Positions 1-49,904 of a DNA stretch of 49,904 nucleotides are shown one piece after another. Below the pieces are notes generated by a model. It worked only from the letters and a program-made list of their open reading frames with translations. It searched no databases and was not told where the DNA came from. Every line of letters begins with the position of its first letter. Position 1 is the stretch's first letter. Both the position numbers and the translations under genes were made by a program. Origin of the DNA: an uncultured Nitratifractor sp. (GTDB lineage: Bacteria > Campylobacterota > Campylobacteria > Campylobacterales > Sulfurovaceae); the NCBI GenBank assembly GCA_913054475.1, contig CAJXJF010000005.1:1-49904 (forward strand). Direction: 5' to 3'.

Positions 1-13
1 CCCTCCATCCTAT

Positions 14-32
14 CCCGCCAGCTCGTGGCGGG
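14..32. repeat. Perfect 7-bp inverted repeat (hairpin)
   Basis: CCCGCCA, a GCTCG loop, then TGGCGGG form a perfect GC-rich hairpin at the window edge. No T-run follows on either strand, so it is not a clear intrinsic terminator. It could be a structured end of an upstream gene or an edge of mobile DNA. Nothing to its left is visible. Confidence 0.4.
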
Positions 33-204
33 GGCTGAAAGACTTTGTGAGCACTACTTTTCACAGTACGACTCCACTCTTCGCCAGCGTAGTAGAACGA
101 TTTGCGAATGGTTTTGATATGGAGAATACTATGTAGAAGTGGCATATCTTTAGGCACTTGAGAAAAGGGGTCAAGTCTTCGGGAGAGTTGAATATTGCTA
201 TGAA
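33..204. other. Intergenic stretch with no recognisable gene
   Basis: All frames carry stops and I recognise no protein, RNA or repeat here. Together with the decayed gene end that follows, this reads as non-coding accessory DNA upstream of the helicase operon. Confidence 0.4.
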
Positions 205-300
205 TAAAGAGAAGTTGGCTGCCTTGAAAAGAAGGGATTAATCGAATATACTATTCCCAAGAAAGCGAAAAGCTCAAAACAAAAATATCGGTTGATGTAA
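205..300 (+). pseudogene. Decayed C-terminal end of an AAA_4/Fic-type winged-helix protein
   Basis: One plus-strand frame from about 205 to a TAA at 298-300 encodes a tail containing LEKKGLIEYTIP followed by SSKQKYRL. From memory this resembles the last winged-helix segment of divergent-AAA (AAA_4, RecG-like regulator) and Fic-family proteins, which often end this way. The same frame is closed by a stop just upstream (TAA at about 204-206), so only a fragment remains. It lies 30 bases before the helicase gene, suggesting a degraded neighbour in an accessory island. The match is by eye and short. Confidence 0.35.
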
Positions 301-329
301 CTGGGTGAAAAGAGTATAAAGGATAGATA

Positions 330-2419
330 ATGCTACTTAGCAGAGAAAGAGCGTTGGATTATTTAAGAAATTCCCTCCGGAATCACAATATAAATTTCAG
401 GGAAGACCAGTGGGAGTCGATCGATGCTGTCGTCAATCGGCGCAAAAAGGTGCTTGCCGTCCAGAAGACCGGATGGGGGAAGAGCAGTGTCTATTTTATC
501 TCGACGAAATTCCTGAGAGAAGAGGGGAGTGGTCTGACTATCATCATCTCCCCTCTCTTGGCGCTGATGCGCAACCAGATCGAAGCGGCGTGGCGGCTGG
601 GATTGAATGTCGTGACGATCAATTCGACAAATAGGGATGATTGGGAAAACATCAAGCAGGAAATTTTGGCCGATAATGTGGATGCGCTGCTCGTTTCTCC
701 TGAGCGGCTCGCCAATGAAGATTTCATGCAGGAAGTATTGGAGCCTATAGCAGGAAGTATTGGGCTTTTCGTAATCGACGAGGCGCACTGTATCAGTGAC
801 TGGGGGCACGACTTCAGGCCCGATTATCGGCGCATTACCAACATTTTGAAAAAGATGCCGGCCAATACGCCGATACTGGCGACTACGGCAACGGCCAACG
901 ATCGCGTCATTGCCGATATCGAGAGTCAGATAGAAGGTATGGTGACGATTCGCGGATCACTCAAAAGGGAGAGCCTGCGGCTTTTTACGCTGCGTATGCC
1001 GGATCCTTCGCATAGACTGGCATGGCTGCTGGAGCATCTGCCGGACTTTGAAGGGTCTGGTATCATCTATGTCCTGACACAGCGCGATGCGAGGATCGTG
1101 GCGCAATGGCTGAATGAAAACGGTATCAGTGCGGAGCCTTATTACAGCGGTGTCGAACACGAGGATTTTGAAACGAGTGATGCCTACCGCATAGCGCTGG
1201 AAGAGAAGCTTTTGAAAAATGAAATCAAAGCGCTTGTCGCCACATCGGCATTGGGTATGGGGTTCGACAAACCCGACTTGGGGTTTGTCATCCATTACCA
1301 GGCACCGGCTCCATCATCAGCTACTATCAGCAGGTGGGGCGCGCCGGACGCGCGATCGATGACGCATACGGCATACTGCTCAGTGGGCATGAGGATGATG
1401 ACATTCACGAATTTTTCAGAATATCATCTTTCCCGAGCCCGGAAATGGTGCAGGTGATTTTGAGGGCATTGGAAGAGAGTGAGGAGGGGCTTTCCATCGT
1501 GCAGCTCCAAAAAGAGCTGAATTATTCACAAGGCGATGTCACCAAAACACTGAAGTATTTGAGTGTCGAAAACCCTTCACCGGTCATGAAAATCCAATCG
1601 AAGTGGTACCGAACGGCCAATCCTTATGAATACGATACGCAGAAAGTGGAAACGATCACAGCAATCCGTCGGCGAGAGTGGGAAGAGATGCAAAACTATC
1701 TGGACACGGATGAGTGCCTGATGATGTTTTTGCAAAAAGCGCTGAACGATCCTTCTCCGGAATCTTGTGGAAAATGCGCCATCTGTACGACACCGTTAAG
1801 TAGCGAGTTCGCGCATGAGATCGGAGTAAAGGCGGCGGAGTTTTTCCGAAAAAGCGATATCGTTTTCAAACCCAAAAAACAGGTGAAACCCGATGCATTG
1901 AGCGAATATGGCATACGCGGGAATTTAAGAGAACTTCGTGCCGAAGAGGGGCGGATACTTTCCAGATGGGAAGATGCCGGATGGGGAAAGATGGTTGCGG
2001 CAAACAAACATCAGGGATTTTTCGAAGACGAACTGGTTGACGCCATGGTTGAGATGATACGCAAATGGCATCCGGAGCCTTACCCGATCTGGGTGACCTG
2101 TGTACCATCCCACAGACATCCGGAGCTCGTACCGTCCCTAGCAAAACGAATCGCGCAGAAGCTTGGACTTCCATTTGTCGATGCCGTGCATAAAATAAAA
2201 GATAATCAGCCCCAAAAGATGATGCACAATGCCTATCATCAGGCCAAAAACCTCGATGGCGTATTTAGGGTGGATGAGAATATCCCTGCCAAGCCGGTTC
2301 TGCTTGTCGATGATGTTATCGATTCGGGATGGACGGTCACGGTCGTCGCTGCACTTTTGAAAGCCAAAGGAGCCACGCATATCTATCCAACGGCTCTGGC
2401 GAGCACAGGAAAGATGTAA
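330..2419 (+). pseudogene. RecQ-type helicase fused to a phosphoribosyltransferase, frameshifted
   Basis: A superfamily 2 DNA helicase joined to a PRTase. The first part has Walker A TGWGKS (residues 47-52), the RecQ signature DEAHCISDWGHDFRPDY (about residue 151), TATAN, and ATSALGMGFDKPD. Near 1307 the frame shifts: restoring one G (ccggctcc to ccgggctcc) gives SIISYYQQVGRAGR, the expected motif VI, and continues in the frame of 1334-2419. That part has a winged-helix-like segment, a RecQ-like zinc-binding region ending CGKCAIC, and a C-terminal PRTase with PRPP loop VLLVDDVIDSGWT. The start ATG has AAGGA six bases upstream. Its stop overlaps the next gene's start (TAATG), so the two are cotranslated. 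Arg codons CGC/CGG are common, unlike neighbours. It may be inactive, or the shift may be a sequencing error. The PRTase plus DprA pairing recalls ShosTA defence. Confidence 0.75.
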
Positions 2420-3618
2420 TGGATAATCTAAGTTTGAACGCTCAGGCCATTGTACTGCTTAGCGCCTATTTCAACAAAGGCGACAAACCGCTGACGGTTA
2501 TGGAATACGCGAAATTTGCCATTTGGCTCAAAGAGCGAGGCAGAGAGCCGGGTGATCTCTTGAAAGAGCAGGCGACGGAAATCCTGAAGGGTTGGGAAGA
2601 CAAAAAAATCACCCTCGAGCGCATAGAAAAACTGCTTGCACGCGGAAATGCGATGGCGATCGCCTTGCAAAAGTGGCAAAATGCCGGGATATGGATTTTG
2701 ACACGGGCAGATGTGGAATATCCCAGACGGCTGAAAAAGAGATTGGGGCATAAAGCACCACCCCTCCTTTATGGTGCGGGAGACAAAAAAATATTGAAAA
2801 CCAGAGGCGTGGCGATCGTAGGCTCCCGAAATGTGGGGAATGAGGATCTGGAGTTTTCCTATGAGCTTGGAAAAAAGCTGGCATTGTGCGGATACAGTGT
2901 CGTGTCGGGTGGCGCTCGGGGTGTCGATGAAGCTTCCATGATGGGTTCTATCGAGGCGCAAGGAACGACAATCGGCGTGCTTGCGGATGGACTGTTGAAA
3001 AAAGTCCTCTCGAAAAAATACCGGCAGGCCATTATGCAGGGGAATCTGGTGCTCATTACGCCTTTTTATCCAGAAGGCCGCTTCAGCGTAGGCAATGCGA
3101 TGGGACGGAATAAGTACATCTATACTCTCGCGGATACAGCCATCGTTGTCCATTCGGGAAAGAGAGGGGGAACATGGGAAGGTGCCAAAGAGAATCTCAG
3201 GCATAAATGGGTGCCGCTTTTCGTAAAAGAGAGCGATGATACAGAAGCAGGCAACAGCGAATTGATCGATATGGGCGGTATGCCTCTTTCGCGCACCATT
3301 TTGAAGGACGAAGCGATTGAGTATCTCTTCGAGGTATCGCAAAAAGAGAAAAAACTCAATGAAGAAAATAAAAAAACCGATCTATTGAAGCAGGAGAAAA
3401 ACGAAGCGATAGGGCTTTCTCTGGATGAAATGATACTTGAACTCCTGAGCAAAGAGAGACTGCCGATTAAAAAAATTGCGGAAAAAATCGATGAAGAAGA
3501 GAAATCGATCAAAAAGTGCATAGACAAACTTGTCAAATCAGGGGAGATTCAAAAACATAGGAATAGACCACTTCAGTTCAGCAGGATTTTGAAATTGCCT
3601 GGTATGGATAATATATGA
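2419..3618 (+). CDS. DprA-like (DNA-processing/SLOG fold) protein with C-terminal winged helix
   Basis: A 399-residue protein of the DprA/Smf superfamily. The Rossmann-like core starts with VAIVGSRNVG (about residue 131), followed by VVSGGARGVDEASM and TTIGVLADGL, matching the nucleotide or ssDNA-binding core of DprA. A positively and negatively charged linker (about 305-335) leads to a C-terminal winged helix of the kind found in DprA. The N-terminal 100 residues are helical and SAM/HhH-like in position. I chose ATG 2419 because it overlaps the upstream stop as TAATG; an in-frame start at 2329 lies inside the PRTase. True competence DprA is usually a lone gene, whereas this one is locked to a PRTase-helicase gene, which suggests a defence or toxin-antitoxin role like ShosA. 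That role is inference. Confidence 0.75.
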   Translation: MDNLSLNAQAIVLLSAYFNKGDKPLTVMEYAKFAIWLKERGREPGDLLKEQATEILKGWEDKKITLERIEKLLARGNAMAIALQKWQNAGIWILTRADVEYPRRLKKRLGHKAPPLLYGAGDKKILKTRGVAIVGSRNVGNEDLEFSYELGKKLALCGYSVVSGGARGVDEASMMGSIEAQGTTIGVLADGLLKKVLSKKYRQAIMQGNLVLITPFYPEGRFSVGNAMGRNKYIYTLADTAIVVHSGKRGGTWEGAKENLRHKWVPLFVKESDDTEAGNSELIDMGGMPLSRTILKDEAIEYLFEVSQKEKKLNEENKKTDLLKQEKNEAIGLSLDEMILELLSKERLPIKKIAEKIDEEEKSIKKCIDKLVKSGEIQKHRNRPLQFSRILKLPGMDNI

Positions 3619-3698
3619 AAGGCGATGAATGAAATAGCTCGTTTGGAATTTTGTGATTATATCTCTGCCGCTCGTGACGGATACGAGCCCGTCTCGGG

Positions 3699-3727
3699 TG
3701 GACAATACTCCTCTCTTGCGGTAGAAT
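3699..3727 (+). promoter_or_regulatory. Sigma70-type promoter for the nitroreductase gene
   Basis: TGGACA (3699-3704), a 17-base spacer, then TAGAAT (3722-3727). It supports a transcript beginning near 3734 and therefore translation from GTG 3760 or ATG 3781 rather than from the far upstream ATG 3625. Confidence 0.5.
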
Positions 3728-3759
3728 CCTGGAGAGGAATTTTTCACAAGGAGAGGGAA

Positions 3760-4431
3760 GTGATAGATAGAGACGATATTATGGAGGCTCATCTGTTTCG
3801 TCATGCGTGCAAGGTCTTCGATTCGCAGAAGAAAATTTCTCCCGAAGATTTCGAAGCCATACTCGAAGCGGGGCGTTTGAGTCCGAGTTCGTTCGGTTTC
3901 GAACCGTGGAGGTTTCTCGTGGTTCAGGATATGCAGATGCGGCAGAGGCTGCTTCCGCTTGTCTGGGGTGCTCAGAGGATACTTCCGACGGCGAGTCACT
4001 TCGTGGTGATTCTCGCCAGAAAGGGTGATAGTATGCGCTACGACAGCGACTATATCATGCATATGATGAGAGATGTCCACAGACTCTCCGAAGAGAGTGC
4101 GAAGATGCGCAGGGAGAAGTTCGAAAAGTTCCAGAGAGAGGACTTCAGGCTTCTCGATAGCGAGAGGGCGCTTTTCGACTGGAGTTGCAAGCAGTGCTAT
4201 ATCGCCCTTGCCAACATGATGAGTACCGCCTCCATGCTCGGTATAGATTCGTGTGCGGTCGAGGGGTTTGTCGGCGATGAGATCGAATCGATGGCGCCGG
4301 AGCTTTTCGGCTACGATTCGCGGGAGTTCGGCGTAGCGGTGATGGTGGCTTTTGGTTACAGAATCGAAGCTCCCAAGCCCAAAACGAGGCAGAAGATGGA
4401 GGATATAGTCGAGTGGTATCCGCAGAGATAG
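3760..4431 (+). CDS. Nitroreductase-family FMN oxidoreductase
   Basis: A 223-residue NAD(P)H-dependent flavin oxidoreductase of the nitroreductase fold, size typical of the RdxA/FrxA-like group. The N-terminal region has the family pattern EAGRLSPSSFGFEPWRF, in which SPSS and the following N/F-x-QPW-like segment bind FMN phosphate. A central stretch ALANMMSTASMLGIDSCAVEGF and the C-terminal GVAVMVAFGYR are also typical. Frame is open from 3625, but GTG 3760 follows AGGAG by about six bases and lies just downstream of a good promoter; ATG 3781 is the alternative. It is monocistronic and convergent with the DUF4010 gene. The natural substrate cannot be told from sequence. Confidence 0.8.
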   Translation: MIDRDDIMEAHLFRHACKVFDSQKKISPEDFEAILEAGRLSPSSFGFEPWRFLVVQDMQMRQRLLPLVWGAQRILPTASHFVVILARKGDSMRYDSDYIMHMMRDVHRLSEESAKMRREKFEKFQREDFRLLDSERALFDWSCKQCYIALANMMSTASMLGIDSCAVEGFVGDEIESMAPELFGYDSREFGVAVMVAFGYRIEAPKPKTRQKMEDIVEWYPQR

Positions 4432-4450
4432 AGACGGAGGCGGGCAGGCC

Positions 4451-5716
4451 TTAGAGATATTTTCCCAGATATAGTCCCGCGCCCATGAGAGTGAGCGTAA
4501 CGGCGTAGAAGAGTGCCAGCCTCTTCCCCAGCCGGTTTCCACCCAGCCAGAAGACTATCGAGAGTTTTACCAGTGAATTTACCACCGAAGCGATGACGAT
4601 ACCGTTCATCGAAGCGAAAGTCTCCAGTTTGCCGTTTTTGGCAAGCTCGCTCAGAGAGAGTGTTATCGCATCTACATCGGTGATACCGGAGAGAAAAGAG
4701 ACTATATAGACCCCGATATTGCCGTATCTGCCCTGCACGAACTCTACAGCCCCGTATATCACTCCAAAGAGCAGTCCGAATTTGACCGCTTCGCTCAGTT
4801 GCAGCGGATTTCGGCTTATGGTGTCGCTTTCAAGCTCGATATCTTCCGAATTTCCGGAGTGTCTATATAGATACCATACGAAGAGCGAGCCCGATAGGGC
4901 CGCGGCGAGGAAGGAGGGTGCCAATCTGACGGCGAGGGTGCTGTCGATGACAGCGGTTTCGAAGAGGACTCTGAGGTACATGAATGTGGATGCTATGGCG
5001 ATACCGCCGGCGAAGCTCTCTATCAGTTTTCGATTTTCCGAAAACATTCTGGATAGGGAGACCGATACGGCTGTGGAGGAGATGAATCCTCCGGCCGCTC
5101 CCGTTATGAAGACCCCTCTTCTGTGTCCCAGTATCTTCACGGCCGCATATCCGATGAAGGAGATGGCGGAGATGACTACGGCCATCAGCCATGTTTTGTA
5201 TGGATTGAAGAGCTCGTAGGGGCCTATCATCCTGTCTGGAAGCAGAGGGAGCACCACGAAGGTCATTAGCAGAAGAAGCAGAGTGGCGTTTATATCGGTA
5301 CGGGAAACTCTGGCTTCGAAACTCTGCAGTCTTGGTTTGATTTCGAGTAGCGCTATGAGAACGACGCTTATGAAGATGGCCGCCTTCTCCTCCCGGAGAT
5401 ATACCATCAGACCTACGAAGTAGGTGATGATGAAAGCTATCTGGGTGGTGATGCCCCTTTTGCCGTACTCTTTGACTTTGAGATAGTAGGTGATACCGGT
5501 AAGAAAACCGAGTATGCAGAAAGATACGAGAACGAAGCCCTTCTCATAACTATCCATCCAGCCCGAGAGGTAGCCAAGCAGTGCCACGAGGGCGAAACTT
5601 CTACTCCCCGCCGAACTCTGCTCACCTTTGGCCATATAGCTCAAGGTTCTCTGCATACCTATGGCAAGCCCCATCAGTATGACAATCGTCAGCGCTTTGG
5701 CACTCTCGTAATCCAT
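4451..5716 (-). CDS. MgtC/SapB and DUF4010 domain inner-membrane protein
   Basis: A 421-residue polytopic membrane protein. An N-terminal MgtC/SapB-like half (roughly residues 1-145, beginning with LTIVILMGLAIGMQR and containing SRSFALVALLGYLSG) is followed by a DUF4010 half (about 165-420) with repeated long hydrophobic segments, including GAAGGFISSTAVSVSLSRMF and GITDVDAITLSLSELA. About a dozen membrane spans are likely. It is the last gene of the zinc transporter operon: its ATG lies three bases after the znuB stop, with the ribosome-binding sequence GAGGAG inside the end of znuB. The function of the family is not settled. Placement with znuABC suggests a link to divalent-metal homeostasis, which is inference. 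Confidence 0.8.
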   Translation of the reverse strand: MDYESAKALTIVILMGLAIGMQRTLSYMAKGEQSSAGSRSFALVALLGYLSGWMDSYEKGFVLVSFCILGFLTGITYYLKVKEYGKRGITTQIAFIITYFVGLMVYLREEKAAIFISVVLIALLEIKPRLQSFEARVSRTDINATLLLLLMTFVVLPLLPDRMIGPYELFNPYKTWLMAVVISAISFIGYAAVKILGHRRGVFITGAAGGFISSTAVSVSLSRMFSENRKLIESFAGGIAIASTFMYLRVLFETAVIDSTLAVRLAPSFLAAALSGSLFVWYLYRHSGNSEDIELESDTISRNPLQLSEAVKFGLLFGVIYGAVEFVQGRYGNIGVYIVSFLSGITDVDAITLSLSELAKNGKLETFASMNGIVIASVVNSLVKLSIVFWLGGNRLGKRLALFYAVTLTLMGAGLYLGKYL

Positions 5717-5719
5717 GAC

Positions 5720-6547
5720 TCACTCCTCTGTACTGTATAAGATCCTTCGATAGATTGCGGAGACGACGAAATAGACCATCAGTCCCGTTGCCGACACCAG
5801 GATGATAGAGGCACCAGAAGTGAGGTCGAAGATATAGCTTGCAAGCAGACCGCAGAGTGTGAAGATGGCGGCGAGTATCCCCGAGACTATCATCATGGAG
5901 TAGAGTGAACGGGTCACTCTTTCGGCTATGTATGTCGGTATGGTCATGAGGGCTATTACGAGAATCAGACCTACCACCTTTATCGATACGACGACAGTCA
6001 TAGCCGCTCCAAGAAGCAGCATTGTATATACCAGACGGCTCGGTATTCCCCGCAAAGATGCGTATTGGGAGTCGTAGCTCACCGCCAGTATCTCCCTGTA
6101 GTATCTGTGTACCAGCAGGAGTATCACGGCCAGCAGCAGGGCCATGGCGTAGAGGTCGCTCTTGGAGACTGCGAGAATCGAACCGAAGAGGTAGCTCATC
6201 AAATCGCTATGATATCCCGGTGTGATATCTGTGAAGAGTACACCGATAGCCATTCCGACAGCCCATATCAGCCCTATGAAGCTATCTATCCTCTCTCTGT
6301 GTTCGATTGTGAGCCAGGCTATCAGGAGGGCCGAAAGAGCTGCGAATATACCGGCACCGAGGAAGATGGGGATACCCAGATATAACGCCATACCTATGCC
6401 GCCGTACGAGCTGTGAGCTATACCGCCTGCGAGAAAGACCATTCTGTTGACCACTATCAGAGAGCCTACGATACCGGCACAAAAGCTCACCAATATGCCG
6501 GCTATCATGGCATTTTGCATAAAGTCGTATGTAAATATCTCCATCAT
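5720..6547 (-). CDS. znuB: Zinc/manganese-type ABC transporter permease
   Basis: A 275-residue integral membrane subunit of the ABC-3 family that carries Zn2+ or Mn2+ across the inner membrane. It has about eight hydrophobic spans, with the family patterns GSLIVVNRMVFLAGGIAHSSYGG near the N-terminus and VVGLILVIALMTIPTYIAERV in the second half. Its start overlaps the znuC stop by four bases (ATGA). The metal is inferred to be zinc from the histidine-rich loop of the linked binding protein. Manganese or iron cannot be fully excluded. Confidence 0.85.
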   Translation of the reverse strand: MMEIFTYDFMQNAMIAGILVSFCAGIVGSLIVVNRMVFLAGGIAHSSYGGIGMALYLGIPIFLGAGIFAALSALLIAWLTIEHRERIDSFIGLIWAVGMAIGVLFTDITPGYHSDLMSYLFGSILAVSKSDLYAMALLLAVILLLVHRYYREILAVSYDSQYASLRGIPSRLVYTMLLLGAAMTVVVSIKVVGLILVIALMTIPTYIAERVTRSLYSMMIVSGILAAIFTLCGLLASYIFDLTSGASIILVSATGLMVYFVVSAIYRRILYSTEE

Positions 6548-7326
6548 CTTCTCTCTCCCAGCATCTGCATCATCTCCACTTCACAGAAGTGCTCTCCTTC
6601 GGGAGTCTCTATCGAGAGTGGTTTTTCCGAAAGGTCGTGCATATAGCTCTCTCTGTTTACATATATCACCTTGTTTGCATAGGAGGTTACCGCAGAGAGG
6701 TCGTGACTTACCACGAATATCGTGAGCTCGGGAGTCAACCCCTCGAGCAGTGTGTAGATTCTCTTTTGCCCCTTTGCATCTATATTGGAGGTGGGTTCGT
6801 CGAGTATCAGCAGTCCGGGGTGTGCGCATAGCGCTCTGGCTATCATGACACGCTGTCTCTCTCCGCCGGAGAGTTCACCAATCTTTCTGTCGATGAAGCT
6901 CTCCATACCCACCTTTTCGAGAGTGCTGTATGCGCATCTTTTCTCGATATCGTTGTATCTTATTGGAAACATTCTGTCAAGCAGGGAGCGCCTGCCCGTA
7001 TGTCTGTTTTTGTTTCCCATCATCACCACATCCAGTACCGTTATGGGAAATCCTGTATTTACATCCACATTCTGGGGAACATAGCCTATCTCGTTTCTCA
7101 CTTCGAGCGGACTGCTGCCGAAAATCTCTATCTTTCCGGCATCGGGCTCCAAAATCCCCAGCAGCAGTTTCAAAAGAGTCGATTTTCCACCCCCGTTGGG
7201 CCCTATTACGGCGGCGAACTCCCCGGCATATATTTCGAACTCTATATTTCTGAGCACCTTTTGCCTGTCGTAGGCGAAGTCCACTCCCGAAACCTTTATG
7301 ACACTCGTGCGTTCCTTCTCTTTCAA
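6544..7326 (-). CDS. znuC: Zinc/manganese-type ABC transporter ATP-binding protein
   Basis: The 260-residue cytoplasmic ATPase of the metal importer. It shows Walker A GPNGGGKST, Q-loop in GYVPQNVDVN, signature LSGGERQR, Walker B LLILDEPTSNID and the switch histidine in VSHDLSA. The order PNGGGKST and the YVPQ motif are typical of the ZnuC/MntB family. It overlaps both neighbours by four bases (ATGA at each junction), so the three subunits are translationally coupled. The last 30 residues carry several acidic and sulfur residues (EHFCEVEMMQM), and ZnuC tails are often variable. Confidence 0.87.
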   Translation of the reverse strand: MKEKERTSVIKVSGVDFAYDRQKVLRNIEFEIYAGEFAAVIGPNGGGKSTLLKLLLGILEPDAGKIEIFGSSPLEVRNEIGYVPQNVDVNTGFPITVLDVVMMGNKNRHTGRRSLLDRMFPIRYNDIEKRCAYSTLEKVGMESFIDRKIGELSGGERQRVMIARALCAHPGLLILDEPTSNIDAKGQKRIYTLLEGLTPELTIFVVSHDLSAVTSYANKVIYVNRESYMHDLSEKPLSIETPEGEHFCEVEMMQMLGERR

Positions 7327-8162
7327 TTTTCTCTCCCCGCTATCGCCCTAGCGACTCGCAGCAGAGAGTTTTGCCAGTCGTAGGCAAGAGGAGATACCGC
7401 AATTACGGGAATCGAGAGCTCTTTCGCGAGCAGGCGGGCGCTCTTGTCGGAAAATTCGGGCTGTACCACTATCGCTCTGGCACCGCTCTTTTTCATCCTC
7501 TTTATCAGGCTCATGAGCTCTTTGGCGGAGGGCTCTTTCCCCTCCGTCTCCATAGCTACCTGTTTCAGACCGAACTCATCGGCGAAGTAGCCCCACGACG
7601 GATGAAAGACCAGGAAGGAGCTTCCCGCGGGGAGTGAGGAGAGTATGGAGGAGATTCTCTTCTCGAGCGCTTCTACCTGGGCTATATACTTTTGCAGATT
7701 CTTTTCATAGTACTTTCTGCCTTCGGGGTCGATATCTTCCAGAGCCTTCGCCACCTTTTTTGCCATCACTATCATATTGCGCGGTGCCGTCCATATGTGC
7801 GGGTCTTCTCCCCCCTTGGCATCATGCTCATGATGCGATTTCATATGGAGCCTCTTTATACCCTCGTAGAGATTTACGACTCTCATGGAGCTGTTTTGAG
7901 CCTTGAATCTCGCAAGCCACGCCTTTTCGAACTCCACTCCGATGGCAAAATACAAAGAGGCTTCGGATACCGCTTTCATCTGTGAGGGTTTCGGTTCGTA
8001 TGTATGAGGGGAGTCTCCCGGCATGACCATCGTAATCGTCTCGACCCTCTCCGAAGCGATGGCATCGACCATCTGTGTAATCGGCGCTATACTGGCGATG
8101 GATACTATGCCGGCATCCAGCCACAGCAGGGCAAAGAGCAGTATCGCAAAGATTTTCATCAC
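7323..8162 (-). CDS. znuA: Periplasmic metal-binding protein of the ZnuA/cluster A-I family
   Basis: A 279-residue solute-binding protein. The first 20 residues are hydrophobic (MKIFAILLFALLWL) and form a signal peptide. Metal ligands expected for the family are present: His in GDSPHTYEPKPSQ, a His-rich loop SHHEHD followed by EDPHIWTAPRN, His in VFHPSWGYFADEF, and an acidic ligand near VVQPEFSDKSA. The short His/Asp loop points to zinc rather than manganese. First gene of a four-gene minus-strand operon with znuC, znuB and the MgtC/DUF4010 protein. An imperfect inverted repeat lies about 60-100 bases upstream and may be an operator. Confidence 0.85.
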   Translation of the reverse strand: MMKIFAILLFALLWLDAGIVSIASIAPITQMVDAIASERVETITMVMPGDSPHTYEPKPSQMKAVSEASLYFAIGVEFEKAWLARFKAQNSSMRVVNLYEGIKRLHMKSHHEHDAKGGEDPHIWTAPRNMIVMAKKVAKALEDIDPEGRKYYEKNLQKYIAQVEALEKRISSILSSLPAGSSFLVFHPSWGYFADEFGLKQVAMETEGKEPSAKELMSLIKRMKKSGARAIVVQPEFSDKSARLLAKELSIPVIAVSPLAYDWQNSLLRVARAIAGREN

Positions 8163-8223
8163 ACCCCTCCTTCTCTTTCTGGATTATATCCCCATTATTT
8201 TAGCGAATTGCCGCAAACGGAGT

Positions 8224-8261
8224 GAAAATTTCGATAACAAAACTATCGCTATCGAATTTTC
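8224..8261. promoter_or_regulatory. Inverted repeat upstream of the zinc operon
   Basis: GAAAATTTCGATA (8224-8236) faces TATCGAATTTTC (8250-8261), differing by a single base in arm length and separated by 13 bases. It lies between the 3' end of the ABC1 kinase gene and the start of znuA. No T-run follows, so an operator (Zur- or Fur-like) or an RNA hairpin ending the kinase transcript are both possible. Confidence 0.4.
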
Positions 8262-8297
8262 ATCTCAATAAGAACTATTGCCCCTCGGGAATGTTCT

Positions 8298-9848
8298 TCA
8301 GAGCAGCATCATAAAGGCTCCGGTCGTGAAGATGAGAGTCGCTGCTACCCGATATTCGTCGGCATCGAGTAGCAACAGGAAGAGAGAGAGCATTATCGAC
8401 AGTAGTGCGAGCCGCTCTCTTTTGCGTTTCTTTTCAAATCGGCTCTCGAGCCACTCGAGCTGTCTTTCGCTGATATGGACACGCAACTCGTCTTCACTCG
8501 CTTTTTCGATGGCGTTTGAAAGCTGTTTGACTCTCAGTGGAAGGGAGTCGAATTCGTTTTTCGCAAGCTCGAAAAGACCCGTATCCGCACCCAACGCTCT
8601 GGGGATATTTCTCTGCAGTATGGGCAGGATATCCTTGATGCCGTTGAAGTTCTCCACATATACCGTACCCAGTCCCTCTATGATGGCGCTGGCCCTGAGT
8701 ATATATATCGCCTCCTGAGGGAGCTTGAAGGGAAAATCCCTCATCGAAGCCATCACCCCGAAGGCCAACTCCTGCATCGTCATGGCATCGAGTGAGTCGT
8801 CGTTGAAGATGTCGAACATCCTCTGTGCCAGCTCGGTCATCTTCTCCTGCGGTGCTTCGTAGGCTATGACTCCAAGCCTTTTGCAGCTTGAAATATATAG
8901 GTCGAAATCCTCTTCGTGTGCCGATTTGACCATCTCTATGATAGCCACTCTCGTGGGATTGGAGAGTCTCTTGAGCATACCGAAATCGAGCAGTACGAGT
9001 CTTCCGTCGGGGCGTATGAGCAGATTGCCCGGATGGGGGTCGGCATGGAAATAGCCCTTTATGAGCATCTGCTCGGTATAGAAGAGTATGAGACTCTCCA
9101 TTACCGAGTGAAAATCGAGTTTCAGCCTCTCGAGCCCCTCCTTGTCGTCGAAGCGTATCCCCTCTTCGAAGCTCATCACGAGGGCGTCGCAGCTGCATAG
9201 TTTCTCATATGCACGAGGGAAGATTATGGAGCTGTTTTCGTATGTCTTGGAGAAACTCTTCAGGTTTCCAAGCTCAACGGAGAGATCGACCTCTTTTCTC
9301 GTCATATCGGCGAATTCGCTTATGAGAGAGTCTATGGAGTTTTTCGTATGGTGGGAGAATAGGGGCCTGAAGAGGATATTGAAAAACGAGAGAATGGCTA
9401 TGTCGGCCTCTATTCTCTTCTCTATATCCTTCCGTCTCAGCTTGACCGCCACTCTCTCTCCGCTTTTGAGGAGAGCTTCGTGTACCTGTCCTATGGAAGC
9501 GCTGGCTATGGGTCTGGTATCGAAACTTTCGAAAGGCTCCGCCCCTGCGAAGGCCCTTTCGAAAACGATTCCAAAATCCCTTTCAGACATGGGAGGTATC
9601 TCGTCGTGCAGAGCTTTCAACTCCGCCAGATATCTGTCGTCGAAAAAGTCGGCCCTCGTAGCCAGTACCTGGGCCAGTTTGATGAAAGCGGCACCGAGAG
9701 AGACTATCGTCTCTCGAAGTTTCCTAGGCTCCATTGGCCTCATCCCCATAAAGCTCTCTTTGCGCTTGATGAGCATGAAGAGTGTAAGAAGGAGCAGAAA
9801 TATCGATTTCACTCTGCCTGGAGAGTAGAGAGAGAGAAGTGTGGGCAC
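8298..9848 (-). CDS. ABC1/UbiB/AarF-family atypical protein kinase
   Basis: A 516-residue member of the UbiB (AarF, ADCK) family of atypical kinases or ATPases, which support isoprenoid-quinone metabolism in other bacteria. The KxGQ-type segment appears as FIKLAQVLATRADFF, followed by PIASASIGQVH, VAVKLRRKDI, the catalytic HADPHPGNLLI and the DFG-equivalent LLDFGM. Two hydrophobic segments at the C-terminus (after the basic FEKKRKRERLALL) look like the usual membrane anchor, and there is another at the N-terminus. Campylobacterota use menaquinone, so a role in menaquinone handling is a reasonable inference. The start is a GTG four bases after the stop of the phasin-like gene; later in-frame ATGs exist. 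Confidence 0.85.
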   Translation of the reverse strand: MPTLLSLYSPGRVKSIFLLLLTLFMLIKRKESFMGMRPMEPRKLRETIVSLGAAFIKLAQVLATRADFFDDRYLAELKALHDEIPPMSERDFGIVFERAFAGAEPFESFDTRPIASASIGQVHEALLKSGERVAVKLRRKDIEKRIEADIAILSFFNILFRPLFSHHTKNSIDSLISEFADMTRKEVDLSVELGNLKSFSKTYENSSIIFPRAYEKLCSCDALVMSFEEGIRFDDKEGLERLKLDFHSVMESLILFYTEQMLIKGYFHADPHPGNLLIRPDGRLVLLDFGMLKRLSNPTRVAIIEMVKSAHEEDFDLYISSCKRLGVIAYEAPQEKMTELAQRMFDIFNDDSLDAMTMQELAFGVMASMRDFPFKLPQEAIYILRASAIIEGLGTVYVENFNGIKDILPILQRNIPRALGADTGLFELAKNEFDSLPLRVKQLSNAIEKASEDELRVHISERQLEWLESRFEKKRKRERLALLSIMLSLFLLLLDADEYRVAATLIFTTGAFMMLL

Positions 9849-9851
9849 CTT

Positions 9852-10127
9852 CTACTCAGCCTCTTTTTTCAGTTTTTCGATCATCTCTTCTATATCTTTT
9901 CTGGTGGCTACCCCCATCTCTTCGAGTACCCTTCTTATACTCTCCTCTATTCTCTTTTCGAGCTTCTCTTCCTCTTCCTGCCCCTTCTGCACGGCTTTGT
10001 CGATGATATTTTTGGCCTCTTCGCGACTCACCTTCCCTCTCTCAACGAGTTCGGAAAGCTCCTCTTCTACCTTCTCTTTGGCAAGCAGTGCGCCGCCCAC
10101 CCCAAGATAGATAAGCTCTTTTAGCAT
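9852..10127 (-). CDS. Small phasin-like coiled-coil protein
   Basis: A 91-residue protein with a short hydrophobic N-terminus (MLKELIYLGVGGALLAKEKV) and then almost continuous charged amphipathic helix rich in Glu, Lys and Arg. The pattern resembles the phasin/PHA-granule-associated family of small helical proteins. I chose ATG 10127 because AAAAGGAG lies seven bases upstream; an upstream in-frame ATG at 10169 has no such site. It sits four bases before the ABC1-kinase gene, and the pair is probably one operon. No PHA synthase is in the window, so granule binding is not supported here. A membrane-associated accessory to the kinase is an alternative. Confidence 0.65.
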   Translation of the reverse strand: MLKELIYLGVGGALLAKEKVEEELSELVERGKVSREEAKNIIDKAVQKGQEEEEKLEKRIEESIRRVLEEMGVATRKDIEEMIEKLKKEAE

Positions 10128-10191
10128 CTTTGGCTCCTTTTTTTCTCCAATTTTATCATTTTTACGCAAATATAGCGCTCCTTTGCTTACT

Positions 10192-10205
10192 TTGGGTTAA
10201 CTCAA
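10192..10205. promoter_or_regulatory. FNR-like near-palindrome upstream of the response regulator
   Basis: TTGG-GTTAAC-TCAA resembles the TTGA-N6-TCAA site of CRP/FNR-family regulators with one mismatch and is nearly palindromic. It ends ten bases before the response-regulator start. Its position so close to the start codon suggests repression or coincidence. Confidence 0.25.
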
Positions 10206-10215
10206 CGGATATAAA

Positions 10216-10893
10216 ATGACATCTATGGAAACTACAAAGAGAGAAAAACCGATCAAAATATTGATGATAGAGGACGATCCCGAGTTTGCAGAGCTGCTTA
10301 GTGAATATCTTTCGCAGTTCGGTATGCAGGTGACCAACTACGAAGACCCCTTTCTCGGTGTGAGTGCCGGAGTGGGGAACTACGATCTGCTCCTGCTCGA
10401 TTTGACACTGCCGGGAATGGATGGGCTGGAGGTTTGCGAAGAGGTCGTGCGGAAATACGACATACCCGTAATCATCTCTTCGGCAAGAAGCGATATCTCC
10501 GACAAACTGGAGAGTTTCAGGGTAGGCGCCGACGACTATCTTCCAAAACCCTACGACCCCAAGGAGCTGCACGCCCGGATTCTATCTCTGCTGAGGAGAT
10601 ACAACAAGGGGGGCTCCAAAAACGAAGCTGTGAGCGATTACGAGATAAGGGGAGACACTATCTACTACAAAGGCGAAGCTCTATATCTGACTCCGGCGGA
10701 GTTCGACATACTCTCCCAGCTGGTGAGGAAGCAGGGTATCACGCTATCCAGAGAGCAGCTAATCAACGAATCGGAAGTGATGAGCGACTCTTCTCAGAAG
10801 AGCTTGGATGTGATAGTGAGCAAAATTCGCTCCAAGCTGGGTAACCCCAAGGCGATACAGGCGGTCAGAGGTGTGGGTTACAAACTGATATGA
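10216..10893 (+). CDS. OmpR-family response regulator (ArsR-like of Campylobacterota)
   Basis: A 225-residue two-component regulator. The receiver domain has the acidic pair in MIEDDPEF, the phosphoacceptor Asp in LLLLDLTLPGMDG, the Ser in VIISSARSD and the Lys in LPKPYDPKEL. The C-terminal half is an OmpR-type winged helix with EFDILSQLVRKQG, LSREQLINE and AVRGVGYKLI. It overlaps the histidine-kinase gene by four bases (ATGA). Pairing and sequence style match the acid-responsive ArsRS system of Helicobacter. ATG 10225 is an alternative start. OmpR-family regulators bind direct repeats about 11 bases apart; a matching array lies 2.8 kb away, upstream of the DAHP synthase. Confidence 0.87.
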   Translation: MTSMETTKREKPIKILMIEDDPEFAELLSEYLSQFGMQVTNYEDPFLGVSAGVGNYDLLLLDLTLPGMDGLEVCEEVVRKYDIPVIISSARSDISDKLESFRVGADDYLPKPYDPKELHARILSLLRRYNKGGSKNEAVSDYEIRGDTIYYKGEALYLTPAEFDILSQLVRKQGITLSREQLINESEVMSDSSQKSLDVIVSKIRSKLGNPKAIQAVRGVGYKLI

Positions 10894-12125
10894 AGAACGG
10901 AGCTCTTTCCCTCTTTAGTATAAATTCGCTCAGAGGCAAGATCAACCTCATCTTCTCAATCTCTTTCATCCTGCTCGTGATGCTTTTCATGGTCTTGAGG
11001 CAAAGCAGCGAAAGATACGCCATGCACGAACTCGAGATGCAGGAGAGAGCGAATATACACTATCTCTATCTCTACTATATGAAATACGGTACGATCGATA
11101 GAGACTATCTACTTTCGCAAAATATTCGTATAGTCGATATCGGCGGAAAAAATCTGAGATTGCGCAAAGAGATAGAGAGTAGAGGTGGTAGTAGCAGATT
11201 TATAGTCGCCAACATTAGATTGCATCGTTATATTCTCATAAACAACGATCGCTTCAAGCTGATACTCGAAAATCTCAATCGTCCCAAATTTCCTATCGAG
11301 TTGACCATATCGTTTCTGGGTGCGATGCTTCTTTTGCTTCTACTCTATATCTGGATAATCCGCTCGATAAATCCCCTCTTCGAGCTCAAAAGAGAGATTA
11401 TAAAGTTTTCGGAGGGGAATCTCGATATAGATTGCAAAAGCGATAAGAGAGACGAGATAGCCGATTTGGCGAATGCGTTCGACGATGCGGTGGATAAGAT
11501 AAAGACACTGCTCAGATCCAGACAGCTGCTTCTTAGAGCCGTGATGCATGAGCTCAAAACTCCCATAGCCAAAGGTCGCCTGCTTTCGGAGATGATAGGA
11601 GAAGATTGCAAAAAGGAGCGCTTTCATACGATTTTCGAGAGATTGAATCTGCTCATAGACGAGTTCGCCAAGGTCGAGCAGGTGAGCTCGCGAAATTTCG
11701 ATACGGATATGCGCCCCTACAAGATGAGCGATATTGTCGATGCCAGTATAGATATGCTGATGCTCGAAGAGCCCAAAAGAGATATACATATGGTGGTCAA
11801 GAGAGATTTTACCCTTCAGGCCGATTTCGACCTGCTGACACTGGCAGTGAAAAACCTCATAGACAATGGTATGAAGTATGGCAAAGAGCACAAAATCGAC
11901 ATATTGATAGATACGGATAGTATAAGTTTTGCAAACAAAGGAGAGCCTCTCAAGGGAGAGATAGAGGAGTACTTTCTGCCTTTTCATGATTCACAGAACG
12001 GACTTGGACTGGGGCTATATATAGTCAAGAGTATAGCCGATATACATGATCTCGATTTTATATACAGATATGAAAATGGCAGAGTGATCTTCATCCTCTC
12101 CAAAAAGGTTGGAGGAGCTATGTGA
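10890..12125 (+). CDS. Membrane sensor histidine kinase (ArsS-like)
   Basis: A 411-residue sensor kinase. Membrane spans at about 15-38 and 130-152 enclose a short periplasmic sensor of roughly 90 residues. A HAMP linker (about 153-205) precedes the dimerisation helix with phosphoacceptor VMHELKTPIAKGR, and an HATPase domain with N-box NLIDNGMKYG and G-box GLGLGLYIVKSI. The short sensor and MHELKTPIAKGR are characteristic of the ArsS group in Campylobacterota. Acid sensing is known for the Helicobacter protein and only inferred here. A GCGGAG/CTCCGC hairpin follows the gene. Confidence 0.87.
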   Translation: MKNGALSLFSINSLRGKINLIFSISFILLVMLFMVLRQSSERYAMHELEMQERANIHYLYLYYMKYGTIDRDYLLSQNIRIVDIGGKNLRLRKEIESRGGSSRFIVANIRLHRYILINNDRFKLILENLNRPKFPIELTISFLGAMLLLLLLYIWIIRSINPLFELKREIIKFSEGNLDIDCKSDKRDEIADLANAFDDAVDKIKTLLRSRQLLLRAVMHELKTPIAKGRLLSEMIGEDCKKERFHTIFERLNLLIDEFAKVEQVSSRNFDTDMRPYKMSDIVDASIDMLMLEEPKRDIHMVVKRDFTLQADFDLLTLAVKNLIDNGMKYGKEHKIDILIDTDSISFANKGEPLKGEIEEYFLPFHDSQNGLGLGLYIVKSIADIHDLDFIYRYENGRVIFILSKKVGGAM

Positions 12126-12130
12126 TTTGT

Positions 12131-12148
12131 GCGGAGCGGGGACTCCGC
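12131..12148. terminator. Hairpin between convergent kinase and DAHP synthase genes
   Basis: GCGGAG, a six-base loop, then CTCCGC form a perfect six-base-pair stem located between two converging genes. There is no clear U-tract on either strand, so termination strength is doubtful. Its placement makes a shared transcript end the simplest reading. Confidence 0.35.
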
Positions 12149-12156
12149 GAAGGTGC

Positions 12157-13494
12157 TTAGTCGAACTTTTTTCCGAGCATGAAAGAGAGCTCGAGAGCCT
12201 GCTTGGCGTTGAGCCTAGGATCGCACTGCGTATGGTAGCGGTCGGCGAGATCGTCGGTGGTGATGGGGCAAGATGTACTTCCTGTGCACTCGGTCACATC
12301 CTCCCCTGTCATCTCCAGATGTATTCCCGCAGCTACGGTACCTTCGGCTTCGTGTATCTGCATGAACTGTTTGACCTCCGAGAGTATGTTGTCGAAATCT
12401 CTCGTCTTGAAGCCGTTCGGGCTCTTCTCCACATTTCCGTGCATTGGGTCTATCGTCCAGACCACATTTTTGCCGGCATCCCTGAGCGCTCTTAGAAGAG
12501 GAGGGAAGAGTTCGGATATCTTGTCAGCTCCCATTCTCACGATTAGGTTGAGTCTCCCCTCTTCGTTGTCGGGGTTGAGGGCATCCGTGAGTCGAAGAAG
12601 CTCGTCGCTACTCATACTCGGCCCCACTTTGCATCCGATGGGATTTCTGATACCTCTGAAATATTCGATATGGGCACCTTCGAGCTCCCTGGTACGGTCG
12701 CCTATCCATAGCATATGTGCCGAAGTGTTGTACCACTCTCCACTGATACTATCTATGCGTGTGAGAGCCTCTTCGTAGTTCAGAAGCAGAGCTTCGTGCG
12801 AGGTATATACCACGGTCTGTCGCAACTGGGGTGCATTCCGACTGTTGATACCGGCGGCGGCGAGAAATTTCATCGCTTTGTCTATCCGGTCGCTGAGCTC
12901 TTCGTACTTCTTGCCCAGAGGATGGTCCTTGATGAAGTCGAGATTCCATCTGTGTACCTGCGTCAGGTCCGCCAGCCCCCCTCTGGAAAAGGCTCTTAGC
13001 AGGTTCATCGTGGCGGCGGACTGATAGTAGGCTCTGAGCATTCTGGAGGGATCTGGTTTTCTGGCCTCTTCGCTGAACTCGATATCGTTTATGATATCTC
13101 CTCTGTAGCTGGGCAGTTTCACTCCGTCTCTCTCTTCGTAGTCGCTGGAGCGCGGCTTGGCGAACTGTCCGGCGACTCTTCCTATCTTGATTATAGGTTT
13201 GCCGCTGGAGTATGTCATGACTACGGACATCTGAAGAATCAGTTTGAATAGATTCTTTATCACATCTCCGTTAAAAGAGGAGAAACTTTCGGCGCAGTCA
13301 CCACCTTGAATGATAAAGGCCTCTCCTCTTCCAGCCTTGGCCAAATCCGCTTTCAGATTTCTCGCTTCGCCGGCGAATATCAGAGGAGGATAGCCCCTGA
13401 GTTCATCTTCTACCTTTTTCAATTCCTCAATATTTTCATATTTCGGTTGCTGTTTTATAGGAAAATCTCTCCAGCTATCGGGACTCCAGCTCAT
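12157..13494 (-). CDS. Type II 3-deoxy-7-phosphoheptulonate (DAHP) synthase
   Basis: Condenses phosphoenolpyruvate and erythrose 4-phosphate, the first step of the shikimate pathway. The 445-residue sequence starts with [17 protein letters not shown] and has [45 protein letters not shown] and [14 protein letters not shown], all hallmarks of the class II (plant and Campylobacterota) enzyme. Metal ligands Cys (GGDCAES), His (DPMHGN) and Glu (HLEMTG) are present. I prefer ATG 13494 over ATG 13503, because AAGGA sits seven to eight bases before the former and abuts the latter. Monocistronic with a promoter near 13546-13573 and an operator-like array further upstream. Confidence 0.92.
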
Positions 13495-13545
13495 ATCGTA
13501 CATCCTTCTCTTCGACTTCTCGTATCGTTATATAATTTCGAAGCG

Positions 13546-13573
13546 ATTATACCCAAAGAAGCATTTCCGTAAA
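13546..13573 (-). promoter_or_regulatory. Probable promoter of the DAHP synthase gene
   Basis: On the minus strand TATAAT occupies 13551-13546 with TTTACG at 13573-13568, a 16-base spacer. A transcript would start near 13539, about 45 bases before the chosen ATG. The -10 box is perfect and the -35 box is weak. Confidence 0.5.
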
Positions 13574-13611
13574 GTGATTTTATAGGCAGGAACGGATTTT
13601 TTCCCATTTTT

Positions 13612-13719
13612 TTCACATATGGCTTTGAAATTCGGACAATTCGGGAGAGAGGAGTAGGGGCTCATATTAATTAATTCACAATGTGAAAAAGATGTGAACT
13701 AATTGTGAAAATTTTTCAC
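13612..13719. promoter_or_regulatory. Phased TGTGAA operator array
   Basis: TGTGAA occurs at 13682, 13693 and 13704, exactly 11 bases apart, in direct orientation. Inverted copies add a palindrome TTCACA-A-TGTGAA (13675-13687) and another, GTGAAAA-T-TTTTCAC (13705-13719), which includes the cmoA stop codon. A further TTCACA is at 13612. Six-base direct repeats with an 11-base period are the known arrangement for OmpR/PhoB-family response regulators. The array lies about 75-180 bases upstream of the predicted DAHP synthase transcript start. Which regulator binds is unknown. Confidence 0.5.
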
Positions 13720-14438
13720 TTCTGCGCCCTGAAAGTGACGAAATTGGCCCACTGAAAAAGCGTATCGACGCTGGAGAAACCTGCATCGGTGCACATTTTC
13801 ATATTCTCCTCCACCGTGAAGGGGATGAGAATATTCTCCAGCGCTTCTCTCTTGGCAGCTATTTCATAATCGCTATACCCCTGTTTGCGTTTGTAGTCGT
13901 AGTAGATATCTATCATCAATTTATCCAGACGCCTGTCGGAAAACACCACCTTCTCCGAGAAGTAGAACTCCCCCTCTTCGTTCAATCCCTCGTATATACG
14001 CCTGAGCAGAGATGGCCGCTGGATGGGCCTGATAAACTGTAGAGTGTAGTTGGCCACGACAACATCGACACTCTCTATAGGATAGTGTAGTATATCGCTC
14101 TCTATCAGCTCTATATCTGAGGCTCCGAAGGCTTCACATTTGCGCCTAGCTCTCTCTATCATGGCTGGAGAGTTGTCGATTCCTTTGAGTATGAGTTCGC
14201 ATTCGGAGAGGGAGTGGAGTTTCAGCAAAAGCCTAGCTGTCGAAGAGCCCAGATCGAGTATGCTCAATCTATCTCTCTTTTTCGAGAGAATCAACTTCGT
14301 CACTATCTCCAGAACTTCCTGATAGAAAGGTATCGAGCGCTCGAGCATATCGTCGAAGACTGCGGCCACCGTCTCGTCGAATTCGAACTTCTTTTCAGGA
14401 GCTCTCGAGAATATTTTGTCTTCTTTCACCCTATACAC
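13716..14438 (-). CDS. cmoA: Carboxy-S-adenosyl-L-methionine synthase
   Basis: Makes carboxy-SAM from SAM and prephenate for the cmo5U wobble modification of tRNA. The 240-residue length and the sequence fit CmoA: it starts near the family opening with [19 protein letters not shown], and has the SAM motif [28 protein letters not shown] and [12 protein letters not shown], with the conserved Arg that binds the carboxylate. It lies 19 bases after the DUF1439 lipoprotein gene and probably shares its transcript. The partner CmoB is not in the window. Confidence 0.9.
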
Positions 14439-14457
14439 TCCATATTTACAGTAGGAT

Positions 14458-15006
14458 TTATGCTCCGAAGATGACGACTATCTTTTTCTCTTTTGCAACT
14501 ACCGCCTTGACACTTTCCGGTGCTGCCGGACTCTTTTGTAGATGATAGAGCGGTATCAGCGAAAGCTCTCCTGCTGCTATCTGGAAGATGGCTTCCTTCT
14601 CTTTTTGGGAGATGTATCTTTTTATACTATTATCGACAAATTCGATAGTACCGTTTTTCAATCCGTATAGATACAATTGTCCATCATGCTCGTTCACTCT
14701 CAAAACTCCATGCAGAGTCGTTACTCCGTTTGTCCCTTCCGGAACGGTGAAACTCTTGAACAAGAAAGAGACACGCACCTCCACCTCGCCCTCTTTTCCA
14801 TCCGAAGCTTTGCTCACAAGAGCGCTTAGAAGCTCGACACCCGCCTTGTCTATTCTCTGCTTTATAGGGAGTGCTTTGGAGAGCTTCTCGTTTATCACAC
14901 TATAGGGAATTTCGGTCGTTACGGAGAGCGGAGCTCTTTTTTGCAGACCACATCCCGCCGCGAATATCAATAGAAAGATTGAAATAAGCAAATATATTCG
15001 TTTCAT
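14458..15006 (-). CDS. DUF1439-family (YceB-like) lipoprotein
   Basis: A 182-residue predicted lipoprotein: a hydrophobic signal peptide (residues 1-18) ends in the lipobox FAAGC, with Cys about residue 19. The mature part, of mixed strands and helices, matches the DUF1439 family (E. coli YceB), which has a tubular lipid-binding-like fold in related structures. Examples are [17 protein letters not shown] near the start and a conserved basic/hydrophobic C-terminal helix. The residue after Cys is Gly, so outer-membrane sorting is expected. Function unknown. Located between a LolD-like ATPase gene and cmoA. Confidence 0.75.
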
Positions 15007-15030
15007 CTCTACGCTTCCCCAATCTTGATA

Positions 15031-15045
15031 TGGAATACGATTCCA
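15031..15045. promoter_or_regulatory. Short palindrome in the lipoprotein leader
   Basis: TGGAAT-ACG-ATTCCA is a perfect six-base inverted repeat 25 bases before the lipoprotein start. A TATAAT box for the minus strand lies at 15103-15098, so the palindrome would fall in the transcribed leader. It could be an operator or a small hairpin. Confidence 0.3.
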
Positions 15046-15161
15046 CCTCGCGACAATTCCGAAGCCCGGATATTTCGCAATTTGGAATCTGCCTGCTATT
15101 ATATCCTCTCAAGTTATACAATCGCTGCAAGAGATGGAGAAAATTTTCATTTTCGCCCCCT

Positions 15162-15830
15162 CTATCGTATCTGCGTCACGGCAGCATCCATGAGTCTCAT
15201 AGTTCTATCGCATCTTCCGGCCATCTCTTCGTCGTGGGTCACGAGGAAGAGGGCACCCGAAACCTCCTCTATATATGAGAGGAGTACATCGAGTACCAGA
15301 TTGGAACTCTCCTTGTCGAGATTGCCCGTCGGTTCGTCCGCGAAGATTATCTTGGGTTTTTTCGAGAGGACTCTGGCTATCGAAACTCTCTGTTGCTGTC
15401 CCCCCGAAAGCTCACCCACCTTGTGCTCTATCACATCCTCTATCTCCAGGGCTTCGAGAATCCTTTCATCCACAGACTCTTTCGCCAGTATGGAAGCTAT
15501 CTCTATATTCTCTCTGCCGCTCATCCCCTTGAAGAGATAGTGCATCTGAAAGACTATACCTATACTCTCTCTTCGGAGCCTCTCCATCTTTTTCTCGGAT
15601 ATGGAGTAGAGCTCCTGCGAGAAGAGCACGACTCTGCCCTCCATCGGCTTGAGAAAGCCGGAAAGATTGTGCAAAAGCGTAGATTTTCCGCTTCCGCTGC
15701 GCCCTACGATGGCGACACTCTCTCCTCTTCCTATCTTCAGATTCACATTTTTGTACAGGGTATAGTCGAAGGCATGCCCCAGATTTTCCGCCTCCAAAAG
15801 AGTATTGGTATTCTCTTCTTCTATCTGCAT
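15162..15830 (-). CDS. LolD/MacB-type ABC transporter ATP-binding protein
   Basis: A 222-residue ATPase with Walker A GRSGSGKST, Q-loop IVFQMHYLF, signature LSGGQQQR, Walker B IIFADEPTGNLD and switch LVTHDEEMAG. FADEPTGNLD and the size place it in the LolD/MacB/FtsE branch, which powers extraction of lipoproteins or macrolide-type substrates rather than bulk import. No permease is adjacent; it is followed, 155 bases later, by a lipoprotein gene. A LolCDE role is plausible but unproven, because LolC/E are outside the window. Confidence 0.8.
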   Translation of the reverse strand: MQIEEENTNTLLEAENLGHAFDYTLYKNVNLKIGRGESVAIVGRSGSGKSTLLHNLSGFLKPMEGRVVLFSQELYSISEKKMERLRRESIGIVFQMHYLFKGMSGRENIEIASILAKESVDERILEALEIEDVIEHKVGELSGGQQQRVSIARVLSKKPKIIFADEPTGNLDKESSNLVLDVLLSYIEEVSGALFLVTHDEEMAGRCDRTMRLMDAAVTQIR

Positions 15831-15968
15831 CCTCCGCTCTTTCGTATAAATTTCGCCTATTTTACCATAGTGTGATTCGCCACTGTGCAGAGTCGATGAG
15901 TTGCTCTCGATCTCATGAGAGAGCCAAGCGCGCCCGTGTGCGGAGAAATCGTTTTACCCGAGATAGGA

Positions 15969-15974
15969 TATAAT
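15969..15974 (+). promoter_or_regulatory. -10 box of purH promoter
   Basis: A perfect TATAAT lies 43 bases before the purH start, inside an AT-rich stretch. No good -35 element is visible. AAAGGTGG (16006-16013) is the ribosome-binding site. Confidence 0.45.
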
Positions 15975-16016
15975 TCATATATTCAATGAAAAATATCAAA
16001 TTATCAAAGGTGGACG

Positions 16017-17549
16017 ATGAGAGCACTGTTGAGTGTGAGTGACAAGAGCGGTATAGTCGAGTTCGCGAAAGGGCTCGAAAAGCTGGGTTGGGAGATAGTC
16101 TCGACCGGAGGGACATACGCAAAACTCTCGCAGGCCGGCGTGAAGGTCACGGAGATAGACGAAATAAGCAAATTCCCCGAGTGTTTCGGGGGGAGAGTGA
16201 AGACGCTCAACCCCTATGTACACGGCGGCATACTTTACAAAAGAGATGACGAAACCCATCTGCAGGAGGCACGGAAGCTGGGAGTGGAGGCTATAGACTT
16301 GGTCTGTGTCAATCTCTATCCTTTCGCCGAGACGGTAGCCAGGACCGACGACTTCGCCGAGATAATAGAGAATATAGATATCGGTGGCCCCACTATGGTA
16401 CGCTCGGCGGCCAAAAATTTCAAAGATGTACTGATAGTCACCGACAGTGCCGATTACGAGAGGGTACTGGAGGCGATAGAGAAGGGCGAAGACGATTACG
16501 AATTTAGAAGAGAGTTGATGATAGCGGCGTTCGAGCATACGGCGGCATACGACGCCATGATAGCCAACTATATGAACGGCCGTTTCAATGGAGGTTTCGG
16601 AAATCGTCAATTCATCACGGGGAGGAAGGTCTTCGATACCAGATATGGCGAGAATCCGCATCAGCAGGGGGCACTCTATCAGTTTGGAGATTACTTCGAG
16701 AGACACTTCTTCCAGATAAAGGGAGAGGCGAGTTTCAACAATATGACGGATATGAACGGAGCTCTGGCTATAGCGTCCAGCTTCGGAGACAGAGCCGCGG
16801 TCTGTATAGTCAAACACGGCAATCCCTGCGGCTTCGCCCTCAAAGATACTCTGCTCGAATCCTATGTGGAGGCTCTCAAGTGCGACCCCGTTTCGGCATT
16901 CGGAGGTGTCGTGGCGGTCAACGGGGTAGTGGATGCCCGGCTTGCCGAAAAGATGAACGAAATATTTCTCGAAGTGATAATAGCGGGAGATTTCACTCCA
17001 GAAGCCGTCGAGATTTTCGAAAAGAAGAAGAGACTCAAACTCTTTTCGCAAAAGAGTGACAGACTGCTCAGGGCCGGAGATAGAGCCAATTTCAAACATA
17101 TAGACGGAGGCTTCGTTTATCAGGTAGCCGACTGCATATGTGACAATGAGGTCGAGGGTGCGAAACTCGTCAGCCGCAAGAGTGCTAACGAGAGACAGAT
17201 GAGAGATATGGAGATAGCCTGGAAGATAGCGGGAATGACCAAATCCAACTGTGTGGTCTATGTCAAAGATTCGGCCATGGTCGCAGTGGGGATGGGTATG
17301 ACCTCCCGTGTCGATGCGGCACAGTGCGCACTGAAGAAGGCCAAAGAGATGGGACTCGATGTCACAGGTGCGGTGATGGCGAGCGAAGCCTTCTTCCCCT
17401 TCAGAGACTCCATCGATGCCGCGGCACAGGCCGGTGTGAGCGCCGTCATAGAGCCTGGCGGAAGTATCAGGGACGATGAGGTGATAGAGGCTGCCGATGA
17501 GCACGGAATAGCCCTGTATTTTACGGGAGTGAGACACTTCCTGCACTAA
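16017..17549 (+). CDS. purH: Bifunctional AICAR transformylase/IMP cyclohydrolase
   Basis: Catalyses the last two steps of de novo IMP synthesis. At 510 residues it has the usual full length. The N-terminal IMP cyclohydrolase domain (about 1-195) has [21 protein letters not shown]-like [11 protein letters not shown] and [16 protein letters not shown]. The C-terminal transformylase has [11 protein letters not shown], the catalytic Lys-His of [10 protein letters not shown], and SDAFFPFRD-like [12 protein letters not shown]. Start ATG has AAAGGTGG upstream. Monocistronic, with a promoter on each side. Confidence 0.95.
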
Positions 17550-17563
17550 AACGATAAAGTTGA

Positions 17564-17593
17564 TTGACTTTGACTAAAGTTTTTTGATATAAT
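17564..17593 (+). promoter_or_regulatory. Promoter of the cbpA-hspR operon
   Basis: TTGACT (17564-17569), an 18-base spacer and TATAAT (17588-17593). A second TTGACT follows immediately at 17570-17575. A transcript would start about 90 bases before the dnaJ-like gene. HspR normally represses its own operon from HAIR-type repeats; I see no clean CTTGAG-N9-CTCAAG here, so any site must be divergent. Confidence 0.6.
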
Positions 17594-17690
17594 CCGGCAA
17601 AACTATTGGAACGAGTATTGCCGAACTTGTACAATCTGGGGTTTCGGCGCTTTTGAAGATTCGATAGGATAAAGAGAATGAGGAGTCAAG

Positions 17691-18569
17691 ATGGCAAAGA
17701 GTCTGTATGAAACATTGGGAGTTGGTGAAAACGCCTCTGCCGAGGAGATAAAAAAGGCGTACAGGAAACTTGCGAGAAAGTACCATCCCGATATAAACAA
17801 GGATCCCGAAGCCCAGGAGAAGTTCAAGGAGATAAACGCTGCCTATGAGGTTCTAAGCGATCCCGAGAAGAAGGCTCGCTACGATCGCTTCGGAGATCAG
17901 ATGTTCGGCGGTCAGAACTTCAGCGATTTCGCACGCAGCCAGGGTGCCGATGTGGATCTCGAAGAGATTCTGCGGGCGATGTTCGGAGGCGGAGGCGGTT
18001 TCGGCGGATTCGGAGGCTTTGGCAGTGCCGGAGAGAGAAGATCCGGTTTTTCCGGTTTCGGAGCACCGGATCTGGATACGAGAGCCAGAATCACGATACC
18101 TTTCAATGTCTCCGTACTCGGCGGCAAGCACCATGTAAGCACCCCTGAAGGGGAGAGTTTCGATATCAAGATACCTGCCGGTATCAAGAGCGGTGAGACA
18201 CTCAGGGTCCGAGGCAAGGGGAAGAGCTATCAGGGGCAAAGAGGCGATCTGCTCATAACCGTGGATGTGGCACCATCTACGGAGTATAGAAGAGAGGGTA
18301 ACGACCTCTACAAAAATATAGACATAGCTCTGAAATATGCGCTTTTCGGCGGGAAAGTGAAGGTTCGCACTCCCGAAAAGGAGGTGACTCTGAAGGTTCC
18401 CCGAAATACCAAGAACGGACAGAAATTCAGGCTCAAGGGCAAGGGGTTCACAGACAGGCGTACGGGTATGAAAGGTGATCTCTTCCTCGTGGCCAATGTC
18501 GTCATACCCGATGTCGATGCTCTGCCCGAAGAGTTGCGCAAAATGTGCGAAGAGAAGCTTCCCGAATAG
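17691..18569 (+). CDS. cbpA: Curved-DNA-binding/DnaJ-family co-chaperone
   Basis: A 292-residue J-domain protein. The N-terminal J domain (about 1-70) has the HPD motif in [13 protein letters not shown] Gly/Phe-rich stretch (about 95-125) follows, then two C-terminal substrate-binding domains with [29 protein letters not shown] and [18 protein letters not shown]. The cysteine-rich zinc-finger region of full DnaJ is missing, so this is the CbpA type (about 300 residues). It stimulates DnaK. Followed by hspR with 11 bases between, the arrangement of the heat-shock operon in Helicobacter and Campylobacter. ATG is preceded by GAGGAG. Confidence 0.9.
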
Positions 18570-18580
18570 AAAGGAGTGAG

Positions 18581-18958
18581 ATGATGCATAGCTATGACGA
18601 ACCTGTATATCTTATCAGCGTAGTGGCGAATATGCTCGATATCCATCCTCAGACTCTCAGGCAGTACGAGAGAGACGGTCTGATAGAGCCGGCCCGTACG
18701 CAGGGGAGAATGAGACTCTACTCCCAGAGAGATATAGACAGAATGAAGATGATACTCAGACTCACGAGAGACATGGGTGTCAACATAGCGGGAGTCGATG
18801 TGATTTTGCGTCTGAAAGAGCAGATGGAGAAGATGGAGGAGGAGATAGAGTATCTCAGAGAGGAGCTCAGCAGAGTCAACAGACACGGCTCCGTACCTAC
18901 CGGCAAGGCGATCGTGAAAAAGAGCAGATACGATCTCATCATCTTCGAAGGGGAGTAG
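18581..18958 (+). CDS. hspR: MerR-family heat-shock repressor HspR
   Basis: A 125-residue MerR-type regulator. An N-terminal winged helix (DIHPQTLRQYERDGLIEPAR, with MRLYSQRDIDRM) matches HspR, and a coiled coil rich in Glu and Met (about 75-110) provides dimerisation. A basic tail (VKKSRYDLIIF) is also typical of HspR. AGGAG stands six bases before ATG 18581; ATG 18584 is equivalent and an upstream GTG at 18545 lies inside cbpA. Expected to repress heat-shock genes, including its own operon, with DnaK as co-repressor in other bacteria. Its TAG stop abuts the stop of the facing Fe-S gene with no spacer. A GGAGT/ACTCC hairpin spans the junction and a TTTTT run lies downstream. Confidence 0.9.
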   Translation: MMHSYDEPVYLISVVANMLDIHPQTLRQYERDGLIEPARTQGRMRLYSQRDIDRMKMILRLTRDMGVNIAGVDVILRLKEQMEKMEEEIEYLREELSRVNRHGSVPTGKAIVKKSRYDLIIFEGE

Positions 18959-20263
18959 TCACTCCTCTCTCTTCCCCTTTTTCAGGGCGTCGGCTATCAG
19001 TTCGATGGGGTTTTTGAATATCACTTCGCTTTCGCGCGCGTGCAAAGAGGCGCTTATCTGCATACGGCAAGCACTGCACTCGGCGCTGACGATATCGGCG
19101 CCGCTCTCTTCTATCATGGCGGCTTTGGGGGCGCCGGCCGCCTTCGCGAGATGGTACTTTTCCGTCTGCATCGTAACTCCGCCGAAACCGCAACAGCGTC
19201 CCGCTTCGCTCATCTCCGAAATCCGATAATTGTATCCGAGAAGTTTTCTGGGCTCTTTATATATCCCCTGTACCTTTCGGGCATGACAGGCATCGTGATA
19301 GGTCACCGTTTCAGCCATTGTCGCTCCTCTCTCTTCAAGAAGCGAGGAGAGTTCGGTATGCTTTTCGAGCCACTCGGTGGCCATATATATCTTTTGCGAG
19401 ACTCTTTTGGCCCTATCGGCCCAGAGCTCCATAGCTCTGTTTCTGAAGAATATCTCCCAGTCATGTTTTATCATGGCCGAGCAGGTGGCTTCCGGAATTA
19501 TTATCGCCTCTACATCGTCTATGAAACTTTCGAAATACTCTATATTCTCTTTGGCGAGTTTCTCGACCGTATAGAAGTCGCCTGTGAAGTAGGCGGGTGC
19601 CGAGCAGCACTTCTGCGCTTTGGGGATGAAGGCGTCGATTTCGAGCTCTTTGAGGATATAGAGGAGGGAGTCGCCTATGCCGGTGTAGTTGTAGTTTGCC
19701 AGACAGCCTATGAAAATCGCCACTCTTCTGCCTTTGCCCTGCGGAATGTTTTCGGGATAGGTGTTGAGAAAGCTCGTTTTGGCGAGGCTGGGAAGAAGTC
19801 TTGCGCTTTTGATTATCGGCAGCCTGAATCTTGGCAGCATCCCTCCCTTTCGAGGCTCCTCGCTGAAGGCACAGGTTCTAAAAGTGTAGCCGAGTTTCAT
19901 CATCGCATCCATTAGCCACCGATGTCTCAATAGCAGGAAAAAGGCCCTTTTGAACCACGCTATGCCATATCTGTCGGCTATATCGCGCCTGACCTCCTCT
20001 ATGAGCATATCCGTCGGCAGTGAATTGGGGCAGACTTCGGTACAGGCGGTACAGAGGAAACAGCTTTCGAAGATATCCTTGGCCGTTTCGTCCAGATCCA
20101 ACTCTCCTCTCTCATATGCACCCAGCAGGTCTATGAAGCCTCTTGGCGATGTGGTTTCATCGGGATTGATACGATGGATTGTACATACAGGTATGCATCG
20201 TCCACACTTGATACAGGCGTCACTCGTGCGTGTAAAATCGAAAATTTCGCTCTCTTCTCTCAT
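18959..20263 (-). CDS. Iron-sulfur oxidoreductase with two 4Fe-4S sites and two CCG domains
   Basis: A 434-residue soluble protein of the GlcF/HdrD/LutA type. The N-terminal ferredoxin domain has CIKCGRCIPVC and CFLCTACTEVCP, each a 4Fe-4S site. Two cysteine-rich CCG domains follow: CLANYN...CCSAPAYFTGD (about 180-215) and HDACHARKVQG...GRCCGFGGVT with SAECSACRMQ (about 330-415). Such proteins pass electrons from lactate, glycolate or heterodisulfide-type dehydrogenases. No flavin dehydrogenase partner is adjacent, so the substrate is unknown. It is convergent with, and abuts, hspR. Confidence 0.82.
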   Translation of the reverse strand: MREESEIFDFTRTSDACIKCGRCIPVCTIHRINPDETTSPRGFIDLLGAYERGELDLDETAKDIFESCFLCTACTEVCPNSLPTDMLIEEVRRDIADRYGIAWFKRAFFLLLRHRWLMDAMMKLGYTFRTCAFSEEPRKGGMLPRFRLPIIKSARLLPSLAKTSFLNTYPENIPQGKGRRVAIFIGCLANYNYTGIGDSLLYILKELEIDAFIPKAQKCCSAPAYFTGDFYTVEKLAKENIEYFESFIDDVEAIIIPEATCSAMIKHDWEIFFRNRAMELWADRAKRVSQKIYMATEWLEKHTELSSLLEERGATMAETVTYHDACHARKVQGIYKEPRKLLGYNYRISEMSEAGRCCGFGGVTMQTEKYHLAKAAGAPKAAMIEESGADIVSAECSACRMQISASLHARESEVIFKNPIELIADALKKGKREE

Positions 20264-20389
20264 CTCTATCCTATCTATCCGGCAATATTTGCGACATTTG
20301 TACTATTTTTTTCTTTCAATTACAATTAAATTACCGTAAAAATAATATTGTTCAAGAATTTATAAAAAAAATTTCAGTATGATTTAATC

Positions 20390-22369
20390 ATGAGAAGAAG
20401 ATGGTATGAAAGCCTAAGAGCCAAAGCGATGCTGCTCTTTATCGTCGGTGGTCTGCTCTACCTGATGGTGGTGATGGAGAGTTTCTCCTATATCAAAAGT
20501 GCCCATCTGATGGAGAGAGCGAAAGAGAGAATAGCGCTGGAAACCGCCGGTGTGATAAGAGAGCTACTCGTAGATCAGAAAAGAGAAGAGACTTTGGCTG
20601 TAGATATCGCTTCTGTCGCCGATGATGAAAAGGTCTGCGAAGTCTTGCCGAGACTCTTGAAAAATTTCGAAGAGAGCGATATCGTAAGTGCCGGAGTCTG
20701 GTTCGAAGAGGATATGGCAAGAAGAGAGAGCTCCTGTTTTTTCAGTAGAGACGAGAGTGGCGGTTTTTCCAAGATACCCGGCTATGAGAGGAAGAGTGCC
20801 ATACCTTTTAGAAAGATGGAATTCTACACCATAGGGAGATATCTCAAAAGAGGCGAGACCTTCTGGACCAGACTATATAGCGACCCTGTGACCCATATCT
20901 CCATGATTACGGTGGTTTCACCCATCTACGAAGGGAAGAGCTTCGTAGGTGTTGCAAGTGTGGATGTGAGTCTGGGGAGTGAATATGACAACATCTTCAG
21001 CTCTTTGAAAGATAGCCATGACCGCTATTTCATCTTGAGAGACAGAGTCGGCAATATCGTGACGGCATCTTCAGATATTCTGGGAAGAGTGAAGTACGAT
21101 AGCGAAATTTTCGACAGACTCCAAAGACACGATTCTTTCGATGGCAACGAGGAGCTTGCTCTGAAGCTGGCCGAAAATTCGAGCGAGATTACACGAAAAG
21201 AAGCTCTTAGAATAGCTGGAGAGATGGAGTGGATGAGACGAAATCCGGCCAATTCCCCCCTAAATTTTGTTTCGCAAAAGGAGAGTGATCCCATACTGCA
21301 CGATAGAAGTGTATTGGCGTTTTTCTATTTTCCCCATACCGGTTGGCAGATGTTGGTGGGGATATCACAAAAGGTCGTTTTGAAAGATATAGACAACCTT
21401 TTCGACGCCATTGTGTGGACAACGGTGATCTCCTCTTTGCTCTTCGCACTCTTTGGCTATTTCTATCTGAGAATGAATGTGATTACACCTATAGTCTCCT
21501 TGAGTGAACAGCTTAAAAAAGCCGACTACGAGATGCAACTACATGTGGGCTCCAACGATGAACTTGCCTCTTTGGCCGAAAGTTTCAACGAACGCAACAG
21601 AGCGTTGGCCAGATCGATAGAAGAGAGAAGAACGAGTGAAAAACTGCTGATGCAGCAGTCGAAGATGGCGGCCATAGGAGAGATGCTCGATGCGGTGGCT
21701 CATCAGTGGAAACAGCCGCTGAGCTCTCTGAGCCTCTATGCCGATCTTCTAAAAGGGGATTACGACGATGGAAGGGTCGATGGTAGCTACATAAAGGAGT
21801 TTTCCTCGAATATACATATGCAGATCGATCATATGGTCAAAACACTCGAAACATTCAGGGAGTTCTTCAGACCCAAAAGGAAGGAAGAGTATTTCGATAT
21901 CTCTCAGGCTGTCGAAGAGACACTGCTTCTGTTGAAGGATGACCTGATGAAAAACAGGGTCGATGTGGAGGTATCGAGGGAGGGGAAGATAGAGATCTTT
22001 GGTTCGAAAAACGGCTTCAAACACCTTCTTTTGAATGTAATATCCAATGCTAGGGACGCCTGTACACAAAAGGGAGAGCGCAGATGCAGGGTCACGATAA
22101 GGATTATCGGCGACAAGAAGAGCCCGAGAGTCGAGATAGAGGATAGTGCGGGGGGAATCGATGTAAGTCCGATAGAGAAGATATTCGAACCTCACTTCAC
22201 GACGAAGGAGGAGGGCAAAGGTACCGGTATAGGGCTCTATATGAGCAGACAGATAGCCGAGAGACTCGATGCCCGACTCGATGTGGAAAACAGAGAAGAG
22301 GGGGCATGCTTCATACTCCGTTTCAGCGCTACTGGAATAAAGAGCGAAAAAGCAGATGCGGAAGCTTAG
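20390..22369 (+). CDS. Orphan membrane sensor histidine kinase with periplasmic Cache-type sensor
   Basis: A 659-residue kinase. A membrane span (about 13-34) is followed by a 280-residue periplasmic region with Cache-like features, including ISMITVVSPIYEGKSFVGVASVDVS. A second span (about 343-365) leads to a HAMP-like linker, then a dimerisation helix with the phosphoacceptor in AVAHQWKQPLSSL, a type common in Campylobacterota. The HATPase domain has NVISNARDAC, VEIEDSAGGID and TTKEEGKGTGIGLYMS. No response regulator is next to it, so its partner is elsewhere. A small organic molecule is the likely ligand by family. The upstream region is very AT-rich; no strong ribosome-binding site is visible. 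Confidence 0.85.
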   Translation: MRRRWYESLRAKAMLLFIVGGLLYLMVVMESFSYIKSAHLMERAKERIALETAGVIRELLVDQKREETLAVDIASVADDEKVCEVLPRLLKNFEESDIVSAGVWFEEDMARRESSCFFSRDESGGFSKIPGYERKSAIPFRKMEFYTIGRYLKRGETFWTRLYSDPVTHISMITVVSPIYEGKSFVGVASVDVSLGSEYDNIFSSLKDSHDRYFILRDRVGNIVTASSDILGRVKYDSEIFDRLQRHDSFDGNEELALKLAENSSEITRKEALRIAGEMEWMRRNPANSPLNFVSQKESDPILHDRSVLAFFYFPHTGWQMLVGISQKVVLKDIDNLFDAIVWTTVISSLLFALFGYFYLRMNVITPIVSLSEQLKKADYEMQLHVGSNDELASLAESFNERNRALARSIEERRTSEKLLMQQSKMAAIGEMLDAVAHQWKQPLSSLSLYADLLKGDYDDGRVDGSYIKEFSSNIHMQIDHMVKTLETFREFFRPKRKEEYFDISQAVEETLLLLKDDLMKNRVDVEVSREGKIEIFGSKNGFKHLLLNVISNARDACTQKGERRCRVTIRIIGDKKSPRVEIEDSAGGIDVSPIEKIFEPHFTTKEEGKGTGIGLYMSRQIAERLDARLDVENREEGACFILRFSATGIKSEKADAEA

Positions 22370-22434
22370 CGAGGCATATCGCTCCTTCGACGACGAAGTA
22401 TCGAGAAAGAAGCTTTGCCAAGAACGCTTTTGGA

Positions 22435-22482
22435 TATAATCACGCGAATCGTTCGGGAGAGGAGGCGGAGTCCATCTCCTCT
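22435..22482 (+). promoter_or_regulatory. Promoter -10 box and leader hairpin of leuC operon
   Basis: TATAAT at 22435-22440 would start a transcript near 22447. About ten bases into that leader AGAGGAG (22458-22464) pairs with CTCCTCT (22476-22482) over an 11-base loop. The hairpin may stabilise the 5' end or attenuate; there is no run of Leu codons to make a classical leucine attenuator. Confidence 0.35.
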
Positions 22483-22525
22483 TCTTCCGTGTAGAATATA
22501 GCGAAGAATCGAGCAAGGATGCAGA

Positions 22526-23806
22526 ATGGGACAGACTATAACGGAAAAGATATTCTCCGAACATGCCGGCACAGAGGTGAAGGCGGGGGAGATTGTGAGA
22601 GTGGATATAGATATGGTCATCGGCAACGATATCACCACACCGATATCGATAAAGGCCTTCGAAGAGAGCGGTGCCAAAAAGCTCGCCAATCCCGACGGAT
22701 TCGCCATAGTGATGGACCACTATATACCCGCGAAGGATATCGCAAGTGCCAACCAGGCCAAAATAAGCAGAGATTTCGCATACAAACACGAGCTGAAATA
22801 CTTTTTCGACGAGAAGGATATGGGTATAGAGCACGCACTCCTTCCCGAAAAGGGTCTCGTGGTGCCGGGAGATGTAATCATAGGGGCCGACAGCCACACC
22901 TGCACCCACGGAGCCTTGGGCGCCTTCAGTACAGGAATGGGGAGTACGGATATCTCCTTCGCCATAATAACCGGCGGTAACTGGTTCAAGGTCCCCGAGA
23001 CGATCAAGGTCGTATTGAAGGGCAGACCGGGGAGACATGTCTATGGCAAGGATATCATTCTGGAGCTCATAAGGATACTCGGTGTCGATGGCGCACTCTA
23101 CAAAGCTCTGGAGTTTACGGGTGAGGGTATAGCCCATCTCTGTATGGACGACAGATTCAGTATATGCAATATGGCCATAGAGGCCGGAGCGAAAAACGGA
23201 ATCATAGAGGTGGACGATATCACCCTCGAGTATCTCGACGAGAGAGCGAAGCTCAACGGCGGGCTGAGAGCCGAACCCAAAATCCACCGCTCCGATGCCG
23301 ACGCCCGATACTGCAGGGTGATAGAGATAGACCTCGATACCCTTTCGCCCGTAGTGGCCTTTCCGTTTCTGCCGAGTAACGGCAGATATATCGAGGATGC
23401 CGCATCGGAAAATATAGAGATAGACCAGGTGATGATAGGCAGTTGCACCAACGGCAGACTCGAAGATCTCAGAATAGCCGCCGATATAGTCAGAGGCAAG
23501 AGGGTGGCCAGACGCACGAGAATGATAGTTACGCCGGCGACTCAGAAGATATTCATGCAGGCCGAGAAGGAGGGGCTGATAGATACTCTCATCGAAGCGG
23601 GTGCCGTAGTCTCCAACCCGACATGCGGAGCCTGCCTCGGCGGTTATATGGGAATATTGGGTGATGGTGAGAAGTGCGTATCCACGACGAACAGAAATTT
23701 CGTAGGTAGAATGGGTGCGAGAAGTTCGGAGATATATCTCGCCAACTCCGCCGTGGCCGCCGCGAGTGCGATAGCCGGCAGGCTCGTAGACCCCAGAGAG
23801 CTTTGA
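22526..23806 (+). CDS. leuC: 3-Isopropylmalate dehydratase large subunit
   Basis: Isomerises 2- to 3-isopropylmalate in leucine synthesis, with LeuD. The 426-residue sequence has the aconitase-family pattern: GADSHTCTHGALGAFSTGMG, IGSCTNGRLEDL and PTCGACLGGYMG, which supply the three Cys ligands of the 4Fe-4S cluster. At about 420 residues it belongs to the shorter (archaeal/HACN-like or Campylobacterota) group rather than the 466-residue enterobacterial type. AAGGA lies seven bases before ATG 22526. It overlaps the next gene by four bases. LeuD is not adjacent, which is unusual for a leuCD pair but known in this phylum. Confidence 0.9.
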   Translation: MGQTITEKIFSEHAGTEVKAGEIVRVDIDMVIGNDITTPISIKAFEESGAKKLANPDGFAIVMDHYIPAKDIASANQAKISRDFAYKHELKYFFDEKDMGIEHALLPEKGLVVPGDVIIGADSHTCTHGALGAFSTGMGSTDISFAIITGGNWFKVPETIKVVLKGRPGRHVYGKDIILELIRILGVDGALYKALEFTGEGIAHLCMDDRFSICNMAIEAGAKNGIIEVDDITLEYLDERAKLNGGLRAEPKIHRSDADARYCRVIEIDLDTLSPVVAFPFLPSNGRYIEDAASENIEIDQVMIGSCTNGRLEDLRIAADIVRGKRVARRTRMIVTPATQKIFMQAEKEGLIDTLIEAGAVVSNPTCGACLGGYMGILGDGEKCVSTTNRNFVGRMGARSSEIYLANSAVAAASAIAGRLVDPREL

Positions 23807-24561
23807 AAAGAGAATCCGATACTCCCTCTCTCATCCTCAGCGGCGGATGCAGGAGAGGCTGGCGGCCTATAATCGCCGGGGCGCTCGAAAAACTGCCTGC
23901 CGAATATCTCTCGTATCTGCTCGAAAACAGGGAGTACCTGCCCGGAAAAGAGAGGCTTTTGGCGGCTTTCGATGCCATGGAGCCCGATGAGGTGAAGTAT
24001 ATACTTTTCGGACAGGACCCCTATCCCAGAAGAGAGAGTGCCACGGGCTACGCCTTCATAGACGGCAGGGTGGATAGGATATTTTGTGAAAAGGGATTAT
24101 GCAAAGAGGTCAACAGAGCCACGAGCCTGAGAAATTTCATGAAGATGCTTCTTGTCGCCGCCGGAGAGTTGAAGTGTGGCGACCTGTCGCAGAGCGCCAT
24201 CGCCTCGATAGCGAAGGATGGAATGATAGAGACGATGGATGAACTCAAAGACAAGCTGAGCGATGCCGGCGTACTTCTGCTCAACAGCTCTCTCGTCTTC
24301 GACGGTGCCGCCAATTCAGGAAAGCATATATCGTTGTGGCGTCCCTTTATGGAGAGTCTGCTCGATGCTTTGAGTGCCTACGATGTGAAACTCATCCTCT
24401 TCGGTGCCCATGCGGCGAAGATAGAGAAGCTCGAAGCGGCGGCGAAGATGGAGAAGATAAAACTTCCCCACCCCTACAACCACTCCTTCATCTGTCTGAA
24501 AGAGGCGTTGGAGCTTTTCGGAAGTATGGATCTGCTTTTTTCGAAAGGATTGAAGAGTTGA
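23803..24561 (+). CDS. Uracil-DNA glycosylase-superfamily protein
   Basis: A 252-residue base-excision repair enzyme of the uracil-DNA glycosylase fold. Motif A is LFGQDPYPRRESATGYAF, which keeps the GQDPY of family 1 UNG (catalytic Asp) but has Pro in place of the usual His. Motif B is HPYNHSF where family 1 has HPSPLS. The protein also has GVLLLNSSLVF and LILFGAHAAKIE, as in UNG. The start is a TTG whose last bases overlap the leuC stop as TTGA. It thus reads through from leuC and into arsC. The divergence suggests a distinct Campylobacterota subfamily; substrate range is not clear. Confidence 0.75.
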   Translation: MKRESDTPSLILSGGCRRGWRPIIAGALEKLPAEYLSYLLENREYLPGKERLLAAFDAMEPDEVKYILFGQDPYPRRESATGYAFIDGRVDRIFCEKGLCKEVNRATSLRNFMKMLLVAAGELKCGDLSQSAIASIAKDGMIETMDELKDKLSDAGVLLLNSSLVFDGAANSGKHISLWRPFMESLLDALSAYDVKLILFGAHAAKIEKLEAAAKMEKIKLPHPYNHSFICLKEALELFGSMDLLFSKGLKS

Positions 24562-24968
24562 AGAAGGTATTGGTACTCTGTACGGGAAACAGTTGTAGAT
24601 CGATCATGGCGGAGGCTCTGATAAACGCCGAACTCTCCGAGAAAGGGATAAGGGCCTTCAGTGCCGGCAGCAGGCCGCAGGGAAGAGTAAATCCCAATGC
24701 CGAAAGAGTCCTGAAGGAGAGAGCTATCTGGAGAGACGAGTACCACTCGAAAGCTATCGAAGAGCTCGATGACGAGGCGCCTTTCGATCTTCTCGTGACG
24801 GTATGCGACAAGGCCAGAGAGAGCTGTCCCCTCTACGAAAAGGCTGCAGAAAGTCTCCATATCCCCTATAGGGATCCGGATGGTATGGGATACGAGGCTT
24901 TCCAAAGCACTCTACAGAAGATGCGAAAGAGTCTGTTGCCGGCAGTCGAAGAGTGCTTGTCGGACTAA
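24558..24968 (+). CDS. arsC: Thioredoxin-coupled arsenate reductase (low-Mr phosphatase fold)
   Basis: A 136-residue protein with the phosphatase loop CTGNSCRS (Cys near residue 8). A second cysteine pair, VTVCDKARESCP, has C-x6-C spacing equal to the C82/C89 pair of thioredoxin-linked ArsC, and RDPDGMGYEAF fits the segment that follows. The Cys triad therefore supports arsenate reduction rather than a simple tyrosine phosphatase. The start is TTG 24558 overlapping the glycosylase stop as TTGA, with AAAGGA eight bases upstream; the frame stays open upstream to 24336 inside the glycosylase gene. No ars permease or repressor adjoins it. Confidence 0.8.
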   Translation: MKKVLVLCTGNSCRSIMAEALINAELSEKGIRAFSAGSRPQGRVNPNAERVLKERAIWRDEYHSKAIEELDDEAPFDLLVTVCDKARESCPLYEKAAESLHIPYRDPDGMGYEAFQSTLQKMRKSLLPAVEECLSD

Positions 24969-25014
24969 AAAAGTTGTAAAATATAGTCATTCTATTTTCC
25001 GGAAGGGGTTTAAT

Positions 25015-25599
25015 GTGGAAGAGAAGAGGGATAGGAAGATACAGATTGTCGTAGGTGCTCTCAAACTCTTTGCCGAAAAGGGTTACTACAGGAGTACCAT
25101 TCCCGATATAGCGGGCTCGCTGGGGATGAGTTCGGGAAATCTCTACAACTACTTCCACTCGAAAGAGGAGTTGGCGCAGGAGGCGATAAGATATATATCG
25201 TCATATCTGGCTATCCGAATAAGAGAGGTCAACGAAAGCAAGAAGAGTTCGAGAGAGAAGATAGAGGATATAGTTCGTATCTATTTCGAAACCGCCAGAG
25301 ACGAGCCGCAGATGATAGATTTCTTTCTGAGGGTCTATCTGAGCAATAGAGAGGTCTTTAGCGACGGATGTGAAGGTATGGTTTGCGTAAACGAATTCAT
25401 CACCGAAATAATGATCTTTTTCGAAGAGGGGGTTGCGAACGAAGAGTTGAGAAATCAGGACTTTTTCACCGCATTCGGACTCTTTATGGGCTATCTGGGC
25501 GGGATGGTCTTTCTCTACGGGGAGAGAATGTTGCCAAAAGCTCTGGAGTCGTATATAGAAGATATATCCGAAAATATCTATAGAGCCCTGGGGGTCTGA
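25015..25599 (+). CDS. TetR/AcrR-family transcriptional regulator
   Basis: A 194-residue regulator. The N-terminal helix-turn-helix (residues about 10-55) reads ALKLFAEKGYYRSTIPDIA, then SSGNLYNYFHSKEEL, a textbook TetR motif. The remaining 130 residues are the helical ligand-binding and dimer domain. The start is GTG 25015, six bases after GGAAGGGG. The gene ends four bases before the hydrogenase small-subunit ATG, so it very probably regulates, and is cotranscribed with, that hydrogenase. The effector is unknown. Confidence 0.85.
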   Translation: MEEKRDRKIQIVVGALKLFAEKGYYRSTIPDIAGSLGMSSGNLYNYFHSKEELAQEAIRYISSYLAIRIREVNESKKSSREKIEDIVRIYFETARDEPQMIDFFLRVYLSNREVFSDGCEGMVCVNEFITEIMIFFEEGVANEELRNQDFFTAFGLFMGYLGGMVFLYGERMLPKALESYIEDISENIYRALGV

Positions 25600-25603
25600 G
25601 GAG

Positions 25604-26494
25604 ATGGCGGAGAAAAAGCTTCTTCTGTGGCTCTCCCAGCTGGCCTGCAACGCCAATGCGCACTCACTGCTCAACCACCCCTCTCTCGAAGAGTTTCAAA
25701 AATCTTTCGACTGGCTCTACCACCCTCTGCTACCTTCACTATCTTCTCTGGACGAGATATTGGACAACTACGAAGAGATGGAGTGCGATATCCTCCTCAT
25801 AGACGGTGCACTCTGTGCCGGATTGAGCAAAAAAGGGGTGAGAATGAGGGATATGCTCGAGCACTTCGCGAAGAGTTGCAGCCACATTCTCACCGTAGGT
25901 ACCTGTGCCACCTACGGAGGTATATTCTCGGCGGGCGGCGAGGATAGGAGCGGTCTGCATTTCGACGGCGAGAAAAGGCTGGATGGCTTTTCGGACTTTT
26001 TCGAAAAGAGCATATCCCTGCCGGGCTGTCCCGTGCATCCCGAAATAGTCGTATCTGTTATCACCGCACTTGCTCAGGGCGGGAGCCTGCCTCTGGATAG
26101 CTACAGGCGTCCCAAAGAGTACTACGGCTATACCGTTCACGATGGATGCAGCAGAAACGAATATTTCGAATACAAGATAGACAGACACGATTTCGGTCAT
26201 CTCGAGGGGTGTATGTTCTATGAGCACGGATGCAGAGGGACATACAGCGCAGGAAGCTGCAACATGATTCTCTGGAACGGGGTATCTTCCAAAACGAGAG
26301 TCGGAGAGCCCTGTCACGGCTGTACCGAAGCCGATTTCCCCACGAGAGGTCTGTGGCGTACCGAAAAGCATATGGGTATTCCGGCAAGGCTTCCGCTGGG
26401 AGTCTCCAAAAGGGCCTATCTCAGTCTCGCAGGAGTGGCCAAGGCTTTCAGGATAGATAGATTTCACAGGCGCATACTGGAGGATGAGGAGTGA
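25604..26494 (+). CDS. [NiFe] hydrogenase small subunit, cytoplasmic, with altered proximal-cluster motif
   Basis: A 296-residue Fe-S subunit without a Tat signal, so it acts in the cytoplasm. Later cluster ligands are present: TVGTCATYGGIF, LPGCPVHPE, HDGCSRNEYF, EGCMFYEHGCRG, AGSCNMILWN and EPCHGCTE. The first motif, where the proximal 4Fe-4S normally has C-x2-C, is LACNANAHS: the first Cys is kept but the second is Asn, with His three residues on. A cysteine normally found between WN and PCxGC is also missing (SSKTRVG). From memory Campylobacterota group 2-like small subunits have C-N-G-N-x-H here. ATG follows GAGGAG. It overlaps the large-subunit gene by four bases (GTGA). Confidence 0.8.
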   Translation: MAEKKLLLWLSQLACNANAHSLLNHPSLEEFQKSFDWLYHPLLPSLSSLDEILDNYEEMECDILLIDGALCAGLSKKGVRMRDMLEHFAKSCSHILTVGTCATYGGIFSAGGEDRSGLHFDGEKRLDGFSDFFEKSISLPGCPVHPEIVVSVITALAQGGSLPLDSYRRPKEYYGYTVHDGCSRNEYFEYKIDRHDFGHLEGCMFYEHGCRGTYSAGSCNMILWNGVSSKTRVGEPCHGCTEADFPTRGLWRTEKHMGIPARLPLGVSKRAYLSLAGVAKAFRIDRFHRRILEDEE

Positions 26495-27750
26495 GCAGGA
26501 CGCTAAGGCTGATAGAGAAGGTCGAAGGTGAGGTCTCTCTCTCCTACAGAGTCGAAAACGGACGGCTAAGAGCTGTATCCACATCCTTTTTCTCGAGTAG
26601 AGGAATTGAAAAGATTCTTCGAAACAGAGAGGCGATGGATGCCCTCGTCATCAATCCCAGGGTCTGCGGGATATGCGGTCACGCCCATCTCATGGCGACT
26701 GTCAGGGCTCTGGAGAGTGCAATGGGAAATCCGAAGCTCACTGCGAAGGCGGAGGCTCTCAGAGAGCTTACACTCACTCTCGAGATGATACAGAACCACT
26801 TCAAATGGTTCTTTCTCACTATAGCGCCGCTACTTGGGATGAAGAGCCCCATACAGGCAGCCATCGAGCCTTCGCGAACAGCAGCTTCGATGATTGCCGT
26901 AGTGGCGGGTCAGTACCCCCACAACTCATACGCCATACCCGGAGGTGTGGTATGCGAGCCCACAATCCGTGAGAAGAGTATTCTTCTTTACTCTCTCGAG
27001 AAGCTGATAGGATATTTCACCCGATATATAGTCGATACCGACTTTAGAAGCATAGAAGAGTGCGAAAAGATAGAGAATATTCTACGGATGGATGGATATC
27101 TGCCCCAGGCTATGCGTCTGATTATGGAGAGAGGCTGGGAGAGGCTCGGTAGAAGCAGAGACAGATTCATAGTCTTCGGTGAAAACGGCATCTTCAGACA
27201 GGGCAAATCGATGGCTACGAGGTACTACCCCAGCCTCCGACCAGACTATATAGAGGAGTCTTTTGTCCCGGAATCGGGGGCCAACAGTGTAAGATACAGA
27301 GGCAGACACTACGAAACGGGACCTCTGGCAAGGGCTATGGTGGCGAAGAGACCTCTTATCAGAGAGGCTCACAGAAGATATGGCGATTCACTGTTGAGCC
27401 GTATAATGGCAAGAGTGTGTGAAATAGCCTCGCTTCTACACTACTGTCGGGAGCTGATAGCCGGCATCGACCTTTCGCAGGAGAGCTACATCGAACCCGG
27501 AGAGTTTCCCCAAAGCGGCGTAGGCTGGGGAGTGGTGGAGGCAGCAAGAGGTTCACTGATTCACAGGGTAGAGATAGAAGAGGGGCTCATAGCCGATTAC
27601 AGTATCATTACACCCACTCAATGGAATCTCGTAGCTTCCGATGCCGAAGAGGGGATATTGCATGGGGCTCTCGAGGGGGAGAGCGCGGACGCACCCATAG
27701 AGCTGATATTCAAATCGTTCGATGTATGCAGTGTGTGCACGACACACTGA
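26491..27750 (+). CDS. [NiFe] hydrogenase large subunit without C-terminal extension
   Basis: A 419-residue catalytic subunit. The L1 motif RVCGICGHAH (about residue 55) and the L2 motif DVCSVCTTH supply the four nickel-iron Cys ligands. The protein ends at the His of L2, so the short peptide normally cut off by a maturation endopeptidase is absent, as in H2-sensing regulatory hydrogenases and energy-converting ones. Other conserved parts are QNHFKWFFL and GGVVCEP. The start is GTG 26491. It is the last gene of the TetR-small-large set. A sensing or regulatory role, or a cytoplasmic uptake role, are both possible; sequence alone does not choose. Confidence 0.82.
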   Translation: MSRTLRLIEKVEGEVSLSYRVENGRLRAVSTSFFSSRGIEKILRNREAMDALVINPRVCGICGHAHLMATVRALESAMGNPKLTAKAEALRELTLTLEMIQNHFKWFFLTIAPLLGMKSPIQAAIEPSRTAASMIAVVAGQYPHNSYAIPGGVVCEPTIREKSILLYSLEKLIGYFTRYIVDTDFRSIEECEKIENILRMDGYLPQAMRLIMERGWERLGRSRDRFIVFGENGIFRQGKSMATRYYPSLRPDYIEESFVPESGANSVRYRGRHYETGPLARAMVAKRPLIREAHRRYGDSLLSRIMARVCEIASLLHYCRELIAGIDLSQESYIEPGEFPQSGVGWGVVEAARGSLIHRVEIEEGLIADYSIITPTQWNLVASDAEEGILHGALEGESADAPIELIFKSFDVCSVCTTH

Positions 27751-28033
27751 GAGTTTTGCCCCGGCTTTCACCCTAAAATCTCGAAGAAGCCCCCTATATT
27801 ATGGTTTTTCTCGGGTGATACAGAAATTTAAATACTCCCAGTGAGCCGACAGACTCCTATCCATCTTGTAGTTTCGAGATAGCAAAAGCGCTCAAAAGAC
27901 CCTCATGTTGGAAGGTTTGTGGTGGTTGTGCAGGCAAAACTCATCAACTTCGATATTCAAAAATTATAATATGCCCAAAAGCCGCGCGGGATAGTTTGCT
28001 GGTGGTAGCGAAAGGGGTAGAGGAGTAGATGAG
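27751..28033. other. Intergenic region between convergent hydrogenase and glycosyltransferase genes
   Basis: I see no gene, tRNA or clean terminator in these 283 bases. The sequence TTATAATATG near 27966 is promoter-like but faces no gene. Most likely it holds the 3' ends of both transcripts. Confidence 0.35.
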
Positions 28034-29020
28034 TCATCCTCTCCTGTATAGCGAGATGAGATACTTCAGTTTCACTACATTGTGGTATCCGACGATGCGG
28101 GAGAGATATGAGAGTCTGCCGGGAAAGGGGAGTGTATAGCGGTCGAAGCCGAGTCTCTCTATTTCGCGCTCGGCCTCTCTTCTGAGCTCTTCGAAAGCGG
28201 GATAGTAATTGATGATGAAGTTGAGAAAGGTGGTGGCGAGGGCCTGTCTGAGTCCTGGGTGCTCCAGACCCTCCGTATGTTTCTCGTAGAGTCTCAGACT
28301 CTCGAGAGTGGATACGGCGGCGCTTCTGCGGCGCACGGAAGAGACTGAATGCTCTGAGCTTCTTCTGTAGTAGACCATCGTATCCTCCGAGAGTATGACC
28401 TTTCGGGCTTCGAGTAGTACACGGCAGAAGAACTCTCCATCCTGGTTTTTGAGCAGTGTTTCGTTCCATGGACCGGCCTTTTCTATGAGAGAGCGGTGTG
28501 TCAGCCACCCCATGACCACACCGAAACCCCCTCCGCTCCAGGCATCCACGAGCCAGTCCAGTCCTGAGTCGTAGCTTCTGTCTATCCTCTGTCGGACTGC
28601 TTTCGCATCTTGCGGACTCTTTTTGAAGTATGAAAATTTCGACGAGCAGACTATCTCGTTTCCATATTTTTCAAAAAGTCTCATCTGAGCCTCGATTTTG
28701 TTTTCGCTCAGCAGATCGTCGGCATCGAGATACTGTATATACTCTCCACGGCACTTTTCGAAAGCGAGATTTCTCGCCCTCGGTGCACCCGAGTGTTTTT
28801 GTCTATATAGCCGTATATTCGGGAATTTTCGGCAATAGTCCTGCACGAGCTTTGCACCGGCATCTTCGGAGCCGTCGTCCACCACCACTATCTCCAGCTT
28901 TTTCCAGCTTTGTGCCAGAGAGCTCTCGAGCGTGTCGCAGATATACTCCTGTGCATTGTGCATGGGGATGAGAATGGAGACGAGAGGCTTCTTCTTCTCT
29001 TTGTCGCAGGATAGGGACAT
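28034..29020 (-). CDS. Family 2 glycosyltransferase
   Basis: A 328-residue inverting GT-A glycosyltransferase. N-terminal VSILIPMHNAQEYI and LEIVVVDDGSED bind the nucleotide sugar, and the DxD-type motif is YLDADDLLSE (about residue 103). The acceptor side contains WNETLLKNQDGEFFCRVLL, matching the ED-like catalytic region. No membrane span is evident, so it probably works at the cytoplasmic face, decorating a surface glycan. Four bases separate it from aroC, but it is not part of the shikimate pathway. Confidence 0.82.
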   Translation of the reverse strand: MSLSCDKEKKKPLVSILIPMHNAQEYICDTLESSLAQSWKKLEIVVVDDGSEDAGAKLVQDYCRKFPNIRLYRQKHSGAPRARNLAFEKCRGEYIQYLDADDLLSENKIEAQMRLFEKYGNEIVCSSKFSYFKKSPQDAKAVRQRIDRSYDSGLDWLVDAWSGGGFGVVMGWLTHRSLIEKAGPWNETLLKNQDGEFFCRVLLEARKVILSEDTMVYYRRSSEHSVSSVRRRSAAVSTLESLRLYEKHTEGLEHPGLRQALATTFLNFIINYYPAFEELRREAEREIERLGFDRYTLPFPGRLSYLSRIVGYHNVVKLKYLISLYRRG

Positions 29021-29024
29021 CCGG

Positions 29025-30107
29025 CTATCCGTTATAGACTCTCTCGAGATACTCCATCCTCGAGCCCATATTCAGCAGGAGTGCGTCGGCGAGCACGATC
29101 GCCATCATCGCCTCGCACACTATGCTTCCTCTTATCGCCACACACGGGTCGTGTCTGCCCTTGAGCTTATATTCGATCGCTTCGTTTTCTATATTGACAC
29201 TCTTTTGCTCTTTGAATATCGAAGGGGTGGGCTTGAAGTAGGTTTTTACCACTATCTCTTCGCCGTTGCTTATACCGCCCAGAATTCCGCCGGCATTGTT
29301 GCTTTCGAAGCCTTCGGGTCTTATGGGGTCGTTGTTCCTGCTTCCCCTGATTCTTGCAGCCTCTATGCCGTTGCCTATCTCGACGGCCTTGGCGGCGTTT
29401 ATACTCATCATCGCATCGGCCAGCATGGCGTCGAGCTTTCCGTAGATAGGCTCTCCCAGCCCCGCAGGTACTCCGGAGGCGACCGTCAAGACCGCACCGC
29501 CGATCGAGTCGTGATCTCTTTTGGCCTGCATGATGGCCTCTCTCTGGGCACTCTCCACTTCCGGGTCGAGAGCGTTGAGTTCGCTCTCTATCGCGTGCTC
29601 GAAGTCGAATCTCTCCTCCCTTCCCTCTATACCCCCTATTTCGCAAATCCCCGCTCTTATCCCGATACCGAGCTTTCCGAGCATGAGTTTGGCAAGGGCT
29701 CCGGCAGCCACTCTCGCCGCAGTTTCTCTCGCGGAGCTTCGTCCGCCGCCACGGTAGTCTCTGATGCCATACTTGTGCCAGTATGTGAAGTCGGCATGAC
29801 CGGGACGGAAGAGAGCCTTGACATTGTCGTAGTCTCTGCTTCTCTTGTCCTGGTTGAAGATGAGCATGGCTATCGGTGTGCCTGTGCTTCTGCCTTCGAA
29901 TGTTCCGGAGAGTATCTCCACCCTGTCGGGCTCTTTTCGAGCGGTCTCGAGCTCCGTTTTGCCTGGTCTCCTGCGGTCGAGTTCGGCCTGGATGAAGGCT
30001 TCGTCCACCTCCAGCCCCGCAGGTATGCCATCGACGATACAGCCTATGGCTTTGCCGTGCGACTCACCAAATGTGGTGAAGCTGAATCTCTCTCCGAAGC
30101 TGTTCAT
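29025..30107 (-). CDS. aroC: Chorismate synthase
   Basis: Catalyses EPSP to chorismate with reduced FMN. The 360-residue sequence begins with [20 protein letters not shown] and has [25 protein letters not shown]-type segments, including the FMN-binding [16 protein letters not shown], and [19 protein letters not shown]. Active-site His (ESHGKA and the PGHAD His) are present. Its start overlaps the rnc stop by four bases (ATGA). Together with the type II DAHP synthase at 12-13 kb this gives two ends of the shikimate route in the window. Confidence 0.95.
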
Positions 30108-30784
30108 CCTCTCTCCTCTCTGAGCTTTTTGAGCGCTATCTCGGCCGCCTTCTGCTGAGCCTGTTTCTTGCTTCTCCCCTTCGCTCTGGCTATGGCCTTG
30201 CCGGATAGCTCCACCGCGATTTCGAACTCTTTTCTATGGTCCGGTCCGCTCGCACCCACGAGGATATAGTCCGGAGTGACACCGTGTGTAGCCTGTGTGA
30301 GCTCCTGTAGAGCCGTCTTGTAGTCTTTGCAGAGGGTATCGAGGTCTATACGGGGATAACTCTCCCGTATGAGCTTCACCGCTATCTCCCGACTCTTTTG
30401 CAGGCCGGCTTCCAGATAGATGGCGCCTATGACGGCTTCGAAGGCATTGGAGAGGAGAGATGGCTTCTCTCTGCCGCCATTGTTCTCTTCGGCGGCGGAG
30501 AGATAGATATGGTCTCCCAGCCCTATCTTTTTGGCCAGCAGCGCGAAACCGCTCTCGTTTACGAGAGAGGCTCTTATTTTGGATAGTATCCCCTCATCCT
30601 TGTCGGGAAACTCTCTGAAGAGAAACTCCCCCACTATCAGATCGAGTACGGCATCTCCGAGAAATTCGAGACGCTCGTTGTTGTAGGGTTTTTTGTAACT
30701 CTTGTGGGTCAGGGCCTCTATGATGAGACCTTCGTCCTCGAATCGGTATCCCAGTCTCTCTTCTAATCTCCGATAATCTTTCAT
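30104..30784 (-). CDS. rnc: Ribonuclease III
   Basis: Double-strand RNA endonuclease for rRNA and mRNA processing. A 226-residue protein with an N-terminal RNase III domain carrying the signature [16 protein letters not shown] and the catalytic [18 protein letters not shown] acidic residues. A C-terminal dsRNA-binding domain (about 155-226) has [11 protein letters not shown] and [17 protein letters not shown]. Four bases after the rnhA stop, with coupled translation to aroC. The aroC-rnc-rnhA grouping recurs in Campylobacterota as I recall. Confidence 0.95.
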
Positions 30785-30788
30785 AGAT

Positions 30789-31214
30789 TCAAAACTCCTT
30801 CATCTTTTGGGCTTCCCTGCGTGCCATGGCGTCGCACTCTTCGTTTTCGGGATGTCCCGCATGTCCTCTGACCCATCTGGCCGAAACTCTGTGCTCTTTG
30901 GCCGCAGCGATATACTCTCTCCACAGCTGCGGATTCTTGACTTTTTTGAAATCTCTCTGCATCCATGATGCAAGCCACTCGTTTATACCCCTGGCCACAT
31001 ACGAACTGTCGGTTACGACCTCCACTTCGCAGGGCTCTTTGAGCATTTTCAATCCCTCTATCACGGCCTTGAGCTCCATACGGTTGTTGGTGGTATATTT
31101 TTCACCGCCGCTGTAGTTGCGCCGTGAGCCCTTGTACTCCAAGATACCTCCGTAGCCTCCGGGCCCGGGGTTTCCAAGACTGGAACCGTCACAATAGAGT
31201 TTCACCCGTTTCAT
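30789..31214 (-). CDS. rnhA: Ribonuclease HI
   Basis: Cleaves RNA in RNA:DNA hybrids. The 141-residue protein starts [20 protein letters not shown] and keeps the catalytic carboxylates: Asp in CDGSS, Glu in NNRMELKAV, Asp in VTDSSYV and Asp in NEECDAMA, plus the basic [11 protein letters not shown] His loop. I chose ATG 31214 from family conservation. A TTG five codons upstream (31229) has a better GGAGGAG site and may be the true start. Either way the gene overlaps the end of the TPR gene by 26-41 bases. Confidence 0.92.
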
Positions 31215-32259
31215 CTCTTTTTTTGGCAAGCGACTCCTCCACCTCTATAGAATTTACCGCCATACATTCGGGACAGCGCTCGAAAGATACGGGAAAACTG
31301 TTTTTGCACTCTCTGCAGAGGTACGAAAAGAGCATATCCCCATCTCTGAAGCCGCTTTTTCTCGCGGCACACAACATATCCAGCTCGAATATACCGCACT
31401 CTTTGACGACATCTTCGATATCTCCCCTCGCGAAGTAGAGAGCGCTGAGTTTTTTACTTCTTTTAATTATATCCAATTGAAGTTGCGAATATGGAAGATA
31501 CCAGAGTATATCCATAATCTCTTCCACCCTCTCCTCCTTCACACTCTCCCATGCCGATTCGGTATTCAGAGCGAAGAGCTGTCTGATAACGGGGCGATAG
31601 AGCGAATCTTCCTCTCCGAGTAGTTCGCAGAGCGCTTCGACCTTTTTCGAAGGGCTCAGATCGTTTTTCGAGACTATCTGGCGATACTCTATATATTTCG
31701 AAAGTCGGGATATCTTCTCCCCTTGTGCCTCGAGAGCCTCGAGAGCCTCTTTCGCTCCTTCGTAGTCGTGCAGAGTTTCGTAGAGAAGTTCCAGATTGTA
31801 GAGTACATCTTTCCTTCTCGGATGTCTGGATATTATCTCTTCGAATATATCTTCGGCTCTCTTCAGAAAACCAGCCCTTAGATAGACCTTGCCCAGATAT
31901 ATCAGAATCTCGTCGTCTCTCGTATGTCTTATGAGATAGAGACATATACTTATGGCCCTGGAGTAGTCGCCGCTCTTCTCGTAGGCTCTTGCAAGCATCA
32001 GTAGAGGTTTCTCCATACCCTCTTCGAAAGGTATGTTCTCCTCCTCCAGAGCGCAGGTGCCGCTGTCGAATCTGTCGAGAAAGCCGAAGAGTCTTCTTTT
32101 GAGTCTCTCCTGTCTGTATATACTCCAACCGTACGACGCTATCGAGATGGCGAAGGCTATAAGAAGAATGAGAATGATACTAAATATGGGATCCCTGTAA
32201 TCAGGCAAAAAACTGTCCACATCCGCTCCGCTTCCATAGTGATGGGAAATTCTATCCAA
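31189..32259 (-). CDS. Membrane-anchored TPR protein with C-terminal zinc ribbon (LapB-like architecture)
   Basis: A 356-residue protein. One membrane span (about residues 24-45, IFSIILILLIAFAISIASYG) anchors the N-terminus; TPR-like helical repeats follow (for example PLLMLARAYEKSGDYSRAI, LIYLGKVYLRAGFLKRAEDI and VLYNLELLYETLHDYEGA). A C-terminal rubredoxin/zinc-ribbon pair YLCRECKNSF and ERCPECMAV closes it. This anchor-TPR-zinc layout is that of LapB/YciM, which adjusts lipopolysaccharide synthesis in enterobacteria. Homology and function are inferred from layout only. The start is TTG 32259 with no strong upstream site, so it may be later. Confidence 0.7.
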   Translation of the reverse strand: MDRISHHYGSGADVDSFLPDYRDPIFSIILILLIAFAISIASYGWSIYRQERLKRRLFGFLDRFDSGTCALEEENIPFEEGMEKPLLMLARAYEKSGDYSRAISICLYLIRHTRDDEILIYLGKVYLRAGFLKRAEDIFEEIISRHPRRKDVLYNLELLYETLHDYEGAKEALEALEAQGEKISRLSKYIEYRQIVSKNDLSPSKKVEALCELLGEEDSLYRPVIRQLFALNTESAWESVKEERVEEIMDILWYLPYSQLQLDIIKRSKKLSALYFARGDIEDVVKECGIFELDMLCAARKSGFRDGDMLFSYLCRECKNSFPVSFERCPECMAVNSIEVEESLAKKRDETGETLL

Positions 32260-32335
32260 TCACTCATAAGAATGAAGAATCGACGGTCTGCAGAGCCCCA
32301 ATCCAGCCCAACTGCTCGCATTATGTTTCGTGATG

Positions 32336-32341
32336 TATAAT
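32336..32341 (+). promoter_or_regulatory. -10 box before the 62-residue peptide gene
   Basis: A perfect TATAAT 23 bases before the peptide start, with no convincing -35. With AAGGAGG at 32351-32357 it indicates a transcribed, well-translated short gene. Confidence 0.45.
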
Positions 32342-32363
32342 AAAGCCAAGAAGGAGGGTTTCT

Positions 32364-32552
32364 ATGAAAAGAGAGAAAGAGGAGAGAGCTGAAAGTGCCG
32401 AAAAAAGGACGGCGCAAAGCGAAAAGAGACGCAAGTTTCTAAAAAAGGCCGTCTATGAAGCTCCGAAATTGATTATCTTGGGAGAGATAGTCAAACCGAA
32501 ACGAAGCAAAGCAGATCTTGGACCGCCACCGAGTGACCCCGATTGGGAGTAG
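32364..32552 (+). CDS. 62-residue peptide of unknown function, leader-like motif
   Basis: A short gene with a strong ribosome-binding site (AAGGAGG, seven bases upstream) and a -10 box. The N-terminal half is charged (MKREKEERAESAEKR), then RRKFLKKAVYEAPKLIILGE and a proline-rich acidic tail GPPPSDPDWE. RRKFLKKA resembles the start of twin-arginine signals, but the following stretch is interrupted by charged residues and has no cleavage site. YEAPKLIILG fits the YxxPxLxxxG pattern of lasso-peptide leaders and related RiPP precursors. No lasso cyclase or protease is nearby. The convergent neighbour is the uroporphyrinogen methyltransferase, whose operon includes the radical SAM protein NirJ. 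No function can be assigned. Confidence 0.6.
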   Translation: MKREKEERAESAEKRTAQSEKRRKFLKKAVYEAPKLIILGEIVKPKRSKADLGPPPSDPDWE

Positions 32553-32566
32553 TCTTATACAGAAAT

Positions 32567-33298
32567 CTATCTTTCGAACCAGCTGAGCTCTTCGTGTAGT
32601 TTCACGACCTCTCCCACCACTATGAGTGCGGGGGTGGGCAGATCTTTGGCTTTTTCATATATATCTTCAAGGGTACCGGTGACAGTCTTCTCGTCGCGCC
32701 ATGTACCCCTGCTGATAACGGCTATGGGGAAATCTTTCGGTTTGCCTATCTCTATGAGCTTTTCGACTATGAAACTCAATCTGTGCAGTCCCATCAGAAA
32801 TATGATAGTGTCGTCCGTTTTGTAGTTCTCCCAAGGTATCTGAGACTTCTCCTTGGCAGCTTCGTGTCCAGTCACTACGCGAAAGGAGACGGTTATACCT
32901 CTGTGTGTCACCGGTATGCCCGCATATTCCGGTACGGCTATGGCGGAGGTCACTCCAGGGATAAATTCGAACTTCACCCCTCTCTTTTTCAGATATAGAG
33001 CCTCCTCTCCGCCTCTTCCGAAGACGAGAGGGTCTCCACCCTTGAGTCGTACCACCTTTTCGTACTTCAGAGCCGCGCGGTAGATCGTTTCGTTTATCTC
33101 CTCCTGTGGAAGTGTGTGGCGGCTGTCCTCCTTGCCGACATAGACGAACTCACAACCGTCTTTTGCCTCCGAGAGTATATCGGGATTGGCGAGTCTGTCG
33201 TAGATTATGACATCGGCCTCTCTTATGACTCTTAGGGCCTTTATCGTAAGCAGTTCGATATCTCCCGGACCTGCGCCGGTAAGATAGACTCTACCCAT
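32567..33298 (-). CDS. cobA: Uroporphyrinogen-III C-methyltransferase
   Basis: Uses two SAM to make precorrin-2, the precursor of sirohaem and haem d1. The 243-residue single-domain protein (no CysG dehydrogenase part) has VYLTGAGPGDIELLTIKALR, DRLANPDIL, VVRLKGGDPLVFGRGGEE, GVTSAIAVPEYAGIPVTHR and MGLHRL, all SUMT signatures. Its start overlaps the nirJ end by eight bases, placing it last in the minus-strand nir operon. This provides tetrapyrrole for both the divergent sirohaem reductase and the haem d1 genes. The dehydrogenase/ferrochelatase step must lie elsewhere. Confidence 0.92.
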   Translation of the reverse strand: MGRVYLTGAGPGDIELLTIKALRVIREADVIIYDRLANPDILSEAKDGCEFVYVGKEDSRHTLPQEEINETIYRAALKYEKVVRLKGGDPLVFGRGGEEALYLKKRGVKFEFIPGVTSAIAVPEYAGIPVTHRGITVSFRVVTGHEAAKEKSQIPWENYKTDDTIIFLMGLHRLSFIVEKLIEIGKPKDFPIAVISRGTWRDEKTVTGTLEDIYEKAKDLPTPALIVVGEVVKLHEELSWFER

Positions 33299-34421
33299 TG
33301 GCCATCCTTCTCGTTTCCTCTTCGAGATAACATGACGGATCTTCCGCCCAGAGCTCGCCGCTTATGGCGTATGCTCTGCTTCTCGAGCCTCCGTTGCATA
33401 TATCTATCACTCCGCACTCGGAGCATTTTCCACCCAATCTTCTGGGATGCTCTCTGAGTCTCGCAAGCATTTCATTCTCGTCGTCGAGCCATATTTCGGA
33501 AAAGGGGCGCTCGGTGATATTGCCTATAGTGAAGGGGAAGAAGGGGTCGGGTTTCACATTGCCCATCCAGTCGATATTGCCAAGCTTCCTACCTGCGCTG
33601 TTGCCTCCCCAGGCCCTGAGACGGCGAAGCATCTCCTCTCTCTTGTGTGGGTAGCGGGCCGAAAACTTTTCGAGAAAGACGATGGCGTCCATCTCCATAT
33701 TGCCCGTGACGATATCTATCTTTTTACCGCTTTCGTAATAGTCGAAAGCCTTTTCTATGATAAAGTCCACGAACTCTCTTCGCTCTTTTGGTGATATATC
33801 CATCTTGAGATTATCCAGACCTCTGCCGCTATATACGAGATGAGATATATATATCTTGTTTACAGCTATCTCTTCGGCGAGTTCGAAGATGGAGTAGAAA
33901 CTCTCCTTCGTCTCCTGTGTGAGTGTAAAGCGGATTCCGGCATTTCCGCCATGCTTCTGAATCAGCGCTATGGCGTCGAGGCTCCTTCTATATGCCCCTT
34001 TCAAACCTCTGAAGTGGTCGTGCACCTCTTCTATTCCGTCGATACTTATGCCGATATAGTTGAAGGTATCGATGATGGCATCTACACTCTTTTCGTTTAT
34101 GTAGAGTCCGTTGGTCGATAGATAGGTGACGATTCCAGCCTCTCTCATGGCGGATGATATTTCGAAGATATCTTTGCGAATCAGCGGCTCTCCACCGGAG
34201 AATATCACGAAACGGATACCGGCCTTTTTGAGCTCGGCAATGGTGGAGAGGATAAATTCGGTACTGAGAAAATCCTTACTGTTGGGGTCCGCGTAACTAT
34301 AGCAGTGTCGGCATGCCAGATTGCAACGGTTGGTGAAGTTCCATATGATTATGGAACCGTTCAGAGAACGCTCCGGTCTCTCCTCGAGTACTGAGGCTAT
34401 CAGATTGCTTAGCCTAAACAT
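33291..34421 (-). CDS. nirJ: Haem d1 biosynthesis radical SAM protein NirJ
   Basis: A 376-residue radical SAM enzyme thought to act on didecarboxysirohaem, replacing propionate groups during haem d1 synthesis. The start MFRLSNLIASVLEER is typical of NirJ, and the SAM-cluster motif is CNLACRHC. A C-terminal SPASM-like cysteine set, CSECGVIDICNGGSRSRAY, would hold a second 4Fe-4S cluster. I chose ATG 34421 because it overlaps the nirF stop as TGATG and begins the conserved sequence. A role as RiPP maturase was considered because SPASM domains are shared, but the overall sequence fits NirJ better. Confidence 0.88.
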   Translation of the reverse strand: MFRLSNLIASVLEERPERSLNGSIIIWNFTNRCNLACRHCYSYADPNSKDFLSTEFILSTIAELKKAGIRFVIFSGGEPLIRKDIFEISSAMREAGIVTYLSTNGLYINEKSVDAIIDTFNYIGISIDGIEEVHDHFRGLKGAYRRSLDAIALIQKHGGNAGIRFTLTQETKESFYSIFELAEEIAVNKIYISHLVYSGRGLDNLKMDISPKERREFVDFIIEKAFDYYESGKKIDIVTGNMEMDAIVFLEKFSARYPHKREEMLRRLRAWGGNSAGRKLGNIDWMGNVKPDPFFPFTIGNITERPFSEIWLDDENEMLARLREHPRRLGGKCSECGVIDICNGGSRSRAYAISGELWAEDPSCYLEEETRRMANG

Positions 34422-35548
34422 CAGAACGGTCTCTTTTTCAAATCGGGGGCTTTGTCGAAGAGGAAAATCCCCGAGGGTTTGGGTACGGGCCACTCGAAAT
34501 TTTTCCACCACTTCGCCGGGTCAGGGTCCGATGTGTTGTAGGCGAGTACCATATTGGCTGTATTGACACTGAAATATAGATGTGGTGAATTTTTCGACCA
34601 GCGCACATGCAGTACCCAACCGGGCAGTTCGTAACGGGCTACCACCTCGAGCTTTTCGGTATCTATAATCTGTACTATGGGGAACTTCTTACCGCTGAAA
34701 GTCACTGCGAGCCACTTTTTGTCGGGGCTTAGAGAGGTGAATACAGGATTGCCCTCGACCTCTATCGATTTGACGGCTTTGAAGTCGTGGTCGAATACGA
34801 AGACCTTCTTGTTGCCCACGGCTGGAATGAAAAAATATTTGCCGCTAATACTCCAGAAACCGAAGTGCGGTACCTTGAGGATACGCTCCTTTTTGTCGAG
34901 TTGGAGCGGTACCTTTCTATACTTCATCGTATCGAGGTCGAGTACACCTATCTCAGGAGAGTTGAAGAGCCCCACTACATAGAGATTTCTATCTATCATC
35001 GCATCGAAGGGAACCTTGCCGATATTTTCGAATCTCTTTTCGAGTTCGAAGTGGGGCTTTCGAGCCTTCGGGTCGCTATTTTTCATAACCCATATTTCGT
35101 CGCTGTCCATACAGGCGAAGATAAGCCTCTCTCCATACTCCTTGATACCTACATTTCTGCTGCCTGTCTTTATACTCTGTATGGGATTGAGGTCTCTGTC
35201 GAGAATCTCGACCGTTTTGTTGTCGTAGTTCGCCACCGCTACATAGTTATCGCTAACGATAAAGCCGATGGCGCTTTTGGATGTTCTATACTCCTTGAGT
35301 TTCTTCTCCTTGAGCGGGTCGAACTTTATGACATAGCCGTCCCTGCTTATGAGATATCCGTCCTTGTCGCGGAACTTGACCACGGCATGGTTGCAGTTTC
35401 TCATATTCTTTATCTCGTTTGTTAGGAGATTGAAATCTATCACCGCAAGTGCCGAATTTTCTCTCTCTACCACGAAGAGTTTCTCTCTGGCCTGAAGCGT
35501 GCCCAGGAGCACAAAAGCAAGCAGTAGGGTCTTTGCAATCTTTCTCAT
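34421..35548 (-). CDS. nirF: NirF-like cytochrome d1-fold protein
   Basis: A 375-residue periplasmic protein with an N-terminal signal peptide (MRKIAKTLLLAFVLLGTLQA). The rest is an eight-bladed beta-propeller-like repeat sequence, with REKLFVVERENSALAVIDF at its start and HVRWSKNSPHLYFSVNTAN near the end, matching the cytochrome cd1-like NirF family. NirF is required for haem d1 formation, probably as a dehydrogenase of the last side chain. There is no cytochrome c motif (CxxCH), so it is not NirS or NirN. It overlaps the upstream cytochrome gene by four bases (ATGA). Confidence 0.87.
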   Translation of the reverse strand: MRKIAKTLLLAFVLLGTLQAREKLFVVERENSALAVIDFNLLTNEIKNMRNCNHAVVKFRDKDGYLISRDGYVIKFDPLKEKKLKEYRTSKSAIGFIVSDNYVAVANYDNKTVEILDRDLNPIQSIKTGSRNVGIKEYGERLIFACMDSDEIWVMKNSDPKARKPHFELEKRFENIGKVPFDAMIDRNLYVVGLFNSPEIGVLDLDTMKYRKVPLQLDKKERILKVPHFGFWSISGKYFFIPAVGNKKVFVFDHDFKAVKSIEVEGNPVFTSLSPDKKWLAVTFSGKKFPIVQIIDTEKLEVVARYELPGWVLHVRWSKNSPHLYFSVNTANMVLAYNTSDPDPAKWWKNFEWPVPKPSGIFLFDKAPDLKKRPF

Positions 35549-35868
35549 TTTTTATCCTTGAACGATAGTATGAACTCTGTTAGCTTCTCGAGTTGGCTGG
35601 AGTTGAGATCCCCGAAAGAGGGCATAGAATTTCTCTTATAACCCAGTTCTTTGTATGTATGTTCCGGGTCGGCTATCTGAGCCATGATGGAGCCTCTATC
35701 CCTCGTATTGGCTATCTTTCTGAAAGATGGACCGAAAGCTTCTGCCGTCTGATGGTGACAGCCCCAGCAGTACTCTTTGAAGAGCCTTTCGCCACTTTGC
35801 ATATCTGCGGCATGGAGTGTGGAGCCCAGCCCCAGTGTAAATAGCAGGATATATCCGATTCGTCTCAT
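35545..35868 (-). CDS. Small periplasmic monohaem cytochrome c (NirC-like)
   Basis: A 107-residue cytochrome. An 18-20 residue signal peptide (RRIGYILLFTLGLGSTLHA) precedes the haem-attachment motif CWGCHH and the axial-Met candidate in NSMPSFGDLN. Size and first position before nirF match NirC, the small cytochrome linked to haem d1 delivery and nitrite reductase. I chose ATG 35868 from the signal peptide; an in-frame start at 35931 would add a non-signal extension. First gene of the nirC-nirF-nirJ-cobA operon, with a promoter and FNR-type site just upstream. Confidence 0.83.
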   Translation of the reverse strand: MRRIGYILLFTLGLGSTLHAADMQSGERLFKEYCWGCHHQTAEAFGPSFRKIANTRDRGSIMAQIADPEHTYKELGYKRNSMPSFGDLNSSQLEKLTEFILSFKDKK

Positions 35869-35910
35869 TTTCAACTCCGTTGGACTGTTATGTCTCGGGC
35901 TTCTCCCAAG

Positions 35911-35945
35911 AAACTTGTACGATATGCGCAATCATATCGAAGTTT
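35911..35945. promoter_or_regulatory. Inverted repeat and -10 box in the nir divergent region
   Basis: AAACTT-GTA-CGATATG (35911-35926) faces CATATCG-AAGTTT (35933-35945), a 13-base pair of arms interrupted by three bases on one side. On the minus strand TATGAT at 35936-35931, inside the repeat, serves as a plausible -10 box for the cytochrome operon, so the repeat overlaps the promoter core. Confidence 0.45.
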
Positions 35946-35957
35946 CATTTATCTATC

Positions 35958-35971
35958 TTGAGTGTCGTCAA
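35958..35971. promoter_or_regulatory. FNR/Dnr-type binding site TTGA-GTGTCG-TCAA
   Basis: A perfect TTGA-N6-TCAA, the site of FNR, Dnr and Nnr regulators. Its centre (35964.5) lies about 41 bases upstream of the transcript start (near 35923) predicted from the TATGAT box on the minus strand, the classic position for class II activation. It therefore fits oxygen- or NO-responsive activation of the nirC-nirF-nirJ-cobA operon. Confidence 0.6.
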
Positions 35972-36113
35972 TATCGGGGCGGGCTTTGCGCTACCTGATG
36001 CCAAAGAGGAGTCCTTGCCGGCTTTTCGTCGGATGGGCAAGATAGCGATTCAAAGATATGGAATAGGAAAAATTGTGTAGAATCGTAATCAGATTCATTG
36101 AAAGAGGCTGTGT

Positions 36114-37736
36114 ATGGCAGAGAAGGTCAACAAGATAGAGAGATTGAAAAAAGCTTTGCTTCCTTTCGATTTCGCCGGGAGTTTGGAGAGAGTGGATTGG
36201 GAAAATCCCGATGAGGAGACGAGATTCTATCTCAAGAACTACGGTATCTACAATATCAAGCTCAAGGCGCGAAGCTATATGCTCAGAATCCGCTGCGACG
36301 GCGGCAGAGTGGAGTTGAAAAAGCTGGCGACACTGTGCCGTTTCGCGCAAAGATACCGATTGCGTCTTGTCGTTACCGCCAGAGCCCAGCTCGAGCTTCA
36401 TGATATCGAAGCGGCCGATATATGGAGTATATACAGCTCTCTGCTCGAAGAGGGTTTCGAGCTCAGACAGACCCTCACGGACAACTTCAGGGCTGTCGTG
36501 ACCGATCCTTTCGACGCAATAGCCGAAGATTCCCGTATAGAGGTATATCCCATCATAGAGAGGATAAGTTCCCGTTTCATAGGGAGTCGGGAGTGGATGG
36601 GGACTATCCCGCGCAAATTCAACAGTGCCGTAATAGGGCGGGAGAGTCCGCTCTTCAACCCTTGGGGCAACGACCTGCTCATGGCTCTGGCAGAAAGAGA
36701 CGGTGTGGAGGGCTTCAACCTCTATCTCGGAGGCAAGAACAGTCATACCGCCTTGAGCGCCGATATCTTTCTTGACCCAGAAATGGCTTGCGGGCTCTTC
36801 TTCGCCGTGGTCGGACTCTACCGTGAAGAAGGCTTTAGAGGCAGTCGTAGCAAAACAAGGTTCAGGTATCTCATAGACGAGAAGGGGATGGAGTATATCC
36901 GTTGCGCCATAGAGGATATCTACGGCTCCAAACTGGAGGGGGAGGGAGAGCTTCTGATGAGGAGCTCCTTTTTCTCTTCGACAGAAGGTATATCGTATAT
37001 GGAGCTGCCTCTGCACTATGGAGAGTTCACGCAGGAGGCCATAGAGCTCGTTTTGGGGGAGGATGGGAATACACAGGTGCGTCTCGATCCGATGCAGAGA
37101 GCCTATCTCGTAAAGGAGGGGGCCAAAGAGAGCCGGAGGCAAAAGCCGAGAGTCTGCAGCTGTGTCGGTTCGAGATACTGTCCCCTCTCTCTCTGGGATA
37201 TCAAGAGAGATATCGACGAAATTCTCTATGAAAAGATTCTGAAATATCGTATATCGATAGGTTTCAGCGGTTGTCTGAAGGGTTGCGGCAGACACTATCA
37301 CAGCGATATCGGTCTCATAGGTCTGCGCACCAATCTCTATGCCGATACCGAAAGAGCTCTACGGGTCTTCGTGGGTGCTCTGGAGGCACCCGAGCCCAAA
37401 GCAGCATCGATGCTCTACTATTCGGTGCCGAGTCGCTGTATAGGCGCCTTGATAGAGGTGCTCGTGGAGGATTTCGAAAAGAGCGGCAAAGAGAGTTTCG
37501 AAAGTTTCAGCGCGGAGATTCTCGGAGCCTACGACGAGGATTTTCTTCGTCTATGGTATATTATCAGACAGCTATACGAGCTGGACGATGAGTTCATGGA
37601 GCTCTTTTTCGCAGGGAAGAGAGATAGACTGCTCGCACATTTCGAAAAGCTCGAAGGCTATCCGCTATATGAAAATATACACGATACGATCAAAGAGTTG
37701 AGCCATACTCTATGGGATAAGAAGGATACGATATAA
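36114..37736 (+). CDS. Sirohaem and 4Fe-4S sulfite/nitrite reductase
   Basis: A 540-residue reductase of the NirA/CysI family that takes six electrons to make ammonia from nitrite or sulfide from sulfite. Duplicated ferredoxin-like and nitrite/sulfite domains are visible, with siroheme-contact RRFNSAV-type IPRKFNSAVIG. Cluster ligands are CVGSRYC (C-x5-C) and CLKGC (C-x3-C) with GCGRHYHSDIG. No N-terminal flavin or C-terminal ferredoxin domain is present, so a ferredoxin-type donor is likely. Start ATG follows AAAGAGG. It is divergent from the nir operon that holds the sirohaem methyltransferase. Nitrite versus sulfite cannot be told by eye. Confidence 0.87.
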   Translation: MAEKVNKIERLKKALLPFDFAGSLERVDWENPDEETRFYLKNYGIYNIKLKARSYMLRIRCDGGRVELKKLATLCRFAQRYRLRLVVTARAQLELHDIEAADIWSIYSSLLEEGFELRQTLTDNFRAVVTDPFDAIAEDSRIEVYPIIERISSRFIGSREWMGTIPRKFNSAVIGRESPLFNPWGNDLLMALAERDGVEGFNLYLGGKNSHTALSADIFLDPEMACGLFFAVVGLYREEGFRGSRSKTRFRYLIDEKGMEYIRCAIEDIYGSKLEGEGELLMRSSFFSSTEGISYMELPLHYGEFTQEAIELVLGEDGNTQVRLDPMQRAYLVKEGAKESRRQKPRVCSCVGSRYCPLSLWDIKRDIDEILYEKILKYRISIGFSGCLKGCGRHYHSDIGLIGLRTNLYADTERALRVFVGALEAPEPKAASMLYYSVPSRCIGALIEVLVEDFEKSGKESFESFSAEILGAYDEDFLRLWYIIRQLYELDDEFMELFFAGKRDRLLAHFEKLEGYPLYENIHDTIKELSHTLWDKKDTI

Positions 37737-37772
37737 GCGACGATTTGTGTAGCTCTCTTCTCTTCGGGATTT

Positions 37773-38405
37773 TCAAAGAAATCTCAAAAACGCGTGTCTG
37801 ATAACAGTAAAATAAGGCAATCCTTCAATCTTTTCGAGCTCGTCTCTCAGTAGTGGTATCAAATCTTTCTTCGGATAATTTTCAGCCAGTTCTTGGAACT
37901 CTTCAATGGTCTGCAAATAGCCTTTTACCGCCTGTTCTCTGGCAAAACGCAATGGGCCCCTATCGTGATCCAGATTGAAAACCCTTAATGTTTCCCGGGC
38001 TTTTTTCAGCTCCTCACCATCTAGGTCGTCTCTGGGAACAATCCTCCCATTCGTTAAAAAAATTAAAAAGCGATCCGGATCATCGACATCTGGTTTGATG
38101 AGGTCATTGGGATCATACGATTGCTTATCTTTGAATTTTCCACAGCTATCTTCACGATTGCACGAGCCAAAAAGATTTTCCCATTCAAAGCTCAGCTTGG
38201 CAAAAGATGACCTCTGCCTAAAATGCTCGATATGCCTCTTTTCTGTCAGCTCCGACTCGCAGTAGGCACAGAGTCCGCCCTGCATCTTTTCCAGCTGTTG
38301 CCAAATTTCATGTTTCTCTCTGTCCGTCACATCGTTCCATCTATCTCTACGATAATCATATTTTTTTAAACATCTTGGCGGTGCCGTTCTATCTAACTTG
38401 TGCAT
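37773..38405 (-). CDS. ptuB: Septu HNH nuclease PtuB
   Basis: A 210-residue HNH endonuclease of the retron/Septu (TIGR02646-like) family. The zinc and active-site pattern is present: CAYCESEL, then KRHIEHFRQRSSF, and LFGSCNREDSCGKF. It follows the ATPase gene with a 17-base overlap in another frame, so the two are cotranslated. In Septu, PtuA and PtuB together restrict phages. No retron reverse transcriptase is nearby, so this is a stand-alone Septu. Codons (CGA/CGC for Arg, ATC for Ile) differ from neighbouring core genes. Confidence 0.85.
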   Translation of the reverse strand: MHKLDRTAPPRCLKKYDYRRDRWNDVTDREKHEIWQQLEKMQGGLCAYCESELTEKRHIEHFRQRSSFAKLSFEWENLFGSCNREDSCGKFKDKQSYDPNDLIKPDVDDPDRFLIFLTNGRIVPRDDLDGEELKKARETLRVFNLDHDRGPLRFAREQAVKGYLQTIEEFQELAENYPKKDLIPLLRDELEKIEGLPYFTVIRHAFLRFL

Positions 38406-39783
38406 CTTCTTTTTTATCGAAAAGCTTTTTTTTCATTTCATGGAGTCTCAGCAAACGACGACACTCCAAAACTTCAGGATGAGTATCCCCGAAATGGTGA
38501 ATAATCTTAGTCCGCAAATCCTCCATCTCATCCGCAGTTCCCATTTCGATCGCTTCTTTATAAGTATTCAGCCATTTGGCTTCTTCTACATCCGGAACAG
38601 GATCGATTCCCATGATTCTAGCAAGCGCTTCGTAGCTTGCGACACCCTTCGTTTGAAACTCTGGTTCGACCGATACAAAGCTATTTTTCTGTATGGCTTG
38701 CGACTCGCTTTTGCTTTGAATGAGCCTGATATTGCTTCTATCGATCGCACTCAACACCTGCGGACTGTGTGTCGTAACTATAAATTGAACCTTCGGAAAC
38801 GCTTCCAGTAGTGTTCCAAGAACCACCTGTTGCCATTTTGGATGTAGATGCATATCCACCTCATCGATCAGAACAATACCATTGGTCTCTTTCGGAGCAT
38901 TTTCGAGATGTGGATTCAGCTTGCTACAGCGATAGGCGATATCTGCCACCAGCCCTATCATATTTCTTACACCGTCACTCAGACGCGACACAGGGATCGT
39001 ACCGAACTTCGGATGATCTGCAGTCAGCTCCCGAAACTCGAAATCGTAACGCAGATTTTTCCAGCCGTTGATTCCAAGACAAATATTTACAGCTTCGTTG
39101 ATCGATTCGAGGCTTTTGTTGCCAACAGTCCGTATCTCACCGCTATCGACAGATCCTGACTCGATCAGTTTGATCATACGATCATACCTGGCTCTCGATT
39201 CGTCGCGGAACCATTGGGCGAAATGTTTGTATGTCGATTTCGGATCCATTGCGTCGCTATAGCCATAGAGGCGTGATCTGGATAGTTTCGACTCGCTGTA
39301 TGACAACTGCTTTTGATTCCACAAGCGCCCTGTTCCGTAATAGGAGACGATCGGCAAAAGCACCTGTGAAGAGTGCTCTTCTTCCCGAACTATCTTCTGC
39401 AATTTCTTCGCATATCTCTGTAGTGCTGTCGCCTCTGCGATCGTAGTGCGAGACTTCATTCCCGACAAAGCGCGGGCCCACTGTATCGGACGATTATCCA
39501 CAAGCCCTTCGGCTTCCAGTCGGACAGGAAACAGGCTCTCCATCGTATAGGAGGAGTTGTCGTTCTTTTTGATGACAAGTCTGGCATCGTCGTTGGCGAA
39601 TCCTCTGTTCGTGCCTGTATCGAATCCGCCGATAAAAGGCCCCAATGCGATAGAGATTGCATCCAGCACCGCACTCTTGCCCATCCCGTTTTCTGCAACA
39701 ATGACAGTCAGTTTTTCATCAAAAACTATTTCAAAATCCTCGAAACAGCGAAAATTATAGAGTCGTAATTTCTTGATAATCAT
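38389..39783 (-). CDS. ptuA: Septu ATPase PtuA
   Basis: A 464-residue SMC/ABC-type ATPase. It begins MIIKKLRLYNFRCFEDFEIVF with Walker A VAENGMGKSAVLD, a signature-like RLSDGVRNMIGLVAD, Walker B GIVLIDEVDMHLHPKW and the H-switch VTTHSPQVLS. This is the ATPase half of the Septu defence pair with PtuB. I chose ATG 39783, six bases after GGGGA; a TTG twelve bases upstream (39795) is possible. The gene starts 130 bases after htpG ends on the same strand. Codon use suggests transfer. Confidence 0.87.
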   Translation of the reverse strand: MIIKKLRLYNFRCFEDFEIVFDEKLTVIVAENGMGKSAVLDAISIALGPFIGGFDTGTNRGFANDDARLVIKKNDNSSYTMESLFPVRLEAEGLVDNRPIQWARALSGMKSRTTIAEATALQRYAKKLQKIVREEEHSSQVLLPIVSYYGTGRLWNQKQLSYSESKLSRSRLYGYSDAMDPKSTYKHFAQWFRDESRARYDRMIKLIESGSVDSGEIRTVGNKSLESINEAVNICLGINGWKNLRYDFEFRELTADHPKFGTIPVSRLSDGVRNMIGLVADIAYRCSKLNPHLENAPKETNGIVLIDEVDMHLHPKWQQVVLGTLLEAFPKVQFIVTTHSPQVLSAIDRSNIRLIQSKSESQAIQKNSFVSVEPEFQTKGVASYEALARIMGIDPVPDVEEAKWLNTYKEAIEMGTADEMEDLRTKIIHHFGDTHPEVLECRRLLRLHEMKKKLFDKKEDAQVR

Positions 39784-39892
39784 TATTTTCCCCAATAAAT
39801 CGATTGAAGTATATCATTATTTTTTTCGGGGATATCTCCACGGGCAGTACTCCTTCGAAGGAGGGCGAAATCCCGGTGATAAGATTGCGGGG

Positions 39893-39918
39893 GCGGGGAA
39901 GAGTGCCCCGCTCTTTTA
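39893..39918. terminator. Hairpin at the 3' end of htpG
   Basis: GCGGGG, a seven-base loop and CCCCGC (39893-39911) are followed by TCTTTTA on the plus strand. No plus-strand gene ends here, so the hairpin more likely marks the end of htpG (minus strand), with a C-rich instead of U-rich tail in that direction. Confidence 0.4.
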
Positions 39919-41790
39919 GAGAGATCGCGAGAGGAGATCGGATATGCGTCTGGCGAATGCGCTCTTGTCGATGGGCTCCATGCCCTCCGCCATTCTGGCA
40001 CTCTCGTAGAGGACCCAGGCACTCTCTTCGAAGAGTTTTTCGTCATCCATGGAGGATAGCTTGGAAATCATCTCGTGTTTCGGGTTTATCTCCAATATAA
40101 GCGGAGTCTGTGGCATCTCCTGCCCCATCTGTCTGAAGAGATGGGCCATACCCGCCATCGGGTCCGAGCTGTCGGGGACGACACATCCGGGGCTCTCGGT
40201 GAGTCTGGTCGTCACCTTCACCTCCTTGACACTCTCTCCCAGTACCTCCTTCAGCTTTTTGGTCAATTCAGCATACTCTTCGTCGAGCTGCTTCTTCTCC
40301 TCTTCGTCTTCGGATTCGGGAGCGTCCACCGTAGCTACATCGACGAATTTCCACTCCTTGTACTCGCCTATGGATGGAGTGACTATCTCGTCCACCTCTT
40401 TGTCGTCCATGATGAGGACTTCGATATCGGCCTTTTTGTAGGCTTCGAGCAGAGGAGAGTTTCTGAGGATATTTTCGTTCTCTCCGATGATGTAGAATAT
40501 CTCTTTCTTCGTCTCACCCTCTCTCTCGCCCGCTCTCTTCATATAGTCGTCCAGAGAGGTGAGCCCCTCGACCTTGCTACTCTTGTAGCGAACGATTTCG
40601 AGGAGAGTTTCTCTGTTCGTATAATCGGTATAGATACCCTCTTTGACGAGTCTGTTGTACTGCTCTATGAATGTGGAGAACTTCTCGTCGTCGAGCTTCT
40701 TGATGGCGTTTAGAATCTTCTTGATTGAAGCCTGTTTGATATTGGCGAGGATTCTGTTTTCTTGCAGAATCTCCCTGCTCACATTCAGGGGGAGGTCTTC
40801 ACTGTCTATGACTCCTCTGACGAAGCGAAGATACAGAGGTATGAGCTCTTTCTCCTCGTCGGTGATGAATACCCTCTTTACATAGAGCTTCACTCCTGGT
40901 TTGAAGTCGGCTCTGTTGATATCCGCAGGCGCCGTTTTGGGGATATAGAAGAGTGTCGTGTACTCCATGGTGCCCTCGGCTTTGTTGTGTAGCCACAAAA
41001 GAGGCTCTTCGTGGTCGTGCCATATCGTTTTGTAGAACTCTATGTACTCTTTGTCCTCTATCTCGTTTTTGGGTAGGGTCCAGAGAGCTTTGGCGTCGTT
41101 TATCTGCTCGTTCTTCTTGACCTTCTCCATCTTGGCATCGTCGCCCTCTCCCACCATCTCTTCGCTCTCGTAGCTCAGGAAGATGGGATAGGGGATATGG
41201 TCCGAGTACTTTTTGACCACCTCTTTCACTCTCCAGCTGTCGAGAAATTCGGAAGCGTCCTCTTTCAGCTTCGCATATATCACGGTACCGTGCGACTCTT
41301 TGACCACCTGTTCGATTTCGAACTCTCCGCTTCCGTCGCTGCTGAATTTGTAGGCGTTCTCCTCGCCTGCCTTCTTGCTGATTACATCCACCTTTTCAGC
41401 CACCATGAATACCGAATAGAAGCCGACTCCGAACTGACCGATGAGGTTGTTGTCTTTTTTGGCATCTCCCGTGAGTTGCTCTATGAAGGCTTTGGTGCCG
41501 GATTTGGCTATTGTCCCGATATTCTCTATCAAATCCTGCTCGTTCATACCGATACCGTTGTCGATTATCGATATGGAGTTGTCATCCTTGTCGAGCTTGA
41601 TAGTGATTTTGGGACTCCACTCCTCATCCCTGAAGGCTTCACTCGTGAGTTTGAGATGGTTGAACTTGTCGAGTGCGTCGTTGGCGTTTGAAATGAGCTC
41701 TCTTATGAATATCTCTCTATTGGAATAGAGAGAGTGTGTCATCAGATGCAGGAGTTGCCCTACTTCCGTTTGAAACTTGTGCTTTGCCAT
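39916..41790 (-). CDS. htpG: Chaperone HtpG (bacterial Hsp90)
   Basis: A 624-residue ATP-dependent chaperone of full length. The GHKL ATP site has ELISNANDALDKF, IIDNGIGMNEQDLIENIGTIAKSGT and IGQFGVGFYSVF. The middle domain has the Hsp90 signature region IPLYLRFVRGVIDSEDLPLNVSRE. The C-terminal dimer domain includes EINPKHEMISKL. I chose ATG 41790 (MAKHKFQTEVGQLLHLM), preceded by GAGGAG; a frame-open ATG at 41820 lacks such support. It is the gene into whose 3' flank the Septu module was placed. Confidence 0.95.
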   Translation of the reverse strand: MAKHKFQTEVGQLLHLMTHSLYSNREIFIRELISNANDALDKFNHLKLTSEAFRDEEWSPKITIKLDKDDNSISIIDNGIGMNEQDLIENIGTIAKSGTKAFIEQLTGDAKKDNNLIGQFGVGFYSVFMVAEKVDVISKKAGEENAYKFSSDGSGEFEIEQVVKESHGTVIYAKLKEDASEFLDSWRVKEVVKKYSDHIPYPIFLSYESEEMVGEGDDAKMEKVKKNEQINDAKALWTLPKNEIEDKEYIEFYKTIWHDHEEPLLWLHNKAEGTMEYTTLFYIPKTAPADINRADFKPGVKLYVKRVFITDEEKELIPLYLRFVRGVIDSEDLPLNVSREILQENRILANIKQASIKKILNAIKKLDDEKFSTFIEQYNRLVKEGIYTDYTNRETLLEIVRYKSSKVEGLTSLDDYMKRAGEREGETKKEIFYIIGENENILRNSPLLEAYKKADIEVLIMDDKEVDEIVTPSIGEYKEWKFVDVATVDAPESEDEEEKKQLDEEYAELTKKLKEVLGESVKEVKVTTRLTESPGCVVPDSSDPMAGMAHLFRQMGQEMPQTPLILEINPKHEMISKLSSMDDEKLFEESAWVLYESARMAEGMEPIDKSAFARRISDLLSRSL

Positions 41791-41880
41791 ATATGCTCCT
41801 CTATCACATTTTTTTTGCAATTGTACATAAAACTCAAATAGATTTCAAGTTTTCGATTAGAAAACTTTAGTACAAGGGGC

Positions 41881-42678
41881 TCAATCTTCTTCGCGCTCCC
41901 CTTTTTTGAAGAGTCCCGCAAAATCTTTCAGCTTATACCAGAGCATACCCAGATACTCATGCAGTGCCCTTTGCGAGCGCTTCAGTGCTTCGAGCGAGGG
42001 TGCGTATAGCAGGTCTATGGAGCCCATTTCACCATAATCGGTAGGTACCGCGATGCTTGCGAGAGAGTATTTCCTCATCACATAGAGGGCTCGTTTCATA
42101 TGGGAGGCGGAGGTCACCAGAATATACGGCTCATCTGCGACCAGTCTCTTTATGAATTTCGCCTCCTCCTCCGTATCTTTCGTTCTATCCGTAAAGATTA
42201 TATCTTTCCGAGGTACACCCATCTTTTCGAGCAGAGAGACGGCCACATCGGTATAGGATTCGTTCCTGTCCGGCCTTGCGAAACCGGTTATGACTATGTG
42301 GCTGCCCGGATGCTCTCTATACTGTATATAGCCCTCCAGCACTCTCTTGAGTGCGGCTTCGTGGAGTCTCGAGGAGAGCGGTTGCCAATAGGCTTCGTTG
42401 GCACCATTGCCCAAAACATGAATATACTCGATCCTGGGCGGAATACTCTTTTCGGTAGTCACCGATCTCTCTATGGGCTCGAGCAGGGCATCCGATACGA
42501 GAGGATACGAGAAGACAAGCAGTATGCCCAGCGTCGCATAGAGCAGTGTCGCAGCGGCTTTTGTCCTCTTTTGATGCAGAAGGAGTATGGAGAGTGCCAC
42601 AAGCAGCAGAGAGAGACCGAAAGGCTCGAGAAAGAAAGAGATGAACTTTTTGATATAAAATGCTGTCAGGCTTTGCAT
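41881..42678 (-). CDS. ElyC/SanA/YdcF (DUF218) family membrane protein
   Basis: A 265-residue protein. Two N-terminal hydrophobic spans (about 8-30 and 33-60) precede a DUF218 domain with the typical IHVLGNGANE, LPGSHIVITGFARPD-like and EEEAKFIKRLVADEPYILVTSASHMKRAL. E. coli ElyC supports peptidoglycan assembly and undecaprenyl-phosphate use; SanA affects envelope permeability. Function here is inferred to be envelope-related. ATG 42678 has AAGGAG nine bases upstream; an ATG at 42702 is less likely. It is divergent from a small membrane gene. Confidence 0.78.
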   Translation of the reverse strand: MQSLTAFYIKKFISFFLEPFGLSLLLVALSILLLHQKRTKAAATLLYATLGILLVFSYPLVSDALLEPIERSVTTEKSIPPRIEYIHVLGNGANEAYWQPLSSRLHEAALKRVLEGYIQYREHPGSHIVITGFARPDRNESYTDVAVSLLEKMGVPRKDIIFTDRTKDTEEEAKFIKRLVADEPYILVTSASHMKRALYVMRKYSLASIAVPTDYGEMGSIDLLYAPSLEALKRSQRALHEYLGMLWYKLKDFAGLFKKGEREED

Positions 42679-42809
42679 ATTGCAAGACTCCTTTTTCGGC
42701 AAATTCTATCGAAAAAAGGAAGCCTATCGTCAAATATCGAGATTAATATAGGATTCAAGTCCATTATGTTAGATTGTGGCACATCGATGGCAAATGGGGA
42801 GTCGAAGGT

Positions 42810-43139
42810 ATGCAAAATCGCGAAAATCGAATGAGAGTGAGGCTTGTCGCCCTCTTGATTGTCACAGTGCTCGTCAATACGCTCTATACGGGTATATTGT
42901 TTACCTTCAATCTAAATAGCGATATAGGCAGATATGAAGAGTTTATAGCTAGGGTCAAGCGCGGCGTGATAGAAATCGACAAAAAACATTGTATCGACCT
43001 GCTAAATGGATGGAGGGAGTATATAACGGCCTCCGATGAATTGCTGATTATTCTTCAAAAAAGTGTAGCTCTGCTTGCAATCATAAATATCGCCATTGTC
43101 GCTTTGACGATTCTGTCGATTTTGCGAAAGCGCCATTGA
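42810..43139 (+). CDS. Small two-span membrane protein of unknown function
   Basis: A 109-residue protein with two hydrophobic segments (about 12-32 and 82-104) around a central charged region of 50 residues with EIDKKHCIDLLN, probably a periplasmic loop. It ends in basic RKRH. I recognise no family. The start is uncertain: frame is open from ATG 42774, and ATG 42831 is another candidate; the ribosome-binding sites are weak. It lies between the ElyC-like gene and the carboxynorspermidine dehydrogenase. Confidence 0.45.
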   Translation: MQNRENRMRVRLVALLIVTVLVNTLYTGILFTFNLNSDIGRYEEFIARVKRGVIEIDKKHCIDLLNGWREYITASDELLIILQKSVALLAIINIAIVALTILSILRKRH

Positions 43140-43175
43140 GTATCCGACTGAGACGACGACCATCTTTTCATTATA

Positions 43176-43203
43176 TTGATTTTCATGATTTATTAGATAC
43201 AAT
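43176..43203 (+). promoter_or_regulatory. Promoter of the carboxynorspermidine dehydrogenase gene
   Basis: TTGATT (43176-43181), a 16-base spacer and TACAAT (43198-43203). A strong AGGAGG site at about 43230 follows before GTG 43242. Confidence 0.5.
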
Positions 43204-43241
43204 GCTCCTATTTTGCAATAGCCGGAGAAAGGAGGTGTAAG

Positions 43242-44462
43242 GTGTCTAAAAACACTCTAATCATAGGTGCAGGCGGAGTGGGTAATGTCGTGGCTTTCAA
43301 ATGTGCGATGAATGCCGATACTTTCGGCAATATCACACTCGCGAGCAGAACCCTTTCGAAGTGTAGGGAGATAGCCGACAATGTGCAGAAGAGGACGGGA
43401 GTGAAGATAGCGACGGCCCAAGTGGATGCGGACGATACGCAGGAGGTCGTCGAACTCATACGAGGATGCGAAGCGGATATCGTCATCAATGTCGCTCTTC
43501 CCTATCAGGATTTGACTATCATGGATGCCTGTATAGCTACGGGGACGGACTATCTCGATACGGCCAACTACGAACACCCCGACACGGCGAAATTCGAATA
43601 CAAGGAGCAGTGGGCCAGAGACGAAGCTTTCAGAAAGGCCGGCATCATGGGACTGCTGGGGAGTGGTTTCGATCCGGGGGTGACCAATCTCTTCGTCGCT
43701 TACGGCCTGAAACACTATTTCGACGAGATACACTATATCGATATCCTCGACTGCAACGCCGGAGACCACGGCTACCCCTTCGCCACCAATTTCAACCCTG
43801 AAATAAATATCAGAGAGGTGAACTCCAAAGGCAGATATTGGGAAGATGGGGAGTGGAAAGAGACCGAAGCGATGGAGATCAAAATGGTCTGGGACTACCC
43901 CGAAGTGGGGCCGAAAGATAGCTACCTGCTCTACCACGAAGAGGAGGAGTCTCTGGTAAAGAATATCCCCCACCTGAAGAGAATCAGATTCTGGATGACA
44001 TTTTCGCAGAGCTATCTGACCCATCTGAAGGTACTGGACAATGTGGGGATGACACGCATCGACCCTGTAGAGGTGGATGGGTGTGAAGTGGTGCCTCTGC
44101 ATCTGCTCAAAGCTCTTCTGCCCGATCCCGCCTCTCTCGGGCCTAGGACGAAGGGCAAGACCAATATCGGCGTCTTCCTCAGAGGTGTGAAGGATGGTGC
44201 GGAAAAAACGGTATATATCTATCAGGTGAGCGAGCACGAGAAGTGCTACGAAGAGGTGATGAGCCAGGCGGTGAGCTACACGACCGGTGTACCCGCCATG
44301 ATAGGGGCCAAACTGATGCTCGAGAGAGTATGGTACGAAAACGGGGTACACAATATCGAAGAGTTCGACCCCGACCCCTTCATGAAGGAGCTTGCGAGCC
44401 AGGGTCTGCCCTGGAAGGTGATGGAGCTCGAGCCCGGAGAGACTCTCGAGGTTTCGGGGTGA
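43242..44462 (+). CDS. Carboxynorspermidine/carboxyspermidine dehydrogenase (saccharopine-dehydrogenase family)
   Basis: A 406-residue NADP-linked enzyme that reductively condenses aspartate semialdehyde with putrescine (or diaminopropane), the route to spermidine in Campylobacterota. N-terminal Rossmann IIGAGGVGNVVAFKC and DADDTQEVVELI are present, then NVALPYQDLTIMDAC, TDYLDTANYEHPD, GSGFDPGVTNLFVAY and YTTGVPAMIGAKLM, matching Lys1-like CANSDH. The GTG start follows AGGAGG. The partner decarboxylase (CANSDC) is not in the window. Monocistronic. Confidence 0.88.
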   Translation: MSKNTLIIGAGGVGNVVAFKCAMNADTFGNITLASRTLSKCREIADNVQKRTGVKIATAQVDADDTQEVVELIRGCEADIVINVALPYQDLTIMDACIATGTDYLDTANYEHPDTAKFEYKEQWARDEAFRKAGIMGLLGSGFDPGVTNLFVAYGLKHYFDEIHYIDILDCNAGDHGYPFATNFNPEINIREVNSKGRYWEDGEWKETEAMEIKMVWDYPEVGPKDSYLLYHEEEESLVKNIPHLKRIRFWMTFSQSYLTHLKVLDNVGMTRIDPVEVDGCEVVPLHLLKALLPDPASLGPRTKGKTNIGVFLRGVKDGAEKTVYIYQVSEHEKCYEEVMSQAVSYTTGVPAMIGAKLMLERVWYENGVHNIEEFDPDPFMKELASQGLPWKVMELEPGETLEVSG

Positions 44463-44769
44463 TATCTCCCCTCCCGATATTCTTGAAAATAGCCGTGTCG
44501 GCCAATATTGTGGGAGAGTTGTAGATATTAAGTTTCAAACTTCAGGATACTGGGAGCAACAGTGACTTCGGTGGCTGGAAGGCTATAGATAGCTTCAAGA
44601 TAGTCAGATTCCAACAATCGCGCTATCCGTCCTTTTCGCGGATAGCTCTATGAATATGACCTTCCGAAGAGACTCTTCTTAATCTTTCCTTAGATATATT
44701 CAGTATTTATAAGATTTTTCAAAGACTATTCGAGTGATAATATAAGTAAGATAGCGGGAGGAGGATAGA
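44463..44769. other. Leader of the large NHL/FN3 gene, with one hairpin
   Basis: No gene of convincing size is seen in these 307 bases. A perfect eight-base hairpin, GCTATCCG (44622-44629) and CGGATAGC (44639-44646), has no T-run after it. AT-rich sequence around 44680-44750 is a likely promoter zone. A short frame from 44529 to about 44650 encodes 40 residues but has no start signal. Confidence 0.4.
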
Positions 44770-47700
44770 ATGCGTAGCTTTATGAAAAAAAATATTTTCA
44801 AAATGGTGTTGGTACTGTTTCTGGGTATATCTTTCGCGCAGAGCCGGGACTTTCAGGTATGGGTGCCCGACGAGAGTGAAAATCCGGCGATGAGTGCCGT
44901 GGTGGATGTGGCGCTATCGGGGGATGGAACGCTATATGTCCTTTTGCCTTGCAATGTAAAACATCTCGATAGCAACGGCTCTCTCATAGGGGAGTGGGGA
45001 AGCTGTGGCGATGCCGATGGAGAGTTCGCTTCCGCCGGAGGTATTGCGGTGGGAGGAGACGGTAGTGTATATCTAAGCGATACTCTTACTTGTACGATTC
45101 AGAAATTCGATGGCGACGGCAACTTTATAAAAAAATGGGGAGTTCAGGGAGATGGAGACGGTCAATTCAACTCTCCTGCGGGAATCGCCATAGATGCGGA
45201 AGGAAAGATTTTCGTAGTCGATTCCGGTAACGACAGAATCCAGAAATTCGACAGCGACGGCAACTTTATAAAAAAATGGGGAGTTCAGGGAGATGGAGAC
45301 GGTCAATTCAACTCTCCTGCGGGAATCGCCATAGATGCGGAAGGAAAGATTTTCGTAGTCGATTCCGGTAACGACAGAATCCAGAAATTCGACAGCGATG
45401 GCAACTTTATAAAAAAATGGGGAGTTCACGGAGATGGAGACGGTCAATTCGACTCTCCGTATGGTATAGATATCGATTCCGACGGATATCTATTCGTTTC
45501 GGATGTGAACAACAACAGAATCCAGAAATTCGACAGCGACGGAGCTTTCGTATTGAAATGGGGCAGTGTCGGAAGAGATGACGGAGAGTTTATATTTCTG
45601 AGGAATCTTGCTGTTGACAGCGACGGAAATGTATATGTGGCGGATTCTGGTAACGACAGAATCCAGAAATTCGACAGCGACGGCAACTTTAGGAGGAGAT
45701 GGGGTTCGCATGGATACGATGAGGGTCTATTCGATGACCCTACCGGTATCGCAATCGATAGGGAGGAGAGAGTATATGCGGTGGATACATTCAATTGTAG
45801 AGTGGAGAAATTCGATATAGATGGGACTTTCCTCTTGAAATGGGGAGAGTGCGGATTGGGTGATGGAGAGTTCACCGAACCCTACGCAGTAGCTACGGAT
45901 ACCCAGGGCGATATCTATGTGAGCGATAGGGGTAAGAATATAGTACAGAAGTTCGACAACGAAGGAAACTTTTTGCTCAAATGGGGCAGTACGGGCAACA
46001 GCGAGGGTGAGTTCGATAGAGTTTCTGGCATAGCAGTGGATGGTAACGACTCTATCTATGTGGCCGATTTTTCCAACAATAGAATCCAAAAATTCGACAG
46101 TGACGGTAACTTCATTTTGCAATGGGGGACTCAAGGAAGCGGAGACGGTGAGTTCGACGGTCCCAAAGGTGTCGCCATAGACAGTGATGGTTATGTCTAT
46201 GTAACGGACAGTGTCAACTGTAGAGTTCAAAAATTCGATAGCGACGGCAATTTCATCATGAAGTGGGGAAGCGAAGGGAGTGGAGATGGTGAGTTTATCA
46301 ATCCGGGATTTATAACGGTCGATAAAGAGAATAATATATGGGTTGCGGATAGTGAGAGTGGGAGAGTGCAGGAGTTCGATAAAAACGGAAACTTCATCGA
46401 AGCCTGGAAAGAGAAGGGAGCCGCGAACGGACAGTTCGAGTTTCCGGCAGGTTTGGTTGCGGATAGTGAAAATACGATATATCTCGTAGATAGAGGCAAC
46501 AATCGGATTCAGCGCATGCCTATGCCGCCTGTAGAAGCGACTGTGACTCTGAAAAATGTCAATCTCTCGGAGCACAATATAAGCGCCATTCGTATTGTCG
46601 AGGCCGCAGGAGAGAATGAAATAGCCAAATTCGACAATATAGAGAATGGTGACAACAATTTTCACTACAAAGTCAAGAGTGGTACCCCCGTCTATATAGA
46701 AGCTATTGTGAGCAATAATGCCGAGAGCAAGAGTTGGTATTACGATTTTAAACACAACGCTTTTGTAAACGAAAGAGACGGGGGAATCTCCTTCTATAAG
46801 AGGGTGGATTTCGACAACGATACGATGGAAGCGGATGCGGGTGTATGGATGGAGAGAGAGTACGACTATCCTCCGCAATTGCATATAGTGGAAGGTGGTT
46901 TCGATGCGATAGGGTGGATAGAGATACTTCAGCCTTCACAGCTTGCAATCGATTCGGCCAGAAATATACTCTTCACATCTTTCTACGATGTAGAGAACGA
47001 CAATAGCGGAATAGAGGTGCTCGACTTCAGTGACCCTGCCAATATCAGCAGAATTTCTTCGATAGAGGAGAGTCAAAATGGAGTGAGGGATATGCTACTC
47101 TCTTCGTGTGGGAAGAGGCTATATGTCACGAGGGAGTCGGGCTTCTATATATATGATGTGAACAATACCTCGTCCATCTCCGAAATAGGTAGAGCGTTCG
47201 ATAGCGATTACGATCTCTACGAAATGGCATACGATCCTCGCAAGAGTATCGTATATATTCTGGGTAATCCATCTTCCGACAGTACGGAACAGCACATATA
47301 TGTCATGGATGTGAGCGACCCTTCCAGTATCACGAAGCTCTCTACAATAGATTTGAACACAAGCAACTACTACGAGCATATCTATTTCGATTCGGATACT
47401 CTCTATGTGATGAGTGAGAGTGTGGAAGCATCCACATACGATGTGAGCGATCCATCCTCCCCGAGAGAATTGGATTTTCATCCGGCACTGAGCGAAATGG
47501 TGGTTTCCGAGGATGGAGACTACTTCTACGGTGTAGGGATAGTGGACGGTTACGGTATGAGAGAGATAGGGGTTATGCGTGCCGATACCCTCGAATGGGA
47601 AGATAGTATGGAGCTGGGGGATGCGAATCATCTTTCTATGAGTGTGGATGCGGATGAAAAGTTCATGTATGTTGATGATGGAAACGGACTCATAATGAAA

Positions 47701-49904
47701 ATTTCACTCGAAGATAGAGCGAATATCCATGTAGAAGATTATATCCATATACATTCCCAAAACGAAAATATAGATATGCCGCTAAACGAAAGTGGAGAGT
47801 ATATCTTCACTCCCGAGCCCTCCGGCAACAGAGTGTCGGCACATATCGTGCGCGAGAGCCAGCTCTTTCATAGCGATATAGAGAGTGCGGTGGATGGTTT
47901 TTACGAGCTCGACAGATTCAGGCTCGACAGAAGTGACGACTATCTATATTTCGCTGGTCTTAGCGATGATTGGGAGAATGGTTCCATAGCCCGTGTGGAG
48001 CTTTCGGATGCGAGTGTAGAGAGAGTCATAGATGTCGATTTCGGAGATTTCAGTATGCTCACCGCCTTTAGTGTAATAGACGATGAGACCTTTGCAGTGA
48101 CTTCGGAGAGCTGTATGATGGGCTTTATTGATGAAACGGGCGATGTTGTAGATAAGCTCTTCTCTTGTCCCGAAGAAGGGAAGCTTACCGCCCTTACATC
48201 GTCTGCCGCTACGATGCTGGCATATTATGCCTATGAAGACCCGAATGGAAACGAATATATAGGTGTCTTCAATGAGAGCGAAGAACTCTCTCTTGTGCAA
48301 ATCGGAGCAGAAGAGAGTTTCGACAGCGTCAATGCCCTGTATGTAGATGAGGCTCGCAGCATCCTGTATGCGGGAAGCGGTGAGAGACTCTATGTAATAG
48401 AGCTCTCCAACCCGTATCACCCTGTAGTACTGGCCGATATAGCGCTGGAGAATATTGCGGATATAGATATGGCACCTTCGGATGATATTCTATATATCCT
48501 CTCCAGTAATGCAGTAGGTGGCTCTGGAGATTCGATGGGTGCAACAAGTACGATAAGTATCGTGGATGTAAGCGATCCGAGCAATCCGAGCAAGGTGGAC
48601 GAGTATAGCGTGCCCGAAGAGAACGAAAGAAGAGTGGAGGGAAGCCCCGACCCATATAAGCTTTTTAGCGGGGGCTACAAAAATCTCTTTATCAGCGATC
48701 CTACCCCCTCTCATTCCATTCCAGATTACAAAATAAACTACTACCGTAACAGTGATTTTCTGTTCTTGCGTGACAAATGGAAGATAGCGATGGTGCAAAC
48801 GAGAGAGGATGCGAACGGTGCGAGCTACAGGCTTAGATATTTCGATGCCGTTCCTAGGCTCTATCTGGCGCAAGGCTTCGGAAATTACACCATATCTCTC
48901 CACCTCTGGGATAGAGAGCATGAGACTCTTACGGTAAATACGAAGAGTTCGGATGAGAGCATATTCAGTGTTGCATCCGGGGATGGAGAGTACGATGCGG
49001 CCACATATGAGAGTGGAGATATAAATATAACTATCGAAGAGGGTGACTCTACGGGTCTCTCCAGACTCGATATAGAGCTGAGTGATGAAAACGGCAAAAT
49101 GGTGCGGAGTGCTCTTGATATAGTGGTCTATTCCATTCTCGAGCCCAGCCTTCCGCCTGCTGCTCCGAGCGATTTCGAAGCGACTGAGATAAACAGTACA
49201 AGTGTCACTTTGGAGTGGAAAGACAATGCCGACGATGAGAAGGGTTTCAACCTCTATAGAAGTGAAGAGGGGGGCGATTTCGTAGAGCTCAACAACACCA
49301 TCGAAGCTGATAGCGAAAGCTATGTGGACAATACTGTAGAACCGGGCAAATCGTATAGATACAAGCTGGTATCCGACAAGGATTGTCTGGAGTCCGACCC
49401 TGTATATACGGATGTGCAGACACCCGAGGAGCTGCCGGCCGCACCTACGGATTTGAGTGCCGACAGGGTGGAAGCCTACAGGGTAGAGCTCAGCTGGGTG
49501 GACAATGCCGACAACGAAGATGGTTTCAATCTCTATAGGAGTGAAAACGGCGGTGAGTTTGTAGAGATAAACAACACTATCGAAGCCGATACACAGAGCT
49601 ATATAGATGAAACGGTCCAACCCGATACCAACTATACATATAGAATAGTGGCGGACAACAGTGCCGGCGAGTCCAATGCCTCGGAGGTCTCCGTGAGCAC
49701 TCCAGATATACCGCCGAAAGCTCCCGAAAATTTCCGGGCAACGAGTGTCTCTTCTCATAGTGTCACACTGGAGTGGAGCGATACGGATAGAGAGAAGGGC
49801 TACCGTATCTACAGAGACGGCAGTGTTGTCAGCGGCGATTTGCCTGCCGACAGCACTTCGTTTACGGATGATAGTGTCGAGGAAAACACGACTTACAAGT
49901 ATGT
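44770..49904 (+). CDS. Giant exported NHL-repeat, LVIVD-like and fibronectin type III protein (partial)
   Basis: An open frame of at least 1711 residues without a stop before the window end. GGAGGAGG stands six bases before ATG 44770. A signal peptide (FKMVLVLFLGISFAQS) leads the chain. Residues about 40-580 form around eleven NHL beta-propeller repeats of 47 residues, with the motif VDSGNDRIQKFDSDGNF. Residues about 700-1300 carry looser propeller repeats like VMDVSDPSSITKL and VIELSNPYHPVV (LVIVD type). A beta domain near 1380-1450 is followed by three fibronectin type III domains from about 1460 (SVTLEWKDNADDEKGFNLYR and similar). Many acidic residues and few Lys/Arg. Likely a secreted or surface adhesion protein; function is not assignable. 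Confidence 0.85.
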   Translation, partial: MRSFMKKNIFKMVLVLFLGISFAQSRDFQVWVPDESENPAMSAVVDVALSGDGTLYVLLPCNVKHLDSNGSLIGEWGSCGDADGEFASAGGIAVGGDGSVYLSDTLTCTIQKFDGDGNFIKKWGVQGDGDGQFNSPAGIAIDAEGKIFVVDSGNDRIQKFDSDGNFIKKWGVQGDGDGQFNSPAGIAIDAEGKIFVVDSGNDRIQKFDSDGNFIKKWGVHGDGDGQFDSPYGIDIDSDGYLFVSDVNNNRIQKFDSDGAFVLKWGSVGRDDGEFIFLRNLAVDSDGNVYVADSGNDRIQKFDSDGNFRRRWGSHGYDEGLFDDPTGIAIDREERVYAVDTFNCRVEKFDIDGTFLLKWGECGLGDGEFTEPYAVATDTQGDIYVSDRGKNIVQKFDNEGNFLLKWGSTGNSEGEFDRVSGIAVDGNDSIYVADFSNNRIQKFDSDGNFILQWGTQGSGDGEFDGPKGVAIDSDGYVYVTDSVNCRVQKFDSDGNFIMKWGSEGSGDGEFINPGFITVDKENNIWVADSESGRVQEFDKNGNFIEAWKEKGAANGQFEFPAGLVADSENTIYLVDRGNNRIQRMPMPPVEATVTLKNVNLSEHNISAIRIVEAAGENEIAKFDNIENGDNNFHYKVKSGTPVYIEAIVSNNAESKSWYYDFKHNAFVNERDGGISFYKRVDFDNDTMEADAGVWMEREYDYPPQLHIVEGGFDAIGWIEILQPSQLAIDSARNILFTSFYDVENDNSGIEVLDFSDPANISRISSIEESQNGVRDMLLSSCGKRLYVTRESGFYIYDVNNTSSISEIGRAFDSDYDLYEMAYDPRKSIVYILGNPSSDSTEQHIYVMDVSDPSSITKLSTIDLNTSNYYEHIYFDSDTLYVMSESVEASTYDVSDPSSPRELDFHPALSEMVVSEDGDYFYGVGIVDGYGMREIGVMRADTLEWEDSMELGDANHLSMSVDADEKFMYVDDGNGLIMKISLEDRANIHVEDYIHIHSQNENIDMPLNESGEYIFTPEPSGNRVSAHIVRESQLFHSDIESAVDGFYELDRFRLDRSDDYLYFAGLSDDWENGSIARVELSDASVERVIDVDFGDFSMLTAFSVIDDETFAVTSESCMMGFIDETGDVVDKLFSCPEEGKLTALTSSAATMLAYYAYEDPNGNEYIGVFNESEELSLVQIGAEESFDSVNALYVDEARSILYAGSGERLYVIELSNPYHPVVLADIALENIADIDMAPSDDILYILSSNAVGGSGDSMGATSTISIVDVSDPSNPSKVDEYSVPEENERRVEGSPDPYKLFSGGYKNLFISDPTPSHSIPDYKINYYRNSDFLFLRDKWKIAMVQTREDANGASYRLRYFDAVPRLYLAQGFGNYTISLHLWDREHETLTVNTKSSDESIFSVASGDGEYDAATYESGDINITIEEGDSTGLSRLDIELSDENGKMVRSALDIVVYSILEPSLPPAAPSDFEATEINSTSVTLEWKDNADDEKGFNLYRSEEGGDFVELNNTIEADSESYVDNTVEPGKSYRYKLVSDKDCLESDPVYTDVQTPEELPAAPTDLSADRVEAYRVELSWVDNADNEDGFNLYRSENGGEFVEINNTIEADTQSYIDETVQPDTNYTYRIVADNSAGESNASEVSVSTPDIPPKAPENFRATSVSSHSVTLEWSDTDREKGYRIYRDGSVVSGDLPADSTSFTDDSVEENTTYKY
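45113..45398 (+). repeat. Perfect 141-bp tandem duplication inside the NHL gene
   Basis: The 145 bases at 45113-45257 are identical to those at 45254-45398, a tandem unit of 141 bases (47 residues, one NHL blade). A third, diverged copy follows from about 45382. Identity at silent positions shows recent duplication or gene conversion, unlike the older NHL blades downstream, which match only in protein. Confidence 0.85.

Follow-up and report, generated by a model that had tools for sequence, protein, structure and literature searches.

A PsyrTA/RqlHI toxin-antitoxin module, very probably acquired by horizontal transfer and carrying a frame change in its toxin gene, in an uncultured Nitratifractor

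Introduction

A gene pair near the start of a contig of an uncultured Nitratifractor species very probably represents a horizontally acquired toxin-antitoxin/abortive-infection module of the PsyrTA (RqlHI) type, with a one-base frame change now present in the toxin gene. On sequence evidence the gene pair, at positions 330 to 3618 of the window (the whole stretch of 49,904 nucleotides that was analysed), is by descent a member of this already named toxin-antitoxin/phage-defence system. Its toxin gene is apparently broken here, or else the assembly is in error. The identity, gene order, gene overlap, frame break, sporadic distribution and transfer signature were computed in this work, while toxicity, partner binding and defence are taken from the literature.

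PsyrTA was described in Pseudomonas syringae (Sberro et al., 2013, as cited in PMC8790059). The equivalent RqlHI pair was characterised in 2015 in extra-intestinal Escherichia coli, where RqlH, 698 residues long, joins a helicase to a C-terminal phosphoribosyltransferase (PRTase) domain, and RqlI comprises 400 residues and is DprA-like (Russell and Mulvey; PMC4670107). In that host, RqlH without RqlI induces the SOS response and filamentation, for which the PRTase and its PRPP pocket are required; RqlI binding to RqlH needs the PRTase part and restrains the genotoxic PRTase (PMC4670107). ShosTA, PsyrTA and RqlHI have been grouped by their DprA-like antitoxins (Rousset et al., 2022; PMC9122126). 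PsyrTA is classed as an abortive-infection system (PMC10855318), and one E. coli PsyrTA gave no phage protection in its native host (PMC12409345).

The locus and its identity

Three coding stretches, all on the + strand, encode in order a RecQ-type helicase, a PRTase and a DprA/SLOG protein, the composition that the original prediction had read at this position. The features are as follows.

154 to 297, + strand: interrupted tail of an unrelated upstream gene, reading KKGLIEYTIPKKAKSSKQKYRLM and then a stop, with an internal stop
330 to 1457, + strand: N-terminal, RecQ-helicase half of PsyrT/RqlH (open reading frame of 375 aa, frame 3; PADLOC PsyrT, Pfam)
1302 to 1309, + strand: one-base frame change in the PsyrT homology (frame-by-frame reading against the intact relatives L033, L034 and L035)
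1307 to 2419, + strand: C-terminal half of PsyrT/RqlH (PADLOC PsyrT, Pfam Pribosyltran; mechanical open reading frame 1334 to 2419, frame 2)
2419 to 3618, + strand: antitoxin PsyrA/RqlI, 399 aa, intact (PADLOC PsyrA, Pfam DNA_processg_A)

The helicase half matches the Pfam families DEAD (PF00270) and Helicase_C (PF00271), and the last 50 or so codons of its open reading frame, after about position 1305, are out-of-frame read-on. The C-terminal half holds helicase motif VI, a CX2C region resembling the RecQ zinc-binding domain (a weak match, within the open reading frame at 1334 to 2419) and the PRTase domain, which matches Pribosyltran (PF00156, E 1e-9) and contains the PRPP loop VLLVDDVIDSG. 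PsyrA consists of a DprA/SLOG domain (DNA_processg_A, PF02481, E 7e-40) and a helix-turn-helix region at the C-terminus; its start was set to the ATG at 2419 with the support of its relatives, the mechanical open reading frame beginning at 2329. The PsyrT stop and this start overlap as TAATG (2417 to 2421), as had also been predicted. A promoter search at the locus gave no signal above that of shuffled sequences.

Against the PADLOC models, the window pair covers the PsyrT and PsyrA profiles almost end to end. The helicase half matches PsyrT at E 2e-154 (profile positions 4-320), the C-terminal half matches it at E 2.3e-123 (330-685 of 689), and the third protein matches PsyrA at E 9.4e-141 (2-393 of 398). 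The likeness to PsyrTA/RqlHI extends to the overall plan, namely a toxin of about 695-700 codons that joins a RecQ-like helicase to a C-terminal PRTase, with a DprA-like partner of some 400 residues directly downstream, in the same order and with the same gene overlap; the difference is the toxin frame, broken by one base on the window's side of the comparison only.

The original prediction had proposed a helicase-armed relative of ShosTA and knew of no named system with the helicase fusion. Kinship with ShosTA and the character of an accessory toxin-antitoxin or anti-phage cassette both hold up; the novelty does not, given that PsyrTA/RqlHI is such a system and PADLOC models exist for both of its proteins. 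ShosTA reportedly goes back to Kimelman et al. in 2012. It too combines a PRTase effector with a DprA-like antitoxin, and the window pair shows clear similarity to ShosA (E 1.2e-30, and E 2.4e-9 to the solved ShosA structure 9vzo). However, the ShosA match is confined to residues 65-263, whereas that to PsyrA spans the whole length; the match to ShosT reaches only E 2e-6, ShosT has no helicase domain, and the PsyrT and PsyrA models score better by about 100 orders of magnitude. As the RecQ-PRTase fusion with a DprA partner was described in 2013-2015 as RqlHI/PsyrTA (PMC4670107) and listed beside ShosTA by Rousset et al. (PMC9122126), we consider a new ShosTA-like system very improbable. We give still less credence to a chance neighbourhood of housekeeping genes, that is, RecQ, a ComF-like PRTase and DprA of competence or repair. 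The domain names, and indeed the domain superfamilies, are common to both, but the genome carries a separate complete RecQ (G000:C25:6632-7681) and a separate DprA (G000:C27:6961-7494), and the window proteins fall under the NCBIfam equivalog cut-offs (222.9 against 640.2 bits for recQ, 97.3 against 191.15 for dprA). Moreover, most relatives lack the pair, and it occupies no single syntenic locus throughout the family. We regard the window pair as an ordinary additional PsyrTA, probably inactivated.

Two reading frames in the toxin gene as sequenced

The original prediction placed helicase and PRTase in the same gene and overlooked that, as sequenced, they lie in different frames (frame 3 and frame 2, respectively), although by homology they are collinear and complete. 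The homology to one continuous PsyrT changes frame at about 1302-1309, immediately before motif VI (QQVGRAGRA), and the two halves meet at profile positions 319/320. This break is not common to relatives, since PsyrT is uninterrupted in 83 of the 90 with a usable stretch. Frame changes or deletions affect the window copy, L178 (in genome G394), L126, L128 and L110, and in-frame stops affect L073 and L107. Toxin decay in excess of antitoxin decay was not convincing among these copies (of about 90, 7 toxin genes and up to 4 antitoxin genes are broken). The two halves of the window toxin are otherwise conserved like intact copies (bit scores of 512 and 436, against 965-990 for intact copies), which suits a recent mutation, or an error of sequencing or assembly, better than long decay.

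Two of the other interrupted copies deserve description. L178 (G394:C4, around 15090) is the second out-of-frame PsyrT of the phylum; it too changes frame near motif VI, with a shift opposite in direction to that of the window copy. In L128, from Proteus vulgaris PR00166 (about 6355-7318), PsyrT lacks about 360 central codons and is followed by an apparently intact PsyrA.

Two accounts of the break would leave the cell with a full-length toxin. Under one of them, sequencing or assembly introduced the frame change in error, and the normal fused toxin is produced along with its antitoxin. We hold this to be quite possible, if short of probable: only one base, within a short run, is affected, the halves are free of further stops, and the great majority of relatives keep the frame open. 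Against it, a scan of roughly 40 open reading frames of the window brought no further split gene to notice, and most of them match Pfam families along their length; the assembly thus gives little impression of being prone to errors, and the balance leans towards a real mutation. In addition, the independent breaks in L178, L126 and L128, together with a broken toxin gene in Shigella sonnei 53G (PMC4670107), indicate that real loss is common enough. Under the other account, programmed frameshifting would yield both a short helicase and the full fusion from one message. The two frames do overlap by more than 100 bases, and the break in G394 falls at almost the same motif, yet the sequence at the switch point contains no slippery heptamer, the G394 shift runs in the opposite direction and at a different place, and the 83 uninterrupted relatives require no shift at all, which makes this account highly unlikely.

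Distribution and probable horizontal transfer

PsyrT was found in only 4 of the 175 genomes of the window's family and in 11 of the 397 genomes of its phylum, where it is scattered across 9 genera. The same counts hold for the pair and, with the separate RecQ and DprA described above, bear out its predicted standing as an accessory cassette, as opposed to a core locus or a ComF-like housekeeping gene. A scan of named genomes yielded 80 loci from Pseudomonadota, Cyanobacteriota, Chloroflexota, Actinomycetota, Bacteroidota and other groups. Nearly all of the approximately 95 loci, which come from many phyla, present a full-length fused PsyrT followed by PsyrA, with the stop of the former and the start of the latter usually overlapping or no more than 10 bases apart.

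In a tree of the C-terminal half, the nearest kin of the window copy belong to other families of the same order (100/100 support, 65-70% identity), and the copies in G079, G025 and G051, all of the window's own family, are placed elsewhere; G363 and G442, which belong to different families, carry nearly identical copies. The foreign arginine codons that had been suspected are borne out as well: AGA and AGG account for 26 of the 63 arginines in the pair and for 469 of the 657 in 27 other window genes (Fisher p 2.8e-6), and the share in the pair lies under that of the lowest single gene among those 27. Taken together, sporadic presence, kin in other families and the arginine codon bias fit horizontal transfer.

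The pair is bordered on the left by the contig end, window base 1 being base 1 of contig C5, and on the right by ordinary chromosome. The decayed upstream neighbour of the original prediction is present as the interrupted tail at 154 to 297, but it is a weak sign, as most of that gene lies beyond the contig edge. In the same-genus genome G058, the flanking nitroreductase has none of the other tested neighbours in the 12 kb examined. With the neighbours in G058 differing and the left edge of the window falling at the contig end, the insertion boundary is not definable.

Two further ideas were set aside. Phage carriage was rejected, with phage records giving distant partial matches only. In G079 and G025, a conserved protein of about 253 residues is encoded just 5' of PsyrT (L063:13496-14254 and L064:7170-7934, both on the - strand), and Pfam and NCBIfam searches gave no match to it. 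It was rejected as a third gene of the system, because its relatives occur elsewhere in the phylum away from PsyrT and it is absent at the other loci.

The same contig also carries a Septu-like pair 34 kb from PsyrTA (window 37776-39795, - strand), comprising a PtuA ATPase (38392-39795, - strand; PADLOC E 5e-157) and a PtuB HNH nuclease (37776-38405, - strand; PADLOC E 2e-85, and above the cut-off of the NCBIfam PtuB model). Its arginine codons are also atypical (AGA and AGG share of 0.54 against 0.71).

Embedding in other defence operons

Targeted PADLOC scans and the homology survey were used to look at the surroundings of PsyrTA elsewhere, and this search across genomes, which the original prediction had suggested, finds the pair often lodged within type I restriction-modification (R-M) or BREX operons. 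On an E. coli conjugative plasmid it is flanked by hsdS and hsdR of a type I restriction system, and on an Acinetobacter plasmid it lies within a BREX operon. Embedding in type I R-M operons recurs in Pseudomaricurvus, in Providencia, in a gammaproteobacterial symbiont and in three genomes of the window's phylum, and embedding in BREX recurs in Vreelandella. The loci concerned are listed here.

Inside type I R-M operons: L066, L069, L095, L140 and L181-L183
Inside BREX operons: L067 and L074

At a further locus, L180, PsyrTA adjoins an Avs4/PD-Lambda-4-like gene. Acinetobacter BREX modules have been drawn with RecQ and dprA genes in a published figure, and the relevant passage of that source carries no PsyrTA label (PMC10117892). 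One reading of such embedding, which we consider unlikely, would be that PsyrTA serves as a fail-safe, killing the cell once the operon around it is blocked or lost; the window copy would then be a stray one, its toxin silenced in the meantime.

Proposed mechanism and significance

By the published account of E. coli RqlHI, the C-terminal PRTase that the RecQ-like helicase bears in intact members harms DNA metabolism, with SOS induction and filamentation as the outcome, and the DprA-like partner binds the PRTase part and keeps it in check. In defence, release or activation of the toxin on phage infection may then lead to cell arrest. Translation of the window copy would instead yield a helicase cut off in the middle of the second RecA domain and, at most, a second product, a PRTase fragment begun at an internal start. 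Because neither RqlH without its PRTase nor the PRTase alone inhibits growth or induces SOS in E. coli (PMC4670107), the module of this strain, as sequenced, has most likely lost its activity, and what remains is an intact antitoxin.

On its own the window copy matters little, being one further, probably broken, PsyrTA, although it illustrates that PsyrTA can be mistaken for a novelty when read without databases. The repeated embedding of PsyrTA in type I R-M and BREX operons of unrelated bacteria may be the more useful side result, in that it offers a testable handle on what triggers the toxin.
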